64,000 nucleotides of DNA from contig NZ_CP100763.1 in NCBI RefSeq assembly GCF_024296685.1, forward strand, positions 868,001-932,000, in the 5' to 3' direction. Below, one piece after another: positions 1 through 64,000 of this stretch (its first letter is position 1; each line of letters begins with the position of its first letter). Source of the stretch: Natrinema marinum (GTDB taxonomy: Archaea; Halobacteriota; Halobacteria; Halobacteriales; Natrialbaceae). The position numbers were made by a program, and so were the translations under genes. Under the pieces are notes generated by a model. The model searched no databases, was not told where the DNA came from, and was given only the letters and a program-made list of their open reading frames with translations.

Positions 1-1011
1 CCGGTCAGGATCGACCTCGTGACCGTCGCGATGGCGATGTTGAACGCGATCGTCGTCCCTTCGGGCGTAACCGTCGGCAGCGCATCGCTTCCCGTCCTCG
101 GCGTTCCCGTTCCGATTCCCGTCCTCGAGTACGCGCCCCTATTCTCGTTCGATGTCCCGGCGACGCGCCAGATCATCGTCGAGGATATTCGGCTTCCCCG
201 GATCATACTCGCGGCGACGGTCGGGCTCGCACTCGCGGCTGCGGGAACGGTGATGCAGGGGTTCTTCCGGAATCCGCTGGCGGATCCGTCGATCATCGGG
301 GTCTCCTCGGGTGCGGCCGCGGGCGCGGTCGCCGCGATCGCGTTTCCGGCGGTGCTTCCGTTCGGGAGCCTCCACCTCTGGGCGTTCGCCGGCGCGCTCG
401 CGACGGCGTTTCTCGTCTACGCCATCGCGACCGACGGCGGGCGGACACCGGTCGCGACGCTTCTGCTCGCCGGCGTCGCGGTGCAGGCCTTCCTCGGCGC
501 GCTGATCTCGTACATGCTCGTTCACAGCGGCGACTCGCTCAGACAGGCCGTCTACTGGATGATGGGGCATCTCAACAACAGCCAGTGGAGCGACGTGAAG
601 TTCGCCCTGCCGATCACGCTGCTCGGGCTCCTCGTCCTCTGTACGTACCGTCGGGAACTGAACGTCCTCCTGCTCGGCGAGGAGGACGCCCACCACCTCG
701 GCGTCGAGGTCGAACGGACCAAACTGCTCCTCTTGGCGCTCGCGAGTATCGTCACCGCCGCCGGCGTCGCGGTCGCAGGCGTCATCGGTTTCGTCGGCCT
801 CGTCGTGCCACACATCATGCGGCTCATCGTCGGCCCGGACCACAGAATCCTGCTGCCGACCAGCGCGCTAGCGGGCGCGTCTTTCCTCGTGGCGACCGAT
901 ACGCTTGCTCGGTCGGGACCGGCCGTCGTTCCGGTCGGCATCATCACAGCAGCGCTCGGTGCCCCCTTCTTCCTGTTTCTTCTCATCCGCCGGGAGGTGC
1001 ACTCGCTGTGA
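1..1011 (+). CDS. btuC: Cobalamin/Fe(III)-siderophore ABC transporter permease, 5' partial
   Basis: Membrane channel subunit of a BtuC/FecCD-family importer, which moves vitamin B12 or an iron chelate through the cytoplasmic membrane. The frame is open to the left edge, so the true start is probably outside the window; the first in-window start codon is GTG at 19. Seen: a chain of hydrophobic helices, the family signature [20 protein letters not shown] near the first third, and the conserved late segment [20 protein letters not shown]. Its TGA stop overlaps the GTG start of the ATPase gene by four bases (GTGA), so the two are translationally coupled. The binding-protein gene is expected upstream but is not visible. 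Substrate (B12 versus siderophore) cannot be told from sequence alone; pairing with a BtuD-type ATPase favours B12. Confidence 0.9.
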
Positions 1012-2351
1012 GCGAACCCGATCACCCCGGGGACGAGTCGAACGCCGATTCCGACCCCGATCCGGCGACGGTGTCCGTCGCCGACTGCTCGATCGCCTTC
1101 GGCGATCTCGAGGTACTCGAGAACATCTCGCTCACGGTCGATCCCGGCGAGTTCGTCGGGCTCGTCGGGCCCAACGGGGCGGGGAAAACGACCCTGCTCC
1201 GGCTCATCAGCGGGGCGCTCGAGCCCGATTCGGGAACGGTGACGATCGACGACGTGGACGTACACGGCGTCTCCTCGCGGCGCTCGAGCCGGCTCGTCTC
1301 GGTCGTGCCCCAGGATACGACGCTGTCGTTTTCGTTTCCCGTCCGCGACGTGGTCGAGATGGGGCGACATCCGCACCGCTCGCGGTTCTCGTCGGCCACG
1401 ACCGAGGACCGGGAGGCAGTCGAGAACGCCTTAGAGCGGACCCAAATCGCCGAGCTGGCCGACCGAGCGATCGACGAGGTCAGCGGCGGCCAGCGCCAGC
1501 GGGTGGTCCTCGCGCGGGCGATCGCCCAGTCGACGCCGGTCATGCTGCTCGACGAGCCCACAGCGAGCCTCGACGTGAACCATCAGGTCGAGACGCTCGA
1601 GTTGGTCCGCGAACTGGTCGACGAGGGGCGGACCGTGGTCGCGGCGATCCACGACCTCGATCTGGCGGCACGCTACTGCGATCGGCTCGTGATGCTCTCT
1701 GACGGGCGAATCGCCGAGGACGGCGCGCCGTCGACGGTGCTCACGAGCGAAACGCTCGCTGACTCGTTCGACGCGAACGCGGTGGTCACGCCGAACCCCG
1801 TGACCGGCTCCGAAACGGTGACCGCGCTGGCGGCCGCCCGCGAGTGCGAGCCCGAATCGGTGCCGGATCGCGTCCACGTGCTCGGCACCGGAGCCGCGGC
1901 CGCCGGCGTCGTCGCGCGCCTCGAAGCCGCGGGCGTCGAGGTGACGCTCGGCCCGGTCTCGAGCGGCGACGCGGCGGCCGAGGCGGCCCGGTCGCTCGAG
2001 ATCGACGCGATCGAGACAGAGCCGTTCGCACACCTCTCGTCGGACGAACGGGCCGCGGGCGCGCGGTTCGTCCGGGAGTCCGACGTGACGGTGCTGGCTG
2101 ACTTCGTCGTCGGGGCCGGCAATCAGACGATGCTCGATACGCTCGAGGCGGCGGACGCGCTGGTGATCGTCGAGACGCGGCCGCTCGGTGAGCGCAACTT
2201 CGCGGGAACGGCAGCCGAAACCCGATACAACGCGTGTCGGACGCGAGCGGTGGCGGCGACGCCGGAGACGATACTCGAGGCGGTCGCTGAAGCCGACGCG
2301 AACCGATCGCGCTCGCGGTCGTCGATCGACTCGATCGACGCCGACGACTGA
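1008..2351 (+). CDS. btuD: Cobalamin import ABC transporter ATP-binding protein with extra C-terminal domain
   Basis: ATPase that powers the BtuC-type permease encoded just before it. The start is GTG at 1008, overlapping the permease stop; the open frame runs further upstream but only inside btuC. The protein has 447 residues. ABC domain about 21-255: Walker A GPNGAGKT at 54-61, signature VSGGQ at 158-162, Walker B VMLLDEP at 178-184, switch His at 215. Ordinary members of the family end near residue 260. Here about 150 more ordered residues follow (about 285-430), beginning with a glycine-rich [14 protein letters not shown] strand-turn-helix that looks Rossmann-like, then a Ser/Arg-rich tail. 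Haloarchaeal BtuD proteins are known to be longer than bacterial ones; the role of the added domain is not known to me. Confidence 0.88.
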
Positions 2352-2459
2352 ACGGATGCAGTGGAGCGTGGCCGATGGGGCTCGACGCGTTCACACCGCA
2401 GGCCCGTCGCCGAGCCGGACTGGACGGTTTTTTACCCCTCCGCCTCCGAGTGGCCGCCA

Positions 2460-4328
2460 ATGACCGAGTACGACTACGAGGACCTCGGACTCGTCGCCGG
2501 GCTGGAGATCCACCAGCAACTCGACACGGCGACGAAGCTGTTCTGCCAGTGTCCGACCGAGCTTCGCGAGCCCGAGGAGTCGGTGCGTTCGTTCACCCGG
2601 TACCTCCACCCGACCCGGAGCGAACTGGGCGAACTCGACGATGCCGCCGTCGAGGAGAGCATGGTCGAGCGGGAGTTCGAGTACCTCGCCTACGACACGA
2701 CCTGTCTCGTCGAGGAAGACGACGAGCCGCCCCACGAACTCGACGGCGAGGCCCTCGAGACGGCCCTCGAGGTCGCCCAGCTGATGGACATGAGCCCCGT
2801 CGATCAGGCCCACGTGATGCGCAAGATCGTCGTCGACGGCTCGAACACGACGGGCTTCCAGCGCTCGTCGCTGATCGCCACCGACGGCGAGATTGAGACG
2901 AGCGACGGCCCGGTCGGGATCGAGGATCTGCTCTTGGAGGAGGAGAGCGCCCAGCGCGTCGCGGAGACCGACGCCGGAGTACGCTACAGCCTCGATCGAC
3001 TGGGGATTCCGCTGGTCGAGATCGGCACCAGTCCCGACATCTCGACGCCCGAACAGGCGCTCGAGGCGGCCGAGCGCATCGGGATGCTCCTGCGCTCGAC
3101 GGGCAAGGTCAAGCGCGGTCTGGGGACGATTCGCCAGGACGTCAACGTCTCCATCGCGGAGGGCGCGCGCGTCGAGATCAAGGGCGTCCAGAGCTTAGAC
3201 GACATCGACGACATCGTCCGCAACGAGGTGGCCCGGCAGGTCGCGCTGGTCGAGATCCGGGACGAACTCGCCGAGCGCGAGGCCTCGGTCGGCGACGTAC
3301 AGGACGTGACCGGCGTCTTCGAAGGCACCGACAGCGGCGTCATCGGCGGAGCGCTCAGTTCCGGCGGCTCCGTGATGGCCGTTCCGCTGTACGGTTTCGA
3401 CGGGCTCGTGGGCCGGGAGATCGCCCCTGACCGACGGCTCGGGACCGAGTTTTCGGATCACGCGAAGCGCCACGGTGCGGGCGGGATCTTCCACACCGAC
3501 GAACTGCCGGCCTACGGGGTCACGGAGGACGAAGTCGCGGCGCTTCGGGACGCAGTCGGGGCGGGGTCCGAAGACGCCGTCGCCATCGTCGCCGCCGATA
3601 CCGAGGTCGCCGAGACGGCGATCGACGCCGTGGCCGAGCGCGCGGGAACCGCGCTCGAGGGCGTCCCCGAGGAGACCCGCGGCGCGAACGACGACGGGAC
3701 GACCCGATACCTGCGACCGCTGCCCGGCGCGGCGCGGATGTACCCCGAGACCGACGTGCCGCCGGTCGAGCCGGACCCGAGCGAGGTGCCGGAACCCGAA
3801 CTGCTGACCGAGAAGGTCGAGCGCTATCAGGACGAACACGGTCTCGGCGAGGGGCTGGCCGAGCAGGTCGCCTACGGCGAGTACATGCCGCTGTTCGAGG
3901 ACGTGGTCGCGGAGGGTATCGATCCGACGCTCGCGGCGTCGACCCTCGAGTCGACGCTGACCGAACTCCGACGCGACGACGTGCCGGTCGAGAACCTGAC
4001 CCGTACGCACCTCGAGGACGTCTTCGCGATGGCCGAGGACGGCGACCTCCCCAACGAGGGCGTACCGGACTTGCTGACGGCGCTGGCCGCGGACCCAGGC
4101 CGGTCGGCCGAGGAAGCCGCCGAGGCGGAAGGACTCGGTGGCGCCGACGAAGCGGCGGTCCGCGAGGCCGTCGTCGAGGTCGTCGAGCGAAACGAAGCAC
4201 AGGTCGCAGACGAGGGCATGCAGGCCTTCTCGGGGCTCATGGGCGAGTGCATGGGCGCGCTACGCGGGAAAGCCGACGGCGACCTCGTGAGCGAACTCCT
4301 GCGCGAGGAGATTCAGAAACGTACCTGA
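2460..4328 (+). CDS. gatE: Glutamyl-tRNA(Gln) amidotransferase subunit E
   Basis: Archaeal GatDE makes Gln-tRNA(Gln) by amidating Glu-tRNA(Gln), because archaea lack glutaminyl-tRNA synthetase. GatE is the kinase/transferase subunit and GatD (not in this window) supplies ammonia from asparagine or glutamine. The product is 622 residues, the usual GatE length. It starts MTEYDYEDLG and carries the GatB/GatE N-terminal motif GLEIHQQLDTATKLFCQC within the first 35 residues, a DVNVSIAEGARVEIKG segment near residue 230, and a C-terminal YqeY-like helical tail with GxLMGECMGALRGKADG. A T-rich TATA-like box (TTTTTTA, about 2428-2434) lies some 27 bases before the ATG, which supports this start and leaderless transcription. 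The frame extends 33 codons further upstream without family similarity. Confidence 0.95.
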   Translation: MTEYDYEDLGLVAGLEIHQQLDTATKLFCQCPTELREPEESVRSFTRYLHPTRSELGELDDAAVEESMVEREFEYLAYDTTCLVEEDDEPPHELDGEALETALEVAQLMDMSPVDQAHVMRKIVVDGSNTTGFQRSSLIATDGEIETSDGPVGIEDLLLEEESAQRVAETDAGVRYSLDRLGIPLVEIGTSPDISTPEQALEAAERIGMLLRSTGKVKRGLGTIRQDVNVSIAEGARVEIKGVQSLDDIDDIVRNEVARQVALVEIRDELAEREASVGDVQDVTGVFEGTDSGVIGGALSSGGSVMAVPLYGFDGLVGREIAPDRRLGTEFSDHAKRHGAGGIFHTDELPAYGVTEDEVAALRDAVGAGSEDAVAIVAADTEVAETAIDAVAERAGTALEGVPEETRGANDDGTTRYLRPLPGAARMYPETDVPPVEPDPSEVPEPELLTEKVERYQDEHGLGEGLAEQVAYGEYMPLFEDVVAEGIDPTLAASTLESTLTELRRDDVPVENLTRTHLEDVFAMAEDGDLPNEGVPDLLTALAADPGRSAEEAAEAEGLGGADEAAVREAVVEVVERNEAQVADEGMQAFSGLMGECMGALRGKADGDLVSELLREEIQKRT

Positions 4329-4510
4329 ACGCCGCGGCTCGAGCGTCGCCTCGATCCAGGCTGATCACTGCCTTCGATCATCGGTCGTGGTTCGAACCAC
4401 CCGAAGGCGGTTTGGGTTCCGTGAGAGACTGTCACCCTCATTGGATGGATGTCGATATCTGCGCCGTCGAAAACCTTTATCACCACAAACGTTGGCCCAT
4501 TACGTGACCA

Positions 4511-5173
4511 ATGACTGAGACGCTCGATACCGAAACAGCGACGCTTACAGCGGTCTGTCACGTGCGCGCACCGCTGTTGTTAGAGCCCGTCGACCAGCAG
4601 ATCGAGACCCTGCAGGCCTGCGAGGACGAGGGCGCGGTCGACGACCTGTTGTTGCGGAGTTGGCCAAAGGAGGTTGCGCTCTCAGACGAGAGCCCCTACC
4701 AAGAGGTCATCGACCAGTACGAACGATTCGCGGCGTGGGCCGACGAGCGCGGCGTGAGCGTCCGTCCGCCGTTCCGCGAGCGCTCGACCACGTCGCAGGT
4801 GACCGGGACGACGCGAGAGCGACTCGTGACGCCGCTGCTGTGTCTCGAGCTCTACGCCGACGACGAGTTGCTCGGCGTCTTCCCCCACTCGAACGAGGCG
4901 ACCGACGAGACGTACACGACCGACGACGCGATCGCCACGCTGCGGACGGGCGAGGTGCCGATCCCGCTCGGTTCGGTCGAGGAGACCGACGTCGACGAGC
5001 CGTCGACGCCCAACACCTGTCCGGACTGCGGTGGCGCGCTGATCGACGGTCAGGGGCTCTTCGCGTGCAGCGACTGTGGGTGGCTCGGGACCGTCACCGG
5101 GTCCGGCCGATACGAGTCCCGACCGGAGACGGCGGTCGACGAGCCCGAAGCGTCGCAACCGAACCCTCAGTAA
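4511..5173 (+). CDS. Haloarchaeal zinc-ribbon protein, function unknown
   Basis: Acidic 220-residue protein. The N-terminal 150 residues are soluble and alpha/beta in character with no motif I recognise. The C terminus holds a zinc ribbon with Cys 170/173 (CPDCGG) and 186/189 (CSDCGW). Such a ribbon could bind nucleic acid or a protein partner; the role is not known. A TATA-like AACCTTTAT box at 4472-4480 sits about 31 bases before the ATG, so the gene has its own promoter rather than being read with gatE. A C-rich tandem repeat follows the stop codon. Confidence 0.8.
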   Translation: MTETLDTETATLTAVCHVRAPLLLEPVDQQIETLQACEDEGAVDDLLLRSWPKEVALSDESPYQEVIDQYERFAAWADERGVSVRPPFRERSTTSQVTGTTRERLVTPLLCLELYADDELLGVFPHSNEATDETYTTDDAIATLRTGEVPIPLGSVEETDVDEPSTPNTCPDCGGALIDGQGLFACSDCGWLGTVTGSGRYESRPETAVDEPEASQPNPQ

Positions 5174-5177
5174 CCCC

Positions 5178-5206
5178 ACCCCCTGGGCCGACACCCCCTG
5201 GGCCGA
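5178..5206. repeat. Two-copy tandem repeat ACCCCCTGGGCCGA
   Basis: Two identical 14-base units at 5178-5191 and 5193-5206, one base apart, lie between two convergent genes. Each unit contains the palindrome-like core CCTGGG. Function unknown; it could be a slippage product or part of a 3' end signal. Confidence 0.7.
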
Positions 5207-5237
5207 ACACACGATTCGTTCTCCGCCGATCGAGGCG

Positions 5238-6272
5238 TTACTCCGTGGCGAAGCTTCCGCCGTACGTCGCGTCGACGCTGATCGTCGAGCCGTCGCCATC
5301 GAACGCCAGCGTATCGGCGTCAGCGTCCGCTCCGAGCGAGGACTCGAGGCGGGTGCGATCGACCAGATCCGCGCTGCTGTAGGTGACGACGGCGTTCGCC
5401 GTCGCGGTACCCCCCGAGACGCCGAGCTGCTGGTGGACGCCGCGTGCGCCCTCGAACGCGCCGAAGTCGAACTGGAGCCCGTCGCTGTCGCTCGCCTGCT
5501 CGCTCGAGAGAGTCTCCGACGCGAACTGGTCACTGGCGGTGTATAGACAGCAGGCGATGCCGCCGTTCTCGCCGGCGCGAAGGAGCCGCTCGAAGCCGTC
5601 GTCGGTCTCGTGTTTGGGCTGTCGGTCGCCAGTAGCCGTCGCGACCGTGCGCTCTACCGCACCGAGCGGGTCGAACGTCGAATCGCTGCCGTTGGGATAC
5701 GAGTAGGCGACCACGTCGTCCGCGACGCCGACGACCTGGTCGCTGCCGCCGGCAGCGTAAACCGCGTACGCGTCCCCTTCGGACTCGAGGGTGTAGCCCT
5801 CGCTCTCGAGGTCGCTTGCGAGCGCATCGCGGTCGTAGGAACCGACGAGGGCGTAGACGCCGTCGGCGTAGACGAACTGCTCCTCTCCGTTCGCCGTCAC
5901 GTTGTTGCTGGTGTATGCCTCGAACGCGGCCGAGGAGCCGAGCAATTGGAGGCCGAACGCGGCCAGCAACGCGACGACGACGGGGTTGCCAACGAGCGGG
6001 TCAGTTGGCTCCTGACCCGACTCGGCCCCCTCGTCTTGTAACAGCGTGTTCATCGTTTCGACATCGATCGCGCCGTAGAAGTACGACGAGCGCTCGGTCG
6101 CCGGCAGCATCGAGGCGTACGACGGGAGTTCACCATCGAGCGAATCGCTCGGGCTGTTCGAATCGTCCCCGTCGCCAGGTTCGGTTTCGTCTGACGAGTT
6201 CGAACAACCCGCCAGGAAGGCCATTCCTGCACCCAGCATTCCCAGCGCTTTTCGTCGTCGAAGGTCGGTCAT
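5238..6272 (-). CDS. Secreted lipoprotein, function unknown
   Basis: Protein of 344 residues whose N terminus is a lipoprotein signal: basic MTDLRRRK, a short hydrophobic stretch, and the lipobox LAGC with the Cys near residue 23. It is followed by a low-complexity Ser/Asp/Glu linker typical of haloarchaeal surface lipoproteins. The positive N region has consecutive arginines, so Tat export is possible, but the motif is not a clean RRxFL. The mature part is very acidic with no recognised enzyme motif. A hydrophobic segment near residues 95-115 (VVVALLAAFGLQLLG) might be a buried helix. Convergent with the gene to its left. Confidence 0.8.
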   Translation of the reverse strand: MTDLRRRKALGMLGAGMAFLAGCSNSSDETEPGDGDDSNSPSDSLDGELPSYASMLPATERSSYFYGAIDVETMNTLLQDEGAESGQEPTDPLVGNPVVVALLAAFGLQLLGSSAAFEAYTSNNVTANGEEQFVYADGVYALVGSYDRDALASDLESEGYTLESEGDAYAVYAAGGSDQVVGVADDVVAYSYPNGSDSTFDPLGAVERTVATATGDRQPKHETDDGFERLLRAGENGGIACCLYTASDQFASETLSSEQASDSDGLQFDFGAFEGARGVHQQLGVSGGTATANAVVTYSSADLVDRTRLESSLGADADADTLAFDGDGSTISVDATYGGSFATE

Positions 6273-6394
6273 CCCGTGTTGCTGGTGACTACGGCTATAT
6301 TACCATGATGGCCGTCGTGATAGCGGCCGGACAGGCGATGCACCCGTGGACCCAGTAGGAACCGCGAGAGTGACACCGAAGCGACTGGCGGCCG

Positions 6395-7177
6395 TCACTT
6401 CTCGGCCGGCCGTTCGGTCGCCCGCCGGAGTAGCCCCAACAGCGTGTTCGCCTCGCGTTCGGTCAGGTCGGCCCGGCCGAACACCCGGCGGAGCATCCGC
6501 ATCGTCTTCTCTCGCTTCTCTTCGGGATGGTTGATCTCCGCGAGGAGGTCGGCCCACTGGTCGTAGAGCCGGTCGATCGTCGGTTCGTCGGCGCGTACCC
6601 GCTCGAGGTCGGGCAACTGCGTCTCGTCGCCGAGGGCGAGCTCGCGGAGCTCGTAGAGGGTGACGGTGGCTGCCTGCCCGAGGTTGAGGACGGGGTACTC
6701 TGCGTTGGCCGGGATCGAACAGATCTCGTCGATTCGGGCGAGTTCCTCGTTCGTCAGCCCCACGCGCTCGCGGCCGAAGACGAGCGCGGTCGGGGCCTCG
6801 ACGGTCGGCAACCGGTCGGCGAGGTCTGCGGGTGTCGAGTACGGAAAGCGCATGTGGCTGCGGTCGTCCTCGTTCGTCACCGCCGTACAGCCGATCGTGT
6901 GGTAGCTCTCGACGAGGTGGTCGAACGCGATCTCGTCGGCGTTCGGGAGCACGTCCTCTCGAGCGTGCCCCGCGTATCCGTACGCCTCGCCGTCGGGATC
7001 GAGTTCTGGGGGATCGACGAGCAGCAAGTCGTCGAATCCGAAGTTCTTCATCGCACGCGCGATGGTCCCGACGTTGCCCGGTGACTGTGCGTCGACGACG
7101 GCGACGGCCGGCGGCGTTCGCCTGCTATCGCGTTCGGGACCGGATGGCTCGTCGGCGGTATCGGAACCGTCGGTCAT
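6395..7177 (-). CDS. trmJ: tRNA 2'-O-methyltransferase TrmJ (SPOUT family)
   Basis: Knotted SPOUT-class methyltransferase of 260 residues. Archaeal TrmJ adds a 2'-O-methyl group to nucleotide 32 in the tRNA anticodon loop using S-adenosylmethionine. Family features seen: the opening strand AVAVVDAQSPGNVGTIARAM with the N-G-T-ARAM helix, the middle motif ALVFGRERVGLTNEEL, and the knot motif IPANAEYPVLNLGQAATV. The C-terminal 90 residues form the charged extension found in TrmJ. The first 25 residues are an acidic tail usual in halophiles. The gene is transcribed away from the replication origin region to its right. Confidence 0.9.
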   Translation of the reverse strand: MTDGSDTADEPSGPERDSRRTPPAVAVVDAQSPGNVGTIARAMKNFGFDDLLLVDPPELDPDGEAYGYAGHAREDVLPNADEIAFDHLVESYHTIGCTAVTNEDDRSHMRFPYSTPADLADRLPTVEAPTALVFGRERVGLTNEELARIDEICSIPANAEYPVLNLGQAATVTLYELRELALGDETQLPDLERVRADEPTIDRLYDQWADLLAEINHPEEKREKTMRMLRRVFGRADLTEREANTLLGLLRRATERPAEK

Positions 7178-7500
7178 CGGTACTCGCGGCAGGCGACTCC
7201 AGAGAGCGAAGGAACGGTGTCGGGACGTTCGGTTCCGAGGGCGACGGGAACGGACCCGCGGGAGGCTGCGACAGGTGAGGTCATAGCGGGAGTTCCGAAC
7301 GGGAACACAAAAAGAAGTCCGGTCGTCGACCCGATGTTCCGTTTCAGCCTCGTTCCATCCTCATCTCGTTCTCATTCTCTGTTCTTCTTGTTCCGTTCCT
7401 TCCTAGCTAGAACTAGAAGTCTAGAACGAAAGACAGTCGAATCTGGGCACGACTGGCATCTCGTGCCTATCTATTCGATGTGGACCGGCTGAGAGAGGGG

Positions 7501-7524
7501 GACACACCCCCCTCGCGTTTGTAA
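7501..7524 (-). repeat. Origin recognition box 1 (left arm of inverted pair)
   Basis: Read on the minus strand this is TTACAAACGCGAGGGGGG followed by TGTGT. It matches box 2 over 23 consecutive bases. Weaker similarity continues beyond the box on both arms (TTATGGGTGG here, ATGAAGGGTGG on the other arm). Confidence 0.85.
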
Positions 7525-7566
7525 GGCCGATTATGGGTGGAGGGTCTGTTCGGGAACACACCTGTG

Positions 7567-7579
7567 TCGCGGATGAAAA
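7567..7579 (-). repeat. Partial origin box inside the inverted pair
   Basis: On the minus strand TTTTCATCCGCGA, one mismatch from the 12-base core TTACATCCGCGA of box 3, but without the G-string. Possibly a mini-box bound more weakly by Orc1/Cdc6. Confidence 0.45.
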
Positions 7580-7649
7580 TAGTCGGGGCAACAGGCGTTT
7601 GTGACGGGATATCAGCCGATCGGCCTCACCCACCACCCTTCATTTTCCG

Positions 7650-7676
7650 TTACAAACGCGAGGGGGGTGTGTGTCC
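7650..7676 (+). repeat. Origin recognition box 2 (right arm of inverted pair)
   Basis: TTACAAACGCGAGGGGGG then TGTGTGTCC; pairs with box 1 as an inverted repeat with a 125-base interior. The orientation of the G-string gives a pair of boxes facing outward. Confidence 0.85.
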
Positions 7677-7827
7677 TCCGCCGGATGGGGCCGCCGAATC
7701 GGGTTCCGTTCGGAGTTTCCGAACGTTCTCGGCGATTTCCGTGGTCGAAGAAACCCAAACCATCCGCAACGCGTCGCGCCTCAGAATCGACGATGGCGCT
7801 TTCGTCCCGGATCGAAACGGAAGACAC

Positions 7828-7853
7828 TTACATCCGCGAAGGGGGTGTCCGTC
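7828..7853 (+). repeat. Origin recognition box 3
   Basis: TTACATCCGCGAAGGGGG then TGTCCGTC. It shares the pattern TTACA-NN-CGCGA-R-GGGGGTGT with boxes 1 and 2 and points towards orc1. Confidence 0.75.
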
Positions 7854-7955
7854 TCGAGTCCCACCGGTCGGCAGTTAGAAGCGCGAGGGCAGCGGGAAAA
7901 GCTTTCTTTCGCGACGTTGCCGTCGTCCCGTATTCGAGGCGCTCTGACGGCGTAT

Positions 7956-7967
7956 TTACATCCGCGA
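7956..7967 (+). repeat. Partial origin box near the orc1 promoter
   Basis: TTACATCCGCGA, identical to the first 12 bases of box 3, without a G-string. It lies about 15 bases upstream of the orc1 TATA box, so binding here could also autoregulate orc1. Confidence 0.5.
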
Positions 7968-8018
7968 TCGATCTCCACAGCTTTATTTCAGTTCGGTCGG
8001 AAGGGGCGGGGTACCGCA

Positions 8019-9248
8019 ATGTCCGCCAACGACGATCGAGACCCGCTCTTTCGGTACGACGATCCGGTCTTCGCCGACGAGCGCCTGCTCGAGATCACGC
8101 ACCTGCCCGGTCCGGATCGGATCGTCGGTCGCGACGAGCAGATGCAACGGGTTGCGGACGCCCTGAACCCCGCGATCTTCGGGAGCGAGCCCAACCACCT
8201 GTTCATCTTCGGCAAGACCGGTACCGGCAAATCGCTCATCTCGCGGTCGGTCACGCAGCGTGTGATCACCGAAGCCAGACACGACGACGTCACCGTCAAG
8301 TATGCGTTCATCGACTGCGGCGAGCAGAACACGGAGGCGTCGATCGTCAAGACGATCGCCCAGATCGTCAACGAACCCGACGCGAGCGGCGTCACCGTCC
8401 CCGACCGTGGCCTCGGCACCGGCGACTACTACAAGCGCCTCTGGCAGGCCATCGACCACTGCACCGATGTCACCATCGTCATCTTAGACGAGATCGACAT
8501 GCTCGAGGACGACGAGGTCCTCCGGAAACTGTCGCGGGCGGGCGAGAACCGCCGCATCTCGGACTCGAGCATCGGCATCATCGGCATCTCGAACAAGATC
8601 GACTTTCCGGACCACCTCTCGGAACGCGTCAAGTCGAGCCTCTCGCGGGACGAACTCGTCTTCTCGCCGTACGACGCGAACCAACTCGTCGAGATCTTGG
8701 AGAAACGGCGCGACGCCTTCCACGACGGGGTGCTCTCCGACGACGTGATTCCGCTGACGGCCGCCCTCGCAGCGCAGGAACACGGCGACGCGCGCAAGGC
8801 GATCGACATCCTCCGGAACGCCGGTCGAATCGCGAAGAAACGAAACGACACGCGGGTCACCGCCGACCACGTCCGCGACGCCAAGGAGAAGACCGAGGCC
8901 GACCGGTTCAATGAACTGATCGAGGGCTCGCCACAGCAGGCCAAGGCGATCCTCTACTCGCTGACGCTGCTGACCGAGAACAGCTCGGAGAAGGAGTTCC
9001 CGACGAAGATCATCTACAACCAGTACAAGGAGGTCGCCCGCCAACTCGATTTCGACGTGCTCTCGGAACGCCGCGTCCAGGAGATCCTCCAGGAGCAGAA
9101 CTTCCTCAACGTGATCCAGTCCGAGCGCGAGGGGCGGGGACGCGGCCGCGGCGCGCACGCCAAACACCGCCTGCTCGAGAACCCCTCGATCGTCAAGAAG
9201 GTGCTCCTGCGGGATTCGCGGCTGGCGGTGCTCGAGGACGACGAGTAA
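8019..9248 (+). CDS. orc1: Orc1/Cdc6 replication initiator
   Basis: Initiator ATPase of 409 residues that binds origin recognition boxes and loads the MCM helicase. AAA+ domain: Walker A GKTGTGKS at 65-72, Walker B VILDEID at 154-160, sensor-1 region IIGISNKIDF near 190. The C-terminal winged-helix domain (about 320-400) contains SERRVQEILQEQNFL and the basic GRGRGRGAHAKHR wing that contacts DNA. The start is the ATG at 8019, preceded by a CTTTATTT box at 7981-7988; the frame runs 116 codons further upstream only through origin DNA. The adjacent boxes indicate that this copy acts at this origin, like the origin-linked Orc1/Cdc6 of other haloarchaea. Confidence 0.96.
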   Translation: MSANDDRDPLFRYDDPVFADERLLEITHLPGPDRIVGRDEQMQRVADALNPAIFGSEPNHLFIFGKTGTGKSLISRSVTQRVITEARHDDVTVKYAFIDCGEQNTEASIVKTIAQIVNEPDASGVTVPDRGLGTGDYYKRLWQAIDHCTDVTIVILDEIDMLEDDEVLRKLSRAGENRRISDSSIGIIGISNKIDFPDHLSERVKSSLSRDELVFSPYDANQLVEILEKRRDAFHDGVLSDDVIPLTAALAAQEHGDARKAIDILRNAGRIAKKRNDTRVTADHVRDAKEKTEADRFNELIEGSPQQAKAILYSLTLLTENSSEKEFPTKIIYNQYKEVARQLDFDVLSERRVQEILQEQNFLNVIQSEREGRGRGRGAHAKHRLLENPSIVKKVLLRDSRLAVLEDDE

Positions 9249-9459
9249 CGGACCGGTCCGTCGCTCCCGTCGCTGCGCTGTCGTCGGGGTCGTAACAGTG
9301 GGCCATGACGGTGTCTTGGTCTATTCAATTTTCGTCCGCAGTTTCGGAATCATCGCGGATCGAACGGTACTGACTCTCCTACTAATGCGACGAATGTGGG
9401 CCTATTACAATTATAGTAAAGCGTTATAACTCTATAGTCCAATCTACAACCACGAATCA

Positions 9460-10680
9460 ATGACGAACTTCGTAAAGGACCTACAATCGGTGATTATGTC
9501 GTCCCCTTCTGCGATAGCGCTCGACTGTGACGATCCACTGACGTACTCGCGGCTCTGGTCCGCGACGGACTCGTTTGCGGGCGGCCTGACGGATCGGGAT
9601 ATCACGGCCGGTGACAGGGTCGCGATTCACGTGGCTGCGCCGCGTCCGTTTCTCATTGCGGCGTACGGGACGCTTCGAGCGGGTTGCGTTCCCGTTACGC
9701 TGCCCGCCGGCTACCGGAACGGGGATGTCAGAACCGTCCTGAACGAAACCGACGCGAAGGCGCTCGTAACGGACTCGAGTCCGGTCATGCCGTTGCTCAC
9801 CAGTAGCAAGGCGTTGCGCGTCGCGATCACCGTCGGTACCGACACGAGGATGGGCGCAGCGTTCTCGTCGTTTCTCGAGAACGATGGCTTGAACGGGTCG
9901 AACGCGCGGACTGGAACCAACGTCGTGCGGCGGTCCGACGACGCGGCGGGACTGATCGCGTACCTCGACCGGGCCGGAACCGGGCCGCTCGGTGTCGTTC
10001 ACACGCACGCCTCGCTCCGCGCGGCTGCGACGGTTGGAAGGTCGCTTCCCGTGGACGACGGGCTCGAGACCCATCTCGGCGCCGTGCCGCTTTCGGACCC
10101 GATCGCGTTCACGTACGGTGCGAACGCGACGCTCGCCGACGGTGGCCGGTACGTCCCGGCCGTGAGTTCGGACCCGGAAACGGTCCGGTCTCTGCTCGTG
10201 ACGACCGACGTCGATCGCGCGTTCGTCACGCCCGAGCTGTACCGGCCCCTTCGAGAGCGCGAGTCGTCGATCGACGATCGGTGTCTCCGCGTCGTGACAC
10301 CGCTGCCGGACGCAGGCGGTGGCCGAGCTGATCCCAGCGGCGACGCTGTCCGCCTCTTTGGCCGCCCTGAAACGGGCCTCTCGCATGCTACCTCTCCTTC
10401 CGATGACGAGACCGGCGAGTTCGGACGACCCCTTTCAGACGTGCGAACGCGGCCCTTCGAGGGACCCGACGGCGACGAACTCGCAGTCGCGGGGCCGACC
10501 GTTATGGACGGCTACTTCGATCGCCCGGAGCTGACCGACGAACGGACCGCGACAGTCGACGGGGTGCGGTGGGTCAAAACCGGAATTCCGGCTCGAGCAG
10601 GGACCGACGCGGGTGCCATCGAGACTGCCGGGGAGTCGCTTCGAGCTCCCCGATGCAGTGACCGGGTTCCGACGCGATAG
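9460..10680 (+). CDS. Degenerate, C-terminally short adenylate-forming (AMP-binding) enzyme
   Basis: A 406-residue protein resembling the N-terminal domain of acyl-CoA synthetases and related adenylating enzymes. Family traits: GDRVAIHVAAPRPFLIAAYG and the following GCVPVTLPAGY segment, TVMDGYFDRPELT and WVKTG near the end. The ATP-binding loop, normally rich in Ser/Thr/Gly followed by PKG, is altered to AYLDRAGTGPLGVVHTH at 167-183, with no lysine. The chain stops about 35 residues after the KTG motif, so the mobile C-terminal domain with the catalytic lysine is missing. Catalysis is therefore doubtful; it may be a decaying gene or a protein repurposed for binding. An AT-rich segment with ATTATAGTAAAG (about 9410) may be its promoter. 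Confidence 0.7.
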   Translation: MTNFVKDLQSVIMSSPSAIALDCDDPLTYSRLWSATDSFAGGLTDRDITAGDRVAIHVAAPRPFLIAAYGTLRAGCVPVTLPAGYRNGDVRTVLNETDAKALVTDSSPVMPLLTSSKALRVAITVGTDTRMGAAFSSFLENDGLNGSNARTGTNVVRRSDDAAGLIAYLDRAGTGPLGVVHTHASLRAAATVGRSLPVDDGLETHLGAVPLSDPIAFTYGANATLADGGRYVPAVSSDPETVRSLLVTTDVDRAFVTPELYRPLRERESSIDDRCLRVVTPLPDAGGGRADPSGDAVRLFGRPETGLSHATSPSDDETGEFGRPLSDVRTRPFEGPDGDELAVAGPTVMDGYFDRPELTDERTATVDGVRWVKTGIPARAGTDAGAIETAGESLRAPRCSDRVPTR

Positions 10681-10730
10681 CGGTTCGCCGGAACCGCGAC
10701 GCCTTTTTGCTTCGCTTCCTGAAACCGGGT

Positions 10731-11924
10731 ATGCACAACGTCGACGCCGCCGGCCTGGGGATCGGGGACGACCACCCGCCCCGGATCATGGGCGTGTTGA
10801 ACGTCAGCGAGGAGTCGCCGTACGATCCCAGCGTCTACGACGACCCCGGCGAGGCGGCCCGGTACGTCGACGAGGAGCTAATCGGCGAGGGGGCCGACAT
10901 CGTCGACGTGGGCCTCGAGTCGGCTAACAAGCGCTTCGACGTGCTCTCGGCCGAGGAGGAACTCGAGCGACTACATATCGCGCTCGAAACCATCGAGAGC
11001 GTCTCCGGCGACGCGGTCTTCTCGATCGAGACGCGCTACGCCGCGGTGGCCGACGAGGCACTTTCACAGGGGTTCGACATGGTCAACGACATCTGTGGCT
11101 TTGCCGACCCCGCGATGCCGACCGTCTGCGAGGACCACGACGCCGCGGTCGCGAAGATGGCGAGCCCGCCGGATCTGGAGCGACCGGGGGCCATCGAGGA
11201 AACCGACTGGACGAGCCGGAAGTCGGCGGAATGGGCCGCGAACGCGGACTACGTCGATGGGGTCTACGAGGCGTTGAAGCAGAACGGGCTGACCGACAAG
11301 ACGATCCTCGACCCGGCCTTCGGCGGCTGGAGCGAGGCCCAGACGCTCGAGGACGACCGCGAGACGTTCCGCCGGCTCCGTGAGTTCCGCGCGCTGGGCC
11401 GGCCGGTGCTGGTCTCGATCAACCGGAAGAACTTCCTCGGCGAGATCGCGGACCGCGAGACCGACGAGCGACTGCCGGTCAGCCTCGCCGCGACGTCGAT
11501 GGCCGTCGAGCGCGGCGCACACGTGATCCGGACCCACGACGTGGCCGAGACGCGCGACGCGGCCCTGATCGGGTCGGCCTTTACCGAACGCTCGAGTGCC
11601 GCCACGGACGGCGTGTCGATCTCGCAACTCGACGTTCACTCGAGCCGGGAGTTCCGGTCCCACCTTCGGGAGCGCGGCGTCGATCCGTCGTTCGCCGACG
11701 ACTGGCAGGCCCAGCTTATCGAACTCGAGGGGGTTGACGCCGACGCGGGCGAACGGCTGGCGTCGCTCGCGGCCGAGCACGGCGCGGTCGTCCAGTCCGG
11801 CTCCGACAGCCGGCTCCTGTTGATGGGTTCGACGACGGCCGTTTCTGCTTTTGCAGGCCGTTTGTCCGACGAAAACGACACTTTTGGTCCTCTCGGCGAG
11901 AAGCTGTCAGGGGTACTGCGTTAA
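10731..11924 (+). CDS. folP: Dihydropteroate synthase family protein
   Basis: Pterin-binding TIM barrel of 397 residues. Dihydropteroate synthase joins a hydroxymethyl-pterin diphosphate to an aryl amine in folate-type cofactor synthesis. Seen: the first signature as MGVLNVSEESP at 20-30 (GVLNxxxxS), a degenerate second signature IVDVGLESANKR, DMVNDICGF, and the end-of-barrel motif GAHVIRTHDVAETRDA. The last 130 residues form a separate acidic domain not found in bacterial FolP. The ATG at 10731 has a CCTTTTTGC box about 27 bases upstream; an in-frame start 8 codons earlier is less likely. mptE downstream supplies the pterin diphosphate, which supports a pterin role. The second signature differs enough that the exact substrate is uncertain. 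Confidence 0.85.
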   Translation: MHNVDAAGLGIGDDHPPRIMGVLNVSEESPYDPSVYDDPGEAARYVDEELIGEGADIVDVGLESANKRFDVLSAEEELERLHIALETIESVSGDAVFSIETRYAAVADEALSQGFDMVNDICGFADPAMPTVCEDHDAAVAKMASPPDLERPGAIEETDWTSRKSAEWAANADYVDGVYEALKQNGLTDKTILDPAFGGWSEAQTLEDDRETFRRLREFRALGRPVLVSINRKNFLGEIADRETDERLPVSLAATSMAVERGAHVIRTHDVAETRDAALIGSAFTERSSAATDGVSISQLDVHSSREFRSHLRERGVDPSFADDWQAQLIELEGVDADAGERLASLAAEHGAVVQSGSDSRLLLMGSTTAVSAFAGRLSDENDTFGPLGEKLSGVLR

Positions 11925-11931
11925 GAGAAAG

Positions 11932-12030
11932 CTTATGCCGGATGCTTAGAAAAGGGGGAGTGGACGCCGGGCGGCCTCCCGGGTAGGGGTACTTTGGAGG
12001 CGACCCCCGGCCCACAACACGGAATTATTG
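11932..12030 (+). ncRNA. Candidate structured RNA between folP and mptE
   Basis: The transcript-sense sequence folds by eye into one long hairpin. GTGG (about 11959) pairs with CCAC (about 12014), then after a two-base bulge GCCGGG pairs with CCCGGC, and GCCTCC pairs with GGAGGC around a 17-base loop. An ACA trinucleotide follows the stem directly. A TATA-like GCTTATGCC at about 11932 lies at a suitable distance upstream. It could be a small RNA, a leader element of mptE, or a folP 3' end signal. No known RNA family was recognised. Confidence 0.35.
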
Positions 12031-12187
12031 TGACACTACGTCGCCCAGTGGCGACTCGGCGCTGTGTCGCTCCGTCGGTCTCGGCCGTCCGCTCGAGTCG
12101 CCGGTAGAAGGCCGGTCGCCCGCCGCGAGACGACGGCCGAATCCGAGACCGAAGGCACAAGCGGATCGCACGCCGAGTACGGCTTAC

Positions 12188-12889
12188 ATGGAGTTCGACG
12201 AGTGGGAGCCCGTCTACGAAGCGATCCTGCGCGACTTCGGCTACGACCGCGCCGGCGACGAGCGGGGACGCGACCTTCTGGCGTCGTTCCTCGAGTCGTC
12301 GTTCGACTCCGCCGATCTCACGGCCGTCCCCGACGCGACCGTCGCCGTGGCGGGTGCCGGCCCGTCGCTCGAGCGCGAACGGGACCTCGAGCGAGCGCGT
12401 GAGGCCGACGCCGTCGTCGCCGCGTCGACCGCGGTCGATACCCTCGCGGCACACCGTATCGAGGTCGACTGCATGGTGACGGACCTCGATAAGAACCCCG
12501 AAACCGTCACACGGCTCACCGAATCCGGGGTTCCGGTCGCGGTCCACGCCCACGGCGACAACCTCGAGGCGATCCGCGCGGTCGTCCCGAACTGCGACCA
12601 CCGGTACGTCCTGCCGACGACCCAGGCCGAGCCGACGGCCGCGGTCCGGAATTTCGGTGGCTTCACCGACGGCGATCGTGCGGCGTTCCTCGCCGACCAC
12701 CTCGGCGCAGCCCGCCTCGCGTTCGTGGGCTGGGACGTCGACGATCCGTCGGTCGATCCGACGAAAGCCCGCAAACTCGAGTGGGCCGAACGGCTCCTCT
12801 ACTGGCTCGAGTCGCGCCGCGGCGAGCGCTTCGCCGTGCTCGACGGCCGGCGGGATGCGATCGAGACCGGGGCGCTCCCGCTCGAGTAG
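12188..12889 (+). CDS. mptE: 6-hydroxymethyl-7,8-dihydropterin pyrophosphokinase (archaeal MptE type)
   Basis: Archaeal MptE (DUF115 family) transfers pyrophosphate from ATP to 6-hydroxymethyl-dihydropterin and replaces bacterial FolK. The 233-residue protein shows the family pattern: VAVAGAGPSLERE (phosphate-binding turn after the first strand), VVAASTAVDTLAAHRI, the acidic VDCMVTDLDKNPE motif expected to hold Mg2+-nucleotide, VAVHAHGDN, and VGWDVDD near the end. It follows folP on the same strand after 263 bases; the pair gives two consecutive steps of pterin cofactor synthesis. No convincing TATA box was seen close to the ATG, so it may be read from the upstream element or from folP. Confidence 0.9.
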   Translation: MEFDEWEPVYEAILRDFGYDRAGDERGRDLLASFLESSFDSADLTAVPDATVAVAGAGPSLERERDLERAREADAVVAASTAVDTLAAHRIEVDCMVTDLDKNPETVTRLTESGVPVAVHAHGDNLEAIRAVVPNCDHRYVLPTTQAEPTAAVRNFGGFTDGDRAAFLADHLGAARLAFVGWDVDDPSVDPTKARKLEWAERLLYWLESRRGERFAVLDGRRDAIETGALPLE

Positions 12890-12952
12890 CGACCTCGCGG
12901 AACGACCCCGGCGCCGCTGCGCGTGCTCTCTGGGCCGCTTCGCTCGTTCGAC

Positions 12953-13141
12953 TCAGCGGAGCCGGTACTCGACGATGTCGCTGCCGCCGCAGGCGGGACA
13001 GATCGACACCGACTCGAGGGTCGTGCCACAGCGTCGGCACTCCTCGATGACGGTTCGATCGTCGGTCCGGCTCAAGACCGCCGAGAGCGCTTTTCGCATC
13101 GTCGAGCGCGCTGTACCGTCCGACTGCTGCTGACCCCTCAT
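12953..13141 (-). CDS. Small double-CxxC zinc-ribbon protein
   Basis: Protein of 62 residues: a basic helical N-terminal half, then two cysteine pairs, ECRRCGTTL and ICPACGG, spaced as in a rubredoxin-like zinc ribbon, ending DIVEYRLR. Small proteins of this pattern are common in haloarchaea and of unknown function. The frame stays open for 92 more codons upstream, but that part has the Arg/Ser/Thr composition of a shadow frame, so the ATG at 13141 is chosen. Convergent with mptE. Confidence 0.7.
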   Translation of the reverse strand: MRGQQQSDGTARSTMRKALSAVLSRTDDRTVIEECRRCGTTLESVSICPACGGSDIVEYRLR

Positions 13142-13449
13142 GGACGCTCGAACGGCGATACCGGTGTTCGTTATTGTCTCGTTATACGAACCATCAAGAG
13201 AGCCGACGGATTTGGGCCGTGGTAACCGATTCCTAGAACGTCCGTTGCGTCCGGCGTTTCTCCCGTGTGGGGCACGCAGCCGGCCGGTCCGCACCGAATC
13301 GGGCGTCGTCGACGCCGTCGACCGGGCTGTTGCGATCGAGGCCCGTCGTGAAAGCGGTCCGTTGCGTCCGGCGGCACGTCCGGTCGGGGCGCGACTCACT
13401 CGTCGAACTCGAACCAACAGTTAAGACGACCAGATCACCAGAGTAGGAC
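13142..13449. other. Gene-free interval with a 17-base direct repeat
   Basis: No credible gene. GTCCGTTGCGTCCGGCG occurs twice, at 13240-13256 and 13357-13373. The left end should hold the promoter of the minus-strand zinc-ribbon gene; the right end that of the membrane protein at 13450. Nothing else recognisable. Confidence 0.6.
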
Positions 13450-13890
13450 GTGGACCAACGGATCATCGTCACGACGCCGTTTCTCGTCTATCTGGCTCTC
13501 TGCGGGCTGTTCGGGCTCGCCCAGTCGACAGTGAACGCGCCGCTGACACAGGGCCAGCCGGCGTTTCTCGCTGTCGTCGGCCTGCTCGGCCCGCTGGTCG
13601 GGATCGGCCTGATCTGGGCGCGAAACTACGGCTACGGCTCTCCGGTGTTGGTCTCGACGATGCTCACGACCGCCTGGTTCGTCACGTACTTCTTTTTCGT
13701 CCACGATAATCCTGGGAACGTCTTCGCCGTGTCCGGCGACGGCGCGGCCGCGTACCTGACCGCGACGGTCGGCCTGATCGCGTGCTCGCTGTTGACCGCC
13801 GCCGGCGGCTGTTGGCTGTGGTACCGCGAGAGTCCAGGCTTTCGATCGGCGATCGAACGGCTCGTGGGGCCGTCGGACGCGAACCAGTGA
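13450..13890 (+). CDS. Small integral membrane protein, function unknown
   Basis: Protein of 146 residues with four predicted membrane helices (about 8-25, 40-57, 65-84, 100-122) and a short charged C terminus. The start is GTG at 13450 (MDQRIIV). No residues suggesting an enzyme or a known carrier. Possibly monocistronic. Confidence 0.75.
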   Translation: MDQRIIVTTPFLVYLALCGLFGLAQSTVNAPLTQGQPAFLAVVGLLGPLVGIGLIWARNYGYGSPVLVSTMLTTAWFVTYFFFVHDNPGNVFAVSGDGAAAYLTATVGLIACSLLTAAGGCWLWYRESPGFRSAIERLVGPSDANQ

Positions 13891-13956
13891 GATCGGTTCC
13901 CGATACTCGACTCGAGTTGGGCGAGCCCGTCGGAACGGAGACGACCGATCCGGGCG

Positions 13957-15114
13957 TCAGAAGAGCGCGTCGAGTTCGTCGCCGGTGTCCATCAGCGAGG
14001 AAAACTCCTCCTCGGCGCTGGCCTGTACCTCCGCGGTCGTCTCCTGAGCCTCGATGGCGACCTGCTGGAGCTGGTCGATTCGCGGCACGTCCGTCACGCC
14101 CGAGAGCAGGACGATCATCCCGACCTCGTCGCGGTCCGGAATCGGGTAATCGCCGCCGCGGATCTCCATGCTGCCGGTCTCGTCCTCGAGCCACTGGCGA
14201 CCGTGTTCGATGCCCTTGCGGCTGAGGTGTTTCGGCGGGCCGGTGGCGACGACGAGCCCGCGGTCGGCGCTGCCGACATCACAGGGGAGGGTGAGCCGGC
14301 CGAGGGTTCCCTTGCGGATGAGACTGGTCATTCGGTTGGTGGCGGCGCCCTCGTCGAAGTCGTCGCCGCCGGTCAGCGAGGAGAGGAACCCGTCGTCGGT
14401 GTCGACCGTCTCGCTGGCGTAGCCGACCGTCGAGATGCCGTTCGAGAGGGTGTTGATGATCTCCGAGGAGTCGACGACGCTCTCGGCGACGTGGTCACCC
14501 TGTCTGACCTCGCCGGCGGCGAACAGGAGGCCGAACCGTTCGACGATCTCCCGGTTGATTCGGTCGTACCCCATCTCGACGGATTCGCCGGCGCTGCGCC
14601 AGGCGTCGTTGTCGAAGACGAGCAGGTTGTCGACTTCGTCCACGAACGTCTGGAACGATCGCGCCGCGTTGAGCGTGTAGATGCCGCCCTCGTCCGTGCC
14701 GGGGAGGATGCCCAGTCCGTAGACGGGCTGCGTGTAGATCCGCTTCAAGTGTTTCGCGAGAACGGGCGCGCCGCCGGAGCCGGTTCCGCCGCCCATCCCC
14801 GCGACGACCAGGAACGCATCGAGCTCGTGAACCGGCACCCGGTCGATTGCGTGTTGGATCTCGTCGATATCCTCTTCGGCGACCTCTGCGCCGAGTTCGT
14901 TGTCCGCACCGACGCCGTGACCCTTCACGCGGGCCTGTCCGATGAGGACGCGGTTCTCCCGCGGTACGTGCTCGAGTCCCTTGAGATCCGTCGTCGCCGA
15001 GTTGACCGCAATCGCCGCCTCGACGAAGCCGCCGTCGATCCGATCGTCGAACGCCAGGAACTCGTCGACTACCTTCCCACCTGCCTGACCGAAGCCGATA
15101 AGTGCGAGTTTCAT
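13957..15114 (-). CDS. cetZ: Tubulin-like GTPase CetZ
   Basis: CetZ proteins are the archaeal tubulin/FtsZ-superfamily branch; CetZ1 controls cell shape, rod formation and motility in Haloferax. This 385-residue protein opens MKLALIGFGQAGGKVVD (T1 nucleotide loop, 7-17) and has the tubulin signature GMGGGTGSGG at 106-115 (T4 loop). VYGLGILPGTDEGG, DNLLVFDND and the NREIVERFG helix follow in the expected order. The C terminus ends in an acidic tail like other CetZ proteins. It is not FtsZ: the opening motif and tail are of the CetZ type. Divergent from the photolyase across a 300-base spacer. Confidence 0.93.
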   Translation of the reverse strand: MKLALIGFGQAGGKVVDEFLAFDDRIDGGFVEAAIAVNSATTDLKGLEHVPRENRVLIGQARVKGHGVGADNELGAEVAEEDIDEIQHAIDRVPVHELDAFLVVAGMGGGTGSGGAPVLAKHLKRIYTQPVYGLGILPGTDEGGIYTLNAARSFQTFVDEVDNLLVFDNDAWRSAGESVEMGYDRINREIVERFGLLFAAGEVRQGDHVAESVVDSSEIINTLSNGISTVGYASETVDTDDGFLSSLTGGDDFDEGAATNRMTSLIRKGTLGRLTLPCDVGSADRGLVVATGPPKHLSRKGIEHGRQWLEDETGSMEIRGGDYPIPDRDEVGMIVLLSGVTDVPRIDQLQQVAIEAQETTAEVQASAEEEFSSLMDTGDELDALF

Positions 15115-15414
15115 TGCTATCTCTCGTGGCCGTCCCCCGGCGACCGGGCCCGATCACCGTGGACCGGGCGGATCGACCGGGTTACGAACGGATTCCACGC
15201 CCGAACGGTCTCGATGTGAAAACATTGTTATGCTCGTCATATACGGGAACCGACGACAGTCACGCTCTACTTACTGTCTTCTACTCGTGACTTTCACGCT
15301 GCGAAAGTGTTCGGCCGGACGGTCCGAGATCGAACCGCCTCCATCCGCCGATTCGCGTCCCGCGCCGGTCGCCGATAACCCCATGCTTTCGGTCTTCGAG
15401 CCCGCATCTAGACC
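15115..15414. promoter_or_regulatory. Divergent promoter spacer cetZ/photolyase with a palindrome
   Basis: 300 bases without a gene. A perfect inverted repeat ACTTTC-N7-GAAAGT lies at 15290-15308, next to AT-richer DNA (15215-15245) that could hold the cetZ promoter. The palindrome could be a regulator site serving one or both genes; not verified. Confidence 0.45.
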
Positions 15415-16824
15415 GTGATCGTTCACTGGCACCGCCGGGACCTCCGGACGAGCGACAACCGCGGCCTCGCCCGCGCCGCGGCGTCCGACGACCCCGTCGT
15501 CCCGCTGTTCGTCCTCGACCCGACCGTCCTCGAGCACGCCTCGCCGGTCAGGGTCGCGTGTCTGCTCGAGGCGCTCTCCGACCTCCGGGCGCGGTATCGG
15601 GACCTGGGGAGCGACCTCGTGCTCGCCGAGGGCGAAGCGAGCGGGGCGGTCCCCGAGGTCGCGGCGGCCTACGACGCCGACCGAGTCGTCTGGAGCGAAG
15701 ACTACAGCGGTCTCGCACAGGACCGCGACCGGGCAGTTCGCGCGGCGCTCGAGGACGACGGCGTCGCGGCCGAGTCGGTCCACGACGCGATCCACCACGA
15801 ACCGGGGTCGATCACGCCGAACCAGGGCGACCACTACTCGGTGTTCTCTTACTTCTGGAAGAAGTGGCGCGACCGCGAGAAGCGAACGCCGGCCGACGAA
15901 CCCGACGGCGACGAGCTCGCAGACGTGACGGGCGAGTCGCTCCCGTCGCTCGCGGACCTCGGGTTCGACGAGCCCGAACCCACGCCCCCGACGGTGACGA
16001 CGGCGGCGGCTCGAGACCGTCTCGAGGCGTTTTGTTCGGGCCCGATCTACCGCTACGCCGAGGAGCGCGACTACCCCGCGACCGACGGGACCTCGCGGCT
16101 CTCGCCGCACCTCAAGTGGGGGACGATCGGGCCGCGCGAGTTATACGCGGCGACCGAGCGGGCGGCCGAGCAGGCGGAGAGTGACGCGGACCGCGAGAGC
16201 GTGCGGGCATTTCAGCGCCAACTCGCCTGGCGCGAGTTCTACGCGCACGTCCTCGCGTTCAATCCCGAGACGGTCACCCAGAACTTCAGCGGCTACGCCG
16301 AGCCGATCGAATGGCGCGACGAACAAGACGCCCTCGAGGCCTGGCAGGCCGGCGAGACGGGATACCCGATCGTCGACGCGGGGATGCGCCAGCTCCGCGC
16401 GGAGGGATGGATGCACAACCGGGTGCGGATGCTCGTCGCCTCCTTCCTCACGAAAGACCTGCTGCTCGACTGGCGTGAGGGGTACGCCTGGTTCCGGCGG
16501 ATGCTCGCGGATCACGATACGGCAAACGATGTCGGCGGCTGGCAGTGGGCCGCCTCGACGGGCACCGACGCCCAGCCGTACTTTCGGGTGTTCAACCCGA
16601 TGAAACAGGGCCGCGAGTACGATCCGGACGCCGAGTACATCCGCGAGTACGTCCCCGAACTCGCCGACGCCACGGCCGACGAGATCCACGGCTGGCACGA
16701 CCTCGAGGCGGCGGCTCGAGACCGGATCGCACCCGCGTACCCGGCCCCGATCGTCGATCACGCCGAACGGCGAGAGCGGGCGATCGAGACGTTCGAACGG
16801 GCACGCGGTGAGTCGTCGGAGTGA
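15415..16824 (+). CDS. phr2: Deoxyribodipyrimidine photolyase
   Basis: Light-driven repair enzyme that splits UV-induced cyclobutane pyrimidine dimers using reduced FAD. The 469-residue protein begins MIVHWHRRDLRTSDNRGL (photolyase N-terminal alpha/beta domain, antenna site). Its C-terminal FAD domain has the sequence hallmarks WREFYAHVL, GYPIVDAGMRQLRAEGWMHN, NRVRMLVASFLTKDLL, DHDTANDVGGWQWAASTGTD and YFRVFNP. All motifs of class I CPD photolyases are present in order, which argues against an inactive cryptochrome. The start is GTG at 15415. A UV-repair gene of this type is widespread in haloarchaea living in sunlit brine. Confidence 0.95.
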   Translation: MIVHWHRRDLRTSDNRGLARAAASDDPVVPLFVLDPTVLEHASPVRVACLLEALSDLRARYRDLGSDLVLAEGEASGAVPEVAAAYDADRVVWSEDYSGLAQDRDRAVRAALEDDGVAAESVHDAIHHEPGSITPNQGDHYSVFSYFWKKWRDREKRTPADEPDGDELADVTGESLPSLADLGFDEPEPTPPTVTTAAARDRLEAFCSGPIYRYAEERDYPATDGTSRLSPHLKWGTIGPRELYAATERAAEQAESDADRESVRAFQRQLAWREFYAHVLAFNPETVTQNFSGYAEPIEWRDEQDALEAWQAGETGYPIVDAGMRQLRAEGWMHNRVRMLVASFLTKDLLLDWREGYAWFRRMLADHDTANDVGGWQWAASTGTDAQPYFRVFNPMKQGREYDPDAEYIREYVPELADATADEIHGWHDLEAAARDRIAPAYPAPIVDHAERRERAIETFERARGESSE

Positions 16825-17003
16825 GTCGCGGGAGCCGTCTACTGCGGTCCGGACCGAGCGAACGGTCTCGGAGACGGTGCTGAACGACAGCCGGCTCGAA
16901 TCAGAATCCGCGGTTATCTACCGATCGGGCGCGAATTACGCCCGTTCATCAGGTTTCTATAGTTGCCATCACCCTTATCTACCGGACTCTCCAACGTCCT
17001 AGT

Positions 17004-17318
17004 ATGTCCGCTCCGGACAAACTGTCGTCGCCCGATGGCGAGGTACCGCCTACCCAAGCCATCATCGAGACGATCGCCACACACGAGGGCGTCGACGCTA
17101 CCGAGGTCGAGCCCCCGGCGTACGACCCGCTGTTTACCGTCGTCAACCCGGAGGCGCTCGACGAACTGTTCCAGACCACCGCCGGCACGACCAGCACCGC
17201 GGTGGTACGCCTCGAGTACGAGGGGTACGAGGTCGTCGTCCGGCAGGGCGGCGACGTGGTCGTCCGCGAGCGCTCTCGCGACGACTCCGTCGACGGCCCC
17301 GGACCGATCGAGGAGTAG
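17004..17318 (+). CDS. Single-domain HalOD1 protein
   Basis: Protein of 104 residues made almost entirely of one halobacterial output domain (HalOD1), a beta-rich module normally found at the C terminus of haloarchaeal response regulators. Pattern seen: helix IIETIATHEGVD, then PLFTVVNPEALDELF, then beta strands with VVRLEYEGYEVVV. No receiver domain or DNA-binding motif is fused, so it may act as a partner or regulator of other HalOD1 proteins. A CTTATCTA box lies about 26 bases before the ATG. A second such protein lies at 59152-59460. Confidence 0.85.
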   Translation: MSAPDKLSSPDGEVPPTQAIIETIATHEGVDATEVEPPAYDPLFTVVNPEALDELFQTTAGTTSTAVVRLEYEGYEVVVRQGGDVVVRERSRDDSVDGPGPIEE

Positions 17319-17330
17319 CCGCGTCTGGGC

Positions 17331-18299
17331 TCACTCGGCCCAGTACGCCTCTCCGGGCTGGGTCTCGAAGACGGCTCGCTTGAGCAGATCGATCGCCTTC
17401 TCGAGGCCTTCTCGAGAACTGGTCAATGAGTCCTCGTGCTCGATGCTCAACGCGCCGTCGTAGTCGACCATCCGGAGCGTCGAGACGATGTCCTTCCAGT
17501 GGGCTTCCCCGTGCCCGTATCCGACGGAGCGAAAGAGCCACGAGCGGTTCGGCTCGTCGTCGTACGGCGTCGTATCGAGGACGCCTTTCTCGCGCGCTTG
17601 CGCGTCGTAGATTCGGGTGTCTTTGGCGTGGACGTGGTGGATGGCATCGCGTTCGCCCAGATATCGGATCGCGTCGGTGATCGTGATCCCCTGCCAGTAG
17701 AGATGCGAGGGATCGACGTTCGCGCCGATCCGATCGCCGGTCTCCTCGCGCAGCCGCGCCATACCGTGGGGCTCGTAGATCAGCATGTTCGGGTGCATCT
17801 CGATCGCCACGTCGACCTCGTGGTCGGCGGCGTGGTCGGCGATCTCGTCCCAGTACTCGACCGCCTGCTCCCACTGGTACTCGAGGGCCTCGGCGTGTTG
17901 GGGCGGCCAGGGCGCGGTGATCCAGTTCGGCGTCTCGTCGTTCGGACTGCCCGCGGGGAGTCCCGAAAAGCAGGTGACGGCGTCGACCTCGAGTTGCCCG
18001 GCCAGCCGGATCGCCTCACGGAGTTCGGTGTCGGCTTCGTCGGCGCGTTCGCCGTCGGGGTGGAGGGGATTGTTGTGGGTCGCGAGCGCGCTGATCCGCA
18101 TGTCGTACTCTGCGAGCAGATCGCGCAGTTCGGCCTGTTCGCTCTCGTCGTCGAGATACTCGGAGCGGGTGAGGTGGTCTTGGCCCGGATGGCCGCCGAC
18201 GCCCGGTTCGATCGCGCCCACGCCGAGGTCGTGGAGATAGGGGAGCGCGCTCTCGAGCGGTTCGTCGGCCAGCGGCGGGGTGTGAACGCCGATCTCCAT
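17331..18299 (-). CDS. Sugar phosphate isomerase/epimerase (xylose isomerase-like TIM barrel)
   Basis: AP-endonuclease-2/xylose-isomerase-like TIM barrel of about 322 residues. Relatives (IolE, IolI, sugar epimerases) rearrange sugars or inosose using a divalent metal. Metal-ligand-type motifs seen: VAIEMHPNMLIYE, GANVDPSHLYWQG, HHVHAKDTRIY and the late SIEHEDSLTS. The start is the ATG at 18299 (MEIGVHTPP); an in-frame GTG five codons upstream is less likely. It is the last gene of a minus-strand series that begins with a sugar ABC importer, so a role in breaking down the imported sugar or polyol is inferred. The exact substrate is unknown. Confidence 0.85.
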   Translation of the reverse strand: MEIGVHTPPLADEPLESALPYLHDLGVGAIEPGVGGHPGQDHLTRSEYLDDESEQAELRDLLAEYDMRISALATHNNPLHPDGERADEADTELREAIRLAGQLEVDAVTCFSGLPAGSPNDETPNWITAPWPPQHAEALEYQWEQAVEYWDEIADHAADHEVDVAIEMHPNMLIYEPHGMARLREETGDRIGANVDPSHLYWQGITITDAIRYLGERDAIHHVHAKDTRIYDAQAREKGVLDTTPYDDEPNRSWLFRSVGYGHGEAHWKDIVSTLRMVDYDGALSIEHEDSLTSSREGLEKAIDLLKRAVFETQPGEAYWAE

Positions 18300-18399
18300 G
18301 CGGACAGCGACCACGAGCGGGGAAATAAAACGGGTGCTGGCAACGAACGACGACGGGCCGCGGCGGACGCCGACCTCACTCGTCGCCTCTCGCGACCGG

Positions 18400-18645
18400 T
18401 CAGCCGTTGATCGTCAGCACGCCGCGGTTGAGGGTGATGTCGGTCGCGTCGGGCGGCAAATCGAACTCGAACTGTCGCTCGTCGACGGTGACGATCGCCG
18501 TTCCCCCGACGACGTCGACCGACGACTCGCCGCTGATCGGGCCGAAATCGACGGCGATGAGGCACTCGTCGTCGTACTCCCGGTTGCTGATGGTGATCTC
18601 ATCTTGGCTGCCGGCGACGCTTTGCAGTTCGGATGGCGTTTCCAT
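18400..18645 (-). CDS. Short Hsp20-like beta-sandwich protein
   Basis: Protein of 81 residues with alternating hydrophobic strands and a FEFDLPPDAT-ITLNRGVLTING ending, which resembles the core of small heat-shock proteins (alpha-crystallin domain: LP-ANGVL). It lacks the N- and C-terminal arms used for large assemblies. It is found in haloarchaea as a stand-alone unit; function not established. It lies between the epimerase and dehydrogenase genes on the same strand. Confidence 0.65.
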   Translation of the reverse strand: METPSELQSVAGSQDEITISNREYDDECLIAVDFGPISGESSVDVVGGTAIVTVDERQFEFDLPPDATDITLNRGVLTING

Positions 18646-18722
18646 GCGCGCGCTTAGGTGGCTCCCGCCCGTAAACGTCGTGCACGAAACTGCCCCGTGA
18701 GTCGAGTCGGCCGCGAGCGCGC

Positions 18723-19790
18723 TCAGCCGTCGATCTCGATCGTTCCGCCCTCCTCGCTCGAGCGGTAGATGGCGTCGATCACCCGCTGGACCGCAAGCGC
18801 CTCCTCGACGCTGTTGTGCGGCCCACCCGAACCGACGATTCGATCGAAAAACGCCCGTTGTTCGTCCGTGTGCGTGTCGTTCTGATTCGTCTCGATGCTC
18901 GTATCTTCGAGGTGGTCCGGACCGATCTTGCTCGCCGAGTAGATCGAGAGATCACCCTCAAGGAGGTCGAATCGGGCGGCCGCGTCCGTCCCGCGGGCGA
19001 CGAACTCGTGGGTCGCCGGGCGGTTGGTCGCCCACGCGACCTCGAGGGAGATCGTTCGGTTTCCCGCACAGCGGATGAAGGCGCTGGCGGAGTCGTCGAC
19101 GTCGAACCCTTCCGGCCCCGCGTCCTCTGCCCACATATCGAGATAGGCGTACTCCTCTCGGGAGCCGAACTCGCTGCGGGTGACCCCGTTGACCTCCGTG
19201 ACCTCGGGATAATCCAGGAGGTACAGCGCGAGGTCGATCGCGTGGACGCCGAGGTCGATGAGCGCGCCGCCACCGGCGATCTGCCGACGGGTAAACCACG
19301 AGCCCCGTCCCGGAATGCCGCGCCGACGGACGTAGTTGGCTTCGACGTGGGAGATATCACCAAGGTTCCCCCGATCGATCCGATTCTTTACAATTTGGAC
19401 GGTGTTGGCGAACCGATTGTTGAACCCCACCATGGCGTAGCCATCGGACGCTGCTGCCGACTCTGCGATCCGCTCGGCGCTGTCGATCGAGTGGCCCAGG
19501 GGCTTCTCGAGCAGGACGTGAAGATTCCGCTCGAAGGCGTCAACCGCGTACTCCTCGTGATACTTGTTCGGCGTCGTGATGATGACGGCGTCGACGGTGT
19601 CGTACAGCTCATGGTGGTCGTCGTAGACGTCGACGTCGTACCGCCTGGCGAAGCGCGTCCGCGCGTCGGCGGCGACATCCATGCCGCCAGCGAGCGTCAC
19701 CCCGAGGTCGACGAGCCGCTCGGCGTGGTACTGGCCGATGTTTCCCAGGCCAACGATGCCGGCTTCGATGTCGGATCGATCAACTGTCAT
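18723..19790 (-). CDS. Gfo/Idh/MocA-family NAD(P)-dependent dehydrogenase
   Basis: Oxidoreductase of 355 residues. Relatives oxidise sugars or inositol (glucose-fructose oxidoreductase, myo-inositol dehydrogenase). N-terminal Rossmann domain with GIVGLGNIGQYHAERL, then the family motif VLLEKPLGHSIDSA, whose EKP lysine is catalytic. The substrate domain has GGGALIDLGVHAIDLALYLL with the conserved D and H that complete the active site. The ATG at 19790 (MTVDRSD) is chosen; the open frame continues 29 codons upstream without family similarity. It follows the ABC importer ATPase on the same strand, so it probably acts on the imported compound. Confidence 0.9.
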   Translation of the reverse strand: MTVDRSDIEAGIVGLGNIGQYHAERLVDLGVTLAGGMDVAADARTRFARRYDVDVYDDHHELYDTVDAVIITTPNKYHEEYAVDAFERNLHVLLEKPLGHSIDSAERIAESAAASDGYAMVGFNNRFANTVQIVKNRIDRGNLGDISHVEANYVRRRGIPGRGSWFTRRQIAGGGALIDLGVHAIDLALYLLDYPEVTEVNGVTRSEFGSREEYAYLDMWAEDAGPEGFDVDDSASAFIRCAGNRTISLEVAWATNRPATHEFVARGTDAAARFDLLEGDLSIYSASKIGPDHLEDTSIETNQNDTHTDEQRAFFDRIVGSGGPHNSVEEALAVQRVIDAIYRSSEEGGTIEIDG

Positions 19791-19973
19791 CTCCCTGTAA
19801 TTCTGGAACCGCGTGTGTTCGTCTCGCCTCGGCCCGATACACCCATAGTCGCTATATCGAATGTTCGGCTCGAGCACCTTCCCTCCGTCGCCAAACGTGC
19901 CCGACGCCGGCCGAGGCGAACCACTCTCCCCGAGGAGATGGCGAGACGGGTGACTCGAGCGCGGGCGGCCGAC

Positions 19974-21158
19974 TCACTCCGCTTCCGTCGGCGTCGTGCC
20001 GGGCTCGGGACCCGAAAGGTCGGTCACACCGTGGACCAGCGCCTCGCCGGTGGCCGTCTCGAAGAGGTGGATCTTCGACCGATCGAGGACGACCTCTACG
20101 TCTTGGTTCGCCTCGATGTCCGTATCGGGCGTGACGCTCATCAACAACTGATCGGACGAGGTGGCCGGATCCTCCTCCATCGATCCGCCCGCGGCCTCGG
20201 AGAGCAGCAGGTAGACGAACACCTCGTCGCCCATCGGCTCGAGGACATCGGTTCGCGCGCCGATCCGGTCCGTCGGCGCGGCGAGCGTCTCGGCCGCCCG
20301 TACCAAGTGGACGTCTTCCGGTCTGATGCCGAGGGTCACCGCGTCGCCGGCCGCCACCTTCGGGACCTGCGTCGGATCGAGGTCGACGGTGAAGTTGGCC
20401 GTCTCGAGGGCGTTCTCGGCGAGTTCGCCCTCGACGAGGTTCATCGACGGCGAGCCGATGAAGCCGGCGACGAACAGGTTCGCGGGTTCGTTGTAGCAGA
20501 CCAGCGGGGGCGCGAGCTGCTGGAGCTGGCCGTCGTTCAGGACCGCGATCCGATTGGACATCGTCATCGCCTCGGCCTGGTCGTGGGTGACGTAGATGAT
20601 CGTCGTATCCAGTTCGCGGTGGAGCCGCTGGAGCTCCGTCCGCATGTGGACGCGCAGTTTCGCGTCCAAGTTCGCCAGCGGCTCGTCCATCAGGAACACG
20701 TCCGGGTTGCGCACGATCGCTCGAGCGATCGCGACCCGCTGTTGCTGGCCGCCCGAGAGCTCGTCGGGCATTCGGTCTAACATCCCCTCGAGTTGGACGA
20801 TGCTGGCGGCCTCCTCGACGCGGCGGCGGATCTCCTCGTCGTCGTACTTCCGGAGGCGCAGCCCGAAGGAGATGTTCTCGTAGACGTCCATGTGGGGAAA
20901 CAGCGCGATGTTCTGGAAGACCATCGCGACACCCCGATCCTTGGGCGCGAGGTCCGTCACGTCGTCGTCGCCGATGTAGACCTGTCCCGACGTCGGCTGT
21001 GTCAGTCCAGCGACGGTCTCCATCGTCGTCGACTTTCCACAGCCCGACGGGCCGACGAAGGTGACGAACTCGCCGTCTTCGATATCCATGCTCACGTCGT
21101 CGACCGCGGTGACGTCTTCGTAGCGTTTCGTGATGTTCTCGAGTCGTACTCGTGCCAT
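19974..21158 (-). CDS. Carbohydrate ABC transporter ATP-binding protein (MalK/UgpC type)
   Basis: ATPase of 394 residues energising the two permeases encoded directly upstream. Walker A GPSGCGKST at 36-44, Q-loop VFQNIALFPHM at about 80-90, signature LSGGQ at 134-138, Walker B VFLMDEP at 154-160, switch motif YVTHDQAEAMT near 189-199. Beyond residue 235 lies the OB-like regulatory domain (MOP/TOBE) with LGIRPEDVHLV, typical of MalK/UgpC ATPases for sugars and polyols. The start is 5 bases after the preceding permease stop, consistent with one operon. Confidence 0.92.
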   Translation of the reverse strand: MARVRLENITKRYEDVTAVDDVSMDIEDGEFVTFVGPSGCGKSTTMETVAGLTQPTSGQVYIGDDDVTDLAPKDRGVAMVFQNIALFPHMDVYENISFGLRLRKYDDEEIRRRVEEAASIVQLEGMLDRMPDELSGGQQQRVAIARAIVRNPDVFLMDEPLANLDAKLRVHMRTELQRLHRELDTTIIYVTHDQAEAMTMSNRIAVLNDGQLQQLAPPLVCYNEPANLFVAGFIGSPSMNLVEGELAENALETANFTVDLDPTQVPKVAAGDAVTLGIRPEDVHLVRAAETLAAPTDRIGARTDVLEPMGDEVFVYLLLSEAAGGSMEEDPATSSDQLLMSVTPDTDIEANQDVEVVLDRSKIHLFETATGEALVHGVTDLSGPEPGTTPTEAE

Positions 21159-21162
21159 TGTG

Positions 21163-22257
21163 TTATTCCTTGAGTGCGCCCGCGGTGAGCCCGCTGACGA
21201 TCTTTTCCTGTGCGATGACCACGAGGATCGCGACGGGGATCACCCCGAGGATGCTCGCCGCGGCCATGAGGTTGTACAACACCTGATACTGCCCCTGATA
21301 GGCGAGGATGCCGTCGAGGATCGGCGCCCAGTTCTCGGGCTGGCCGTCCGTCATCAGGAACGAGAAGAAGAACTCGTTGTAGACCGCAATGAAGGTCAAC
21401 ACGCCCGCGGTCGCGACGCCGGGGGCCGACAGCGGGATGATGACCCGGAACAGCGCGCCAAGCCGGGTCGTCCCCTCGACGCGCGCGGCGTCCTCGAGCC
21501 CGTCCGGGATCTGGGCGTAGAACGTCGTGAGGATGAAGATGGCAAGCGGCATGAAGATCGCCGACAGCGGCGTCACCAACGCGAAGGGCGTGTTGTAGAG
21601 GGTGCCGTCGCCGGTGATCGGCTCGAGGAAGAAAAACGAGGTGTTGAACAGGTCGTTCAACGGGATGAAGAAGGCGGCTGGCGGGAAAAAGGAGATCACT
21701 AACACGAGCAACATGAGGGGCGTTCGGCCGGGGAACTCGAGGCGGCCGAAGGCGTAGCCGGCGAGGCTGGCGACGACCAGCACGACGATCGTCGAGGCGA
21801 GCGCGATCACGAAGCTGTTGAACATGTAGATGTGGAACGGAATGACCTGGAAGACCTCGACGAACGCGCCCGGATTGAAGCCGTTGGGCGTGAGGAAGAT
21901 GTCCTGAAGTTGTCCTTCCGGCGTCAGCGCCACCATCAGGAGCCAGTAGAAGGGAAACAGCGTGGTAAAGAGGAAGAAAATCGCGGCGACGTAGAACATC
22001 GCGCGGTAGACGCGGCCGGGGTTGGAGATCGAGTCCGACACCCACTGCTGGAGCGGACCTCGATCGAGTTCGGCGTCGCGATCGTCGGTGAGGACCGTCC
22101 CGCCGTCGGGTCGGGTGGCGGCCGGTCGGGAGGCGCTTCCCTCGCCTCGCGGGCGCGGGCCCGCGCGATCGGTTGTGGACGATTCGCGTTCGGTCGTCGG
22201 TCCGCTCTCGGTCACGGGATCACCGTCGGTTGCCGTGGGATCGTTGCTATCTGTCAT
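21163..22257 (-). CDS. Carbohydrate ABC transporter permease (MalG type)
   Basis: Membrane subunit of 364 residues. A 75-residue Ser/Thr/Asp-rich cytoplasmic N tail precedes six predicted helices. The EAA coupling loop that docks the ATPase is DAARVEGTTRLGALFRVIIP. The start ATG at 22257 overlaps the TGA of the first permease by four bases (ATGA). The open frame extends well upstream inside that gene in another reading frame, which is a shadow. It pairs with the MalF-type protein as a heterodimer. Confidence 0.9.
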   Translation of the reverse strand: MTDSNDPTATDGDPVTESGPTTERESSTTDRAGPRPRGEGSASRPAATRPDGGTVLTDDRDAELDRGPLQQWVSDSISNPGRVYRAMFYVAAIFFLFTTLFPFYWLLMVALTPEGQLQDIFLTPNGFNPGAFVEVFQVIPFHIYMFNSFVIALASTIVVLVVASLAGYAFGRLEFPGRTPLMLLVLVISFFPPAAFFIPLNDLFNTSFFFLEPITGDGTLYNTPFALVTPLSAIFMPLAIFILTTFYAQIPDGLEDAARVEGTTRLGALFRVIIPLSAPGVATAGVLTFIAVYNEFFFSFLMTDGQPENWAPILDGILAYQGQYQVLYNLMAAASILGVIPVAILVVIAQEKIVSGLTAGALKE

Positions 22258-23354
22258 CAGGTCACACCTCCTTCGGCGTCGCGGAACAGGACGAGGTACA
22301 GCGCGATGATCGCGCCGATCACGAGCGCCGTCGAGAACGCGACGGCCGCCGCGGTCGCGTAGATGCGGGTCCCGCCGAACATCGCCTCGACGACGAGGCA
22401 ACTCAGCGACGGGACGGTCGTACAGCCGGCGGTCGACTCGATCAGTCCGAAGACGCGCATCGCGTCCATCGTTCGGAACAGCATCGCGACCAGCAGCGCC
22501 GGCATCACGAGCGGCAGCGTGATCAGCTTGAACCGCTGCCAGGGCGAGGCCCCGGCTACGCGCGCCACGTCGTACAGGCTGCGGTCGACGCTCTGGAGCC
22601 CCGCCAGAATCAGCAGGGCCATGAACGCCGAGGACTTCCAGATGTCGGCCACGAGGATGATGATGAACGCGTCCTGACTGTTGGCAAGCGGCGTCCCGCT
22701 GAAGATGCCGAGGCTCTGCATCAGATCCGAGCCGAAGCCGACCGTCGGCTGGAACAGCAGGAAGAAGATCATCCCCTGGATGACGATCGGCACCGCCCAC
22801 GGGAGGATAATCGCCACGCGGACCCAGCGCCGTCCGGTGAACTCCTGGTCGAGCACGTAGGCCTGACCGAAGCCGATCACCGTCTCGACGGTGACGCTGA
22901 TCACCGCGAACGCGAGCGTGACGAACAGCGCCTGCTGGAAGAACGGCGTGCCGAGTTCGATGAACGGGAACGACGAGGTTAGCCCCACGTCGAGGAACTG
23001 CCGAGCCAACCGCGCGTTCCCGGTGAAGATGTCGACGTAGTTCTCGAGGCCGACGAACCCGCCCAGTGGGTCCAGCCCCCGCGTCTGGTTGGCCCGCAGC
23101 GACATGATGAACGTCCGAATCATCGGATAGAACGCGATCAGCGTCAGCAAGGCGAAAGCCGGTAACAAGAGTAGATACGCGTAGGCCGCCTCGCTCAAAT
23201 TCTCCATCCAGTTGACCACGGCGTTGCCGGTCCGCTCGTGCTCCCGACCGCGTCCGGTCTCGCCGCCGGTCACCGTCCCGCCGTCCGTCAGCGCGCCGTG
23301 GTCCGTACTCGGTTCGGAGCGGGTCGCCGTCTCGTCGTCGGATTCAGTTCCCAT
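22257..23354 (-). CDS. Carbohydrate ABC transporter permease (MalF type)
   Basis: Membrane subunit of 365 residues. A charged Thr/Glu-rich N tail of about 50 residues precedes six or more helices beginning AAYAYLLLLPAFALLTLIAF. The EAA-like loop is DVARVAGASPWQRFKLITLP, as in MalF/UgpA. It overlaps the binding-protein gene by 11 bases and the next permease by four. In this family the two permeases form the channel and the binding protein delivers the sugar. Confidence 0.9.
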   Translation of the reverse strand: MGTESDDETATRSEPSTDHGALTDGGTVTGGETGRGREHERTGNAVVNWMENLSEAAYAYLLLLPAFALLTLIAFYPMIRTFIMSLRANQTRGLDPLGGFVGLENYVDIFTGNARLARQFLDVGLTSSFPFIELGTPFFQQALFVTLAFAVISVTVETVIGFGQAYVLDQEFTGRRWVRVAIILPWAVPIVIQGMIFFLLFQPTVGFGSDLMQSLGIFSGTPLANSQDAFIIILVADIWKSSAFMALLILAGLQSVDRSLYDVARVAGASPWQRFKLITLPLVMPALLVAMLFRTMDAMRVFGLIESTAGCTTVPSLSCLVVEAMFGGTRIYATAAAVAFSTALVIGAIIALYLVLFRDAEGGVT

Positions 23355-24828
23355 CTTGCACCTCCGCTTCGCTCTGCTCGAGTTCCTGTGCGAGATCGTT
23401 CATCGCCGCTTCGGGCGTCTGCGCGCCGCGATAGGCCGAGTTCACAGCCTGAAAGATCAGCGCCGACTGCTCGGGCCAGAGGTCGGTCGCGGGTCGCGGG
23501 ATCGCCGTCTCGCTGGCCGACTGTACCACGTCGGCGTACCGCGCGACGGGGCCGACGTCGCTCGGATCGGCCTCCGCGACCAGATCGAGGTTCGGCGGGA
23601 GAAAGCCACCGAGCCGGAAGACGGTGAGCATGACCTCCTCGTTGGCGAACGCCTCGAGGACCTGCAGGGCTTCCTCCTCGCGGTTCGAGAAGGGGCTCAC
23701 GGCGAGGTTCCAGCCGCCGAGCGCCGCGGCGGTGCCGCCGACATCCTGATACTGGGCCTCTTGCCGGGAGACCGCGTACGGGCGCGTCATCACGCCGAGG
23801 TTCTCGCCGAAGGCCTCCTCGGTGCCCGTCTCCGCGATGGCGTACGACCAGTTGCGGTTCGAGACCGCATTACCGGCGGAAAACGGGGCGAGGGACTGTT
23901 GCTCGGTCCACTGGACGATCGCCGACGGGCAGATCTGGGGATACTGATCGAGGGTGTTCTCCGCTTCGCCCTCGATGAACGCGCGCATCATCCGGATCGC
24001 GTCGATGACCCGCTCGCCGTCGACGGTGATCGGGCGGTCGCCGGCGGTGAACAGGTTGTCCACGCCGCCGTAGTACGCCCCGCCCCAGGTCGTCATCACC
24101 TCGTTGAACGTACAACAAGAGAGCCCCTCGTAGGCGGCCGCCTGCGTCGTGAGCCCGTAATCGAGGCCGGCCTGGTCTCTCGCATCGCGGACCGCGTTCG
24201 CGAACTCCTCCCAGCGCGGCGGGTTCGTCCCCCAGCCGCTGGTGTCATAGCCGGCCTCCTCGATTAGATCCCGGCGGAACAGCGTAAAGCCCAGGTCCGG
24301 AAATAGGGGGAGGGCGTGGAGGTCGCCGGTCTGTGGATGACGCGCCGTCTCGAGGATCGCCTCGAGATAGTTGTCGTTGACGTACTGGAGGGTATCGTCC
24401 GGGAAACGTTCGGTCAGGTTGACCGTCTGTTCTCGGAGGACAAAGGGCACTGTCCAACCGCTGTCCATCATGTGGATATCGGGCGGGGCGCGACCCGCCT
24501 CGAGCGCCGACTGCGTGGTCTGCATCCGCTGGGCGGAACTGCTGACGACGGTCTGGACCTCGACGCGGATGTCTTCGTCGAGGCCGGCGTCCCAGAGCGC
24601 CTGCTGGATCGACGGCTCGTCGCCATCGCTGTGCATTATCCCCGCGATATCCGAGGCGGCGGTCATCACCACCGTTCCCGGAGACCGACCCCGACCGAGA
24701 CAGCCGGTGACGGCGACGGCTCCGGCGGCGGTCGATACTGACGCGGCTTTCAAAAACGATCGACGCCCTCGATGGGGTCGATCGGGTGGGCCGGTGGAAT
24801 CGCGTCCCATTGCCCGTGAGCGGTCCAC
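23344..24828 (-). CDS. Sugar ABC transporter substrate-binding lipoprotein (Tat exported)
   Basis: Extracellular solute-binding protein of 494 residues. N terminus: twin-arginine signal RRSFLKAASVS at 22-32 and lipobox AVTGC with Cys 43, so it is folded before export and lipid-anchored outside the membrane. The body has the family-1 (maltose/glycerol-phosphate type) features: ALEAGRAPPDIHMMDSGWTV, LPLFPDLGFTLFRRDLIEEA, GGWNLAVSPFSNREEEALQVLEAF. A second ATG six codons downstream (24810) is an alternative start. First gene of the transporter operon. Upstream DNA has an AT-rich promoter stretch (AATAAATAAT, about 24851). Substrate not determinable here. Confidence 0.92.
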   Translation of the reverse strand: MDRSRAMGRDSTGPPDRPHRGRRSFLKAASVSTAAGAVAVTGCLGRGRSPGTVVMTAASDIAGIMHSDGDEPSIQQALWDAGLDEDIRVEVQTVVSSSAQRMQTTQSALEAGRAPPDIHMMDSGWTVPFVLREQTVNLTERFPDDTLQYVNDNYLEAILETARHPQTGDLHALPLFPDLGFTLFRRDLIEEAGYDTSGWGTNPPRWEEFANAVRDARDQAGLDYGLTTQAAAYEGLSCCTFNEVMTTWGGAYYGGVDNLFTAGDRPITVDGERVIDAIRMMRAFIEGEAENTLDQYPQICPSAIVQWTEQQSLAPFSAGNAVSNRNWSYAIAETGTEEAFGENLGVMTRPYAVSRQEAQYQDVGGTAAALGGWNLAVSPFSNREEEALQVLEAFANEEVMLTVFRLGGFLPPNLDLVAEADPSDVGPVARYADVVQSASETAIPRPATDLWPEQSALIFQAVNSAYRGAQTPEAAMNDLAQELEQSEAEVQDGN

Positions 24829-25087
24829 GGTATGGGACTTAGTTGTTGGTAATAAATAATGTACTAAAACGAGACTGTCGATCGATGCTGTCGGTTACGA
24901 TGTGGTTGTCGGTCGATACTAGAGCGGGCTCTCACAGCGGTCGGTCGCCACCGCCGCGCAATTGCGCATTGGCGATCGCCGGTCTGCATCTGCCGGCGAA
25001 TGAGCAATATGCCGAGGGCGAATCACCGTACGGGGTCGCCGAACCATCGTCCCGCGCTGCGGTCGAGATCCGTGGCGATCGAACGAA
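24829..25087. promoter_or_regulatory. Promoter region of the sugar transporter operon
   Basis: 259 bases between trmB and the binding-protein gene on the same strand. AT-rich AATAAATAATGTACTAAAAC at 24851-24870 is the probable core promoter for the minus-strand operon. TTAGT at 24840-24844 and ACTAA at 24864-24868 form a 5-base inverted repeat around it, a possible operator. Confidence 0.4.
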
Positions 25088-26155
25088 TCAGGCGTCCTCG
25101 AGCGCGGGCGGTTCGTCCCGTCCGATGTGGATCTCGTGGGCCTCGACGTCCTCTAGAGCGGCGACGCGGCCGCCGACCGAGAGTTCCTCTCCCTCCGGGG
25201 TCTCGATCGTGAGGCTGGCGACTTCCTCGCTGACCTCGAAGGAGATGTCGAGCACGCGCCCGCGGACGATCCGCTGGCCGCCGACCTCAACGTCACGGCC
25301 CTCGATGGTCGCGTAGAACTCGCCGCCCTCGTCGAGAAGGTCTTTCACACAGCGGCGGATGGAGGCGTACTTCCGGGGGTACGATCGCGCCGTGTCGTCC
25401 TCACCGAGTGTGCGGTCGGCGGTCGTCCAGAGGACGGTCCCGAAGAAACTCGAGACGAGGAAGCCAAGCGCCGACCGGTTGAAGATGACACCGTATCGGT
25501 CCTGATCGTCGCGCAGGGCGTCCTGCGTCGCGTACACCGAGTAGTTGCCGTCGGCGACGGCGACGACAGGCGTGGTGATTCCGCGACGGGCGCGGGCAGT
25601 CGATGCGACCTCGCCGTAGGCGAACTCGGCCGGATCGGGGGCGTCGGACGCCGGGGTCACGATCAGGTCGACGCTCACGCCGGCTTCGACTGCCGTGCGC
25701 AGTTCGTCCTCGAAGCGAGTCAGGAGATCAGGGGTTAACGACAGTGCGAGTTCGAACTCCGCGGCGTCGATGACCTCCTCTAAGTACCGCAAGATCGTCG
25801 ACCGCGATTTCACGAGGGAGACGGCCTCCGTATCGCGAGCCGGCGCGGTGTATCGCGCCTCGAGTTCGGCGATCATCTGCTCGAAGGAGCGCTGTACATC
25901 GTCGAAGGCCTCCGCGGGGTCGATCGCGACGACCTTCATCGGCCGCGACTCGCGGAGTTCGACCAGATTGCGATCGCTCAAGCTGCGGACGGTGTCGTAC
26001 ACGCGCGGCTGGGGGATATCCGTGTGATCTGCGATCTCGCTGGCCGTGAGTTGCCCCTGCTCTAGGACGGTGAGGTAGGCGTCGATCTCGTACTCGCCGA
26101 GGTTGAATCGATCACCGACGCGCTCGACTGTCGAGCGCAGTTCGTCTGGTGCCAT
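25088..26155 (-). CDS. trmB: TrmB-family sugar-responsive transcription regulator
   Basis: Regulator of 355 residues. TrmB proteins bind sugars and switch sugar-transport and central-carbon genes; in Halobacterium TrmB controls gluconeogenesis and many metabolic genes. N-terminal winged helix (about 15-85) with [20 protein letters not shown] as the recognition helix-turn-helix. A coiled stretch and the C-terminal sugar-binding TrmB domain follow, with a beta-rich ending. The ATG at 26155 is chosen; upstream in-frame codons are intergenic. Same strand as, and just upstream of, the sugar importer, which is its likely main target. A TACT-N7-GAGTA-like site in its own promoter suggests autoregulation. 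Confidence 0.9.
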
Positions 26156-26188
26156 GTTCGGTCGTACGATCCCAGCGACTAAATGATT

Positions 26189-26204
26189 TATTATACATCG
26201 AGTA
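26189..26204 (+). promoter_or_regulatory. Candidate TrmB operator upstream of trmB
   Basis: TATT-N7-GAGTA, one mismatch from the published TrmB motif TACT-N7/8-GAGTA, placed 34-49 bases before the trmB ATG and overlapping its AT-rich core promoter. Binding there would fit autoregulation. Based on one match by eye. Confidence 0.4.
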
Positions 26205-26294
26205 GCACGCGTTTTCGAAATCGGGTTGTTTGGGGATTGGTAGCACGAAGAGAGGGTCAGAACCCTTAACCACAGCGGGCCAGAGAGTGTTGGC

Positions 26295-27350
26295 ATGCGC
26301 GGGGTCTTACAGGCCAACGAGAGCGCCACCCAGAGCGCGACGGACGAGCGGATTCAGGAGGCGCTTCCAACGCTCCCCGGCGGCGAACCCATCCCGCTGG
26401 ACGTTATCGAGGTCGCGCTCGCGCTCATCGTTCTCGCTATCGGCTGGTATCTGTCGAAAGTCGCCGTTCGACTCGCTGGTCGCACGGTCGCCCGTCGGAT
26501 CGAACGGCCGAGCGTCACGCGAACCGTCCTGGGATGGATCAGACTCACCGTCCTCCTTTGGGCCGGGACCGTCGCCGCCGGCATCATCGGCGTCGGCAGT
26601 ACGCAGATCCTCCTGTCGGTGACCGTCATCTCAGCTGTCGTCGCCATCGTGCTCGCACCGCTGGTCGGGAGCCTGATCAACGGCCTCTACGTCCTCGCGG
26701 ACAGGCCCTACGAGATCGGTGATATGATCGAGGTCACCGACGCCGGCCACCGCGGCTTCGTCGAGGACATCACGATCCGCTACACCAAGATCTTCACCCT
26801 CCAGAACTCCTTTATCGTCATCCCCAACTCCGAGATCCACGCGCGCGACGTGATAAATTACTCCGCAGAGGACGAGCGAACCCGGATCTCGGTCGGCTTC
26901 GAGATCACCTACGAGAGCGACCTCGAGGCGGCCTGTCGAGCCGCGGAACGCGCGGCCAGAAGCGTCGACGACGTCATCTCCGGCGGCCCGGACATACGGA
27001 TCGGCAGCGCTCGCTACGCTGCGGCCCCGAGTTGCATGATCCGAGAGTACGCCGACCACGGCATCATCCTCGACCTGTACTTCTGGATGGAACACCCCTA
27101 CAAGCAGGTCGTCGTCCGGTCGGCGGTCCAGCGGGCGATCGGCGAACGGTTCGCCGACCTCGACGTGGAGTTCGCCTACCCCCACCGCCACCACGTCTTC
27201 GACGACACCAGCGGCGTCGCGCGACTGGCTATCGACGACTCCGGCTTCGAACGGCCGCCCGCGGACGCCATGTCTAGCTCCGCTGCTCCCACCGAGCCTG
27301 CCGACTCGAGCGATCCGGGCGAGAGCCCCGCCGATCCGGCCGATCAGTGA
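26295..27350 (+). CDS. mscS: MscS-family mechanosensitive channel
   Basis: Small-conductance mechanosensitive channel family, which opens when turgor rises after a drop in salinity. The 351-residue protein has three N-terminal membrane helices (about 35-55, 75-100, 105-135). The pore helix region [20 protein letters not shown] is followed by the conserved beta domain [11 protein letters not shown] and the motif [20 protein letters not shown]. The tail beyond 315 is acidic and disordered. It overlaps nothing and is divergent from trmB, sharing a short promoter region. Confidence 0.92.
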
Positions 27351-27505
27351 CGGCTCGCATGCCCAGGCCGTTCCGCTACGATCGCCTCGAGAGTCGCTGC
27401 CCGGCGGTCACCCGGACGCGGTAGCGCCGTCGTTCCGTTCCCGTCGGCCGGTATCGGCAGGGTGATTTATACCGACTCCGGTCCAATTCGACACTCAGCC
27501 GAGAG

Positions 27506-27949
27506 ATGTACGACGATATTCTCATTCCCACCGACGGAAGCGACACGATCGCCGAGACGCTCGCTCACGGACTGCCGATCGCCGAGCACAACGACGCGAC
27601 CGTCCACGCGCTGTACGTGGTCGACAGCCGCGTCACCGCTGCCGCCGGCGAGGAGACCAGTACCGACCTCGAGCGTTCGCTCCGCGACGAGGGCCAACAG
27701 GCGGTCGCCGACGTCGTGGAGCGAGCGACGGCCGAGGGCCTCGAGACCGTCGGCGAGGTCCAGACCGGAACGCCGGCCAAGACGATCCTCGAATACGCCG
27801 ACGACCACGGAATCGACCTGATCGTCATCGGAACGCGTGGCAAGAGCCCACGCGAGAAGGTGACCTCGCTGGGCAGCGTCTCCGAGCGAGTGGTCGACAA
27901 CGCCTCGATCCCGGTGTTCGTCGTCCGGAACGCGGGCGAGGTAGAGTAA
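27506..27949 (+). CDS. UspA-family universal stress protein
   Basis: Alpha/beta nucleotide-binding protein of 147 residues. It starts MYDDILIPTDGSDTIAETL and has the ATP-binding pattern VIGTRGKSPREKVTSLGSVS (G-2x-G-about 10x-G-S) near the C terminus, so it belongs to the ATP-binding subgroup. Members accumulate under stress; partners are unknown. A TTTATACC box about 38 bases before the ATG is the likely promoter. A related but divergent protein is encoded just downstream on the other strand. Confidence 0.93.
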   Translation: MYDDILIPTDGSDTIAETLAHGLPIAEHNDATVHALYVVDSRVTAAAGEETSTDLERSLRDEGQQAVADVVERATAEGLETVGEVQTGTPAKTILEYADDHGIDLIVIGTRGKSPREKVTSLGSVSERVVDNASIPVFVVRNAGEVE

Positions 27950-28029
27950 CCCGCTCGGAGGTCGAAACGGTCGAGCGTACCGCTGATCGACAAGTCCGTT
28001 CTCCCGCGTACTCGCGCAGACTCGTCTCG

Positions 28030-28440
28030 CTACACCTGCGCGCCTTCGACCGTGATGACCTCACAGTCGAGGTGGCTCCGCAGGTAGCTGTCGATGTCCG
28101 GGTTGTCGGTAAATCGCTGAAAGATCCGTCGCAGCCGACTCGCCTGCTTGCTGCCGATGACGACCGCGTCGGCCCCCTCCGCGGCGACTTCGTCCAGAAT
28201 GCTCTCTTCGACGAGAAACCCCGTTCGAACGACGTATCGGACGTTCTCGAGCCGCCCGAACGCCTGCTCGACGGCGTTTTTCAGGTCGATTCGCGTTACT
28301 TTCTTCCCGTTCTGATAGAGGTCGACGTGCAGGACTGTCAGCGACGCGTCCCGCTCGCGAGCCACCTCGATCGCTTGCTCGAGCGTTCGTCTCGAGTGCT
28401 TCGTCAACGGGTACCGAACGGGAACCACGACCAGCGACAT
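28030..28440 (-). CDS. UspA-like stress protein, divergent nucleotide-binding loop
   Basis: Protein of 136 residues with the UspA fold: VVVPVRYPLTKHSRRTLEQA at the start and a VVIGSKQASRLRRIFQ segment where the ATP loop should be. The glycine pattern G-2x-G is missing, so ATP binding is doubtful. The basic residues in this loop are unusual for a halophile protein. The ATG at 28440 is chosen; the longer frame upstream is shadow. Convergent with the neighbouring uspA gene, 80 bases apart. Confidence 0.85.
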   Translation of the reverse strand: MSLVVVPVRYPLTKHSRRTLEQAIEVARERDASLTVLHVDLYQNGKKVTRIDLKNAVEQAFGRLENVRYVVRTGFLVEESILDEVAAEGADAVVIGSKQASRLRRIFQRFTDNPDIDSYLRSHLDCEVITVEGAQV

Positions 28441-28621
28441 TAGGCGACCGAACGATTCCCGGGCGGGTAAACCTTTCAGTACGGACAGTCCACCCTGCGA
28501 ACCTGTCCCATGCCTCGCTCGTGGGTTTCGCGAACCGACGGGTCGACCACCGCTCCCACTCGCAGCGGCGAAACGGACCCGGAAAGACAGCCATTTACCG
28601 CGAGCAACGGTACGTGGAGAC

Positions 28622-28861
28622 ATGCAATCCTGGTCGACCGACGACGGAGATACCGTCTACATCTCGGAGACGGACGGCGACAAGGGATCGAAGGGACCGT
28701 TTCTGGTCGCCTTCGAATCCGACGACCGCGAGCGCCGCTACGGCTGGTTCTGTACGAACTGCGAGAGTCTCGACAACGCGATGGACGCGATGGGTCGGAT
28801 CAAGTGCAATCGATGTGGGAACTTCCGCAAACCGACCGAGTGGGATGCCGCTCACGAGTGA
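28622..28861 (+). CDS. Small zinc-ribbon protein (DUF5816-like)
   Basis: Protein of 79 residues with two cysteine pairs, WFCTNCESL and IKCNRCGNF, and a beta-rich N-terminal half (VYISETDG, FLVAFES). This layout matches the haloarchaeal DUF5816 family as I recall it; function unknown. The zinc ribbon suggests a nucleic-acid or protein-binding role. Confidence 0.75.
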   Translation: MQSWSTDDGDTVYISETDGDKGSKGPFLVAFESDDRERRYGWFCTNCESLDNAMDAMGRIKCNRCGNFRKPTEWDAAHE

Positions 28862-29060
28862 TTCGGTGAGGATCCGTTCGCACGGTCCGACTGGTTGCAG
28901 ACGAACCGATATCGATAATAGACAATTACCGACTGGAACCGACTCCCGGTAGGAGACGGACACATCAAACTCTCGGGACAGTTCCGAATCGTTGGGAAGT
29001 AACTGCTCATTCTTGTTACGTACCAACGTTTATGGTGGATGCCGACATAGGTAGTAACGA

Positions 29061-29384
29061 ATGGGTCCTGTTAACATGCGACTCGTCGAGCAGGCCAGGT
29101 CGATCTTCGCAGAGTTGGGCTACACCGTCGAAGGTAACGGCCCCGAGTTCCGAGCCGAACGAGCGTGGAAAGTCGTCCACGTGAACACCGTACTCGAGGC
29201 GGGCGAACTCCCCGCACCGTCGTCAGGACAGTTCCACTGTTTCGTCGCCGAACCCGACGACGCGGACGACCTCGAGCACCGACTCGAACGCGCCGAGCCG
29301 AACTACGAGTGGGCCATCATCGTCGTCGACGGTGAGGACTATCAGGTCGAACGAGCACCACCAGGACCGCGCGTGTCGGCGTAA
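29061..29384 (+). CDS. Conserved haloarchaeal protein, function unknown
   Basis: Acidic alpha/beta protein of 107 residues, starting MGPVNMRLVEQARSIFAELGYTV; possibly the DUF7116 family, not certain. No catalytic motif seen. A CGTTTATGG box at about 29026-29034 is positioned for leaderless transcription from the ATG at 29061; MRLVEQ at 29076 is an alternative start. Confidence 0.7.
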   Translation: MGPVNMRLVEQARSIFAELGYTVEGNGPEFRAERAWKVVHVNTVLEAGELPAPSSGQFHCFVAEPDDADDLEHRLERAEPNYEWAIIVVDGEDYQVERAPPGPRVSA

Positions 29385-29413
29385 CGCAGCGGCGAAAACA
29401 GCGGTTACGGCGG

Positions 29414-30625
29414 TTATTCTTCGAGGGCGTTGCGCGTCGCAGTGACGCCCGCGCCCGGATCGACATCGGCCCCCATCGACTCGAGCACGTCGCCCAGCGC
29501 CGTCACGACGTAGATGACGTTCTCGGGTCGCGCGGAGTGGCCCATGCAGCCGATCCGGAAGATCTCGCCGGCCAGATCACCCAGACCGCCGGCGATCTCG
29601 AGGTCGTACCGCTCGATCAAGGCGTCACAGACCTCGCCGTCGTCGATCCCGTCGGGGACGCGGACGGCGTTGAGACTCGGCAGCCAGTACTCGTCGGGGG
29701 CGTTCATCTCGAGGCCCATCGCCTCGACGCCGGCTTTCAGCGCGCCGGCCAGACGCTCGTGGCGGTCCCAACGCTGCTCGATGCCCTCCTCGGCGACGAG
29801 CCGTAGCGCCTCCCGGAGCGCGTAGACGTTCGTGATCGGCGCGGTGTGGTGGTACGCGCGGTCGTCGCCCCAGTACCCCTCGAGTAGGGAGAGATCGAGG
29901 TACCACGATCGGGGCTCTTCCTCGCGCGAGAGGACCTTCTCCATGGCCTCGTCCGACAGCGTGAGGGGACTGGCGCCCGGCGGACAGGAGAGGCACTTCT
30001 GCGGACCCGAGTACGCGACGTCGATATCCCACTCGTCGACGCGGAACTCGACGCCGCCCAGCGAGGTGACGCTGTCGGCGATCACGAGCGCGTCGTGATC
30101 GTGGGCCGCGGCGGTGAGTTCGGGCACGTCGGGCTGGAGAACGCCCGTGCTCGTCTCCGCGTGGACGAAGCCGAAGACGTCGGGGTCGTGGTCGGCGAGC
30201 GCGTCGGCCACGTCGTCTGGCTCGAGCGGTTCGCCCCACGGCGCGTCGACTTCGACGACCTCGCCGCCCGCGCGTTCGGCCATCGAAGCCATCCGGCCGC
30301 CGAAGTAGCCGTTCGTCGGGACGAGCATCGTGTCACCGGGCTCGACGACGTTGCCGATCGCGGCCTCCATCGCGGCCGAGCCGGTCCCCGAGACCGGGAT
30401 CGTCCACTGGTTGTCCGTCCGGAACGCGTAGCGCAGCAGCTCTTGGACCTCGTCCATGATCTCGATGAACGAGGGGTCGAGGTGTCCGACGAGGGGCGTG
30501 CTCATCGCCCGGAGGACGCGCGGGTTCACGTCGCTCGGTCCCGGTCCCATCAGCGTGCGATCCGGCGGTGTGAGTTCGCCAACGTCCGGCGCTCGAGCCG
30601 TCTCGGCCGGCGGTTCCTGAGCCAT
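29414..30625 (-). CDS. Class V aminotransferase (alanine-glyoxylate/serine-pyruvate type)
   Basis: PLP-dependent transaminase of about 403 residues that transfers an amino group from alanine or serine to glyoxylate or pyruvate-type acceptors. Motifs: MGPGPSDVNPRVLRAMSTP at the start, VSGTGSAAMEAAIGN, HAETSTGVLQP, IADSVTSLGG (PLP aspartate) and SGPQKCLSCPPG, where Lys forms the Schiff base. GGLGDLAGEIFRIGCMGHSA holds the substrate-carboxylate Arg. The ATG at 30625 lies about 30 bases after a weak TATA-like stretch; in-frame starts at 30646 and 30652 are alternatives. Glycine, serine and glyoxylate metabolism is the likely setting. Confidence 0.92.
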   Translation of the reverse strand: MAQEPPAETARAPDVGELTPPDRTLMGPGPSDVNPRVLRAMSTPLVGHLDPSFIEIMDEVQELLRYAFRTDNQWTIPVSGTGSAAMEAAIGNVVEPGDTMLVPTNGYFGGRMASMAERAGGEVVEVDAPWGEPLEPDDVADALADHDPDVFGFVHAETSTGVLQPDVPELTAAAHDHDALVIADSVTSLGGVEFRVDEWDIDVAYSGPQKCLSCPPGASPLTLSDEAMEKVLSREEEPRSWYLDLSLLEGYWGDDRAYHHTAPITNVYALREALRLVAEEGIEQRWDRHERLAGALKAGVEAMGLEMNAPDEYWLPSLNAVRVPDGIDDGEVCDALIERYDLEIAGGLGDLAGEIFRIGCMGHSARPENVIYVVTALGDVLESMGADVDPGAGVTATRNALEE

Positions 30626-30784
30626 GGGCGTGTGCTCGCCTGCCATCCGCAAAGATGTACCGACAGCGGCGAACGACTGGCCCGGCGGGTTCGGCGGCGC
30701 GCGTCGGCGTCAGCGAGACCATTGGTATCGGTTCGCACGACTGTGCGAGCAGTTTAAGCCACCGACTCTCGTAGTCGATATGTC

Positions 30785-31765
30785 GTGTTCATTGGCCACG
30801 CCCTCCTCGCGTTCGCCGTCGCGGCGCTGGTCGCCGACCGACGCGGCTGGAACGCCCAGCGAGCGCTCCTCGTCGGCATCGTCGCCGGCCTGTTCGCCGC
30901 GGTTCCGGACATCGACGTGGCGTACGCGGTCGTCGGCCTCGGAAACGCCGCGACCGGGTCGGTCGGCGTCCCGACGGCCTTCTGGGACGCGAGCCGCGCC
31001 GTCCACCGCTCGGTCACTCACTCGCTGGTCGTCGGCGCGGTCGCGGCGCCGGCGTTCGGCCTCGCGGCCGTCCGCGCCCGAAGCGAGTACGCACGCCACG
31101 CCCGCGCGCTCGCCGGTGGACTCCTCGCGGCGCTCGTCGCCGTCGCGCTCGTCGCGGGCGGCCCGCTGGCCGCGCTCGTCATGGGGCTGTTCGTCGTCGG
31201 CGGCGTCGCCATCGCCCGCGGGACCGCCAGGCTGACGACCCTCTCGCCGCCGACGGTCGCCGTCGCGGCACTCTGGGGACTCTGGTCGCACCCGTGGGGC
31301 GACCTCGTCACCGGCTCGCCGCCCGATCTGCTCTTTCCCTTCGGCTCACCGGTCCTCGAGTCCCGCGTCGTCCTCCACTCGGACCCGACGCTGCACTTAC
31401 TCGGCGCGTTCGCGATCGAACTCGCGACCATCGCGCTCGCGCTCGTGGCGATCTGCCGGCTCACCGACCGGCCGATCCTCGGCTCCGTCGACCGGCGGGC
31501 AACCGTCGGCGCTGCCTACGGAATCGCCGCGCTCGCCGTGACGCCGCCGACACTCGAGGTGTCCTACCACTTCGTCTTCTCCATCCTCGGCGTCGGGCTC
31601 GTCTGCGGCGCCGTTCGAACCACGCCCTCGCCGGCGTTCGGTCGGCTCTGGTACTCGCTGCCGTCGGCCGAGTCGGTTCTCGAGACCGCGCTGACGGCGC
31701 TGGCTGCGGTAACGATCGCGCTCGCCGCATACGCAGTCGTTTATCTAGTCGTCGTCCCCGCGTGA
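30785..31765 (+). CDS. Membrane-bound metal-dependent hydrolase (YdjM-like)
   Basis: Integral membrane protein of 326 residues with about eight helices. Histidine and aspartate motifs in the pattern of the YdjM/LexA-regulated metal-dependent hydrolase family are FIGHALLAF, VPDIDVAY, VHRSVTHSL and WSHPWGDLVTG. Physiological substrate unknown. The start is GTG at 30785. A shorter member of the same broad family is encoded at 41049-41657. Confidence 0.85.
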   Translation: MFIGHALLAFAVAALVADRRGWNAQRALLVGIVAGLFAAVPDIDVAYAVVGLGNAATGSVGVPTAFWDASRAVHRSVTHSLVVGAVAAPAFGLAAVRARSEYARHARALAGGLLAALVAVALVAGGPLAALVMGLFVVGGVAIARGTARLTTLSPPTVAVAALWGLWSHPWGDLVTGSPPDLLFPFGSPVLESRVVLHSDPTLHLLGAFAIELATIALALVAICRLTDRPILGSVDRRATVGAAYGIAALAVTPPTLEVSYHFVFSILGVGLVCGAVRTTPSPAFGRLWYSLPSAESVLETALTALAAVTIALAAYAVVYLVVVPA

Positions 31766-31846
31766 GCGGTTTCACTGACTTTGTCGCGGCGTCGTCTCAG
31801 TTCGCGGTTACATACGCTTTTGTAAGAACGGTCAATACGAACGGGT

Positions 31847-32464
31847 GTGTCAGAGACTACGCTCGAGGGGTTGATCGCCGACGGCCGAACCAACGCGGCG
31901 ATCGCGTGGGTATTGATCGGCGCGATCGGCGCGATCGGCCTCGCTGAACTGCTGACGGGTGGGTTCCTGTGGGCGACGTTCGCGACGACGCTCGTGGTGC
32001 TGGCGGTACTTCCGCCGGTCGCTTTCCGGTCGCTGCAGGCGATGCTCCCCTGGGAAGTATTGTTGCTAGCGGCGCTGCCCGTGTTGGGAATGGCGATCGG
32101 TGCCGACCGGCTCACCGGCCACTTCGCCGCGTACCTGTCGGTCGCGGCCATCGCGCTCGTCCTCGCGGTCGAACTGCAATCGTTTACGACTGTGCGGATG
32201 ACGCCGAGTTTCGCCGTCGTCCTCGTCGTCGTTGGAACGATGGCTGCAGCGGGACTGTGGGCCTTGCTTCGATGGAGCGCCTCGAAGACGCTCGGCATCC
32301 CGTTTACGGCCGACCACGACGCGGTGATGTGGGAGTTCGTCTACTCGGCGGTCGCGGGTATCGGTGCGGGAGTCATCTTCGAATTCTACTTCAGACGCTT
32401 CGCACCGACGGACCAGCGCCTGCCCGAGGAGGTCGCGCCGATTGCGGAGGTGGACGATGCGTAA
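31847..32464 (+). CDS. Multi-helix membrane protein, function unknown
   Basis: Protein of 205 residues with about six membrane helices and few polar residues inside them, ending in an acidic cytoplasmic tail (LPEEVAPIAEVDDA). The GTG start at 31847 gives MSETTLEGLIADG. Its stop codon overlaps the next gene by eight bases, so the two are co-translated and probably form a complex. No motif recognised. Confidence 0.8.
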   Translation: MSETTLEGLIADGRTNAAIAWVLIGAIGAIGLAELLTGGFLWATFATTLVVLAVLPPVAFRSLQAMLPWEVLLLAALPVLGMAIGADRLTGHFAAYLSVAAIALVLAVELQSFTTVRMTPSFAVVLVVVGTMAAAGLWALLRWSASKTLGIPFTADHDAVMWEFVYSAVAGIGAGVIFEFYFRRFAPTDQRLPEEVAPIAEVDDA

Positions 32465-33116
32465 CCGCTCTCGGTGGCTCCCTTCCCAACGGCGTCAGCG
32501 ACAGCTCTCCTATCTCATGGAACTCAGCCTCATCGGCATGCTGTTCGTCGGTCTCGACCGCGGGAACGGCGGAATCGTGATCAACACCGGCGTTGCACTG
32601 GCGGTCACGCAACTCCCGCCGATCCTCGAGCGCGACTACGAAATCCCGATGGACCCGCGGCTCACGCTGTGGATCACCACCGCCGTCTTCCTGCACGCGT
32701 TCGGCACCGTCGGGCTGCCAGGATCGACGCGGACGCTCTACACCGACATCTGGTGGTGGGACCACCTGACCCACGCGCTGTCGGCGTCACTGGTCGCCGC
32801 CGTGGGCTACGCCACCGTCCGCGCGTTCGACGAACACTCTGACGGCGTCCACCTCCCACCGAAGTTCATCTCGGTGTTCATCCTGCTGTTCGTCATCGCC
32901 TTCGGCGTCCTCTGGGAGATCCTCGAGTTCGTCATCGCGCTGTCGGCGGAGGCGTTCGGCGTCGACGCCGTGCTCACGCAGTACGGCCTCGGCGACACGA
33001 TGCTCGACTTCGTCTTCAACTCGATCGGCGCGGTCATCGTCGCACTCTGGGGGGGAGCTTACCTCACGGACGTGTCCGGGGCGATCCGAAAGCGCTTCGA
33101 GTCACGAGCCGATTGA
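32457..33116 (+). CDS. Membrane protein, DUF2238/YjdF-like
   Basis: Protein of 219 residues with five or more helices. Characteristic segments WWWDHLTHALSASLVAAVGY and FGVLWEILEFVIALSAEAFG carry conserved D-H and E residues in the membrane, as in the YjdF/DUF2238 family. The ATG at 32457 is set by the eight-base overlap with the upstream gene. Function unknown; the conserved polar residues within helices suggest a transport or hydrolytic role. Confidence 0.8.
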   Translation: MRNRSRWLPSQRRQRQLSYLMELSLIGMLFVGLDRGNGGIVINTGVALAVTQLPPILERDYEIPMDPRLTLWITTAVFLHAFGTVGLPGSTRTLYTDIWWWDHLTHALSASLVAAVGYATVRAFDEHSDGVHLPPKFISVFILLFVIAFGVLWEILEFVIALSAEAFGVDAVLTQYGLGDTMLDFVFNSIGAVIVALWGGAYLTDVSGAIRKRFESRAD

Positions 33117-33193
33117 GGTGTCGCCTCCATTGAGGCTGAATGCAGTCGAGTTGGAACAATGAATTTTTCACCTGTCAGGTATCCGTCTTTCGT

Positions 33194-34168
33194 ATGGCCG
33201 CTCGACCGACCACGCTTCAGATACGGATGGTCGCTGCCCTCCTCGGACTTCTGCTCGTCACGGCTGCCTTACTCGTCGGTGTCTGGGCGGTCTTCTACGG
33301 CGTCCTCTCGATTCTCGGGGTCGGATCCGCCATTCCGATCGCGGTCGCGAGTACTGCCGTGACGCTACTGTCGATCGGCTGGCTCGAGTACAGACAGCTC
33401 GAGACGATCGAGCGACTCGCAGACGCCCACCCGGTCGATCGAGGGACGGCTCCGGACCTGTACGGGATCGCAACGCGCGTCGCCGCTCAACTGGACGTGC
33501 CCGTCCCAACGATCGCCATCTCGGATCGCGACGCACCCGAAGCGCTGGCCGTCGGGTTTCGTCCGGAAACCGTTCATCTGGTCCTCTCGCTGGGAACGAT
33601 CGACGCACTCGACGAGCAGCAACTCGAGGCGGTGGTCGCACACGAACTCGCACACGTCAGGAACCGGGATACGATGGTCGTGACGTTCGTTTCGCTCCCC
33701 GTCGTTCTCGCAAGTGGACTCCGGTCGCGGATCGAACGAGTCGACGATCCGGGAGTAGCCGGGGTCGTCATCCTGCCCCTGGGGATCCTCTCGAACGTGG
33801 TGTGGGTCGTCGGGCGAACCCTCACAGCCCGATTCTCTCGAGCACGAGAGCGAGCCGCGGATCGGGCGGCCGCGGAAGCGACCGGCTCGCCCGCGGCCCT
33901 CGCCAGCGCGCTCGAGCGACTCGATCGGGAGATCGCCGACACACCCACCAGCGATCTGCGCGAGGCGTCGGGTGTCTCTTCGCTGTCCGTATTGCCGCTC
34001 GAGCCGAGCGAACTCGAGAAGGTTATGCTCGGGCCCGAAGGCGACACCGAGCCGTCCTACTGGTGGCTGCGGAAACGGCTCCACCGGCTCGAGCGCTACC
34101 TCTTCGAGACGCATCCGCCGACGGCCGACCGAATCGAGCAACTGGCGGCGCTCGAACGCGACAGATAG
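33194..34168 (+). CDS. htpX: HtpX-like M48 membrane metalloprotease
   Basis: Zinc metalloprotease of 324 residues of the M48 family; HtpX-type enzymes degrade damaged membrane proteins. Two N-terminal helices (about 10-35, 45-65) are followed by the catalytic motif VVAHELAHVRNRD (HExxH) and the downstream zinc ligand region RARERAADRAAAEATG (ExxAD-type). The ATG at 33194 is chosen because a TGAATTTTTC box lies about 25 bases upstream; the frame begins 18 codons earlier. Confidence 0.9.
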   Translation: MAARPTTLQIRMVAALLGLLLVTAALLVGVWAVFYGVLSILGVGSAIPIAVASTAVTLLSIGWLEYRQLETIERLADAHPVDRGTAPDLYGIATRVAAQLDVPVPTIAISDRDAPEALAVGFRPETVHLVLSLGTIDALDEQQLEAVVAHELAHVRNRDTMVVTFVSLPVVLASGLRSRIERVDDPGVAGVVILPLGILSNVVWVVGRTLTARFSRARERAADRAAAEATGSPAALASALERLDREIADTPTSDLREASGVSSLSVLPLEPSELEKVMLGPEGDTEPSYWWLRKRLHRLERYLFETHPPTADRIEQLAALERDR

Positions 34169-34231
34169 CGGCTCCCGTGTGTGAAGCTGACAGCCAGCTT
34201 TACATCACCGTACGGTGTAGAACGGCCGGCC

Positions 34232-34432
34232 ATGGTCTTCAAGAAGATCACCCTCATCGGCACCAGTCCCGAGAGCTTCGACGCCGCCGCAGACGACGCC
34301 ATCGACCGCGCCGAAGCGACCCTCGAGAACGTCCACTGGATCGAGGTCGACGAACTCGGCGTCGAGATCGCCAGCGCCGACGACCGCGAGTACCAAGCGG
34401 AAGTCACGGTCGCTTTCCGACTCGAGGAGTAA
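34232..34432 (+). CDS. Dodecin (flavin-binding)
   Basis: Small protein of 66 residues that assembles into a hollow dodecamer storing riboflavin/lumichrome; the haloarchaeal dodecin is well characterised. Start [19 protein letters not shown], with the flavin-stacking tryptophan in VHWIEVDEL and the alternating strand [26 protein letters not shown] box sits about 30 bases upstream of the ATG; the longer frame upstream is non-coding. Confidence 0.95.
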
Positions 34433-34560
34433 GTAGCGCTGTCGACTCGGCATCGCGCCTCGAACCCCCGTTTTTCGGTCGGAACTCCCGAACGGAGCGT
34501 CGTCTATCGGCGCTGAAACGGAAGCGGTGGGTCGGAAGAAACGGCCTCGGACGGTCCGGA

Positions 34561-34935
34561 TTACGTTCGGAAGGATTCGCCGCAGCCACACTCGCTGACG
34601 ACGTTCGGATTCTCAACGTGGAACCCTTCCGCCTGGAGCCCGCTCTCGTAGTCGAGGACGCTGCCCTCGATGTACTTCAGGCTCGCCGGATCGACGAACA
34701 CGCGCAGGTCGTGGTGTTCGTAGATCGTGTCGTCCTCGTCCGGTTCGTCGTCGAACCGCATCCCGTAGGAGAGGCCGGCACAGCCGCCCTGCTGGACGAA
34801 CAGTCGAAGGCCGGCTTCCGTCACGTCGAGGTCTTCCCCCTCGAGCAAGGCCAGCGCCTGCTCGGCGGCGTCCTCGGTCACTTCGATCTCCGGCTGGGTG
34901 TCCGCCTGCCCACCGTCCATACTGTCCGTGCTCAT
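34561..34935 (-). CDS. HesB/IscA-family iron-sulfur assembly protein
   Basis: A-type carrier of 124 residues that passes Fe-S clusters to target enzymes. The three family cysteines are present: GGCAGLSYGM and the C-terminal CGCGES pair. VTEDAAEQALALLEGEDLD and LRVFVDPASLKYIEGS are typical. The N-terminal 15 residues are an acidic halophile extension. The ATG at 34935 is chosen; the upstream open frame is shadow. Confidence 0.94.
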   Translation of the reverse strand: MSTDSMDGGQADTQPEIEVTEDAAEQALALLEGEDLDVTEAGLRLFVQQGGCAGLSYGMRFDDEPDEDDTIYEHHDLRVFVDPASLKYIEGSVLDYESGLQAEGFHVENPNVVSECGCGESFRT

Positions 34936-35036
34936 GTCTCTCTGTTTCGGCGCGACGATGTTAACTGTGACGCCATTCCAACGCGAACGGGCTAGCCGTT
35001 CCCGGTTACTCCTTCTCGGTGGTCGGTGCTGCCCGG

Positions 35037-35249
35037 CTAACAGTTCGATCGTCGCCGGAGCGATCGGTAGCACGTTCCGAACTGTCGCTCGTCGTTTCGC
35101 GAGAGTTCGATCTCGTGTTCCGCGAGCAGTTCGAGCATTCGTTCTAACTCGCAGCCATACCACATCGAGAGGAGCCGCACGTTCTTCTGGGCGTAGTCGT
35201 AGTTGCGCTCGAGGACGCGCCCGTCCGTCGGATCGACACGCGGTTCCAT
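35037..35249 (-). CDS. Small haloarchaeal protein, function unknown
   Basis: Protein of 70 residues, largely helical, with WYGCELERMLELLAEHEIELS in the middle. A TTTTACGTA box about 30 bases upstream favours the ATG at 35249 over the in-frame ATG at 35273. No motif recognised. Confidence 0.65.
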   Translation of the reverse strand: MEPRVDPTDGRVLERNYDYAQKNVRLLSMWYGCELERMLELLAEHEIELSRNDERQFGTCYRSLRRRSNC

Positions 35250-35340
35250 CTCACCAGCCACTTGGACCTCCACCTACGTAAAACCAGTTTGCACTTTGGT
35301 AACCTAAAACCGCCGTCGAACAACGATAGATTACCGTTCG

Positions 35341-36636
35341 CTACGGATCTCGATCGCCGTCGAGGCGGCGGCGAACGCTCTCGGCGTGGGCCTCGAGCCC
35401 CTCGGCGTCGGCGAGGGTCGTGATCGTCTCGCCTAAGTCGGCGAGGCCCTCGCTCGAGAGGCGCTGGATCGTCGTCGACCGGAGGAAGGTCTCGACGGAG
35501 AGCCCGCCGGTCACCCGCGCCCCGCCGTTCGTCGGCAGGACGTGGTTCGTCCCGCTGGCGTAGTCTCCGGCCGCGACGGGGGTGTCCGGCCCGAGGAAGA
35601 CGCTGCCCGCGCTGTCGATTCGGTCGACGATCGACTCGTCGTCATCGGCGACGACCGCGAGGTGTTCGGGGGCGTACTCCTCGGTAAAGAGAATTGCCTC
35701 GCTCATCGACCGGGCACGGAGCACGCCGCTGGCGTCGTTTGCCAGCGCCTCGCGGATCACGCCCTCGCGTTCTCGTCCGCTCGCCTGTTCCTCGACCGCC
35801 GCAGCGACCGCGTCGGCAGTGGCCTCGTCGTCGGTGACGGCGACGACCGAGGCGTTGGGGTCGTGTTCGGCCTGTGCGACTAATTCTGCGGCGACCAGTT
35901 CGGGCGGGGCGGTCTCGTCGGCGATCGCGACGACTTCGCTCGGCCCCGCGAGGAAATCGATCTCGACATCGCCGCGGACTTCGGCCTTGGCCGCGGTCAC
36001 CCACTTGTTCCCCGGGCCGACGATCTTCTGAACGCGGTCGATCGTCTCCGTCCCGTAGGCCAGGCCCGCGATCGCCTGTGCGCCGCCGACGCTGTAGACG
36101 ACATCCGCGCCCGCGGCGTGGATCGCCGCCAGCGTGACGGGACTCAACTCGTCGGCCGGTGGCGTGACGACCGCGACGTGGTCGACGCCCGCGACGACCG
36201 CCGGGACGATCCCCATGATCGCGCTCGAGGGGTAGGCCGCCGAGCCGCCGGGGACGTAGACGCCGACGCGCTCGAGGGGGCGAAAGCGCCGTCCCAGCGT
36301 GCGCCCGTCGCCGAACTCCCGCCGCCAGTCTTCGGGAAGCTGGGCCTCGTGGAATTCGCGGACGTTCGCCGCGGCCGTCTCGATCGCCTCCCTGATCTCC
36401 TCGTCGATGTCGTCGTCGTAGGCCCGTTCGCAGGCGTCGGTGATCTCTACGTTGCCGAGTTCGATGCCGTCGAACTCGCTCGTGAACTCGCGGACGGCCA
36501 CGTCGCCCTCCTCGCGAACCCGGTCGACGATCCCGCGGACGTCCTCTCTCACCGCCTCGATACCGGCGTCGCGCTCGAAGAAGGCCGCGCGATCGGCCGG
36601 CCCGAGGTCGGCGATGGCCCGCACGTCGGTTGTCAT
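35341..36636 (-). CDS. hisD: Histidinol dehydrogenase
   Basis: Last two steps of histidine synthesis: oxidises L-histidinol to histidine with two NAD+ and a catalytic zinc. 431 residues, the usual length. Signature motifs: YVPGGSAAYPSSAIMG, VYSVGGAQAIAGLAYGTETI, KIVGPGNKWVTAAKAEV, IDFLAGPSEVV, QAEHDPNA (His/Glu ligands), EEYAPEHLAVV and GDYASGTNHVLPT. The ATG at 36636 is chosen; the frame is open to 36759 without similarity. It is a lone his gene here; other his genes are elsewhere, as is common in haloarchaea. Confidence 0.96.
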   Translation of the reverse strand: MTTDVRAIADLGPADRAAFFERDAGIEAVREDVRGIVDRVREEGDVAVREFTSEFDGIELGNVEITDACERAYDDDIDEEIREAIETAAANVREFHEAQLPEDWRREFGDGRTLGRRFRPLERVGVYVPGGSAAYPSSAIMGIVPAVVAGVDHVAVVTPPADELSPVTLAAIHAAGADVVYSVGGAQAIAGLAYGTETIDRVQKIVGPGNKWVTAAKAEVRGDVEIDFLAGPSEVVAIADETAPPELVAAELVAQAEHDPNASVVAVTDDEATADAVAAAVEEQASGREREGVIREALANDASGVLRARSMSEAILFTEEYAPEHLAVVADDDESIVDRIDSAGSVFLGPDTPVAAGDYASGTNHVLPTNGGARVTGGLSVETFLRSTTIQRLSSEGLADLGETITTLADAEGLEAHAESVRRRLDGDRDP

Positions 36637-36679
36637 GCCCGCGGATTCGAGCGGCGAGCGAAAAACGGTTTCCTTCTGC

Positions 36680-36901
36680 TCACGCGTCCGGGTTCTCGAC
36701 CTCCCAGATCCCGACGGCGTCGAGGGTCGCCCTAACGAATAGATAGATGAGGATGCCAAAGCCCACCAGCGCGAACGGTGCCTGCAGGAGGTTCGCTATC
36801 TCGACCTCGAGAACGATCCGGCTCAGCCCGCGGACGACGAAGCTCACGATCACTAGTCCGAACGCGATGAGCGAGAGTTTAACGAATCCCGAACGGTCCA
36901 T
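36680..36901 (-). CDS. Small two-helix membrane protein
   Basis: Protein of 73 residues with two predicted helices (about 7-24, 38-55) and an acidic C terminus. MDRSGFVKLSLIAFGLVIV is the start; the longer frame upstream is shadow. Function unknown. Same strand as hisD. Confidence 0.65.
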   Translation of the reverse strand: MDRSGFVKLSLIAFGLVIVSFVVRGLSRIVLEVEIANLLQAPFALVGFGILIYLFVRATLDAVGIWEVENPDA

Positions 36902-37007
36902 GTCTATCCCTACGAGCACGGTCGCTAAACGATGTCGGTTGTTCCCACGCCGCCGTTTCCGTCGCACGTCGACGGTTCGCGGTTCGCGTCGGCGACTCCC
37001 GACACGG

Positions 37008-37850
37008 TCACTGCACGTCGGCGCTCGCGGCGCGACCGATGGCGTAGACGGCCACCGAGCCAAACACCAGCGCGAGCCCCACGAGCACAGCCAGCGCGGG
37101 GACGAGCGTGTTCCACATCCCCTCGAACCGCGTGACCTCGATGACGGTCATCGTGTCCTCGCCGAGCATCACCGCGCGGGCGGCGTCGACGCCGTAAGTG
37201 ATCGGGTTGAACGTCGCGACCGTCTGGATCCACTCCGGGAGCGCCGGCAGCGGGAGGAACGCGCTCGAGACGAACAGCAAGGGCAACTGCAGCAGGTTCG
37301 CCCCGATGATCGTCGACTCCTCGTCTCGAGTGACGACGGCCAGCACGTTCGAGAACGCGGTGAACCAGACCGAGAATACGACGCAGATGCCGGCGATGGC
37401 GACGGCGCCGACGAGTCCGGTCTCGATCTCGGCGCCGAGCAAGACGCCGAGTCCCAGCACGATCGCTACCTGCGCGACGATGCGGACGACCTCTGCCAGC
37501 GTCTTTCCGAGGAAGACCGCGGTCCGGTTCATCGGACTCACGAGGATCTTCTCGAACATTCCGGTCTCGATGTCGTTGACCAGTCCGATACCCGAGGTCG
37601 CGGCCGCGACCAGCGCCACCTGGATCACGATCGCCGGCACGAGGTACGTCTCGTAGGTGATCCCCGGCAGCGCGCCCGTCGCGACGCCGCCGAACACCTG
37701 CGTGAACAGGACGAGGAAGATGATCGGCTGGATCAGCGAGACGACGAGCACGAACGGGTTCCGGACCGACTTGATCGTCCACCGGACGAACGTGACCCGA
37801 ACGTCGCTCGCGAACCCGCCGCCGTGGCGGTCGACGCTCGGCGCGCTCAT
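37008..37850 (-). CDS. ABC-2 type transporter permease
   Basis: Membrane subunit of 280 residues of a DrrB/ABC-2 exporter with six helices. The characteristic central segments NDIETGMFEKILVSPMNRTA and FVSSAFLPLPALPEWIQTVA, then NPITYGVDAARAVMLG, match drug- and lipid-export permeases. Start overlaps the ATPase stop by four bases (ATGA). Substrate unknown. Confidence 0.92.
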   Translation of the reverse strand: MSAPSVDRHGGGFASDVRVTFVRWTIKSVRNPFVLVVSLIQPIIFLVLFTQVFGGVATGALPGITYETYLVPAIVIQVALVAAATSGIGLVNDIETGMFEKILVSPMNRTAVFLGKTLAEVVRIVAQVAIVLGLGVLLGAEIETGLVGAVAIAGICVVFSVWFTAFSNVLAVVTRDEESTIIGANLLQLPLLFVSSAFLPLPALPEWIQTVATFNPITYGVDAARAVMLGEDTMTVIEVTRFEGMWNTLVPALAVLVGLALVFGSVAVYAIGRAASADVQ

Positions 37851-38920
37851 CGCTCACCCCCCGTTCGACCGCCTTCCCGCTCGTCGCCGTCGACGGTCCC
37901 ACCGTCGCTGATCGACTCCGATCGCGTTGCGTCGGCTGCCGTCGACGCTTCTTCGGCGCTCTCCGATGCGTCTGGCCGCTCGTCGGTCACGGCGAGGAAC
38001 ACGTCGTCGAGCGTCGGGGCGCGAACGTCGAACCCGACCACGTCGATGCCGGCGTCCCGCAGCGCGACCAGTAAGTCCGTCCCGCGCGTCCGCGCGTCGC
38101 GTGCGGTCACCTCGATTCCCGACTCGATTTCTTCGACCGCCGCTCCCTCGGCGAACAGCCCTTCGTCGCGTGCCACCGTCGCCGCCCGCTCGCTCGCGTC
38201 GGGATTCGCCAGCTCGACGCCGAGGATCTCACCGCCGACGCGGCGTTTCAACTCGGCTGGCGCCCCTTCGGCGACGACCTGCCCTCGCTGGATGACCGAC
38301 AGCCGATCGCACAGCTGATCGGCCTCCTCTAAGTACTGCGTCGTCAGGAAGACGGTCGTCCCCTCGTCGTTGATCCGCCGGAAGTACTCCCAGAGGCGGT
38401 TTCGCGCCGCCGGATCGAGCCCGGTCGTCGGCTCGTCGAGAAAGACGAGTTGCGGCCGGTGGACCAGCGCGGTCGCCGCGTCGAGGCGTTTCTTCATCCC
38501 ACCCGAGAAGTCGTCGGCGACCTTGCCCGCCACGTCGGTCAGTTCGACGAGCTCGAGCAGTTCGTCGATCCGGTCGTTTCGATCCGCTTTCGCCACGCCG
38601 TAGGCGTCGCAGGCGAACCGAAGGTTCTCGCGGGCCGTCAGCTCCGGATCGATGCTCGTCTCCTGGGCCATGTAGCCGACCGTCGCGCGCACGCTGTGTG
38701 GGTCGGCGATGGCGTCGAACCCGTTGACCTCGACCGAGCCGGCCGTCGGCCGCAACAGCGTCACCAGCGTCTTGATCATCGTCGTCTTCCCCGCACCGTT
38801 CGGGCCGAGAAAGCCGAAGAACTCCCCCTCGTCGACGAGCAGGTCGACGCCGCGGACCGCTTCGGTCCCGTCCGCGTACGTCACCGCCACGTCCCGGGCC
38901 TCGATAGCGTAGTCGGTCAC
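37847..38920 (-). CDS. ABC-2 transporter ATP-binding protein (DrrA type)
   Basis: ATPase of 357 residues partnering the permease downstream. Walker [10 protein letters not shown] near 38-46, signature FSGGMKKRL, Walker B LVFLDEPTTGLDP. The unusual signature with MKKRLD and the C-terminal domain (about 230-320) are typical of DrrA-like exporters. The last 40 residues are a Ser/Glu-rich tail. The HxlR-type regulator lies just upstream on the same strand and may control the pair. Confidence 0.93.
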   Translation of the reverse strand: MTDYAIEARDVAVTYADGTEAVRGVDLLVDEGEFFGFLGPNGAGKTTMIKTLVTLLRPTAGSVEVNGFDAIADPHSVRATVGYMAQETSIDPELTARENLRFACDAYGVAKADRNDRIDELLELVELTDVAGKVADDFSGGMKKRLDAATALVHRPQLVFLDEPTTGLDPAARNRLWEYFRRINDEGTTVFLTTQYLEEADQLCDRLSVIQRGQVVAEGAPAELKRRVGGEILGVELANPDASERAATVARDEGLFAEGAAVEEIESGIEVTARDARTRGTDLLVALRDAGIDVVGFDVRAPTLDDVFLAVTDERPDASESAEEASTAADATRSESISDGGTVDGDEREGGRTGGER

Positions 38921-39002
38921 AGTCGTGTTTGGGCGACCACCGGGATATAGCTGCGAGTTCGAAGCTGGTTCGTAACTTCGTGTTTCGAACTATCGGCGAC
39001 CG

Positions 39003-39482
39003 TCACTCAGAAACCGGCTCGAGGTCGTACTCGATGGCCCACGCGTGCAGGTGGCCAAAGGCCGGAAACGCCGCCCGCCCCTTCTCGGTCGGCTCGTACT
39101 CGACACGCGGCGGGACCTCGTCGTAGGCCTCTCGCCGGAGCAACCCGGCCGCGACCAGCTCTTTGAGCCGCTCGGAGAGCGTGTTCGCCGGCACCTCGAG
39201 GCGCTCCTCGAGTTCCGAGAAGCGAAGCGGTCCGTCGGCAAAGGCAAACGCCGAGAGGATCGCCATCGCGTGGGCTTTCCCGAGGAGGTCGAGCAACTGC
39301 GCGACGGTCCGTTCGACCCGTTCTTGCTCGTCGGGCTCGAGGCGGTCGCGAATCGCTCGCGCAGTCTTCTGCGACCGACCGGCATCTAGACCCGGAACAG
39401 TACCGACGCCAGACGGCGCCTGTTCTCCGTTTCGGCTGGTTTCGCCGTTCGATCGCTCGTCGTCGTTCCGCTCGTCACTCAT
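39003..39482 (-). CDS. HxlR/MarR-like winged-helix regulator
   Basis: DNA-binding protein of 159 residues with an HxlR-type winged helix at about 70-145: LRFSELEERLEVPANTLSERLKEL is the recognition helix-turn-helix and VEYEPTEKGRAAFPAF the wing end. The N-terminal 60 residues are disordered and acidic. It lies upstream of the ABC-2 genes on the same strand and divergent from the NAD(P)-binding gene pair, so either could be its target. The start MSDERNDDER at 39482 is chosen. Confidence 0.85.
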   Translation of the reverse strand: MSDERNDDERSNGETSRNGEQAPSGVGTVPGLDAGRSQKTARAIRDRLEPDEQERVERTVAQLLDLLGKAHAMAILSAFAFADGPLRFSELEERLEVPANTLSERLKELVAAGLLRREAYDEVPPRVEYEPTEKGRAAFPAFGHLHAWAIEYDLEPVSE

Positions 39483-39611
39483 ACCTGTTACTGGGTGGAC
39501 CAAAAACTAATACTTCGCGTTTCTAACTATCGAGTAGAAGCCGGTCTCGGGGCCGCTACTTCGAGACTTCGAAGTCACAAGCTTATGTCTCGAGCGGCCG
39601 AAGTGACGGGT

Positions 39612-40046
39612 ATGCAACTCGCCGCTTTCGGGGCGACCGGTCGAACCGGCCGCCCGCTCTGTCGGCAGGCCCTCGAGCGCGGGCACACCGTTATCGCGCA
39701 CGCGCGCTCGCCTGAGAAGCTGCCGTTCGCCGACGACGTGACCGTCGTCGAGGGCGACGTCTACGCCGGAACTGGCGTCACAGAGGCTATCGAAGGTGTA
39801 GACGCGGTCGTCTCCGTGCTCGGACAGACCGCCGGCTCGCCGGACGACCTGCTCACCGTGGCCGGCGACAACGTCCTCGGGGCCATGGAGAACGCCGGCG
39901 TCGACCGGTACGTCACCCTCGTCGGTGCCGGCGACCTCGCGCTGGGCTTCGAATCGATCGACCGCGCGGATATCGCGCGGTTCGTCCTCGACTGTCTCGA
40001 GGGGGAGGAGTTCGTCCGCAAACTGCCGACGGTGGGCCCCGCGTGA
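39612..40046 (+). CDS. Shortened NAD(P)-binding Rossmann protein
   Basis: Protein of 144 residues resembling the NAD(P)-dependent 'NmrA-like/SDR a5' family. It begins MQLAAFGATGRTGRPLCRQA, the dinucleotide-binding turn, and ends IARFVLDCLEGEEFVRKLPTVG, the usual family end. The family is about 200 residues long. The segment normally between the VTLVGAG strand and the IDRADIARF helix (about 60 residues, including the DWTIVRP motif) is absent, so this looks like an internal deletion rather than a truncation. A TATA-like box lies about 30 bases before the ATG at 39612. It overlaps the next gene by four bases. Confidence 0.8.
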   Translation: MQLAAFGATGRTGRPLCRQALERGHTVIAHARSPEKLPFADDVTVVEGDVYAGTGVTEAIEGVDAVVSVLGQTAGSPDDLLTVAGDNVLGAMENAGVDRYVTLVGAGDLALGFESIDRADIARFVLDCLEGEEFVRKLPTVGPA

Positions 40047-40882
40047 ACGTCCTCGTCACGGGCGCGACCGGGACCGTCGGCGCCCACGTCGTCGACGGCC
40101 TCCGCTACGCACCGGACGCAGCCGTCACCGCCGCGAGCCGCGATCCCGTCACCGCCCGCGAGCGGTTGGACTGTGCGACCGTCGGGTTCGACTTCACCGA
40201 TCCGACGACCTACCGCGACGCGTTCGCCGAGATTGACGCGTTGTTGCTCGTCCGACCGCCGGCGCTGTCCCGCGTTCGTCGGGACATCATTCCGGCGCTG
40301 TCGGCCGCCGTCGGTGCCGGTGTCGAGTTCGTCGTCTTCCTCTCGGTCATCGGTGCCGACCGGAACCCCCTCGTCCCCCACGCGCGGATCGAGTCGTGGA
40401 TCGCCGACTCCGGCCTCGAGACCACCTTTCTGCGCGCCTCGTTTTTCATGCAGAACCTCTCGACGACTCACCGCGAGGAGATCCGCGACGGTCGGCTGGC
40501 CGTCCCCGCCGGCGACGGAAAGACGAGTTTCGTCGACGCTCGAGACGTCGCCGACGTCGCGGTCCGAGCGCTCCGCGAGGGGATTACCGGCGCGTACGAC
40601 CTCACCGGTCCGGACGCGCTCTCGTACGCCGAGGTCTGTGCGGTGCTCTCGGCGACGCTCGAGCGCGAAGTAGAGTACACCGATCCATCGCTCCCCCGAT
40701 TTCTCGTCTCGCGGTACCGCCTCGAGGGCGATCTCGCGAAGGCCGGCGTGATGGCTGCGATCTACACGACCGCTCGGCTCGGACTGGCGGCTCGAGTGAC
40801 CGACGACGTTCGATCGCTCCTCGGCCGTCCGCCGACCGACTTTCGGGCGTTCGTCCGCGACAATCGCACGGTTTGGACGTAA
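40043..40882 (+). CDS. NmrA-family NAD(P)-binding protein
   Basis: Protein of 279 residues of the NmrA/quinone-oxidoreductase-like group. MNVLVTGATGTVGAHVVDGL is the coenzyme-binding turn; FVVFLSVIGADRNP and TTFLRASFFMQNL are the family's substrate-side motifs, and DLTGPDALSYAEV the ending. Some members sense NAD(P) ratio without catalysis; others reduce quinones. The GTG at 40043 overlaps the upstream gene stop, so the two are co-translated. Confidence 0.9.
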   Translation: MNVLVTGATGTVGAHVVDGLRYAPDAAVTAASRDPVTARERLDCATVGFDFTDPTTYRDAFAEIDALLLVRPPALSRVRRDIIPALSAAVGAGVEFVVFLSVIGADRNPLVPHARIESWIADSGLETTFLRASFFMQNLSTTHREEIRDGRLAVPAGDGKTSFVDARDVADVAVRALREGITGAYDLTGPDALSYAEVCAVLSATLEREVEYTDPSLPRFLVSRYRLEGDLAKAGVMAAIYTTARLGLAARVTDDVRSLLGRPPTDFRAFVRDNRTVWT

Positions 40883-41048
40883 TCCGTCGACACAGGCCGC
40901 TGTACGCGGTTCGTAACAACCTCTTTCCCGGATCCGAACCGGCTATCGGGACCGTTTCGGTCCGTTCTCTCGAAGGAACGGCCCGGTCGCGTCCCGAGGA
41001 CTCGGCAAGTCCTGCATAACTATTCCCCGTCCACCGCACCACCGACCT

Positions 41049-41657
41049 ATGTGGCCCTGGGAACACGCGGTCGTCGGCTATCTCGCGTATTCTGTGTGCT
41101 GTCACCTCCTGTTTCGGGACTCACCCAGCGGACTCGAGGCGTTCGCCGTCGTGCTGGCGTCGACGCTCCCGGATCTGATCGACAAGCCCCTCGCGTGGGA
41201 GTTCGGCGTCTTCGACGCGGGGTATGCGATCGGCCACTCGGTGTTCTTCCTCGTTCCGCTCTCGATCACCGTCGGAACCATCGCGGCCGCGGCCGGCCGC
41301 CCGCGTACCGGCCTGGCTTTCGCCCTCGGGTCGCTGTTGCATCCCCCCGCCGACCTCCTCTACTCCTACCTTAGCCAGGGTATCGTCCAGGTGGAACTCA
41401 TGCTCTGGCCGGTCGAAACTGTGGTGGGGCATCCTCCCAGTCGGGGATTCCTCGAGTCGTTCGAACTACTGTTCGGCCGCTATCTGTCGGAGCTCCTCGC
41501 TGGCGATGTCCCGACGTACGTCTGGATTCAGTTGGGATTAGCCGCCTTTGCCTTCCTGCTCTGGCTCTACGACGGTGCGCCCGTCCTTCGTGAATGCCTG
41601 CTGGGTGGCAAACGACTCCTTCCGGAGACGAACGGATCGCGCTCGAAGCACCGATAA
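41049..41657 (+). CDS. Small membrane metal-dependent hydrolase-like protein
   Basis: Protein of 202 residues with five or six helices and conserved polar motifs MWPWEHAVVGYLAYS, LASTLPDLIDKPLAWEF, AIGHSVFFLVPL and LGSLLHPPADLLYSYL. These His/Asp pairs match a compact branch of the YdjM-type hydrolase family. Function unknown. The stop at 41655-41657 starts the long rRNA promoter region. Confidence 0.85.
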   Translation: MWPWEHAVVGYLAYSVCCHLLFRDSPSGLEAFAVVLASTLPDLIDKPLAWEFGVFDAGYAIGHSVFFLVPLSITVGTIAAAAGRPRTGLAFALGSLLHPPADLLYSYLSQGIVQVELMLWPVETVVGHPPSRGFLESFELLFGRYLSELLAGDVPTYVWIQLGLAAFAFLLWLYDGAPVLRECLLGGKRLLPETNGSRSKHR

Positions 41658-41908
41658 CCGCTTCGAGCGCTTTCGGTACGTTCAGTTTCGCCTTTGTCGG
41701 TCCGCAGAGGGGACTCATCGCCTGCGGCACAGCACGCGTCGACCCATTCGGCCGTCGCCGGTCGCCTCGCCTACCTTCGCCGGTCCAACGTTCGGATCTG
41801 CTCGGTCGAACCGTCCCGTTTCGACGAGTACGGTAATAGAGTCTTTCTCACAGCGAACGGTTCTCCCGGTTGAATGCCAACGATAGCCAATGGGGAGCCG
41901 AGACGACG

Positions 41909-41950
41909 GCCTTTTATAGAAACCCGGCTTTCGACACTAATGCGAACGAC
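41909..41950 (+). promoter_or_regulatory. rRNA promoter P1
   Basis: CCCTTTTATAGAAA core followed about 25 bases later by AATGCGAACGAC, the TGCGAACG box that marks haloarchaeal rRNA transcription starts. Confidence 0.7.
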
Positions 41951-42104
41951 GTGGCGCACGCCGCCACGTTCCCTCCGGCCGTTCTCCGGCGCGGAGGCAG
42001 GAAATATTCCGTTTCCTCGTCACGACTGACTGTCGAATGGTCGGTCATCTCGAGGCCGTTCGGATCGATCGCGTCTGACGCCGGTTCTCGGCGTCCCAGT
42101 ACGA

Positions 42105-42145
42105 CGCCCTTATATACTCGGGCAGCGTACTTCAGGATACGCGAA
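42105..42145 (+). promoter_or_regulatory. rRNA promoter P2
   Basis: GACGCCCTTATATACTCGGG core, followed by GATACGCGAAAG about 22 bases later. It shares the GACGCCCTTA start with P3, indicating repeated promoter units. Confidence 0.7.
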
Positions 42146-42184
42146 AGTCCTCGCCGGATGCGATTTCCGGCGTGGAAACGATCC

Positions 42185-42228
42185 GACGCCCTTAAGTGTA
42201 CGAGGGTCTTCGGATAAGAACGCGAACG
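42185..42228 (+). promoter_or_regulatory. rRNA promoter P3
   Basis: GACGCCCTTAAGTGTACGAG core and AACGCGAACGCG about 25 bases later. It is the promoter nearest to the 16S gene. Confidence 0.7.
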
Positions 42229-42377
42229 CGTGATCGACGGCACGTTCGACTCGAGCCGTCATCCCGCTCTCGGACGGGAAGGGTTCGAAGGGGTTATGTA
42301 CCCCAGATGGCCTACGAATACGTCCGAAGGAAATGAGGATCCTACCCCTGCGGTCCGCCGTACAGATGGGATCTGAT

Positions 42378-42406
42378 GTTAGCCTTGGTAGTTCGGTGAC
42401 GCCCGA
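42378..42406 (+). other. 16S processing stem, 5' half (bulge-helix-bulge)
   Basis: GTTAGCCTTGGTAGTTC pairs exactly with GAACTACCAAGGCTAAC at 44069-44085. Next, GGTG (42395-42398) pairs with CACC, a three-base bulge ACG (42399-42401) follows, and CCCGA pairs with TCGGG. This is the archaeal bulge-helix-bulge cut by the tRNA splicing endonuclease. Confidence 0.9.
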
Positions 42407-42510
42407 CCGGTCATCGCGACCGGCGACGTCGCCGAACGTGGACCATATAGCGAAGTGTGAGTGTGTACCTACATTCACCGCCAACCTCCCCGGCTCTGCC
42501 GGGGAAGAGC

Positions 42511-43983
<1,473 letters not shown>

Positions 43984-44056
43984 ACAGACCGGGACTGGGG
44001 CGATGCCCCAGCCCACACGGTTCGCGTTCGATCGACCACGTCGTCCGACCGGCCGA

Positions 44057-44085
44057 TCGGGCACCTTTGAACTACCAAGGCTAAC
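44057..44085 (+). other. 16S processing stem, 3' half
   Basis: TCGGG, CACC, the three-base bulge TTT (44066-44068) and GAACTACCAAGGCTAAC pair with the leader copy at 42378-42406. Two three-base bulges on opposite strands are separated by four pairs, the textbook bulge-helix-bulge. Confidence 0.9.
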
Positions 44086-44121
44086 ACTAGATGTCCCATC
44101 GCGTCCAAGCGCGATGGGAGT

Positions 44122-44193
44122 GGGCCCATAGCTCAGTGGGAGAGTGCCTCCTTTGCAAGGAGGATGCCCAGGGTTCGAATCCCTGTGGGTCCA
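44122..44193 (+). tRNA. tRNA-Ala (anticodon TGC)
   Basis: A 72-base tRNA in the 16S-23S spacer, as in most archaeal rRNA operons. Acceptor GGGCCCA/TGGGTCC (one G-T pair), D-arm GCTCAGTGGGAGAGT, anticodon stem CCTCC/GGAGG around TTTGCAA (anticodon TGC), T arm with GGTTCGAATCC, discriminator A. CCA is not encoded and there is no intron. Confidence 0.97.
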
Positions 44194-44219
44194 TCACTCG
44201 GTGGAAATCTCGGATCGTG

Positions 44220-44265
44220 CCCCTTAAGTGGGGCAAGGCCCGACGATTGAATCCGAACGAAACCG
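44220..44265 (+). promoter_or_regulatory. Spacer promoter before 23S
   Basis: CCCCTTAAGTGGGGCAAGGC, followed by GAATCCGAACG about 20 bases on. The core resembles P3 (CCCTTAAGTG) of the upstream region; spacer promoters at this place are known in halophiles. Confidence 0.5.
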
Positions 44266-44340
44266 ATGCACCAGCCCGTGTAAACGTGGCTGGGAAGGGT
44301 TAATGCAGGCCGGCCGTCTACCGGCGTGCAAATGAGACCG

Positions 44341-44377
44341 TGTGTACGTGTAGTCCAGGCGTCCACTGGACCCGTTC
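44341..44377 (+). other. 23S processing stem, 5' half
   Basis: TGTACGTGTAGTCCAG pairs exactly with CTGGACTACACGTACA (47386-47401). GCGTCC pairs with GGACGC, a three-base bulge ACT follows (44365-44367), and GGACCCGTTC pairs with GAACGGGTCC. Confidence 0.85.
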
Positions 44378-44422
44378 CCGGGTCACGATGTTGCACTTCG
44401 GTGCAACGCCGATCCGATGAAC

Positions 44423-47336
<2,914 letters not shown>

Positions 47337-47366
47337 ATACTACATCGCATTGGATCCGTGACGCGA

Positions 47367-47401
47367 GAACGGGTCCGGACGCAAACTGGACTACACGTAC
47401 A
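47367..47401 (+). other. 23S processing stem, 3' half
   Basis: GAACGGGTCC, GGACGC, a three-base AAA bulge (47383-47385) and CTGGACTACACGTACA pair with 44341-44377. The central helix is six pairs by eye rather than the canonical four. Confidence 0.85.
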
Positions 47402-47458
47402 TGACGGTCAGACACCACCGATATTGGCATGATCGCGGTTCGATTCCGTGAATCGGCG

Positions 47459-47580
47459 TTAAGGCGGCCACAGCGGCGAGGTTCCTCCCGTACCCATCCC
47501 GAACACGGAAGATAAGCTCGCCTGCGTTTCGGTCAGTACTGGAGTGCGCGAGCCTCTGGGAAATCTGATTCGCCGCCGAC
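47459..47580 (+). rRNA. rrf: 5S ribosomal RNA
   Basis: About 122 bases from TTAAGGCGGCCACAGCGGCG to ATTCGCCGCCGAC, whose ends pair. The conserved CCCATCCCGAACACGGAAGA and GGAGTGCGCGAGCCTCTGGG segments match haloarchaeal 5S. No tRNA gene follows. Confidence 0.95.
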
Positions 47581-47599
47581 CACTCATACTTCATTTCAA

Positions 47600-47637
47600 G
47601 CCTCACAGCGTCGCGGTTAGCGCTGTGGGGCTTTTTG
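47600..47637 (+). terminator. rRNA operon terminator hairpin
   Basis: GCCTCACAGCG at 47600-47610 pairs with CGCTGTGGGGC at 47621-47631 (one G-T pair), a ten-base loop between them, followed directly by TTTTT. It lies 20 bases after 5S. Confidence 0.85.
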
Positions 47638-47753
47638 CAGTTTTATACAGCTGCAGCTCAAGCTCGGTGAATCGGTTCACGGTTTGCTTCCACAATCGAC
47701 AACCAAATATTTTTGGAGCCGAGCTTATCCTGTTATCTCTGAAAAAGTAAAAC

Positions 47754-48170
47754 ATGGATACAGAGGTAGACCCGTCCGATCTCGACGTTATCTATGGATT
47801 ACTGTCCGATTCGGACCGACGATACGTTCTGTATTACTTCCTCGAGAACGAACGGAGCACTATCGACCGAATAGCGCTGGAACTCGCTGGGTGGAAAACC
47901 GATGCCCCCCTCGAGTCTGTCTCCGACGACGAGAAAGAGACGGTTTCGATGGCGCTGCGCCACAATCATCTCCCACGTTTGTCCGATCACGGGCTCGTTA
48001 CCTTCGATCAGCGAAGCGGGGATGTCGCCGTCGGGACAGAGTTCGACAGTGTTCGCTCGACCGTCAAGCGTGCGCGAGAGGAGGAGACACCCGATTCGGT
48101 CACCAACGGCGCTGCTGAGTCGTTTCTGTCTCGGCATCCGGTACCGGAATCGACCGGCGAGGATCACTGA
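47754..48170 (+). CDS. Haloarchaeal winged-helix protein (DUF7344-like)
   Basis: Protein of 138 residues with the pattern LLSDSDRRYVLYYFLEN at the start, IDRIALELAGW and LRHNHLPRLSDHGLVTFDQRSGDV. This is a winged helix of the type annotated DUF7344 in haloarchaeal regulators. The AT-rich DNA before it (AAATATTTTTGG, about 47706) is its probable promoter. Target unknown. Confidence 0.8.
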   Translation: MDTEVDPSDLDVIYGLLSDSDRRYVLYYFLENERSTIDRIALELAGWKTDAPLESVSDDEKETVSMALRHNHLPRLSDHGLVTFDQRSGDVAVGTEFDSVRSTVKRAREEETPDSVTNGAAESFLSRHPVPESTGEDH

Positions 48171-48773
48171 GACGGAGTAGGACGGACGATCGTCGATAGG
48201 CAGTAGCGGTGTAGTTCTAAATCCCGTCAGGACGGGCCGAGAGCCGATAGGCTTCTGGAGAGAACTATCGCCCGGAACACTAACGTCCAGCCTCATCCCG
48301 TGGCGGCGTGCCGCGTCGGCTGGCTAACCCTCGTGCCGGGCGGAGGAACGTCGCGTTCCCCGGTACTGCTGTCGCGTGCCCGGGTTCGCCGTGCTGTCAT
48401 CGCACCCGAATGGGTGAGCTCGGACGGGGACTAAAGGCACGCGATCTGCCTACGTGCGTCGATCGTTTAACTCTTCTACTCTTCCGCGGCGCTGGGTCAC
48501 GTGTTCGGACGACACGATATTCACGGATACCGTCAGATGGGGCGAGAGTGGTGAGTGCACAGAGAGTTACCGCAGTGGTGCGCTTCTCGCTCGAGCACGT
48601 GTCGCTGCCCGGCTCCGCGTACGAACCGGAGGTCCCGCCGAACTGTCGAGTCCGACGGAGCAACCGTCAAGCGATGTCGACATCCGGTGATGGCAATGGT
48701 GTCGACGCCGTGACCGGTTCGATCGATGGAACTGTACGAGTCGACGGTGACATTTCCCAGCGAGGGACAATCG
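48171..48773. other. Gene-free interval of about 600 bases
   Basis: No convincing protein: the one long frame (48308-48787) is Arg/Ser-rich without structure and overlaps the hydratase start. The segment 48290-48450 is GC-rich with short inverted repeats and could hold a structured RNA, but I recognise no family. The right end should contain the promoter of the enoyl-CoA hydratase. Confidence 0.55.
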
Positions 48774-49571
48774 ATGATCGAGATTGACGCACCACTGCGA
48801 GTCGAACGGACTGACGATCACGTCGCCCGCGTCACGTACGAGCGACCCGACGCGATGAACGCGTACAACGAAGCCCTGCTTCGAGGGGCGGTCGACGCGT
48901 TCGAACGGCTGGACGATCGCGATGAGGTCCGCGCGATCGTCCTCACGGGGGCCGGCGACGCGTTCTGTGCCGGCGTCGACCTAAACGACATGCCGCTGAC
49001 TCCGGAGATGGACTTCGCCGAGTACGAGACGGGGCTGGGGCTGTTCCAGAACGTCGTCCGAACGATCCGCGGGATCGATACGCCGGTCATCGCGGCGGTC
49101 AACGGCTACGCGCTCGGGGCCGGCTGTGACACCGCGCTGGCCTGTGATTTCCGCATCGTCAGCGACGAGGCCGTCATCGGCGAGACGTTCATCGACGTGG
49201 GGTTCGTTCCCGGCGACGGCGGCGCGTTCCTCCTACCGCGACTGATCGGCGAGGAGCGCGCGAAGGAACTCATCTTCACCGGCCGGAAACTCGCCGGCGA
49301 GGAGATCGTCGAGTGGGGCCTCGCACGTGAACAGGTCCCCGCGGACGACCTGCTCGAGGCGGCCGCGGCGTTCGCAGACGAGTTGGCCGGCCGGCCGCCG
49401 GTCGCGCTTGCCCAGAGTAAACGCCTCGTCAACGAGAGCTTCGACTCGGACCTCGAGCGCGCGCTCGAGGACGCCACCCGCGCACAGCGGATCTGCTCGC
49501 AGACGGCCGACCACGAGGAAGCGGTCGCCGCCTTTCAGGAGGACCGCGAACCGGAGTTCGAGGGACACTAG
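48774..49571 (+). CDS. Enoyl-CoA hydratase/isomerase
   Basis: Crotonase-fold enzyme of 265 residues, which hydrates or isomerises acyl-CoA intermediates, for example in beta-oxidation. Motifs: VRAIVLTGAGDAFCAGVDL (oxyanion hole), PVIAAVNGYALGAGCDTALACD (second oxyanion part) and GFVPGDGGAFLLPRLIGEERAKELIFTG. The usual two catalytic glutamates are not both obvious: the first (in AxxxGAG) position is Asp/Cys, while the FVPGDGG Asp matches isomerase-like members. The exact reaction is open. The ATG at 48774 is chosen; the frame is open 16 codons upstream. Confidence 0.9.
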   Translation: MIEIDAPLRVERTDDHVARVTYERPDAMNAYNEALLRGAVDAFERLDDRDEVRAIVLTGAGDAFCAGVDLNDMPLTPEMDFAEYETGLGLFQNVVRTIRGIDTPVIAAVNGYALGAGCDTALACDFRIVSDEAVIGETFIDVGFVPGDGGAFLLPRLIGEERAKELIFTGRKLAGEEIVEWGLAREQVPADDLLEAAAAFADELAGRPPVALAQSKRLVNESFDSDLERALEDATRAQRICSQTADHEEAVAAFQEDREPEFEGH

Positions 49572-49712
49572 TATGATTTCCGGTCAGCGATCGGGTCAGC
49601 CGTGACCGATGCCTGTCCCGCTCTCGAGTGCGGGGCGTGATCGTCAACGCCGTCGGGCTGTCGCGCGGTGATTCAGGAACGGTAAGTCGACCCGGATGCG
49701 TTCCGGGAGCGT

Positions 49713-51002
49713 CTAGTCGCTATCCAACTCCGCGGTACTCGAGTGCGCGCCGGCAGAACTGCTGGCGAGCAACGAGTAGCTGAGCGTGGCTGCGAGGAGC
49801 GCGAACCCGGCGAGGGTCGCGAACATCACGAACACACTGAAGGTTTCGTAAATGATTCCAGTGATGGCAGCGCCGAGGGCTCCGATTCCGAACGTCCCAA
49901 CGTACGTGAAGCCGTACGAGAGGCCACGAGCGTCCGCCGGGGAGTAGCGCGCGATCGTCGCCTGGTAGAGCGGCTGGAGCATAAAGAGGAGAAAGCCGAG
50001 CACCGCACTGACCGCCACGAGCGATGCGATACCGGCCCGCGCCGCGGGGATGAACGCGAGAGCGGTAATCGAAAGCGATGCCAGCACGACCATGAGGCCC
50101 CGTTCGGTTGCCACTCGTTCGGTGAGTCTCCCCCCGACGTACTGACCACCGATGCCGACCACCAGGAGTCCCGTATAGAGGAACCGCGACGGTTCGAACT
50201 CGTCTGCCATCGGGGAGTTCGGATCGAACACCTGCAAACCGCCGACGACGGGCTCGAGAAACGTGGTGAGTATCTCGGGCAGCATCGTCAGCGTCCCGCG
50301 GTAGAAGAGCCCGTTGAGCATGACGATCGCGAAGACGACGCTGAACCCGGTGGCGAACAGCGCTTTCGAACCCGCCCACAGTTCCGCCGGCGAGGTCGCC
50401 GGCGTCCCGTCGGTCGAATCGGCCTCGCCCCGTCGGTCTCTCGTCCCCGCGGTTTCGTCGAACCGAGCGCGAAGCGCGTACAGCGCGACGAGGAGCGCGG
50501 GCATCGCCAGGAAGGCGGTGACGAGCCGCCAGTCGACGACGAGCAAGAGCAGTGCGGTCACGAGCGGGCCGAGTGCGATGCCGGCGTTTCCCGCCATGCC
50601 GTGGTACGCGAACGCGGTTCCGCGATCGACGACACCGGTGCTGATCAACGAGAGACCGGCCGGATGGTAGATGCTCGCGGCGATCCCCCAACAGACCAAG
50701 CCGAGGACGAGGATGGGGAGGCTCGGCGCGACGCTCAAGACGAGAAACGACGCGCCCATGCCGACGAGACAGCAGACGATGAGCGGGCGCGAGCCGTAGA
50801 TGTCTGCGAGGACGCCGGACGGGAGGGCCCCCAGCCCGAACATCGCGTAGCCGGCGGAGACCACGACGGCGAGAAAGCCGATCGAAATCGAGAACTCGGC
50901 CGTCCACAGCAACATGAGAATCGGGATCGAGAGTTCGTACGTGTGTACCATCGCGTGGGAGAGCATCGCGAAACTCACGATGGCACGATCGTTCGAGTCC
51001 AT
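49713..51002 (-). CDS. Major facilitator superfamily transporter
   Basis: Protein of 429 residues with twelve predicted membrane helices. The loop 2-3 motif is GALPSGVLADIYGSRPLIVC (MFS motif A, D-x-x-G-x-R). Helix pairs 7-12 repeat the pattern with GGRLTERVATERGL. Substrate not deducible. It stands alone, divergent from nothing close by, and is convergent with the hydratase gene. Confidence 0.9.
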   Translation of the reverse strand: MDSNDRAIVSFAMLSHAMVHTYELSIPILMLLWTAEFSISIGFLAVVVSAGYAMFGLGALPSGVLADIYGSRPLIVCCLVGMGASFLVLSVAPSLPILVLGLVCWGIAASIYHPAGLSLISTGVVDRGTAFAYHGMAGNAGIALGPLVTALLLLVVDWRLVTAFLAMPALLVALYALRARFDETAGTRDRRGEADSTDGTPATSPAELWAGSKALFATGFSVVFAIVMLNGLFYRGTLTMLPEILTTFLEPVVGGLQVFDPNSPMADEFEPSRFLYTGLLVVGIGGQYVGGRLTERVATERGLMVVLASLSITALAFIPAARAGIASLVAVSAVLGFLLFMLQPLYQATIARYSPADARGLSYGFTYVGTFGIGALGAAITGIIYETFSVFVMFATLAGFALLAATLSYSLLASSSAGAHSSTAELDSD

Positions 51003-51080
51003 AGCACTGCTCGACGGTTCGATGCCGGGCGGATAAAAGCCGTTTCTTCCGATCCGGCTACGGAGTCTCGGTTCCGGACG

Positions 51081-51851
51081 TTATTCGGGTTGGGGCGTCT
51101 CGGTGACGGTACCCTCGTTCTCCGCGAGCCACTGCTCGTAGGCGTCGGGCTCGAGGACGACGAGTTCGGCGTCCATCCACGAGTGGCCGGAGCCACAGAA
51201 TTCGGCGCAGACGACGTTGTACCGGCCGGGTTCGTAGGCGACGGTCCGGGCGCGGGTGTAGCGGCCGGGGAAGGCGTCCTGCTTGATCGCGAGGTCCGGA
51301 ACGAACAACGAGTGGATGACGTCTTCGCTCGTGAGCCAGATGGTCACGCTCTCGTTGGCCGGAATGACGATCTCGTCTTCGGTCGTCACGTTCGTCCCGG
51401 GGTAGCTGGCTTGCCACTCCCACTGGTAGCCGGTGACGTAGACCTCCTCGTCGCCGGTGTCGGGGAGGTCCGCGAACGAATCGAACCCCTGCTGACTGCG
51501 ATCGATGTCGGCCGACTGTGAGGGCGAGACGTAGGGACTGACGAGGACGGTGTAGCCGGAGAGGCCGACGAACAGCAGGATGATCGCCGTCGCGGCGGTC
51601 CAGGTAATCTCGAGGGCGGGGTCCTCGGTGGTCGGCTGCGGGTCGTCGTTGTCGTGGAATTTGACGGCCGCGTAGACTAGAATGAGCAGGACGAACAGAG
51701 TAAGGGGAAGCGCGACGTAGAGCAACTGATACTCGAGGTCGTCGATGAGTTCTCGGTTCACCGACTGTGCGGCGACGGAGCCGGATAGCGCGAGGAGACT
51801 CAGGAGGGCTGTGAGAGTGAGCGTCTCGATCGTGCGTCGACGGCGACCCAT
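51081..51851 (-). CDS. coxB: Cytochrome c oxidase subunit II (CuA)
   Basis: Electron-entry subunit of 256 residues of the heme-copper terminal oxidase. A signal-like N terminus ending VAAQ is followed by two helices (about 40-62, 85-110). The CuA site is complete: VCAEFCGSGHSWMDAE with two Cys, His and Met, plus the earlier DVIHSLFVPDLAIKQD with the first His. The donor is probably a copper protein such as halocyanin. Divergent from coxA across a 219-base promoter region. A GTATATCAGC box is about 30 bases from the ATG. Confidence 0.95.
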   Translation of the reverse strand: MGRRRRTIETLTLTALLSLLALSGSVAAQSVNRELIDDLEYQLLYVALPLTLFVLLILVYAAVKFHDNDDPQPTTEDPALEITWTAATAIILLFVGLSGYTVLVSPYVSPSQSADIDRSQQGFDSFADLPDTGDEEVYVTGYQWEWQASYPGTNVTTEDEIVIPANESVTIWLTSEDVIHSLFVPDLAIKQDAFPGRYTRARTVAYEPGRYNVVCAEFCGSGHSWMDAELVVLEPDAYEQWLAENEGTVTETPQPE

Positions 51852-52070
51852 TGGCGGGGGTTCGAGGGCCGCGCTGATATACGGCAGCCATTGATCGTTG
51901 AACTGTCACGAGTACGTATCGGTTCTAGGGGCCGTATTCTACGGGCAGACGTGTCGAGGACGATGACAATCTGTATGTTGTCAGTTCATATTTATTTGGG
52001 GCGGTGATGAGTCCACCGCTATGCACGGCGGCGAGCGGTGCGGTCGATCGATCGGAGGTGGCGGGTGACG
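51852..52070. promoter_or_regulatory. Divergent coxB/coxA promoter region with coxA ribosome site
   Basis: GTATATC near 51880 is a TATA box for coxB. CATATTTATTT near 51989 is one for coxA. GGAGGTG at 52054-52060 complements the 16S tail and precedes GTG (52065) and ATG (52071), a Shine-Dalgarno site in a genome where many genes look leaderless. Confidence 0.6.
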
Positions 52071-54353
52071 ATGAACCGCGCCCTCGTGGAGGTATCGTTG
52101 TTCGGTGTCGTCGCCATCAGTTGCCTGCTGACGGTGGTACTCGCGCGGCGATTGCGTGCTGAGCCGTCGCCGGATGGCGGATATGCCGTCGGTCGCGACC
52201 GTCGATTTACGCTCGCCGACGCCAGGGCGGCCGCGGTTCGCTGGACGACGACGACGAATCACCGAGAAATCGGGCTGCTCTACATCGCGTTCGGGACCGT
52301 CGCGGCGCTATGGGGCGGGATCGACGCGATGATGATGCGGACGCATCTGCTGACGCCAGAGGCGAACCTCTGGACGGAACAGACGTACAACGAACTCTTC
52401 ACGATGCACGGGCTGACGATGCTGATTTTCTTCGTTACGCCGGTGTTTTTCGGGATCGGGAACTACTTCCTCCCGCTGTTGATCGGGGCCGACGATATGG
52501 CGTTTCCGCGGCTCAACGCCGTCGGCTTCTGGATGCTGCCGCCCTCGCTCTTGCTCGCCCGTCTGGGAATCGTCGCCGAGGTAACGGGCAAGGTACTCGC
52601 GCTGGTGGTTCCGGCCGACCTGTTGACCGCGCTGTTCGCGTTGCGCGAGCCGGCGATCGGCTGGTACCTCTATCCGCCGCTGTCACTGGCTCCGAATCCG
52701 CAGACGAATTTCCTCCTGCTCGGACTCCACTTGAGTGGCATCGCTACCACGATCGGTGCGCTCAACTTCATCACGACGGTGATCTACGAGCGCGACGAGT
52801 CGATCGGCTGGGCGAACCTCGACATCTTCTCGTGGAACATGCTCGTCACCAGCGCGATCGTCATCTTTGCGTTCCCGCTGCTCGGGACCGCTGTGCTCAT
52901 GTTGTTGTTCGACCGGAACTTCGGGACGACGTTTTTCGCAGTCGAGGGCGGTGGCCCGATCCTCTGGCAGCACCTCTTTTGGTTCTGGGGTCATCCGGAG
53001 GTGTACATCATTTTCTTGCCCGCGACGGGCCTGATGAGTCTGATCTTGCCGAAGTTCGTTGGCCGCAAGCTGTTCGGGTTCAAGTTCATCGTCTACTCGA
53101 CGATCGCGATCGGCGTCCTCTCGTTCAGCGTCTGGGCCCACCACATGTTCGTGACCGGCGTCGACCCGCGCGTCCGAGCGAGTTTCATGGCGACGTCGGT
53201 GGCCATCGCCGTTCCGAGCGCGATCAAAGTGTTCAACTGGATCACCACGATGTGGAACGGCGACGTTCGACTCGCCGCGCCGACGATCCTCTGTGTCGGT
53301 TCGATCGGCCTGTTCATCGTCGGCGGCGTCACCGGCATCTTCCTCGCGGTGATCCCCGTCGACATCATGTACCACGGGACCTACTACGTCGTCGGCCACT
53401 TCCACCTCATCCTCATGGGGATCATCCCCCTGATGATGTTCGCCGCGAGTTACTACTGGTATCCGCTGCTCACCGGCCGGATGTACGACCGCCGGCTCGC
53501 GCTCTTTCAGTCGTCGCTGCTGGTGGCCGGTTCCGCGCTGACGTTCATGACGCTGATGGCGCTCGGGTTCCTCGAGCTGCCCCGTCGCTGGGCGACTTAT
53601 CCGCCGCGATACTCGGCGTTGCAAGTGGTCGCGACCGTCGGGGCGTTCATCATCGGCATCAGCGTTCTGATGTGGCTGTACAACATGCTCTGGTCGTACT
53701 TTCAGGGGGCGCCGGTCGAGACCGCGGATCCCTGGGACCTCAAAGCGACCCAGCAGTTCACGCCGGAGTGGCAGTGGTTCGAAGACCGCCTCGAGCGCGA
53801 ACGCGGCATCCCGCCGAGCGAACCCGAGGAGGTTCGGCCGTCGTACGTGCCCGCACGTGACGAGCGGCCGCCGTCGCTCTCCGGCCGGATCGTGCCGGTC
53901 GCCCGCACCGTCGCGAACGATGCGGGCGCGGGCGCGACCGGTGGCTTCGTCGGGACGATGCTCATGTCGGGCGTCCTCTTCGCGGCAGTGATTTTGGGCG
54001 CGTTCGACCTCGCGTCGTTCGCGAACCTCGCGACGCTCGTCGGGCTCCCCGCGAGCGTCGCACTCGGTTACGGCCTCTTCCTCGTCGGCGGGATGACGGT
54101 CTGGGCGTTGCTGTTCCTCTCGCTGGGCGAGTACCTGCCGGGTGAACTCACCCTCGTTACGGGGCTGTGGTACGCGACCGTCATCGCCTCCGGGTTCGCC
54201 ATCGCCTTTTACACGGGTCAATCCGGCCTCGAGTTGGTTGCGTACCTCGTTTTCGTCTTGCTTGCTCACTGGCTCTACGGGCTGGGACTTGCGGGAACGA
54301 TCGCGTATCTCGGTGGCCGGCAACGCCGTCGATCAATGGGGGAGACCGAGTAG
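52071..54353 (+). CDS. coxA: Cytochrome c oxidase subunit I with C-terminal membrane extension
   Basis: Catalytic subunit of an aa3-type heme-copper oxidase, reducing oxygen to water and pumping protons. About 760 residues with twelve canonical helices. Heme and copper ligands: TMHGLTMLIFF (low-spin heme His), WGHPEVYIIFLP (CuB His plus the D-channel Glu), WAHHMFVTG (two CuB His) and YYVVGHFHLIL (heme His pair). After residue about 590 comes a Pro/Arg linker and then roughly 170 residues with four more helices, not part of standard subunit I. The GTG six bases upstream (52065) is an alternative start, well placed after the GGAGGTG site. Confidence 0.95.
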   Translation: MNRALVEVSLFGVVAISCLLTVVLARRLRAEPSPDGGYAVGRDRRFTLADARAAAVRWTTTTNHREIGLLYIAFGTVAALWGGIDAMMMRTHLLTPEANLWTEQTYNELFTMHGLTMLIFFVTPVFFGIGNYFLPLLIGADDMAFPRLNAVGFWMLPPSLLLARLGIVAEVTGKVLALVVPADLLTALFALREPAIGWYLYPPLSLAPNPQTNFLLLGLHLSGIATTIGALNFITTVIYERDESIGWANLDIFSWNMLVTSAIVIFAFPLLGTAVLMLLFDRNFGTTFFAVEGGGPILWQHLFWFWGHPEVYIIFLPATGLMSLILPKFVGRKLFGFKFIVYSTIAIGVLSFSVWAHHMFVTGVDPRVRASFMATSVAIAVPSAIKVFNWITTMWNGDVRLAAPTILCVGSIGLFIVGGVTGIFLAVIPVDIMYHGTYYVVGHFHLILMGIIPLMMFAASYYWYPLLTGRMYDRRLALFQSSLLVAGSALTFMTLMALGFLELPRRWATYPPRYSALQVVATVGAFIIGISVLMWLYNMLWSYFQGAPVETADPWDLKATQQFTPEWQWFEDRLERERGIPPSEPEEVRPSYVPARDERPPSLSGRIVPVARTVANDAGAGATGGFVGTMLMSGVLFAAVILGAFDLASFANLATLVGLPASVALGYGLFLVGGMTVWALLFLSLGEYLPGELTLVTGLWYATVIASGFAIAFYTGQSGLELVAYLVFVLLAHWLYGLGLAGTIAYLGGRQRRRSMGETE

Positions 54354-54355
54354 CG

Positions 54356-54913
54356 ATGAGTGCTGACGATGCGCCTTCTGTGGACGACACGAGTCCAAGC
54401 GAACCGACGACCGACTCGGAATCGTTTTTGTTGACTTACATCGCGCCGTTTCTCGGCGTCCTCCTGATCGCCGTCGGGCTTCCGCTGACGATCGTCGGCG
54501 GTTATGTCGTCATTCAGAACAGTGCTGGACTCTGTGGTTCCCCCTCGATTACGGCGACACCTGTCGACGAGTATGGCGACTTTCCGGCGACAGTCGAGGA
54601 ACTCCCCGCGGAGCAACTCACGGCTGCCGAGCGGCGTGCCCTCGAGGAAGCCCTCGAGAGCCCGCTCCGGGAGGGAACCATTGCTGGCGACATGGCAAAC
54701 AGGGAGGCGTTGTTCGATGGCGTAGTCATCTCGTATGAAGGCCAACGGTACTACGTCCGGATTACGTCTCGCAACTCCTGTCTCACGGCAGAACCGTTGT
54801 TGTTTCCGATTGGCGGAATCGCGATTCTCGTGGGGATCGCCGGCGTGTTGACGCCACCGATCTATCGGAAGATGGCTGGTTTCGAAGAGCGGATACGAGG
54901 TGACCAACAGTGA
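54356..54913 (+). CDS. Membrane protein co-transcribed with coxA
   Basis: Protein of 185 residues with helices near 27-50 and 145-165 and an acidic extracytoplasmic loop between them containing two cysteines. It starts two bases after the coxA stop, so it is almost certainly in the same transcript and may be an accessory or assembly subunit of the oxidase. No family recognised. Confidence 0.75.
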   Translation: MSADDAPSVDDTSPSEPTTDSESFLLTYIAPFLGVLLIAVGLPLTIVGGYVVIQNSAGLCGSPSITATPVDEYGDFPATVEELPAEQLTAAERRALEEALESPLREGTIAGDMANREALFDGVVISYEGQRYYVRITSRNSCLTAEPLLFPIGGIAILVGIAGVLTPPIYRKMAGFEERIRGDQQ

Positions 54914-55094
54914 ACCGTCGCTGAGTCACACAAAGGCCGCTGACCGAGCCCATCTTCGCTGGCCGCGTGAGTCGCCCAGCGGATCGAGACACTGTTCTAG
55001 AATGGTGACGCGCCGGCGTTGTGCAGTTTCGAGCGCGATCTAGAGTTCGACCAGCGACTGTGACACGGTGGACGGGCGGTACGAGTCACAGTCA

Positions 55095-56006
55095 TCACAC
55101 CGTCGCGCCGATATAAAGGGCGGCGACGAGAAAAAGCCATACCGCATCGACGAAGTGCCAGTACAGCGAGACGGTCGTGATGGATGTATCACGGTCGGGA
55201 CCGTACTGGCCTCGACCCCCCCGCCAGCAGAGAACGGCGATTCCGCCGACGCCGAGCGTAACGTGAAGTCCGTGGAGACCGGTCAGTCCATAGAAGGCGC
55301 TCCCGAAGATTCCGGTCGTGAGGGAAAACCCCTCCATAGCGATGAACTCGTAGTACTCGTAGGCTTGACCGGCGAGGAAGACGATTCCGAGCGCGAGTGT
55401 CGCACCGAGCAGGCCGAGAAAACGCTGCCGGTTGTCGTCCTCGAGCGCCTCGTGTGCGAAATGAAAGGTGACGCTGCTGGCGACCAAGAGTACGGTGTTG
55501 ATCACGACGAGTGACCCCAAAAGCGGCGGCAGCTCATCGATCGGCCACGTTCCCACTCTGATGAAGAAATAGTAGATAAACAGCGCACTGAACGTCGCGA
55601 CATCGGTCACGAGAAAGAGCACCGTCGTCGAAACGTACGACTGACGGGAGTTTGTGTCCCCCTGCATGTCGCGGGCCGGTGCCAGAAACGCCTGCTCGAG
55701 CCAGCCCGCGACGCCGGCCAACAGGACGATCGTCCCGACGACGGCGAGCGCGAGGCCGATCACCGGCGGGACGATGTCGGTCGTCCGTCCGAAGATGAAG
55801 ATTCCGACCCCGGCGTAAAGTCCGCCGGCCCCCGCGGCGGCGATCAGCGGCCAGCGACTCCGGTGGTGGTCGTGATCGTCGTGATCGCCTTGCCCGCGGT
55901 GGTCGCCGTACTCTTCGGGTGCCTGTCCCTCGGGAACTCGGTGGCTCGCACCGTCCGTCCGAGGGTCGCGCTCGCCGGACGGTCCCCCGGATACGCCAGC
56001 GTCCAT
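55095..56006 (-). CDS. coxC: Cytochrome c oxidase subunit III
   Basis: Membrane subunit of 303 residues stabilising the oxidase. After an acidic His-rich N tail (HDDHDHHRSRW) come seven helices. Family landmarks: SRQSYVSTTVLFLVTDVATF, VTFHFAHEALEDDNRQRFL, AGQAYEYYEF, GLTGLHGLHVTLGVGGI and YWHFVDAVWLFLVAALY. All the conserved histidines and glutamates are present. Convergent with the coxA gene pair. Confidence 0.95.
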   Translation of the reverse strand: MDAGVSGGPSGERDPRTDGASHRVPEGQAPEEYGDHRGQGDHDDHDHHRSRWPLIAAAGAGGLYAGVGIFIFGRTTDIVPPVIGLALAVVGTIVLLAGVAGWLEQAFLAPARDMQGDTNSRQSYVSTTVLFLVTDVATFSALFIYYFFIRVGTWPIDELPPLLGSLVVINTVLLVASSVTFHFAHEALEDDNRQRFLGLLGATLALGIVFLAGQAYEYYEFIAMEGFSLTTGIFGSAFYGLTGLHGLHVTLGVGGIAVLCWRGGRGQYGPDRDTSITTVSLYWHFVDAVWLFLVAALYIGATV

Positions 56007-56077
56007 ACACCCGGTCCTACGTCGAGCGGGAAAAAGGATCGCCGCTCAAGCGCGGTTAGGGAGCCGCTACACCCCAG

Positions 56078-57469
56078 TCAGTAGAAATACTCGTCTTCCG
56101 AGAGTTGGACGTAGCGCCCGTCGCGGTACCTGTACTTCTGGCGTTTGTACATCGCGAAGATTTTCGCGGCGTCGATGCCGGCGGTGTAGCGCCGGTTGAT
56201 CAGGACGTTGTCGGTGCCGTTTCCCTGCATATCGTTGATGGTGTCGAACGCCCAGTCCCAGTCGTCGGGGCCGTAGTCCTCGACGATGTCCGCGAAGGCG
56301 ACGTTGCGCAGGATCTCGTCGCCGATCGCGTCCTTCCAGAGTCGGTTGTAGTTCTCGAGCGAGTCGGTTCCAACGAGACGGCCGGCGATCTTGCCGGTGC
56401 GGACGGCGACGTGGTAGCCGCCCTCGTGGAACGCCGAGGTGGTGCCCATCGCGCCGCCGGCGACGGCGATGTTCGCGCCGACCGGCGAGTCGATCGGCCG
56501 CGTCGAGGAGATCGGATACGTTTCGGTCCCCTTGGACTTCCCGCGGTCCTCGACGCGCGGGATGTCCTCCTCGATGTCGTACTCGTCGCCGTACTCCTGC
56601 TCGAGCAGGCGGCGGATGTACTCCGCGCCCGACGGGATTTTGTCGTCGTCCGGCCGCAAGAGCTTGTAGCCGCCGGGGTTGTCGACGTCTTCGAGGTCCA
56701 TCCCGATGGGCATCGTCAGTCCAACGCGGGCGACCGTGCCGTCGTTCGGGAAGATCCACGGGTAGGCGGTCTCGCCGGGCATGTACCCCCACCAGAACTT
56801 GAGGGTGTCCTCGAACTCCGCGAACAGCTCCGGCGGGAACTCCCGATACTCCTGATAGGCGATGTGGTTTGCTTCCGGCGGCGAGAGGTAGTCGGAGACG
56901 CTCCGGCCGGGCGCGGTGAACTGATCGAGCGCCCCGAGCGTGATTCGGCGCTGGGGGCCGTCCGCGAGGACGACGTACTGCGCCTCGAGTTCGTCACCGT
57001 TCGAGAGTGTCAGGGTGTGGGTCGGCCCCTTCGCACTCGCCGATCGGAGGTCTGTCTCGAGGTCCTTGACACCGGTGCCGACGCGCAGATCGGCGCCCGC
57101 GTCGGCCGCGCGCTCGTGAAGCCAGTCGTCCATGCGCGCTCGGTGGAAGGTGTAGCCGAACTTCGGATAGCTAGCCTCGATTCCCGTCGTCCGCATTTCG
57201 ACGGCGCTGTTCGGTCCGATGAACTCCGTCCCCTCGAGTTCGCGGAGGACGACGTCGTCGGGAATCTCCCGATAGTCGAACTCCATGAGGTCGATCCAGT
57301 AGTCGAGCATTCCGGCGGCGTCGGTCGAGTCCGGCCCCAGCCCCTCGCGGTCCTCTCGAGGCACCCCCTGTTCGAAGAGGACCGTCTCGGCACCGTGCGC
57401 GGCGGCCTGTTCGGCCGCGGACGCGCCTGCGGGGCCACCGCCGACGATCGCGACGTCTACGCGTTCCAT
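56078..57469 (-). CDS. FAD-dependent reductase, geranylgeranyl reductase family
   Basis: Flavoprotein of 463 residues; relatives saturate the isoprenoid chains of archaeal lipids or quinones, or act as halogenases and hydroxylases. FAD-binding motif VAIVGGGPAGASAAEQAAAHG at the start, the ribose site VVLADGP, and GGAMGTTSAFHEGGYHVAVRTG, where the family's GD motif would be. Substrate specificity is not readable. A role in reducing lipid or quinone side chains is inferred. Confidence 0.88.
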   Translation of the reverse strand: MERVDVAIVGGGPAGASAAEQAAAHGAETVLFEQGVPREDREGLGPDSTDAAGMLDYWIDLMEFDYREIPDDVVLRELEGTEFIGPNSAVEMRTTGIEASYPKFGYTFHRARMDDWLHERAADAGADLRVGTGVKDLETDLRSASAKGPTHTLTLSNGDELEAQYVVLADGPQRRITLGALDQFTAPGRSVSDYLSPPEANHIAYQEYREFPPELFAEFEDTLKFWWGYMPGETAYPWIFPNDGTVARVGLTMPIGMDLEDVDNPGGYKLLRPDDDKIPSGAEYIRRLLEQEYGDEYDIEEDIPRVEDRGKSKGTETYPISSTRPIDSPVGANIAVAGGAMGTTSAFHEGGYHVAVRTGKIAGRLVGTDSLENYNRLWKDAIGDEILRNVAFADIVEDYGPDDWDWAFDTINDMQGNGTDNVLINRRYTAGIDAAKIFAMYKRQKYRYRDGRYVQLSEDEYFY

Positions 57470-57633
57470 ACGGCAGTGAGACTCATTGAGCCATTATAAA
57501 AACTGCGAGGCGATTTTCCGGCAACCAGGTGGTTCCGCTCGAGCGACCGGTTCGACTCCGTTGTGTCGCCTCCCCGAGCGGGCCGAGTGCCGCGAGACGA
57601 ACGCTTTTGAGCGCGCTGGACGACGCCACGGAC

Positions 57634-58608
57634 ATGAGCGACGCCGACGCGCCGGACGTGCTCGTCCTCCGGAAGGGGACCCATGGAACGCCGATCGAAC
57701 AGTACGCCGACGCGATCCGCGATCGCCTCCCCGATCACACCGTTGCACTCGCGCGGACGCCCGCCGAGGAGCACGCGGCGATCCGAGACGCGACGTTCGT
57801 CACGGGCATGACCCTCGAAGACGACCTCCTTGAGAACGCCGAGAACCTCGCGGTCTTCGCGTGTGCCTACGCGGGGACCGGCCACCTCCCGCTCGCGAAA
57901 CTCGACGAGCGCAGCGTGGCGGTGACCAACGCGTCGGGCGTTCACGGTCCGAACATCGGGGAACACGTGCTCGGCGCGATCCTCCGTTTCACGCGCCGCT
58001 TTCACGTCGGCGCGCGCCGCCAGCGCCGCCGCGAGTGGCGCCACTACAAGGCTCACGAGCTACAGGGGTCGACGGTCACCGTCGTCGGCCTGGGCGCGAT
58101 CGGGCGGGCGGTCTGTGAGCGCCTCGAGCCCTTCGGCGTCGAGACGATCGGCGTGCGCTACACGCCCGCAAAGGGCGGACCGACGGACGAGGTCGTCGGC
58201 TTCGACGGCGAAGAGTTCGACGACGCGCTCGCGCGGACGGACTATCTCGTGCTCGCGTGTCCGCTGACCGAAACCACTCGCGGACTGATCGATCGCGACG
58301 CGTTCGTCACGATGGACCCCGAGTCGGTGGTGGTCAACGTCGCCCGCGGCCCGGTCGTCGACACCGACGCACTCGTCGAGGCGCTGCGCTCGAACTGGAT
58401 CCGCGGCGCGTCGCTGGACGTGACCGACCCCGAACCGCTACCCGAAGCGCACCCGCTCTGGACGCTCGAGAACGTCCAGATAACGCCCCACAACGCCGGC
58501 CACACGCCGCAGTACTACGACCGGCTGGCGGACATCGTCGCCGAAAACCGCCGCCGGTTCGACGACGAGGGTGCCGACGCGGCGCTTCGGAATCAGGTAT
58601 CGTTCTGA
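57634..58608 (+). CDS. D-2-hydroxyacid dehydrogenase
   Basis: NAD-dependent enzyme of 324 residues of the SerA/GyaR group, converting 2-oxoacids and D-hydroxyacids (glyoxylate/glycerate type). Motifs: VVGLGAIGRAVCERL (NAD site), VNVARGPVVDTDAL (catalytic Arg) and ITPHNAGHTPQYY with the catalytic His. The ATG at 57634 follows a CGCTTTTGA box by about 30 bases; the longer frame upstream is shadow. The aminotransferase at 29414 could use the same glyoxylate/serine pool, but they are far apart. Confidence 0.93.
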   Translation: MSDADAPDVLVLRKGTHGTPIEQYADAIRDRLPDHTVALARTPAEEHAAIRDATFVTGMTLEDDLLENAENLAVFACAYAGTGHLPLAKLDERSVAVTNASGVHGPNIGEHVLGAILRFTRRFHVGARRQRRREWRHYKAHELQGSTVTVVGLGAIGRAVCERLEPFGVETIGVRYTPAKGGPTDEVVGFDGEEFDDALARTDYLVLACPLTETTRGLIDRDAFVTMDPESVVVNVARGPVVDTDALVEALRSNWIRGASLDVTDPEPLPEAHPLWTLENVQITPHNAGHTPQYYDRLADIVAENRRRFDDEGADAALRNQVSF

Positions 58609-58695
58609 TCGCCCCCACTGCGGGCGGTCTCCGCTCGCTCGAACAGCCCGAGGCGTCCGACGCACCTTTTTGATCCCGTGTACCGAACTGCGCGT

Positions 58696-59127
58696 ATGAC
58701 GCTCTCCTTCGACGGGACTGTCCTCGTCCCCGTCGCGGACCCGGACGACGGTGAAGAGACCGCGGCGGCGCTCGCGCCGTACCTCTCGCCCTCGAGTACG
58801 GTGCTCGTCGTCAACGTGATCGAGAAAGCCGGCGGTGCGCCCGACAAAGCATCGGTCGAACAGCGCGAGGAGTACGCCCGCGAGATCTTCGAGCGCGCAC
58901 GCGGGCCCCTCGAGGACCGCGCGGGATCGGTCGAGACGGCGATCCTGTTCGGGACCGACGTCGCCGAGACGATCCTCGAAGCGGCGATCGAACGCGACGT
59001 CGACGCCGTGGTCTTCGAGCCCCGCAAGGGGAATCGGTTCGTGGAACTGCTGACCGGCGACGTGGCGCGTCGACTCGTCAGAGAGGCGTCGGTTCCCGTG
59101 GTCGCACTGCCGCGGACCGGCGAGTAA
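58696..59127 (+). CDS. UspA-family stress protein
   Basis: Protein of 143 residues with the UspA fold: start LSFDGTVLVPVADPDD and end VVALPRTGE. The nucleotide loop is VVFEPRKGNRFVELLTGDVA, lacking the first glycines of the ATP-binding pattern, so nucleotide binding is uncertain. A CTTTTTGATC box lies 28 bases before the ATG. Confidence 0.88.
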   Translation: MTLSFDGTVLVPVADPDDGEETAAALAPYLSPSSTVLVVNVIEKAGGAPDKASVEQREEYAREIFERARGPLEDRAGSVETAILFGTDVAETILEAAIERDVDAVVFEPRKGNRFVELLTGDVARRLVREASVPVVALPRTGE

Positions 59128-59151
59128 CCGCTGACCGTCCTCGAGCGGTCG

Positions 59152-59460
59152 TTACGCTTGCTCGGCGAGTTCGACGCGACCCGTCTCGTCGACCGTGACT
59201 CTGTAGTCCCCGTATTCGAACGTGACGCTGCCGACGGCAGGGCTCGGTCCCCCGCCGGACTGGAACAGCGAGTCCAGCGCCGACGGATCGATCACGTCGT
59301 ACAGCGGCCCGAACTCGTCGGCGATCTCGAGCGTGTCCAGCCCGGACGCCGAGGCGATCGCCTCGACGACTGCTTCCGTGAGCGTCTGAGACGGGGCGGC
59401 CTGATAGATCTCACCTGCGCCCTGCGACCGCGACTCGTCAGTAGTGATTTCGGTTTCCAT
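59152..59460 (-). CDS. Single-domain HalOD1 protein
   Basis: Protein of 102 residues with one HalOD1 domain: TLTEAVVEAIASASGLDTLEI, LYDVIDPSALDSLF and VTFEYGDYRVTV. It lies immediately downstream of a Bat-type HTH regulator on the same strand (53 bases), suggesting co-transcription and a shared signalling role. No receiver domain. Confidence 0.85.
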   Translation of the reverse strand: METEITTDESRSQGAGEIYQAAPSQTLTEAVVEAIASASGLDTLEIADEFGPLYDVIDPSALDSLFQSGGGPSPAVGSVTFEYGDYRVTVDETGRVELAEQA

Positions 59461-59513
59461 ACCTCTCATAGCGGTGCGATGGGGGAAACGACTCCCCTTG
59501 GAGGGCCAACGGT

Positions 59514-60158
59514 TTAAGACGGGGTACGCTCTTCGAGCGTGCTCCGGAGCAGAGCGGCCTGACCGCGGCGAAGGCGAGCGGACAGCGCCTGATCCGAGAT
59601 GTCCAGTTGCGCAGCGACTTCCGACAACGTCGTTTTCCGCGGTACGTCGAAGTATCCCGCCTCGAGGGCGACCAGCAGTGCCTCTCGTTGTCTGTCGGTG
59701 ACGCCGTACCGATCGCCGGACCGATCCGATTCGTCGAAGATGCGGTCGATCCGAAACGGGATCTCTCGCTCTCGACAGGCGTCACGGTAGGCGAACAGCG
59801 CTTCTCGCGTCGGAATGCGCGCGCGGATTCTCGTATTCCCCGTGACGGTGATCTCCAGATACGAGATGTCGTACTCCACCGCGATCGGATAGGTCAGCTT
59901 CCCGTCTCCGTACTCCGATAACGTACCGCTGTAGAGCCGACGGTCCGCGTGGTCCTCGAGGAGGGAACACTGACGGACGGTCTCGTCGTCGTCCAGTGCG
60001 ATGTCGATGGCGTCCGGGTCCGCCCCGTAGACCCAGAAGATGAACTTCGTCTCGCCGGTCGCGGTCCGGAAGATCTCCTCGACGTCGATCCGCGAGGCAG
60101 CCTCGGCCGTCCGTTGGAGGATCGGCGTCGTGATCTCGAACTCGGCGATGAGGACCAT
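59514..60158 (-). CDS. Bacterio-opsin-activator-type HTH regulator
   Basis: Transcription regulator of 214 residues. The C-terminal HTH_10 domain (about 150-205) has GVTDRQREALLVALEAGYFDVPRKTTLSEVAAQLDISDQALSARLRRGQ features in order. The N-terminal sensor-like domain is beta-rich without a known ligand pocket. Similar to Bat and other haloarchaeal HTH_10 regulators, but lacking PAS/GAF domains. The ATG at 60158 is chosen over the in-frame start at 60182. Confidence 0.9.
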   Translation of the reverse strand: MVLIAEFEITTPILQRTAEAASRIDVEEIFRTATGETKFIFWVYGADPDAIDIALDDDETVRQCSLLEDHADRRLYSGTLSEYGDGKLTYPIAVEYDISYLEITVTGNTRIRARIPTREALFAYRDACREREIPFRIDRIFDESDRSGDRYGVTDRQREALLVALEAGYFDVPRKTTLSEVAAQLDISDQALSARLRRGQAALLRSTLEERTPS

Positions 60159-60250
60159 ACACGCTCTCCGTCCACCTACCACGCGAACGATTGTTATAGT
60201 ATGGCACGCTCGCGGACGGGACCGACGTCGCGGAAAAGCGGTTCGCGCCG

Positions 60251-61285
60251 TTAGAGGTAGCCGTTCTCGAGGAGCAGTTCGCCGTTGAGGACGCTCGCGC
60301 CGGCGGCACCGCGGATCGTGTTGTGGGCCAGACAGTTGTACTGCAGGCCGAAGGGGGTCTCCTGGAGGCCGCCCGCGGCGACCGCCATTCCGTCGCCGAG
60401 CGTTCGGTCCATCCGCGGCTGCGGGCGGTCGGGCTCGTCGAAGACGTGGATCAGCGGTTCCGGCGAGGAGCGCAGGTCGAGCGAGGGGTACTCGCGCATA
60501 GCCTCGGCGGCCTCGTCGGGAGTCAGTTCCTCCTCGGTCTCGACCCAGACGTTCTCGAGGTGGCCGTCGATCGTCGGGATGCGGTTACAGGAGGCCGAGA
60601 CCGACATGCCGTTGTGCGAGAGTTCGGCGCCGTCGAAGTCGCCGAGCAGTTTTCGGGATTCGGTCTCGAGCTTGTCTTCCTCACTACCGATGTAGGGGAT
60701 GGCGTTGTCGATGATCTCCATCGAGGAGACGCCGTCGTAGCCCGCGCCGGAGACGGCCTGCAACGTCGAGACGTGGACCTTCTCGAGGCCGTACTCTGCC
60801 AGCGCCGCGAGCGTGGGAACGAAGGTGATCGTCGAGCAGTTGGGGTTTTTGACCATCGCGCCATCCCAGCCGCGCTCGTCGCGCTGGACCTCGAGTAAGT
60901 CGAGGTGATCGGGGTTGACCTCCGGGATCACGAGGGGGATGTCGTCGTCCATCCGGCCGTTCGAGGAGTTCGAAGAGACGACGTAGCCCGCCTCACAGAA
61001 CGGCGGCTCGACCTCCGCGCCGACGCTCGAGGGAAGCGACGAGAACAGGAGATCGACATCGTCGGGCACTTCGTCGGGGTCGGTCGCCGTGACGGTGGTG
61101 TCGGCGACGTCGTCCGGGATGGGGCTGTCGACGCGCCACTTGGCGGCCTGTCGATACGTCTTGCCGGCGCTCGAACCGCTCGCGGTCAGCGCTGCGATCT
61201 CGAAGTCCGGGTGAGGATCGAGCAGCTGAATCAGTCGCTGTCCGACTGCGCCGGTCGCACCGAGTACGCCTACTCGTACTGCCAT
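60251..61285 (-). CDS. asd: Aspartate-semialdehyde dehydrogenase
   Basis: Second step of the aspartate pathway leading to threonine, methionine, lysine and isoleucine: reduces aspartyl phosphate with NADPH. 344 residues. Motifs: VGVLGATGAVGQRLIQLL (NADP site), VSSNSSNGR, KNPNCSTITFVPTL with the catalytic Cys, and SVSASCNRIPTIDGHLENVW with the catalytic His region. The ATG at 61285 is chosen; the frame upstream is non-coding. Confidence 0.96.
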   Translation of the reverse strand: MAVRVGVLGATGAVGQRLIQLLDPHPDFEIAALTASGSSAGKTYRQAAKWRVDSPIPDDVADTTVTATDPDEVPDDVDLLFSSLPSSVGAEVEPPFCEAGYVVSSNSSNGRMDDDIPLVIPEVNPDHLDLLEVQRDERGWDGAMVKNPNCSTITFVPTLAALAEYGLEKVHVSTLQAVSGAGYDGVSSMEIIDNAIPYIGSEEDKLETESRKLLGDFDGAELSHNGMSVSASCNRIPTIDGHLENVWVETEEELTPDEAAEAMREYPSLDLRSSPEPLIHVFDEPDRPQPRMDRTLGDGMAVAAGGLQETPFGLQYNCLAHNTIRGAAGASVLNGELLLENGYL

Positions 61286-61471
61286 TTTCCGCACCTCCGA
61301 GTCGTGTCCGCAAAACCGTTTGGGTTTTCGGTAGCGCATGTCACTGCGCGGACGCTGCGGCCGAGCGGATCCAGCGCCCGGATAGAAGATATTAAGAAAC
61401 GGGAGCGGCACCTAGCGACCGATGCACTACCGACAGGACCGACGCGAGGCCGCCGATAGGAGGTGGTCCCG

Positions 61472-61729
61472 ATGACGAGTTCGACCACGAGTACGAGCGA
61501 TCGGGGACTGCTCGAGACGCGATTCAGCATGGGTGCGACGGCCGTGGCGGGCGTCGCGGTGTTGCTGGCCCTCGCCTTCGGCTGGCTGGGGTACACCGAC
61601 GGCGTGTTGCCGGTACTGGGCTACCAGATGAACATCCTATCCGGGATGGTCGGCATGCTGTTCCTGGCGGGCGTTGCGCTGGTCGCGTTCGTCGCCGCGT
61701 CCTACATGGAGCCCGGCCTCGGCGAGTAA
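61472..61729 (+). CDS. Small two-helix membrane protein
   Basis: Protein of 85 residues with helices at about 25-42 and 55-76. A GGAGGTG ribosome-binding site at 61459-61465 lies seven bases before the ATG at 61472, which decides the start over the GTG at 61463. Function unknown; divergent from asd. Confidence 0.75.
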   Translation: MTSSTTSTSDRGLLETRFSMGATAVAGVAVLLALAFGWLGYTDGVLPVLGYQMNILSGMVGMLFLAGVALVAFVAASYMEPGLGE

Positions 61730-61877
61730 CGATCTTCTGCGTCGAACTGGCGGCCCGGCCGGCTCGTCCGCCGATCACAGACGGACCGATTCTCTCGGTA
61801 TTCGAGACCGGAGACTACTGGCCAGCGCCGCGGCTCGTCGTGGCTCGAGACGACTATCGATGAAGCAGAATACCGAC

Positions 61878-62069
61878 TTACGCAGGGACTTCGGCGCCTT
61901 TCTTCCGGGTCACGTAGCCCGCGATGCGGTTGCGCACGCCCTTGGAATCGACGTTGGTGAGCTTTTCGACGCTCTCTTTGTTCTGTTCGAAATCGGTCGT
62001 GAACGCCTCCGGGTACCGCTCTAAGAGGAGGGTCCCGGTCTTCTTGACGTAGGCCGGTTTGATTGCCAT
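61878..62069 (-). CDS. rps17e: 30S ribosomal protein S17e
   Basis: Archaeal/eukaryotic small-subunit protein S17e, 63 residues: MAIKPAYVKKTGTLLLERYP and IAGYVTRKKGAEVPA are the hallmark ends. Basic for its size, as ribosomal proteins are. Confidence 0.96.
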   Translation of the reverse strand: MAIKPAYVKKTGTLLLERYPEAFTTDFEQNKESVEKLTNVDSKGVRNRIAGYVTRKKGAEVPA

Positions 62070-62154
62070 GTCGGTTCGTTCTCCGAGCGCGCCCTAAAGC
62101 CATTCGTTCTGGGGCGGCGACGGGTCGGCCTCGGCGAGGATCGACGCGTCGCGC

Positions 62155-62760
62155 TCACCACGTCGAGTGTTCGCGGACGCGCTCGAGCGCCTCACGTTCG
62201 CGCGGCCCGCCGGCGCGCTCGACGACCGCGGCGCAGTGGGCCAACCGGTTGCGGAGTTCGGCCTCGTCGTAATCGGCCACCTCGAGCCGGGAGGCGGCGA
62301 CGGTCGCTTCGACGACGGCTCCGAACCCGCGGTCGATCGTCGGGACCGTCTCGCGAACGACCGCCGACTCGACGGGACGGAGCACCCACTCCTCCCAGTC
62401 GGTCTCGCCCTCGGTCCCCGCGTCGACTCGTTCGACGGCCACGCGCGCCCAGGCGGTCGCCGACTCGAGGACCGGGTCCTCGTCTTCGACGATCGAGAGC
62501 GCCGCGTCGGCGAAGACCACCGGGTCGTCGACGAACTGGACGTAGCCTTCGCCCTGCCGGTGGAAGTTTCGGCGGGTGCGGGTGTTGCCCCACGTCCGCG
62601 CGGTGACGGGGTCGCCGGCGTGTAGGCCGAGCGCGGCGGCGTTCCACAGCCCGTTCGGCCCCAGCGTGGTCACGACCGACTCGGTGACGCCGGACATCGA
62701 GACGGGCCACTCGGCGGCCCCCTCACGCCGCGTGTCGTCCGCTGTTCGGTCGCCGGTCAC
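62155..62760 (-). CDS. DUF447-family protein
   Basis: Protein of 201 residues of archaeal family DUF447, proposed to be a flavin- or cofactor-related protein in pterin/C1 metabolism; function not proven. GLWNAAALGLHAGD, YVQFVDDPVVFADAAL and LRNRLAHCAAVVERAGG are its recognisable parts. The GTG at 62760 overlaps the stop of the upstream CitG-like gene by four bases (GTGA), so both proteins are made together. A later ATG at 62697 (MSGVTES) would also give a full domain. Confidence 0.82.
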   Translation of the reverse strand: MTGDRTADDTRREGAAEWPVSMSGVTESVVTTLGPNGLWNAAALGLHAGDPVTARTWGNTRTRRNFHRQGEGYVQFVDDPVVFADAALSIVEDEDPVLESATAWARVAVERVDAGTEGETDWEEWVLRPVESAVVRETVPTIDRGFGAVVEATVAASRLEVADYDEAELRNRLAHCAAVVERAGGPREREALERVREHSTW

Positions 62761-63608
62761 GGCTCGATCGCCCCGTGCTCGAGAGCGATGAACAGCCCGG
62801 CCGCGGTGATATCGGCCGTCGTTCCCGGGTTGAGTCCGCGGTCGACGAGGTCGTCCGCGAAGGCCTCGACGGCGTCCCGATCGGTCTCGAGGGCGTCGGC
62901 GTCGACCAGTTCCGCTGCGCGTTCGGTCACCGCTCGAGCGGCGCCCTCGCCGTGGCGCGTCGCGACGAGTGTGTCGGGTCGCTCCGCGAGCAGGGTGAGA
63001 AAGACCGACGCGGTCCGATCCGGGATCGGGCCGTCGGCGTCCGCGAGCCGCTCGGCCGCCGCGAACGACCGTTCGAATCCTCGGACCCACTCGCGGGCGA
63101 CATCGTCGCCCGGGACTGATCGCTCCATGAGCTCGAGCAGCGTCAGTCCGCGCTCCTCGACGGCCGGCACCGCGTCCGAGCCGCGGCGCACGTCCAGCGC
63201 TTCCATCTCCGCGGGCGGGTCCCCCACCCCCACGTCGACGTGGTCGAACGCGCGATAGAACGCCGCCGCGTCGCCGACGGTCGTCTCGCGGACGACGGCC
63301 TCGGCGACGGGTTGGGAGAGCTCTTCACGAGTGGCTCGAACCAGCGGGACGAGCAACAACAGCGCCCCGAACTGCGTGTTGCCGCCCTGCTGCGTCGCCA
63401 TCCCCGCCACGGCTCGCTCGAAGGCGGGTCCGACCGCCGCGCCGTCGGCTGCCAGTTCGAGCCCCTCGCGGGCACCCACCGCACCGGCGAGGAAGTGTTC
63501 GAACCGCAGCTCCGACAGGTCGCGGTGGCGGTCGACGTTACCCGGTTTCGGGGTGCCGGCGACCTCGAGCAGCAGCGCCAGTTCCGCGTTCGCGTCCGGC
63601 GATCGCAT
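62757..63608 (-). CDS. citG: Triphosphoribosyl-dephospho-CoA synthase-like protein (CitG family)
   Basis: ATP-dependent CitG-family enzyme of 283 residues; bacterial members build the prosthetic group of citrate or malonate lyase. Motifs: ELALLLEVAGTPKPGNVDRH (nucleotide-binding start), GMATQQGGNTQFGALLLLVPL and GLNPGTTADITAAGLFIALE. Archaea lack citrate lyase, and family members next to DUF447 are thought to make another ribosyl-type cofactor; the reaction here is open. Co-translated with the DUF447 gene. Confidence 0.83.
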   Translation of the reverse strand: MRSPDANAELALLLEVAGTPKPGNVDRHRDLSELRFEHFLAGAVGAREGLELAADGAAVGPAFERAVAGMATQQGGNTQFGALLLLVPLVRATREELSQPVAEAVVRETTVGDAAAFYRAFDHVDVGVGDPPAEMEALDVRRGSDAVPAVEERGLTLLELMERSVPGDDVAREWVRGFERSFAAAERLADADGPIPDRTASVFLTLLAERPDTLVATRHGEGAARAVTERAAELVDADALETDRDAVEAFADDLVDRGLNPGTTADITAAGLFIALEHGAIEP

Positions 63609-63759
63609 ACCTCCCGCTGCGTGCCGGGACGGCTTAGGGGTAGGGGTTGTCGACCGCTGCGATCGCCGATCCGGTCGGGCCGCCGATCGTCGGAGTCGGC
63701 AGCCGGCAGGGAGTTCGCCGTCCCGTCGATTTATGCCTCGAACGGACGACGATGGGGGT

Positions 63760-64000
63760 ATGGGCTACGATACCGCAGCCAAGACCGACGTCGACTCCGT
63801 CGTCCCCGAGGAGTGGGGCGGCATGTGGTTTCTGAAGGAAGAACTCGAGACGGACGACATCGGCATCTCGGTGCTCGAACTCGAGCCGGACGGGATGGGC
63901 AAAGAACACGACGAGACGCATACCGGCCAGGAAGAAGTCTACTACGTGGTCGCCGGTGCGGTCGAGATCGAACTGTCCGACGCCGACGAGACGGTGAGAC
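63760..64000 (+). CDS. Cupin-domain protein, 3' partial
   Basis: Start of a single cupin. MGYDTAAKTDVD begins at an ATG with a GATTTATGCC box about 27 bases upstream. The visible part has the first cupin motif H-x-x-E region (KEHDETHTGQEEVYYVVAG) with His/Glu metal ligands. The gene runs off the right edge, so the second motif and length are not known. Confidence 0.85.
   Translation, partial: MGYDTAAKTDVDSVVPEEWGGMWFLKEELETDDIGISVLELEPDGMGKEHDETHTGQEEVYYVVAGAVEIELSDADETVR

Follow-up and report, generated by a model that had tools for sequence, protein, structure and literature searches.

What is the folded element that lies between folP and mptE in Natrinema marinum, and how might it act? 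The window, that is the whole 64,000-nt stretch of DNA analysed here, contains these two folate-pathway genes on one strand, and an earlier note made from the sequence alone had proposed that their spacer encodes a long hairpin, either a small RNA or a pterin-responsive leader. The three nested stems that it described (4, 6 and 6 pairs) are indeed present between 11960 and 12015, where GUGG (11960-11963) pairs with CCAC (12012-12015), GCCGGG (11966-11971) with CCCGGC (12006-12011), and GCCUCC (11974-11979) with GGAGGC (11996-12001). The predicted fold adds an apical stem absent from that note, in which GGGUA (11981-11985) and UACUU (11990-11994) close a GGGG loop. The TATA-like box ahead of the hairpin and the placing between the two genes were also described correctly, with the folP stop codon at 11922-11924 and the mptE start codon 170 nt behind the hairpin (Table 1). 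The mptE product matched no NCBIfam family at E 0.001.

Table 1. Features of the folP-mptE region, in window positions.
Feature	Position	Strand	Remarks
folP, dihydropteroate synthase	10707-11924	+	TIGR01496 above cut-off, PF00809; ORF taken from a mechanical list; true start uncertain
BRE-like run GAGAAAG of the promoter	11925-11931	+	purine-rich run plus TATA pattern in 97/98 loci
TATA-like box CTTATG	11932-11937	+	YTTATR starts 26 or 27 nt ahead of the model in 96/98 loci
Class A RNA hairpin (model R1 positions 1-59)	11958-12017	+	R1 E 1.2e-13 in own genome; covariation
Near-invariant apical tip CGGGTAGGGGTAC	11980-11992	+	GGGTAGGGGTAC exact in 93/98 class A loci
AT-rich stretch GGAATTATTG behind the hairpin	12021-12030	+	genus-conserved, mean column identity 0.975 over 12018-12033 (20 genus rows)
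Degenerate copy of the AGYVAC element, AGTGGCGAC	12047-12055	+	by eye; no exact pattern match here
mptE, 6-hydroxymethylpterin diphosphokinase-like (ATG at 12188)	12188-12889	+	PF01973 (MptE-like) E 1.2e-17

Judged from this single sequence, the hairpin is not above chance. The folding energy of a 116-nt stretch is about that of its shuffles (z -0.31; 73 of 200 fold at least as well), and for a 65-nt stretch z is -1.15, with 26 of 200 shuffles at least as stable. By conservation, in contrast, it is far above chance, and the case for selection on the hairpin is therefore made by comparison across genomes and not by the folding energy of one sequence.

A 105-nt DNA query found matches in all 29 of 29 genomes of the genus, and a 91-nt query in 148 of 391 genomes of the class. 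From 90 loci, 12 duplicates were removed and the remaining 78 aligned, yielding 52 distinct trimmed sequences, 49 of which made up alignment A1; the covariance model R1 was built from these 49 together with a hand-written structure. At E 0.001, R1 matched 345/391 class genomes with a single match each, except for one genome (G160) with two, and we refer to this family as class A. The genome of the window has a single good R1 match, the next best having an E of 0.9. When a phylum sample was searched at E 0.01 with strict filters, which lose weak matches, 71 of 392 genomes were matched, every one in the order of the window. A pattern scan of named genomes gave at least 120 stretches; among the 80 listed, 77 bore haloarchaeal names and 3 the name 'uncultured archaeon', and Haloferax species were among the carriers listed. 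A virus-borne origin was dropped, since one exact pattern found 0 stretches in viral contigs. Over 20 rows of the genus, mean column identity is 0.981 across the hairpin (11958-12017) compared with 0.791 over 12034-12049 and 0.878 for the end of folP. The AT-rich stretch behind the hairpin (Table 1) was seen by eye in many loci outside the genus too.

An Rfam search, which the earlier note had recommended, matched no family (Rfam 15; E 5 at the window hairpin, E 1 across 20 divergent loci). Literature searches turned up nothing recognisable as class A RNA, an earlier listing as an unnamed transcript, for example in supplementary tables, being possible; the two papers found for the string GGGUAGGGG appear to deal with G-quadruplexes. 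The class A hairpin is, as far as sequence comparison can tell, a previously uncatalogued folded RNA of haloarchaea standing in front of a folate-pathway gene.

The stems also covary across the class. R1 was run on 99 chosen loci, giving one match in each (weakest E 0.0046) and 96 distinct rows in the resulting alignment. In this alignment, which is fitted to the structure and in which the counts are of sequences and not of events, 90.8% of pairing cells hold a pair and two-sided changes occur in 14 of the 18 pairs. There are 148 two-sided cells where shuffling gives 55.3, and the covariation score of 0.304 compares with 0.104 or less when the partners are slid. A MAFFT alignment of 49 sequences, made independently, shows two-sided changes at 5 of the 13 pairs predicted. 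The innermost (apical) helix is nearly without variation in class A, so that its support comes from class B, described below, and from its very constancy. Covariation had been named in the earlier note as a check to make and unconserved stems as a refuting result; the stems are conserved and covary well beyond the shuffles, and class A is supported as a conserved structured RNA.

The usual archaeal promoter spacing would place the start site at the foot of the hairpin. Since the TATA-like box keeps its fixed distance of 26-27 nt, the transcript should begin with the hairpin, which is thus expected at its 5' end. The consensus in H. volcanii is TTWT (TATA box) and CGAAA (BRE), according to the available text of PMC4983044. 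Downstream of the hairpin, mptE follows directly on the same strand in 98/98 loci, and it also follows in 79 of the 80 named loci listed, the remaining one being cut 45 nt after the hairpin start. One of the 99 R1-matched loci, L303, is without an adjacent mptE. The upstream gene is less constant: folP was found in 90/98 loci, short flanks possibly accounting for some of the 8 misses, and in L149, L158 and L172 the RNA is kept before mptE with no folP match in 2.2, 4.6 and 3.3 kb upstream, respectively. Of the 46 class genomes that R1 did not match, 17 were inspected. In 10 of these, which span four families (f3, f4, f6 and f8), folP runs by eye up to or into mptE, the hairpin and the promoter are both missing, and no copy was found elsewhere at E 0.001. 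Four others hold a diverged copy that was matched later at E 0.0046 or better, two have neither folP nor the RNA, and one is masked. It appears that hairpin and promoter have been lost together repeatedly. Their joint absence, together with the synteny with mptE, points to a cis-acting mptE leader. Of the two roles first proposed, the leader therefore fits the mptE copy better, and an independent small RNA is less likely here, though it would fit class B.

The distance between hairpin and mptE nevertheless speaks against a simple leader. It ranges from 10 to 315 nt over the 98 loci (170 nt in the window), a spread that fits poorly with direct start-codon control. In addition, an AGYVAC element occurs 8-50 nt behind the hairpin in 51 of the 98 loci, where shuffles give 5.5 on average. 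In 35 loci with a short spacer and 18 with a long one it lies at a median of 27 nt and 26 nt, respectively, from the hairpin, whereas the medians to the mptE ATG are 10 nt and 75.5 nt. Since the element tracks the hairpin and not the ATG, we assign it to the RNA rather than to the start codon, as though this were the end of the RNA. A trans-acting small RNA in its own right, encoded by chance between folP and mptE, would account for this as well as for the strong promoter of its own, the long spacer in the genus and the stand-alone appearance of its class B relatives; class A could be stand-alone likewise. However, the class A hairpin is never found away from mptE in the 98 loci, it is missing where the two genes are fused in inspected genomes, and the spacer is 37-42 nt in 37/98 loci and only 10-14 nt in four. 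We consider such a small RNA improbable for class A.

Several further roles were considered for the hairpin. Antisense pairing to rRNA through the 12-nt loop, the only part tested, was rejected, as there was no perfect complement of 8 nt or more in the 23S and 16S loci; three 7-nt complements were found, every one of them within the 5' flanking part of the 16S locus. The genome has two rRNA operons, one of which lies in the window at 42511-47335 (16S 42511-43984, tRNA-Ala 44121-44195, 23S 44418-47335). Base pairing between the loop and the start region of mptE was also rejected: in the 68 loci whose spacers do not exceed 50 nt, the longest run averages 6.2, compared with 6.8 for shuffles. As to a leader peptide, an NTG codon precedes GAN in 81 of 95 distinct cores (GTG 39, ATG 16, TTG 14, CTG 12), and in 58 of these 81, above one third, the loop's UAG shares its frame. 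Because the first codon base is not conserved, we read the in-frame excess as a conserved stem length, and a leader peptide was discarded, if not in the strictest sense. The trinucleotide ACA behind the hairpin, which the earlier note had pointed out, is real in this genome and would suit an H/ACA pseudouridylation guide RNA, but it is not a feature of the family: ACA lies within the last 5 nt in only 27/99 members and A-N-A in 49/99. A crude K-turn/K-loop test for two GA steps in the apical region gave 0/99, and Rfam returned no match. On the poor conservation of ACA and K-turn the guide reading was rejected, and we give it hardly any credence.

The near-invariant tip is not confined to class A. 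Its sequence GGGTAGGGGTAC occurs once in the window against 0.01 expected, and across 97 genomes the tip 13-mer was found at 46 places away from any known class A match, compared with 18 matches for a reversed control pattern. Of 45 such places examined, 20 looked by eye like promoter-proximal hairpins; 25, including all of these 20, form the apical helix. A flanking helix exceeding in length that at 95% of random positions was present in 10 of the 45, among them L341, which was judged by eye to be chance. The non-class-B copies are thus suggestive of genuine hairpins. In four genomes of one genus (g35), the loci L359, L360, L372 and L373 carry another hairpin with the class A tip and a TATA-like box ahead, which in the first three stands after msrA and before a YdjM-like gene. 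Long hairpins with this tip in L303/L368, L369 and L344 end in GGACATTTTTCG, as would a small RNA that carries a terminator of its own. In L362 and L325, from Halobacterium-type genomes, the tip is directly followed by CCCGAGATCTTTTCG, which suggests a very short RNA because this string resembles the termination motifs of H. volcanii, AGATC and T stretches in the available text of PMC7237163. A link of the Halobacterium tip copies with a ThiF-family gene, located about 100 nt behind them in L361 and L362 but not in L364 and L365, was rejected. In L322, L335, L338 and L356 the 13-mer lies in similar flanks, apparently within a conserved coding gene, and these copies were taken as unrelated.

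The best defined of the other families, class B, combines its own promoter, a stem of GGUGGACAG and CUGUCCACC, the tip as in class A and an AUUUAUC tail. By DNA query it is present in 27/121 genomes of the family, in one to three copies each. The 30 loci lie in about 17 gene contexts with no common neighbour, and behind 23 of the 30 a rough gene caller placed a gene on the opposite strand. Among 27 distinct copies, 97.0% of cells pair, against 95.4% in shuffles, and 99.4% in the apical helix. Two pairs of the outer helix and none of the apical helix have two-sided changes, further pair types are no more frequent than in shuffles, and one slid control equals the covariation score of 0.079. The class B structure is thus well kept, with modest covariation support, and class B looks like a dispersed, multi-copy, stand-alone RNA gene. 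That the tips are homologous is judged from 12-13 nt, and the 46 non-mptE places stand beside about 18 occurrences expected by chance; both points count against the explanation proposed below.

The copy in the genome of the window (G000:C1:3529837-3529939; L336:3838-3940) lies outside the window, with a creatininase-family gene on one side and a convergent mptD (PF04038) on the other. The mptD neighbour would suit a riboswitch, with mptE controlled by direct binding of a pterin or folate metabolite to the leader, as would the position of class A between two folate-pathway genes, its fixed association with mptE and its near-invariant tip on a freely varying scaffold. However, the mptD gene is convergent and is not found beside the other class B copies examined, and the scatter of class B and other copies over so many gene contexts argues against a purely pterin-specific role. 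Furthermore, no riboswitch family was among the Rfam results above, and a 6-pair stem with a 4-nt loop is small for an aptamer. A riboswitch is in our opinion unlikely. Other tip copies also lie close behind TATA-like boxes, which, with the expected 5' end behind a very conserved promoter, could indicate a general element of the 5' end, serving a strong promoter as a cap for stability or transcription initiation and having no dedicated partner. A stem that only stabilises would have no need of a tip identical in so many loci (Table 1), and R1 finds a single copy in 344 of the 345 genomes that it matches; this explanation seems to us very doubtful.

We tentatively propose that class A is the 5'-terminal structured leader of the haloarchaeal mptE mRNA and that its tip is bound by a trans-acting partner that sets mptE expression, an explanation that we hold with somewhat less than even confidence. 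Transcription would start at the conserved promoter just behind folP, so that the RNA opens with the hairpin. The long helix, free to vary in sequence as long as its pairs are kept, would serve as a scaffold presenting the near-invariant apical hairpin CGGGUA-GGGG-UAC. Since this small hairpin recurs on unrelated scaffolds, in the leader and in stand-alone RNAs, a common binding partner is suggested, and because the other tip copies share no neighbour a protein is preferred. Recognition of the tip by this partner, most likely an RNA-binding protein, would set mptE expression in whichever direction, either through translation initiation, the start codon often lying 10-49 nt after the hairpin, or through read-through. 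On the stand-alone RNA genes, those of class B and further ones, the tip would be recognised by this partner too, these RNAs acting as decoys or as separate targets. Beyond the leader itself, the mptE leader and the dispersed small-RNA families might together form an unrecognised post-transcriptional regulon of haloarchaea, with Csr/Rsm-like logic and one predicted RNA-binding protein, but we regard this as rather unlikely. The recurring tip offers a ready bait for an archaeal RNA-binding regulator, the leader could explain the control of a folate-pathway step in archaea, and its covariation and wide occurrence, which includes Haloferax species amenable to laboratory work, make it a clear test case.

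Among known systems, archaeal H/ACA guides resemble the window hairpin in the ACA behind it, and differ in that ACA and K-turn features are not conserved in class A. The THF and Moco RNA riboswitches are likewise structured leaders on genes of pterin or folate metabolism, whereas class A matches no Rfam family and its tip also occurs away from pterin genes. The intergenic small RNAs of haloarchaea, as presented in the available text of PMC4983044 and PMC5852579, are promoter-borne, and class B resembles them. According to the available text of PMC5852579, only 27% of the verified H. mediterranei RNAs have conserved sequences in other Halobacteria, in contrast to class A with its 345/391 class genomes. 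There is also a likeness to a bacterial system of post-transcriptional control. Bacterial CsrA/RsmA proteins regulate through hairpins in mRNA leaders and are countered by the decoy RNAs CsrB/RsmZ. In the haloarchaea one small hairpin motif similarly appears in both an mRNA leader and separate small RNAs, the tip being common to class A and class B and the homology of the two resting on it; the motif and the domain of life are different, each haloarchaeal RNA carries one motif and not many, and the binding protein is a predicted one.
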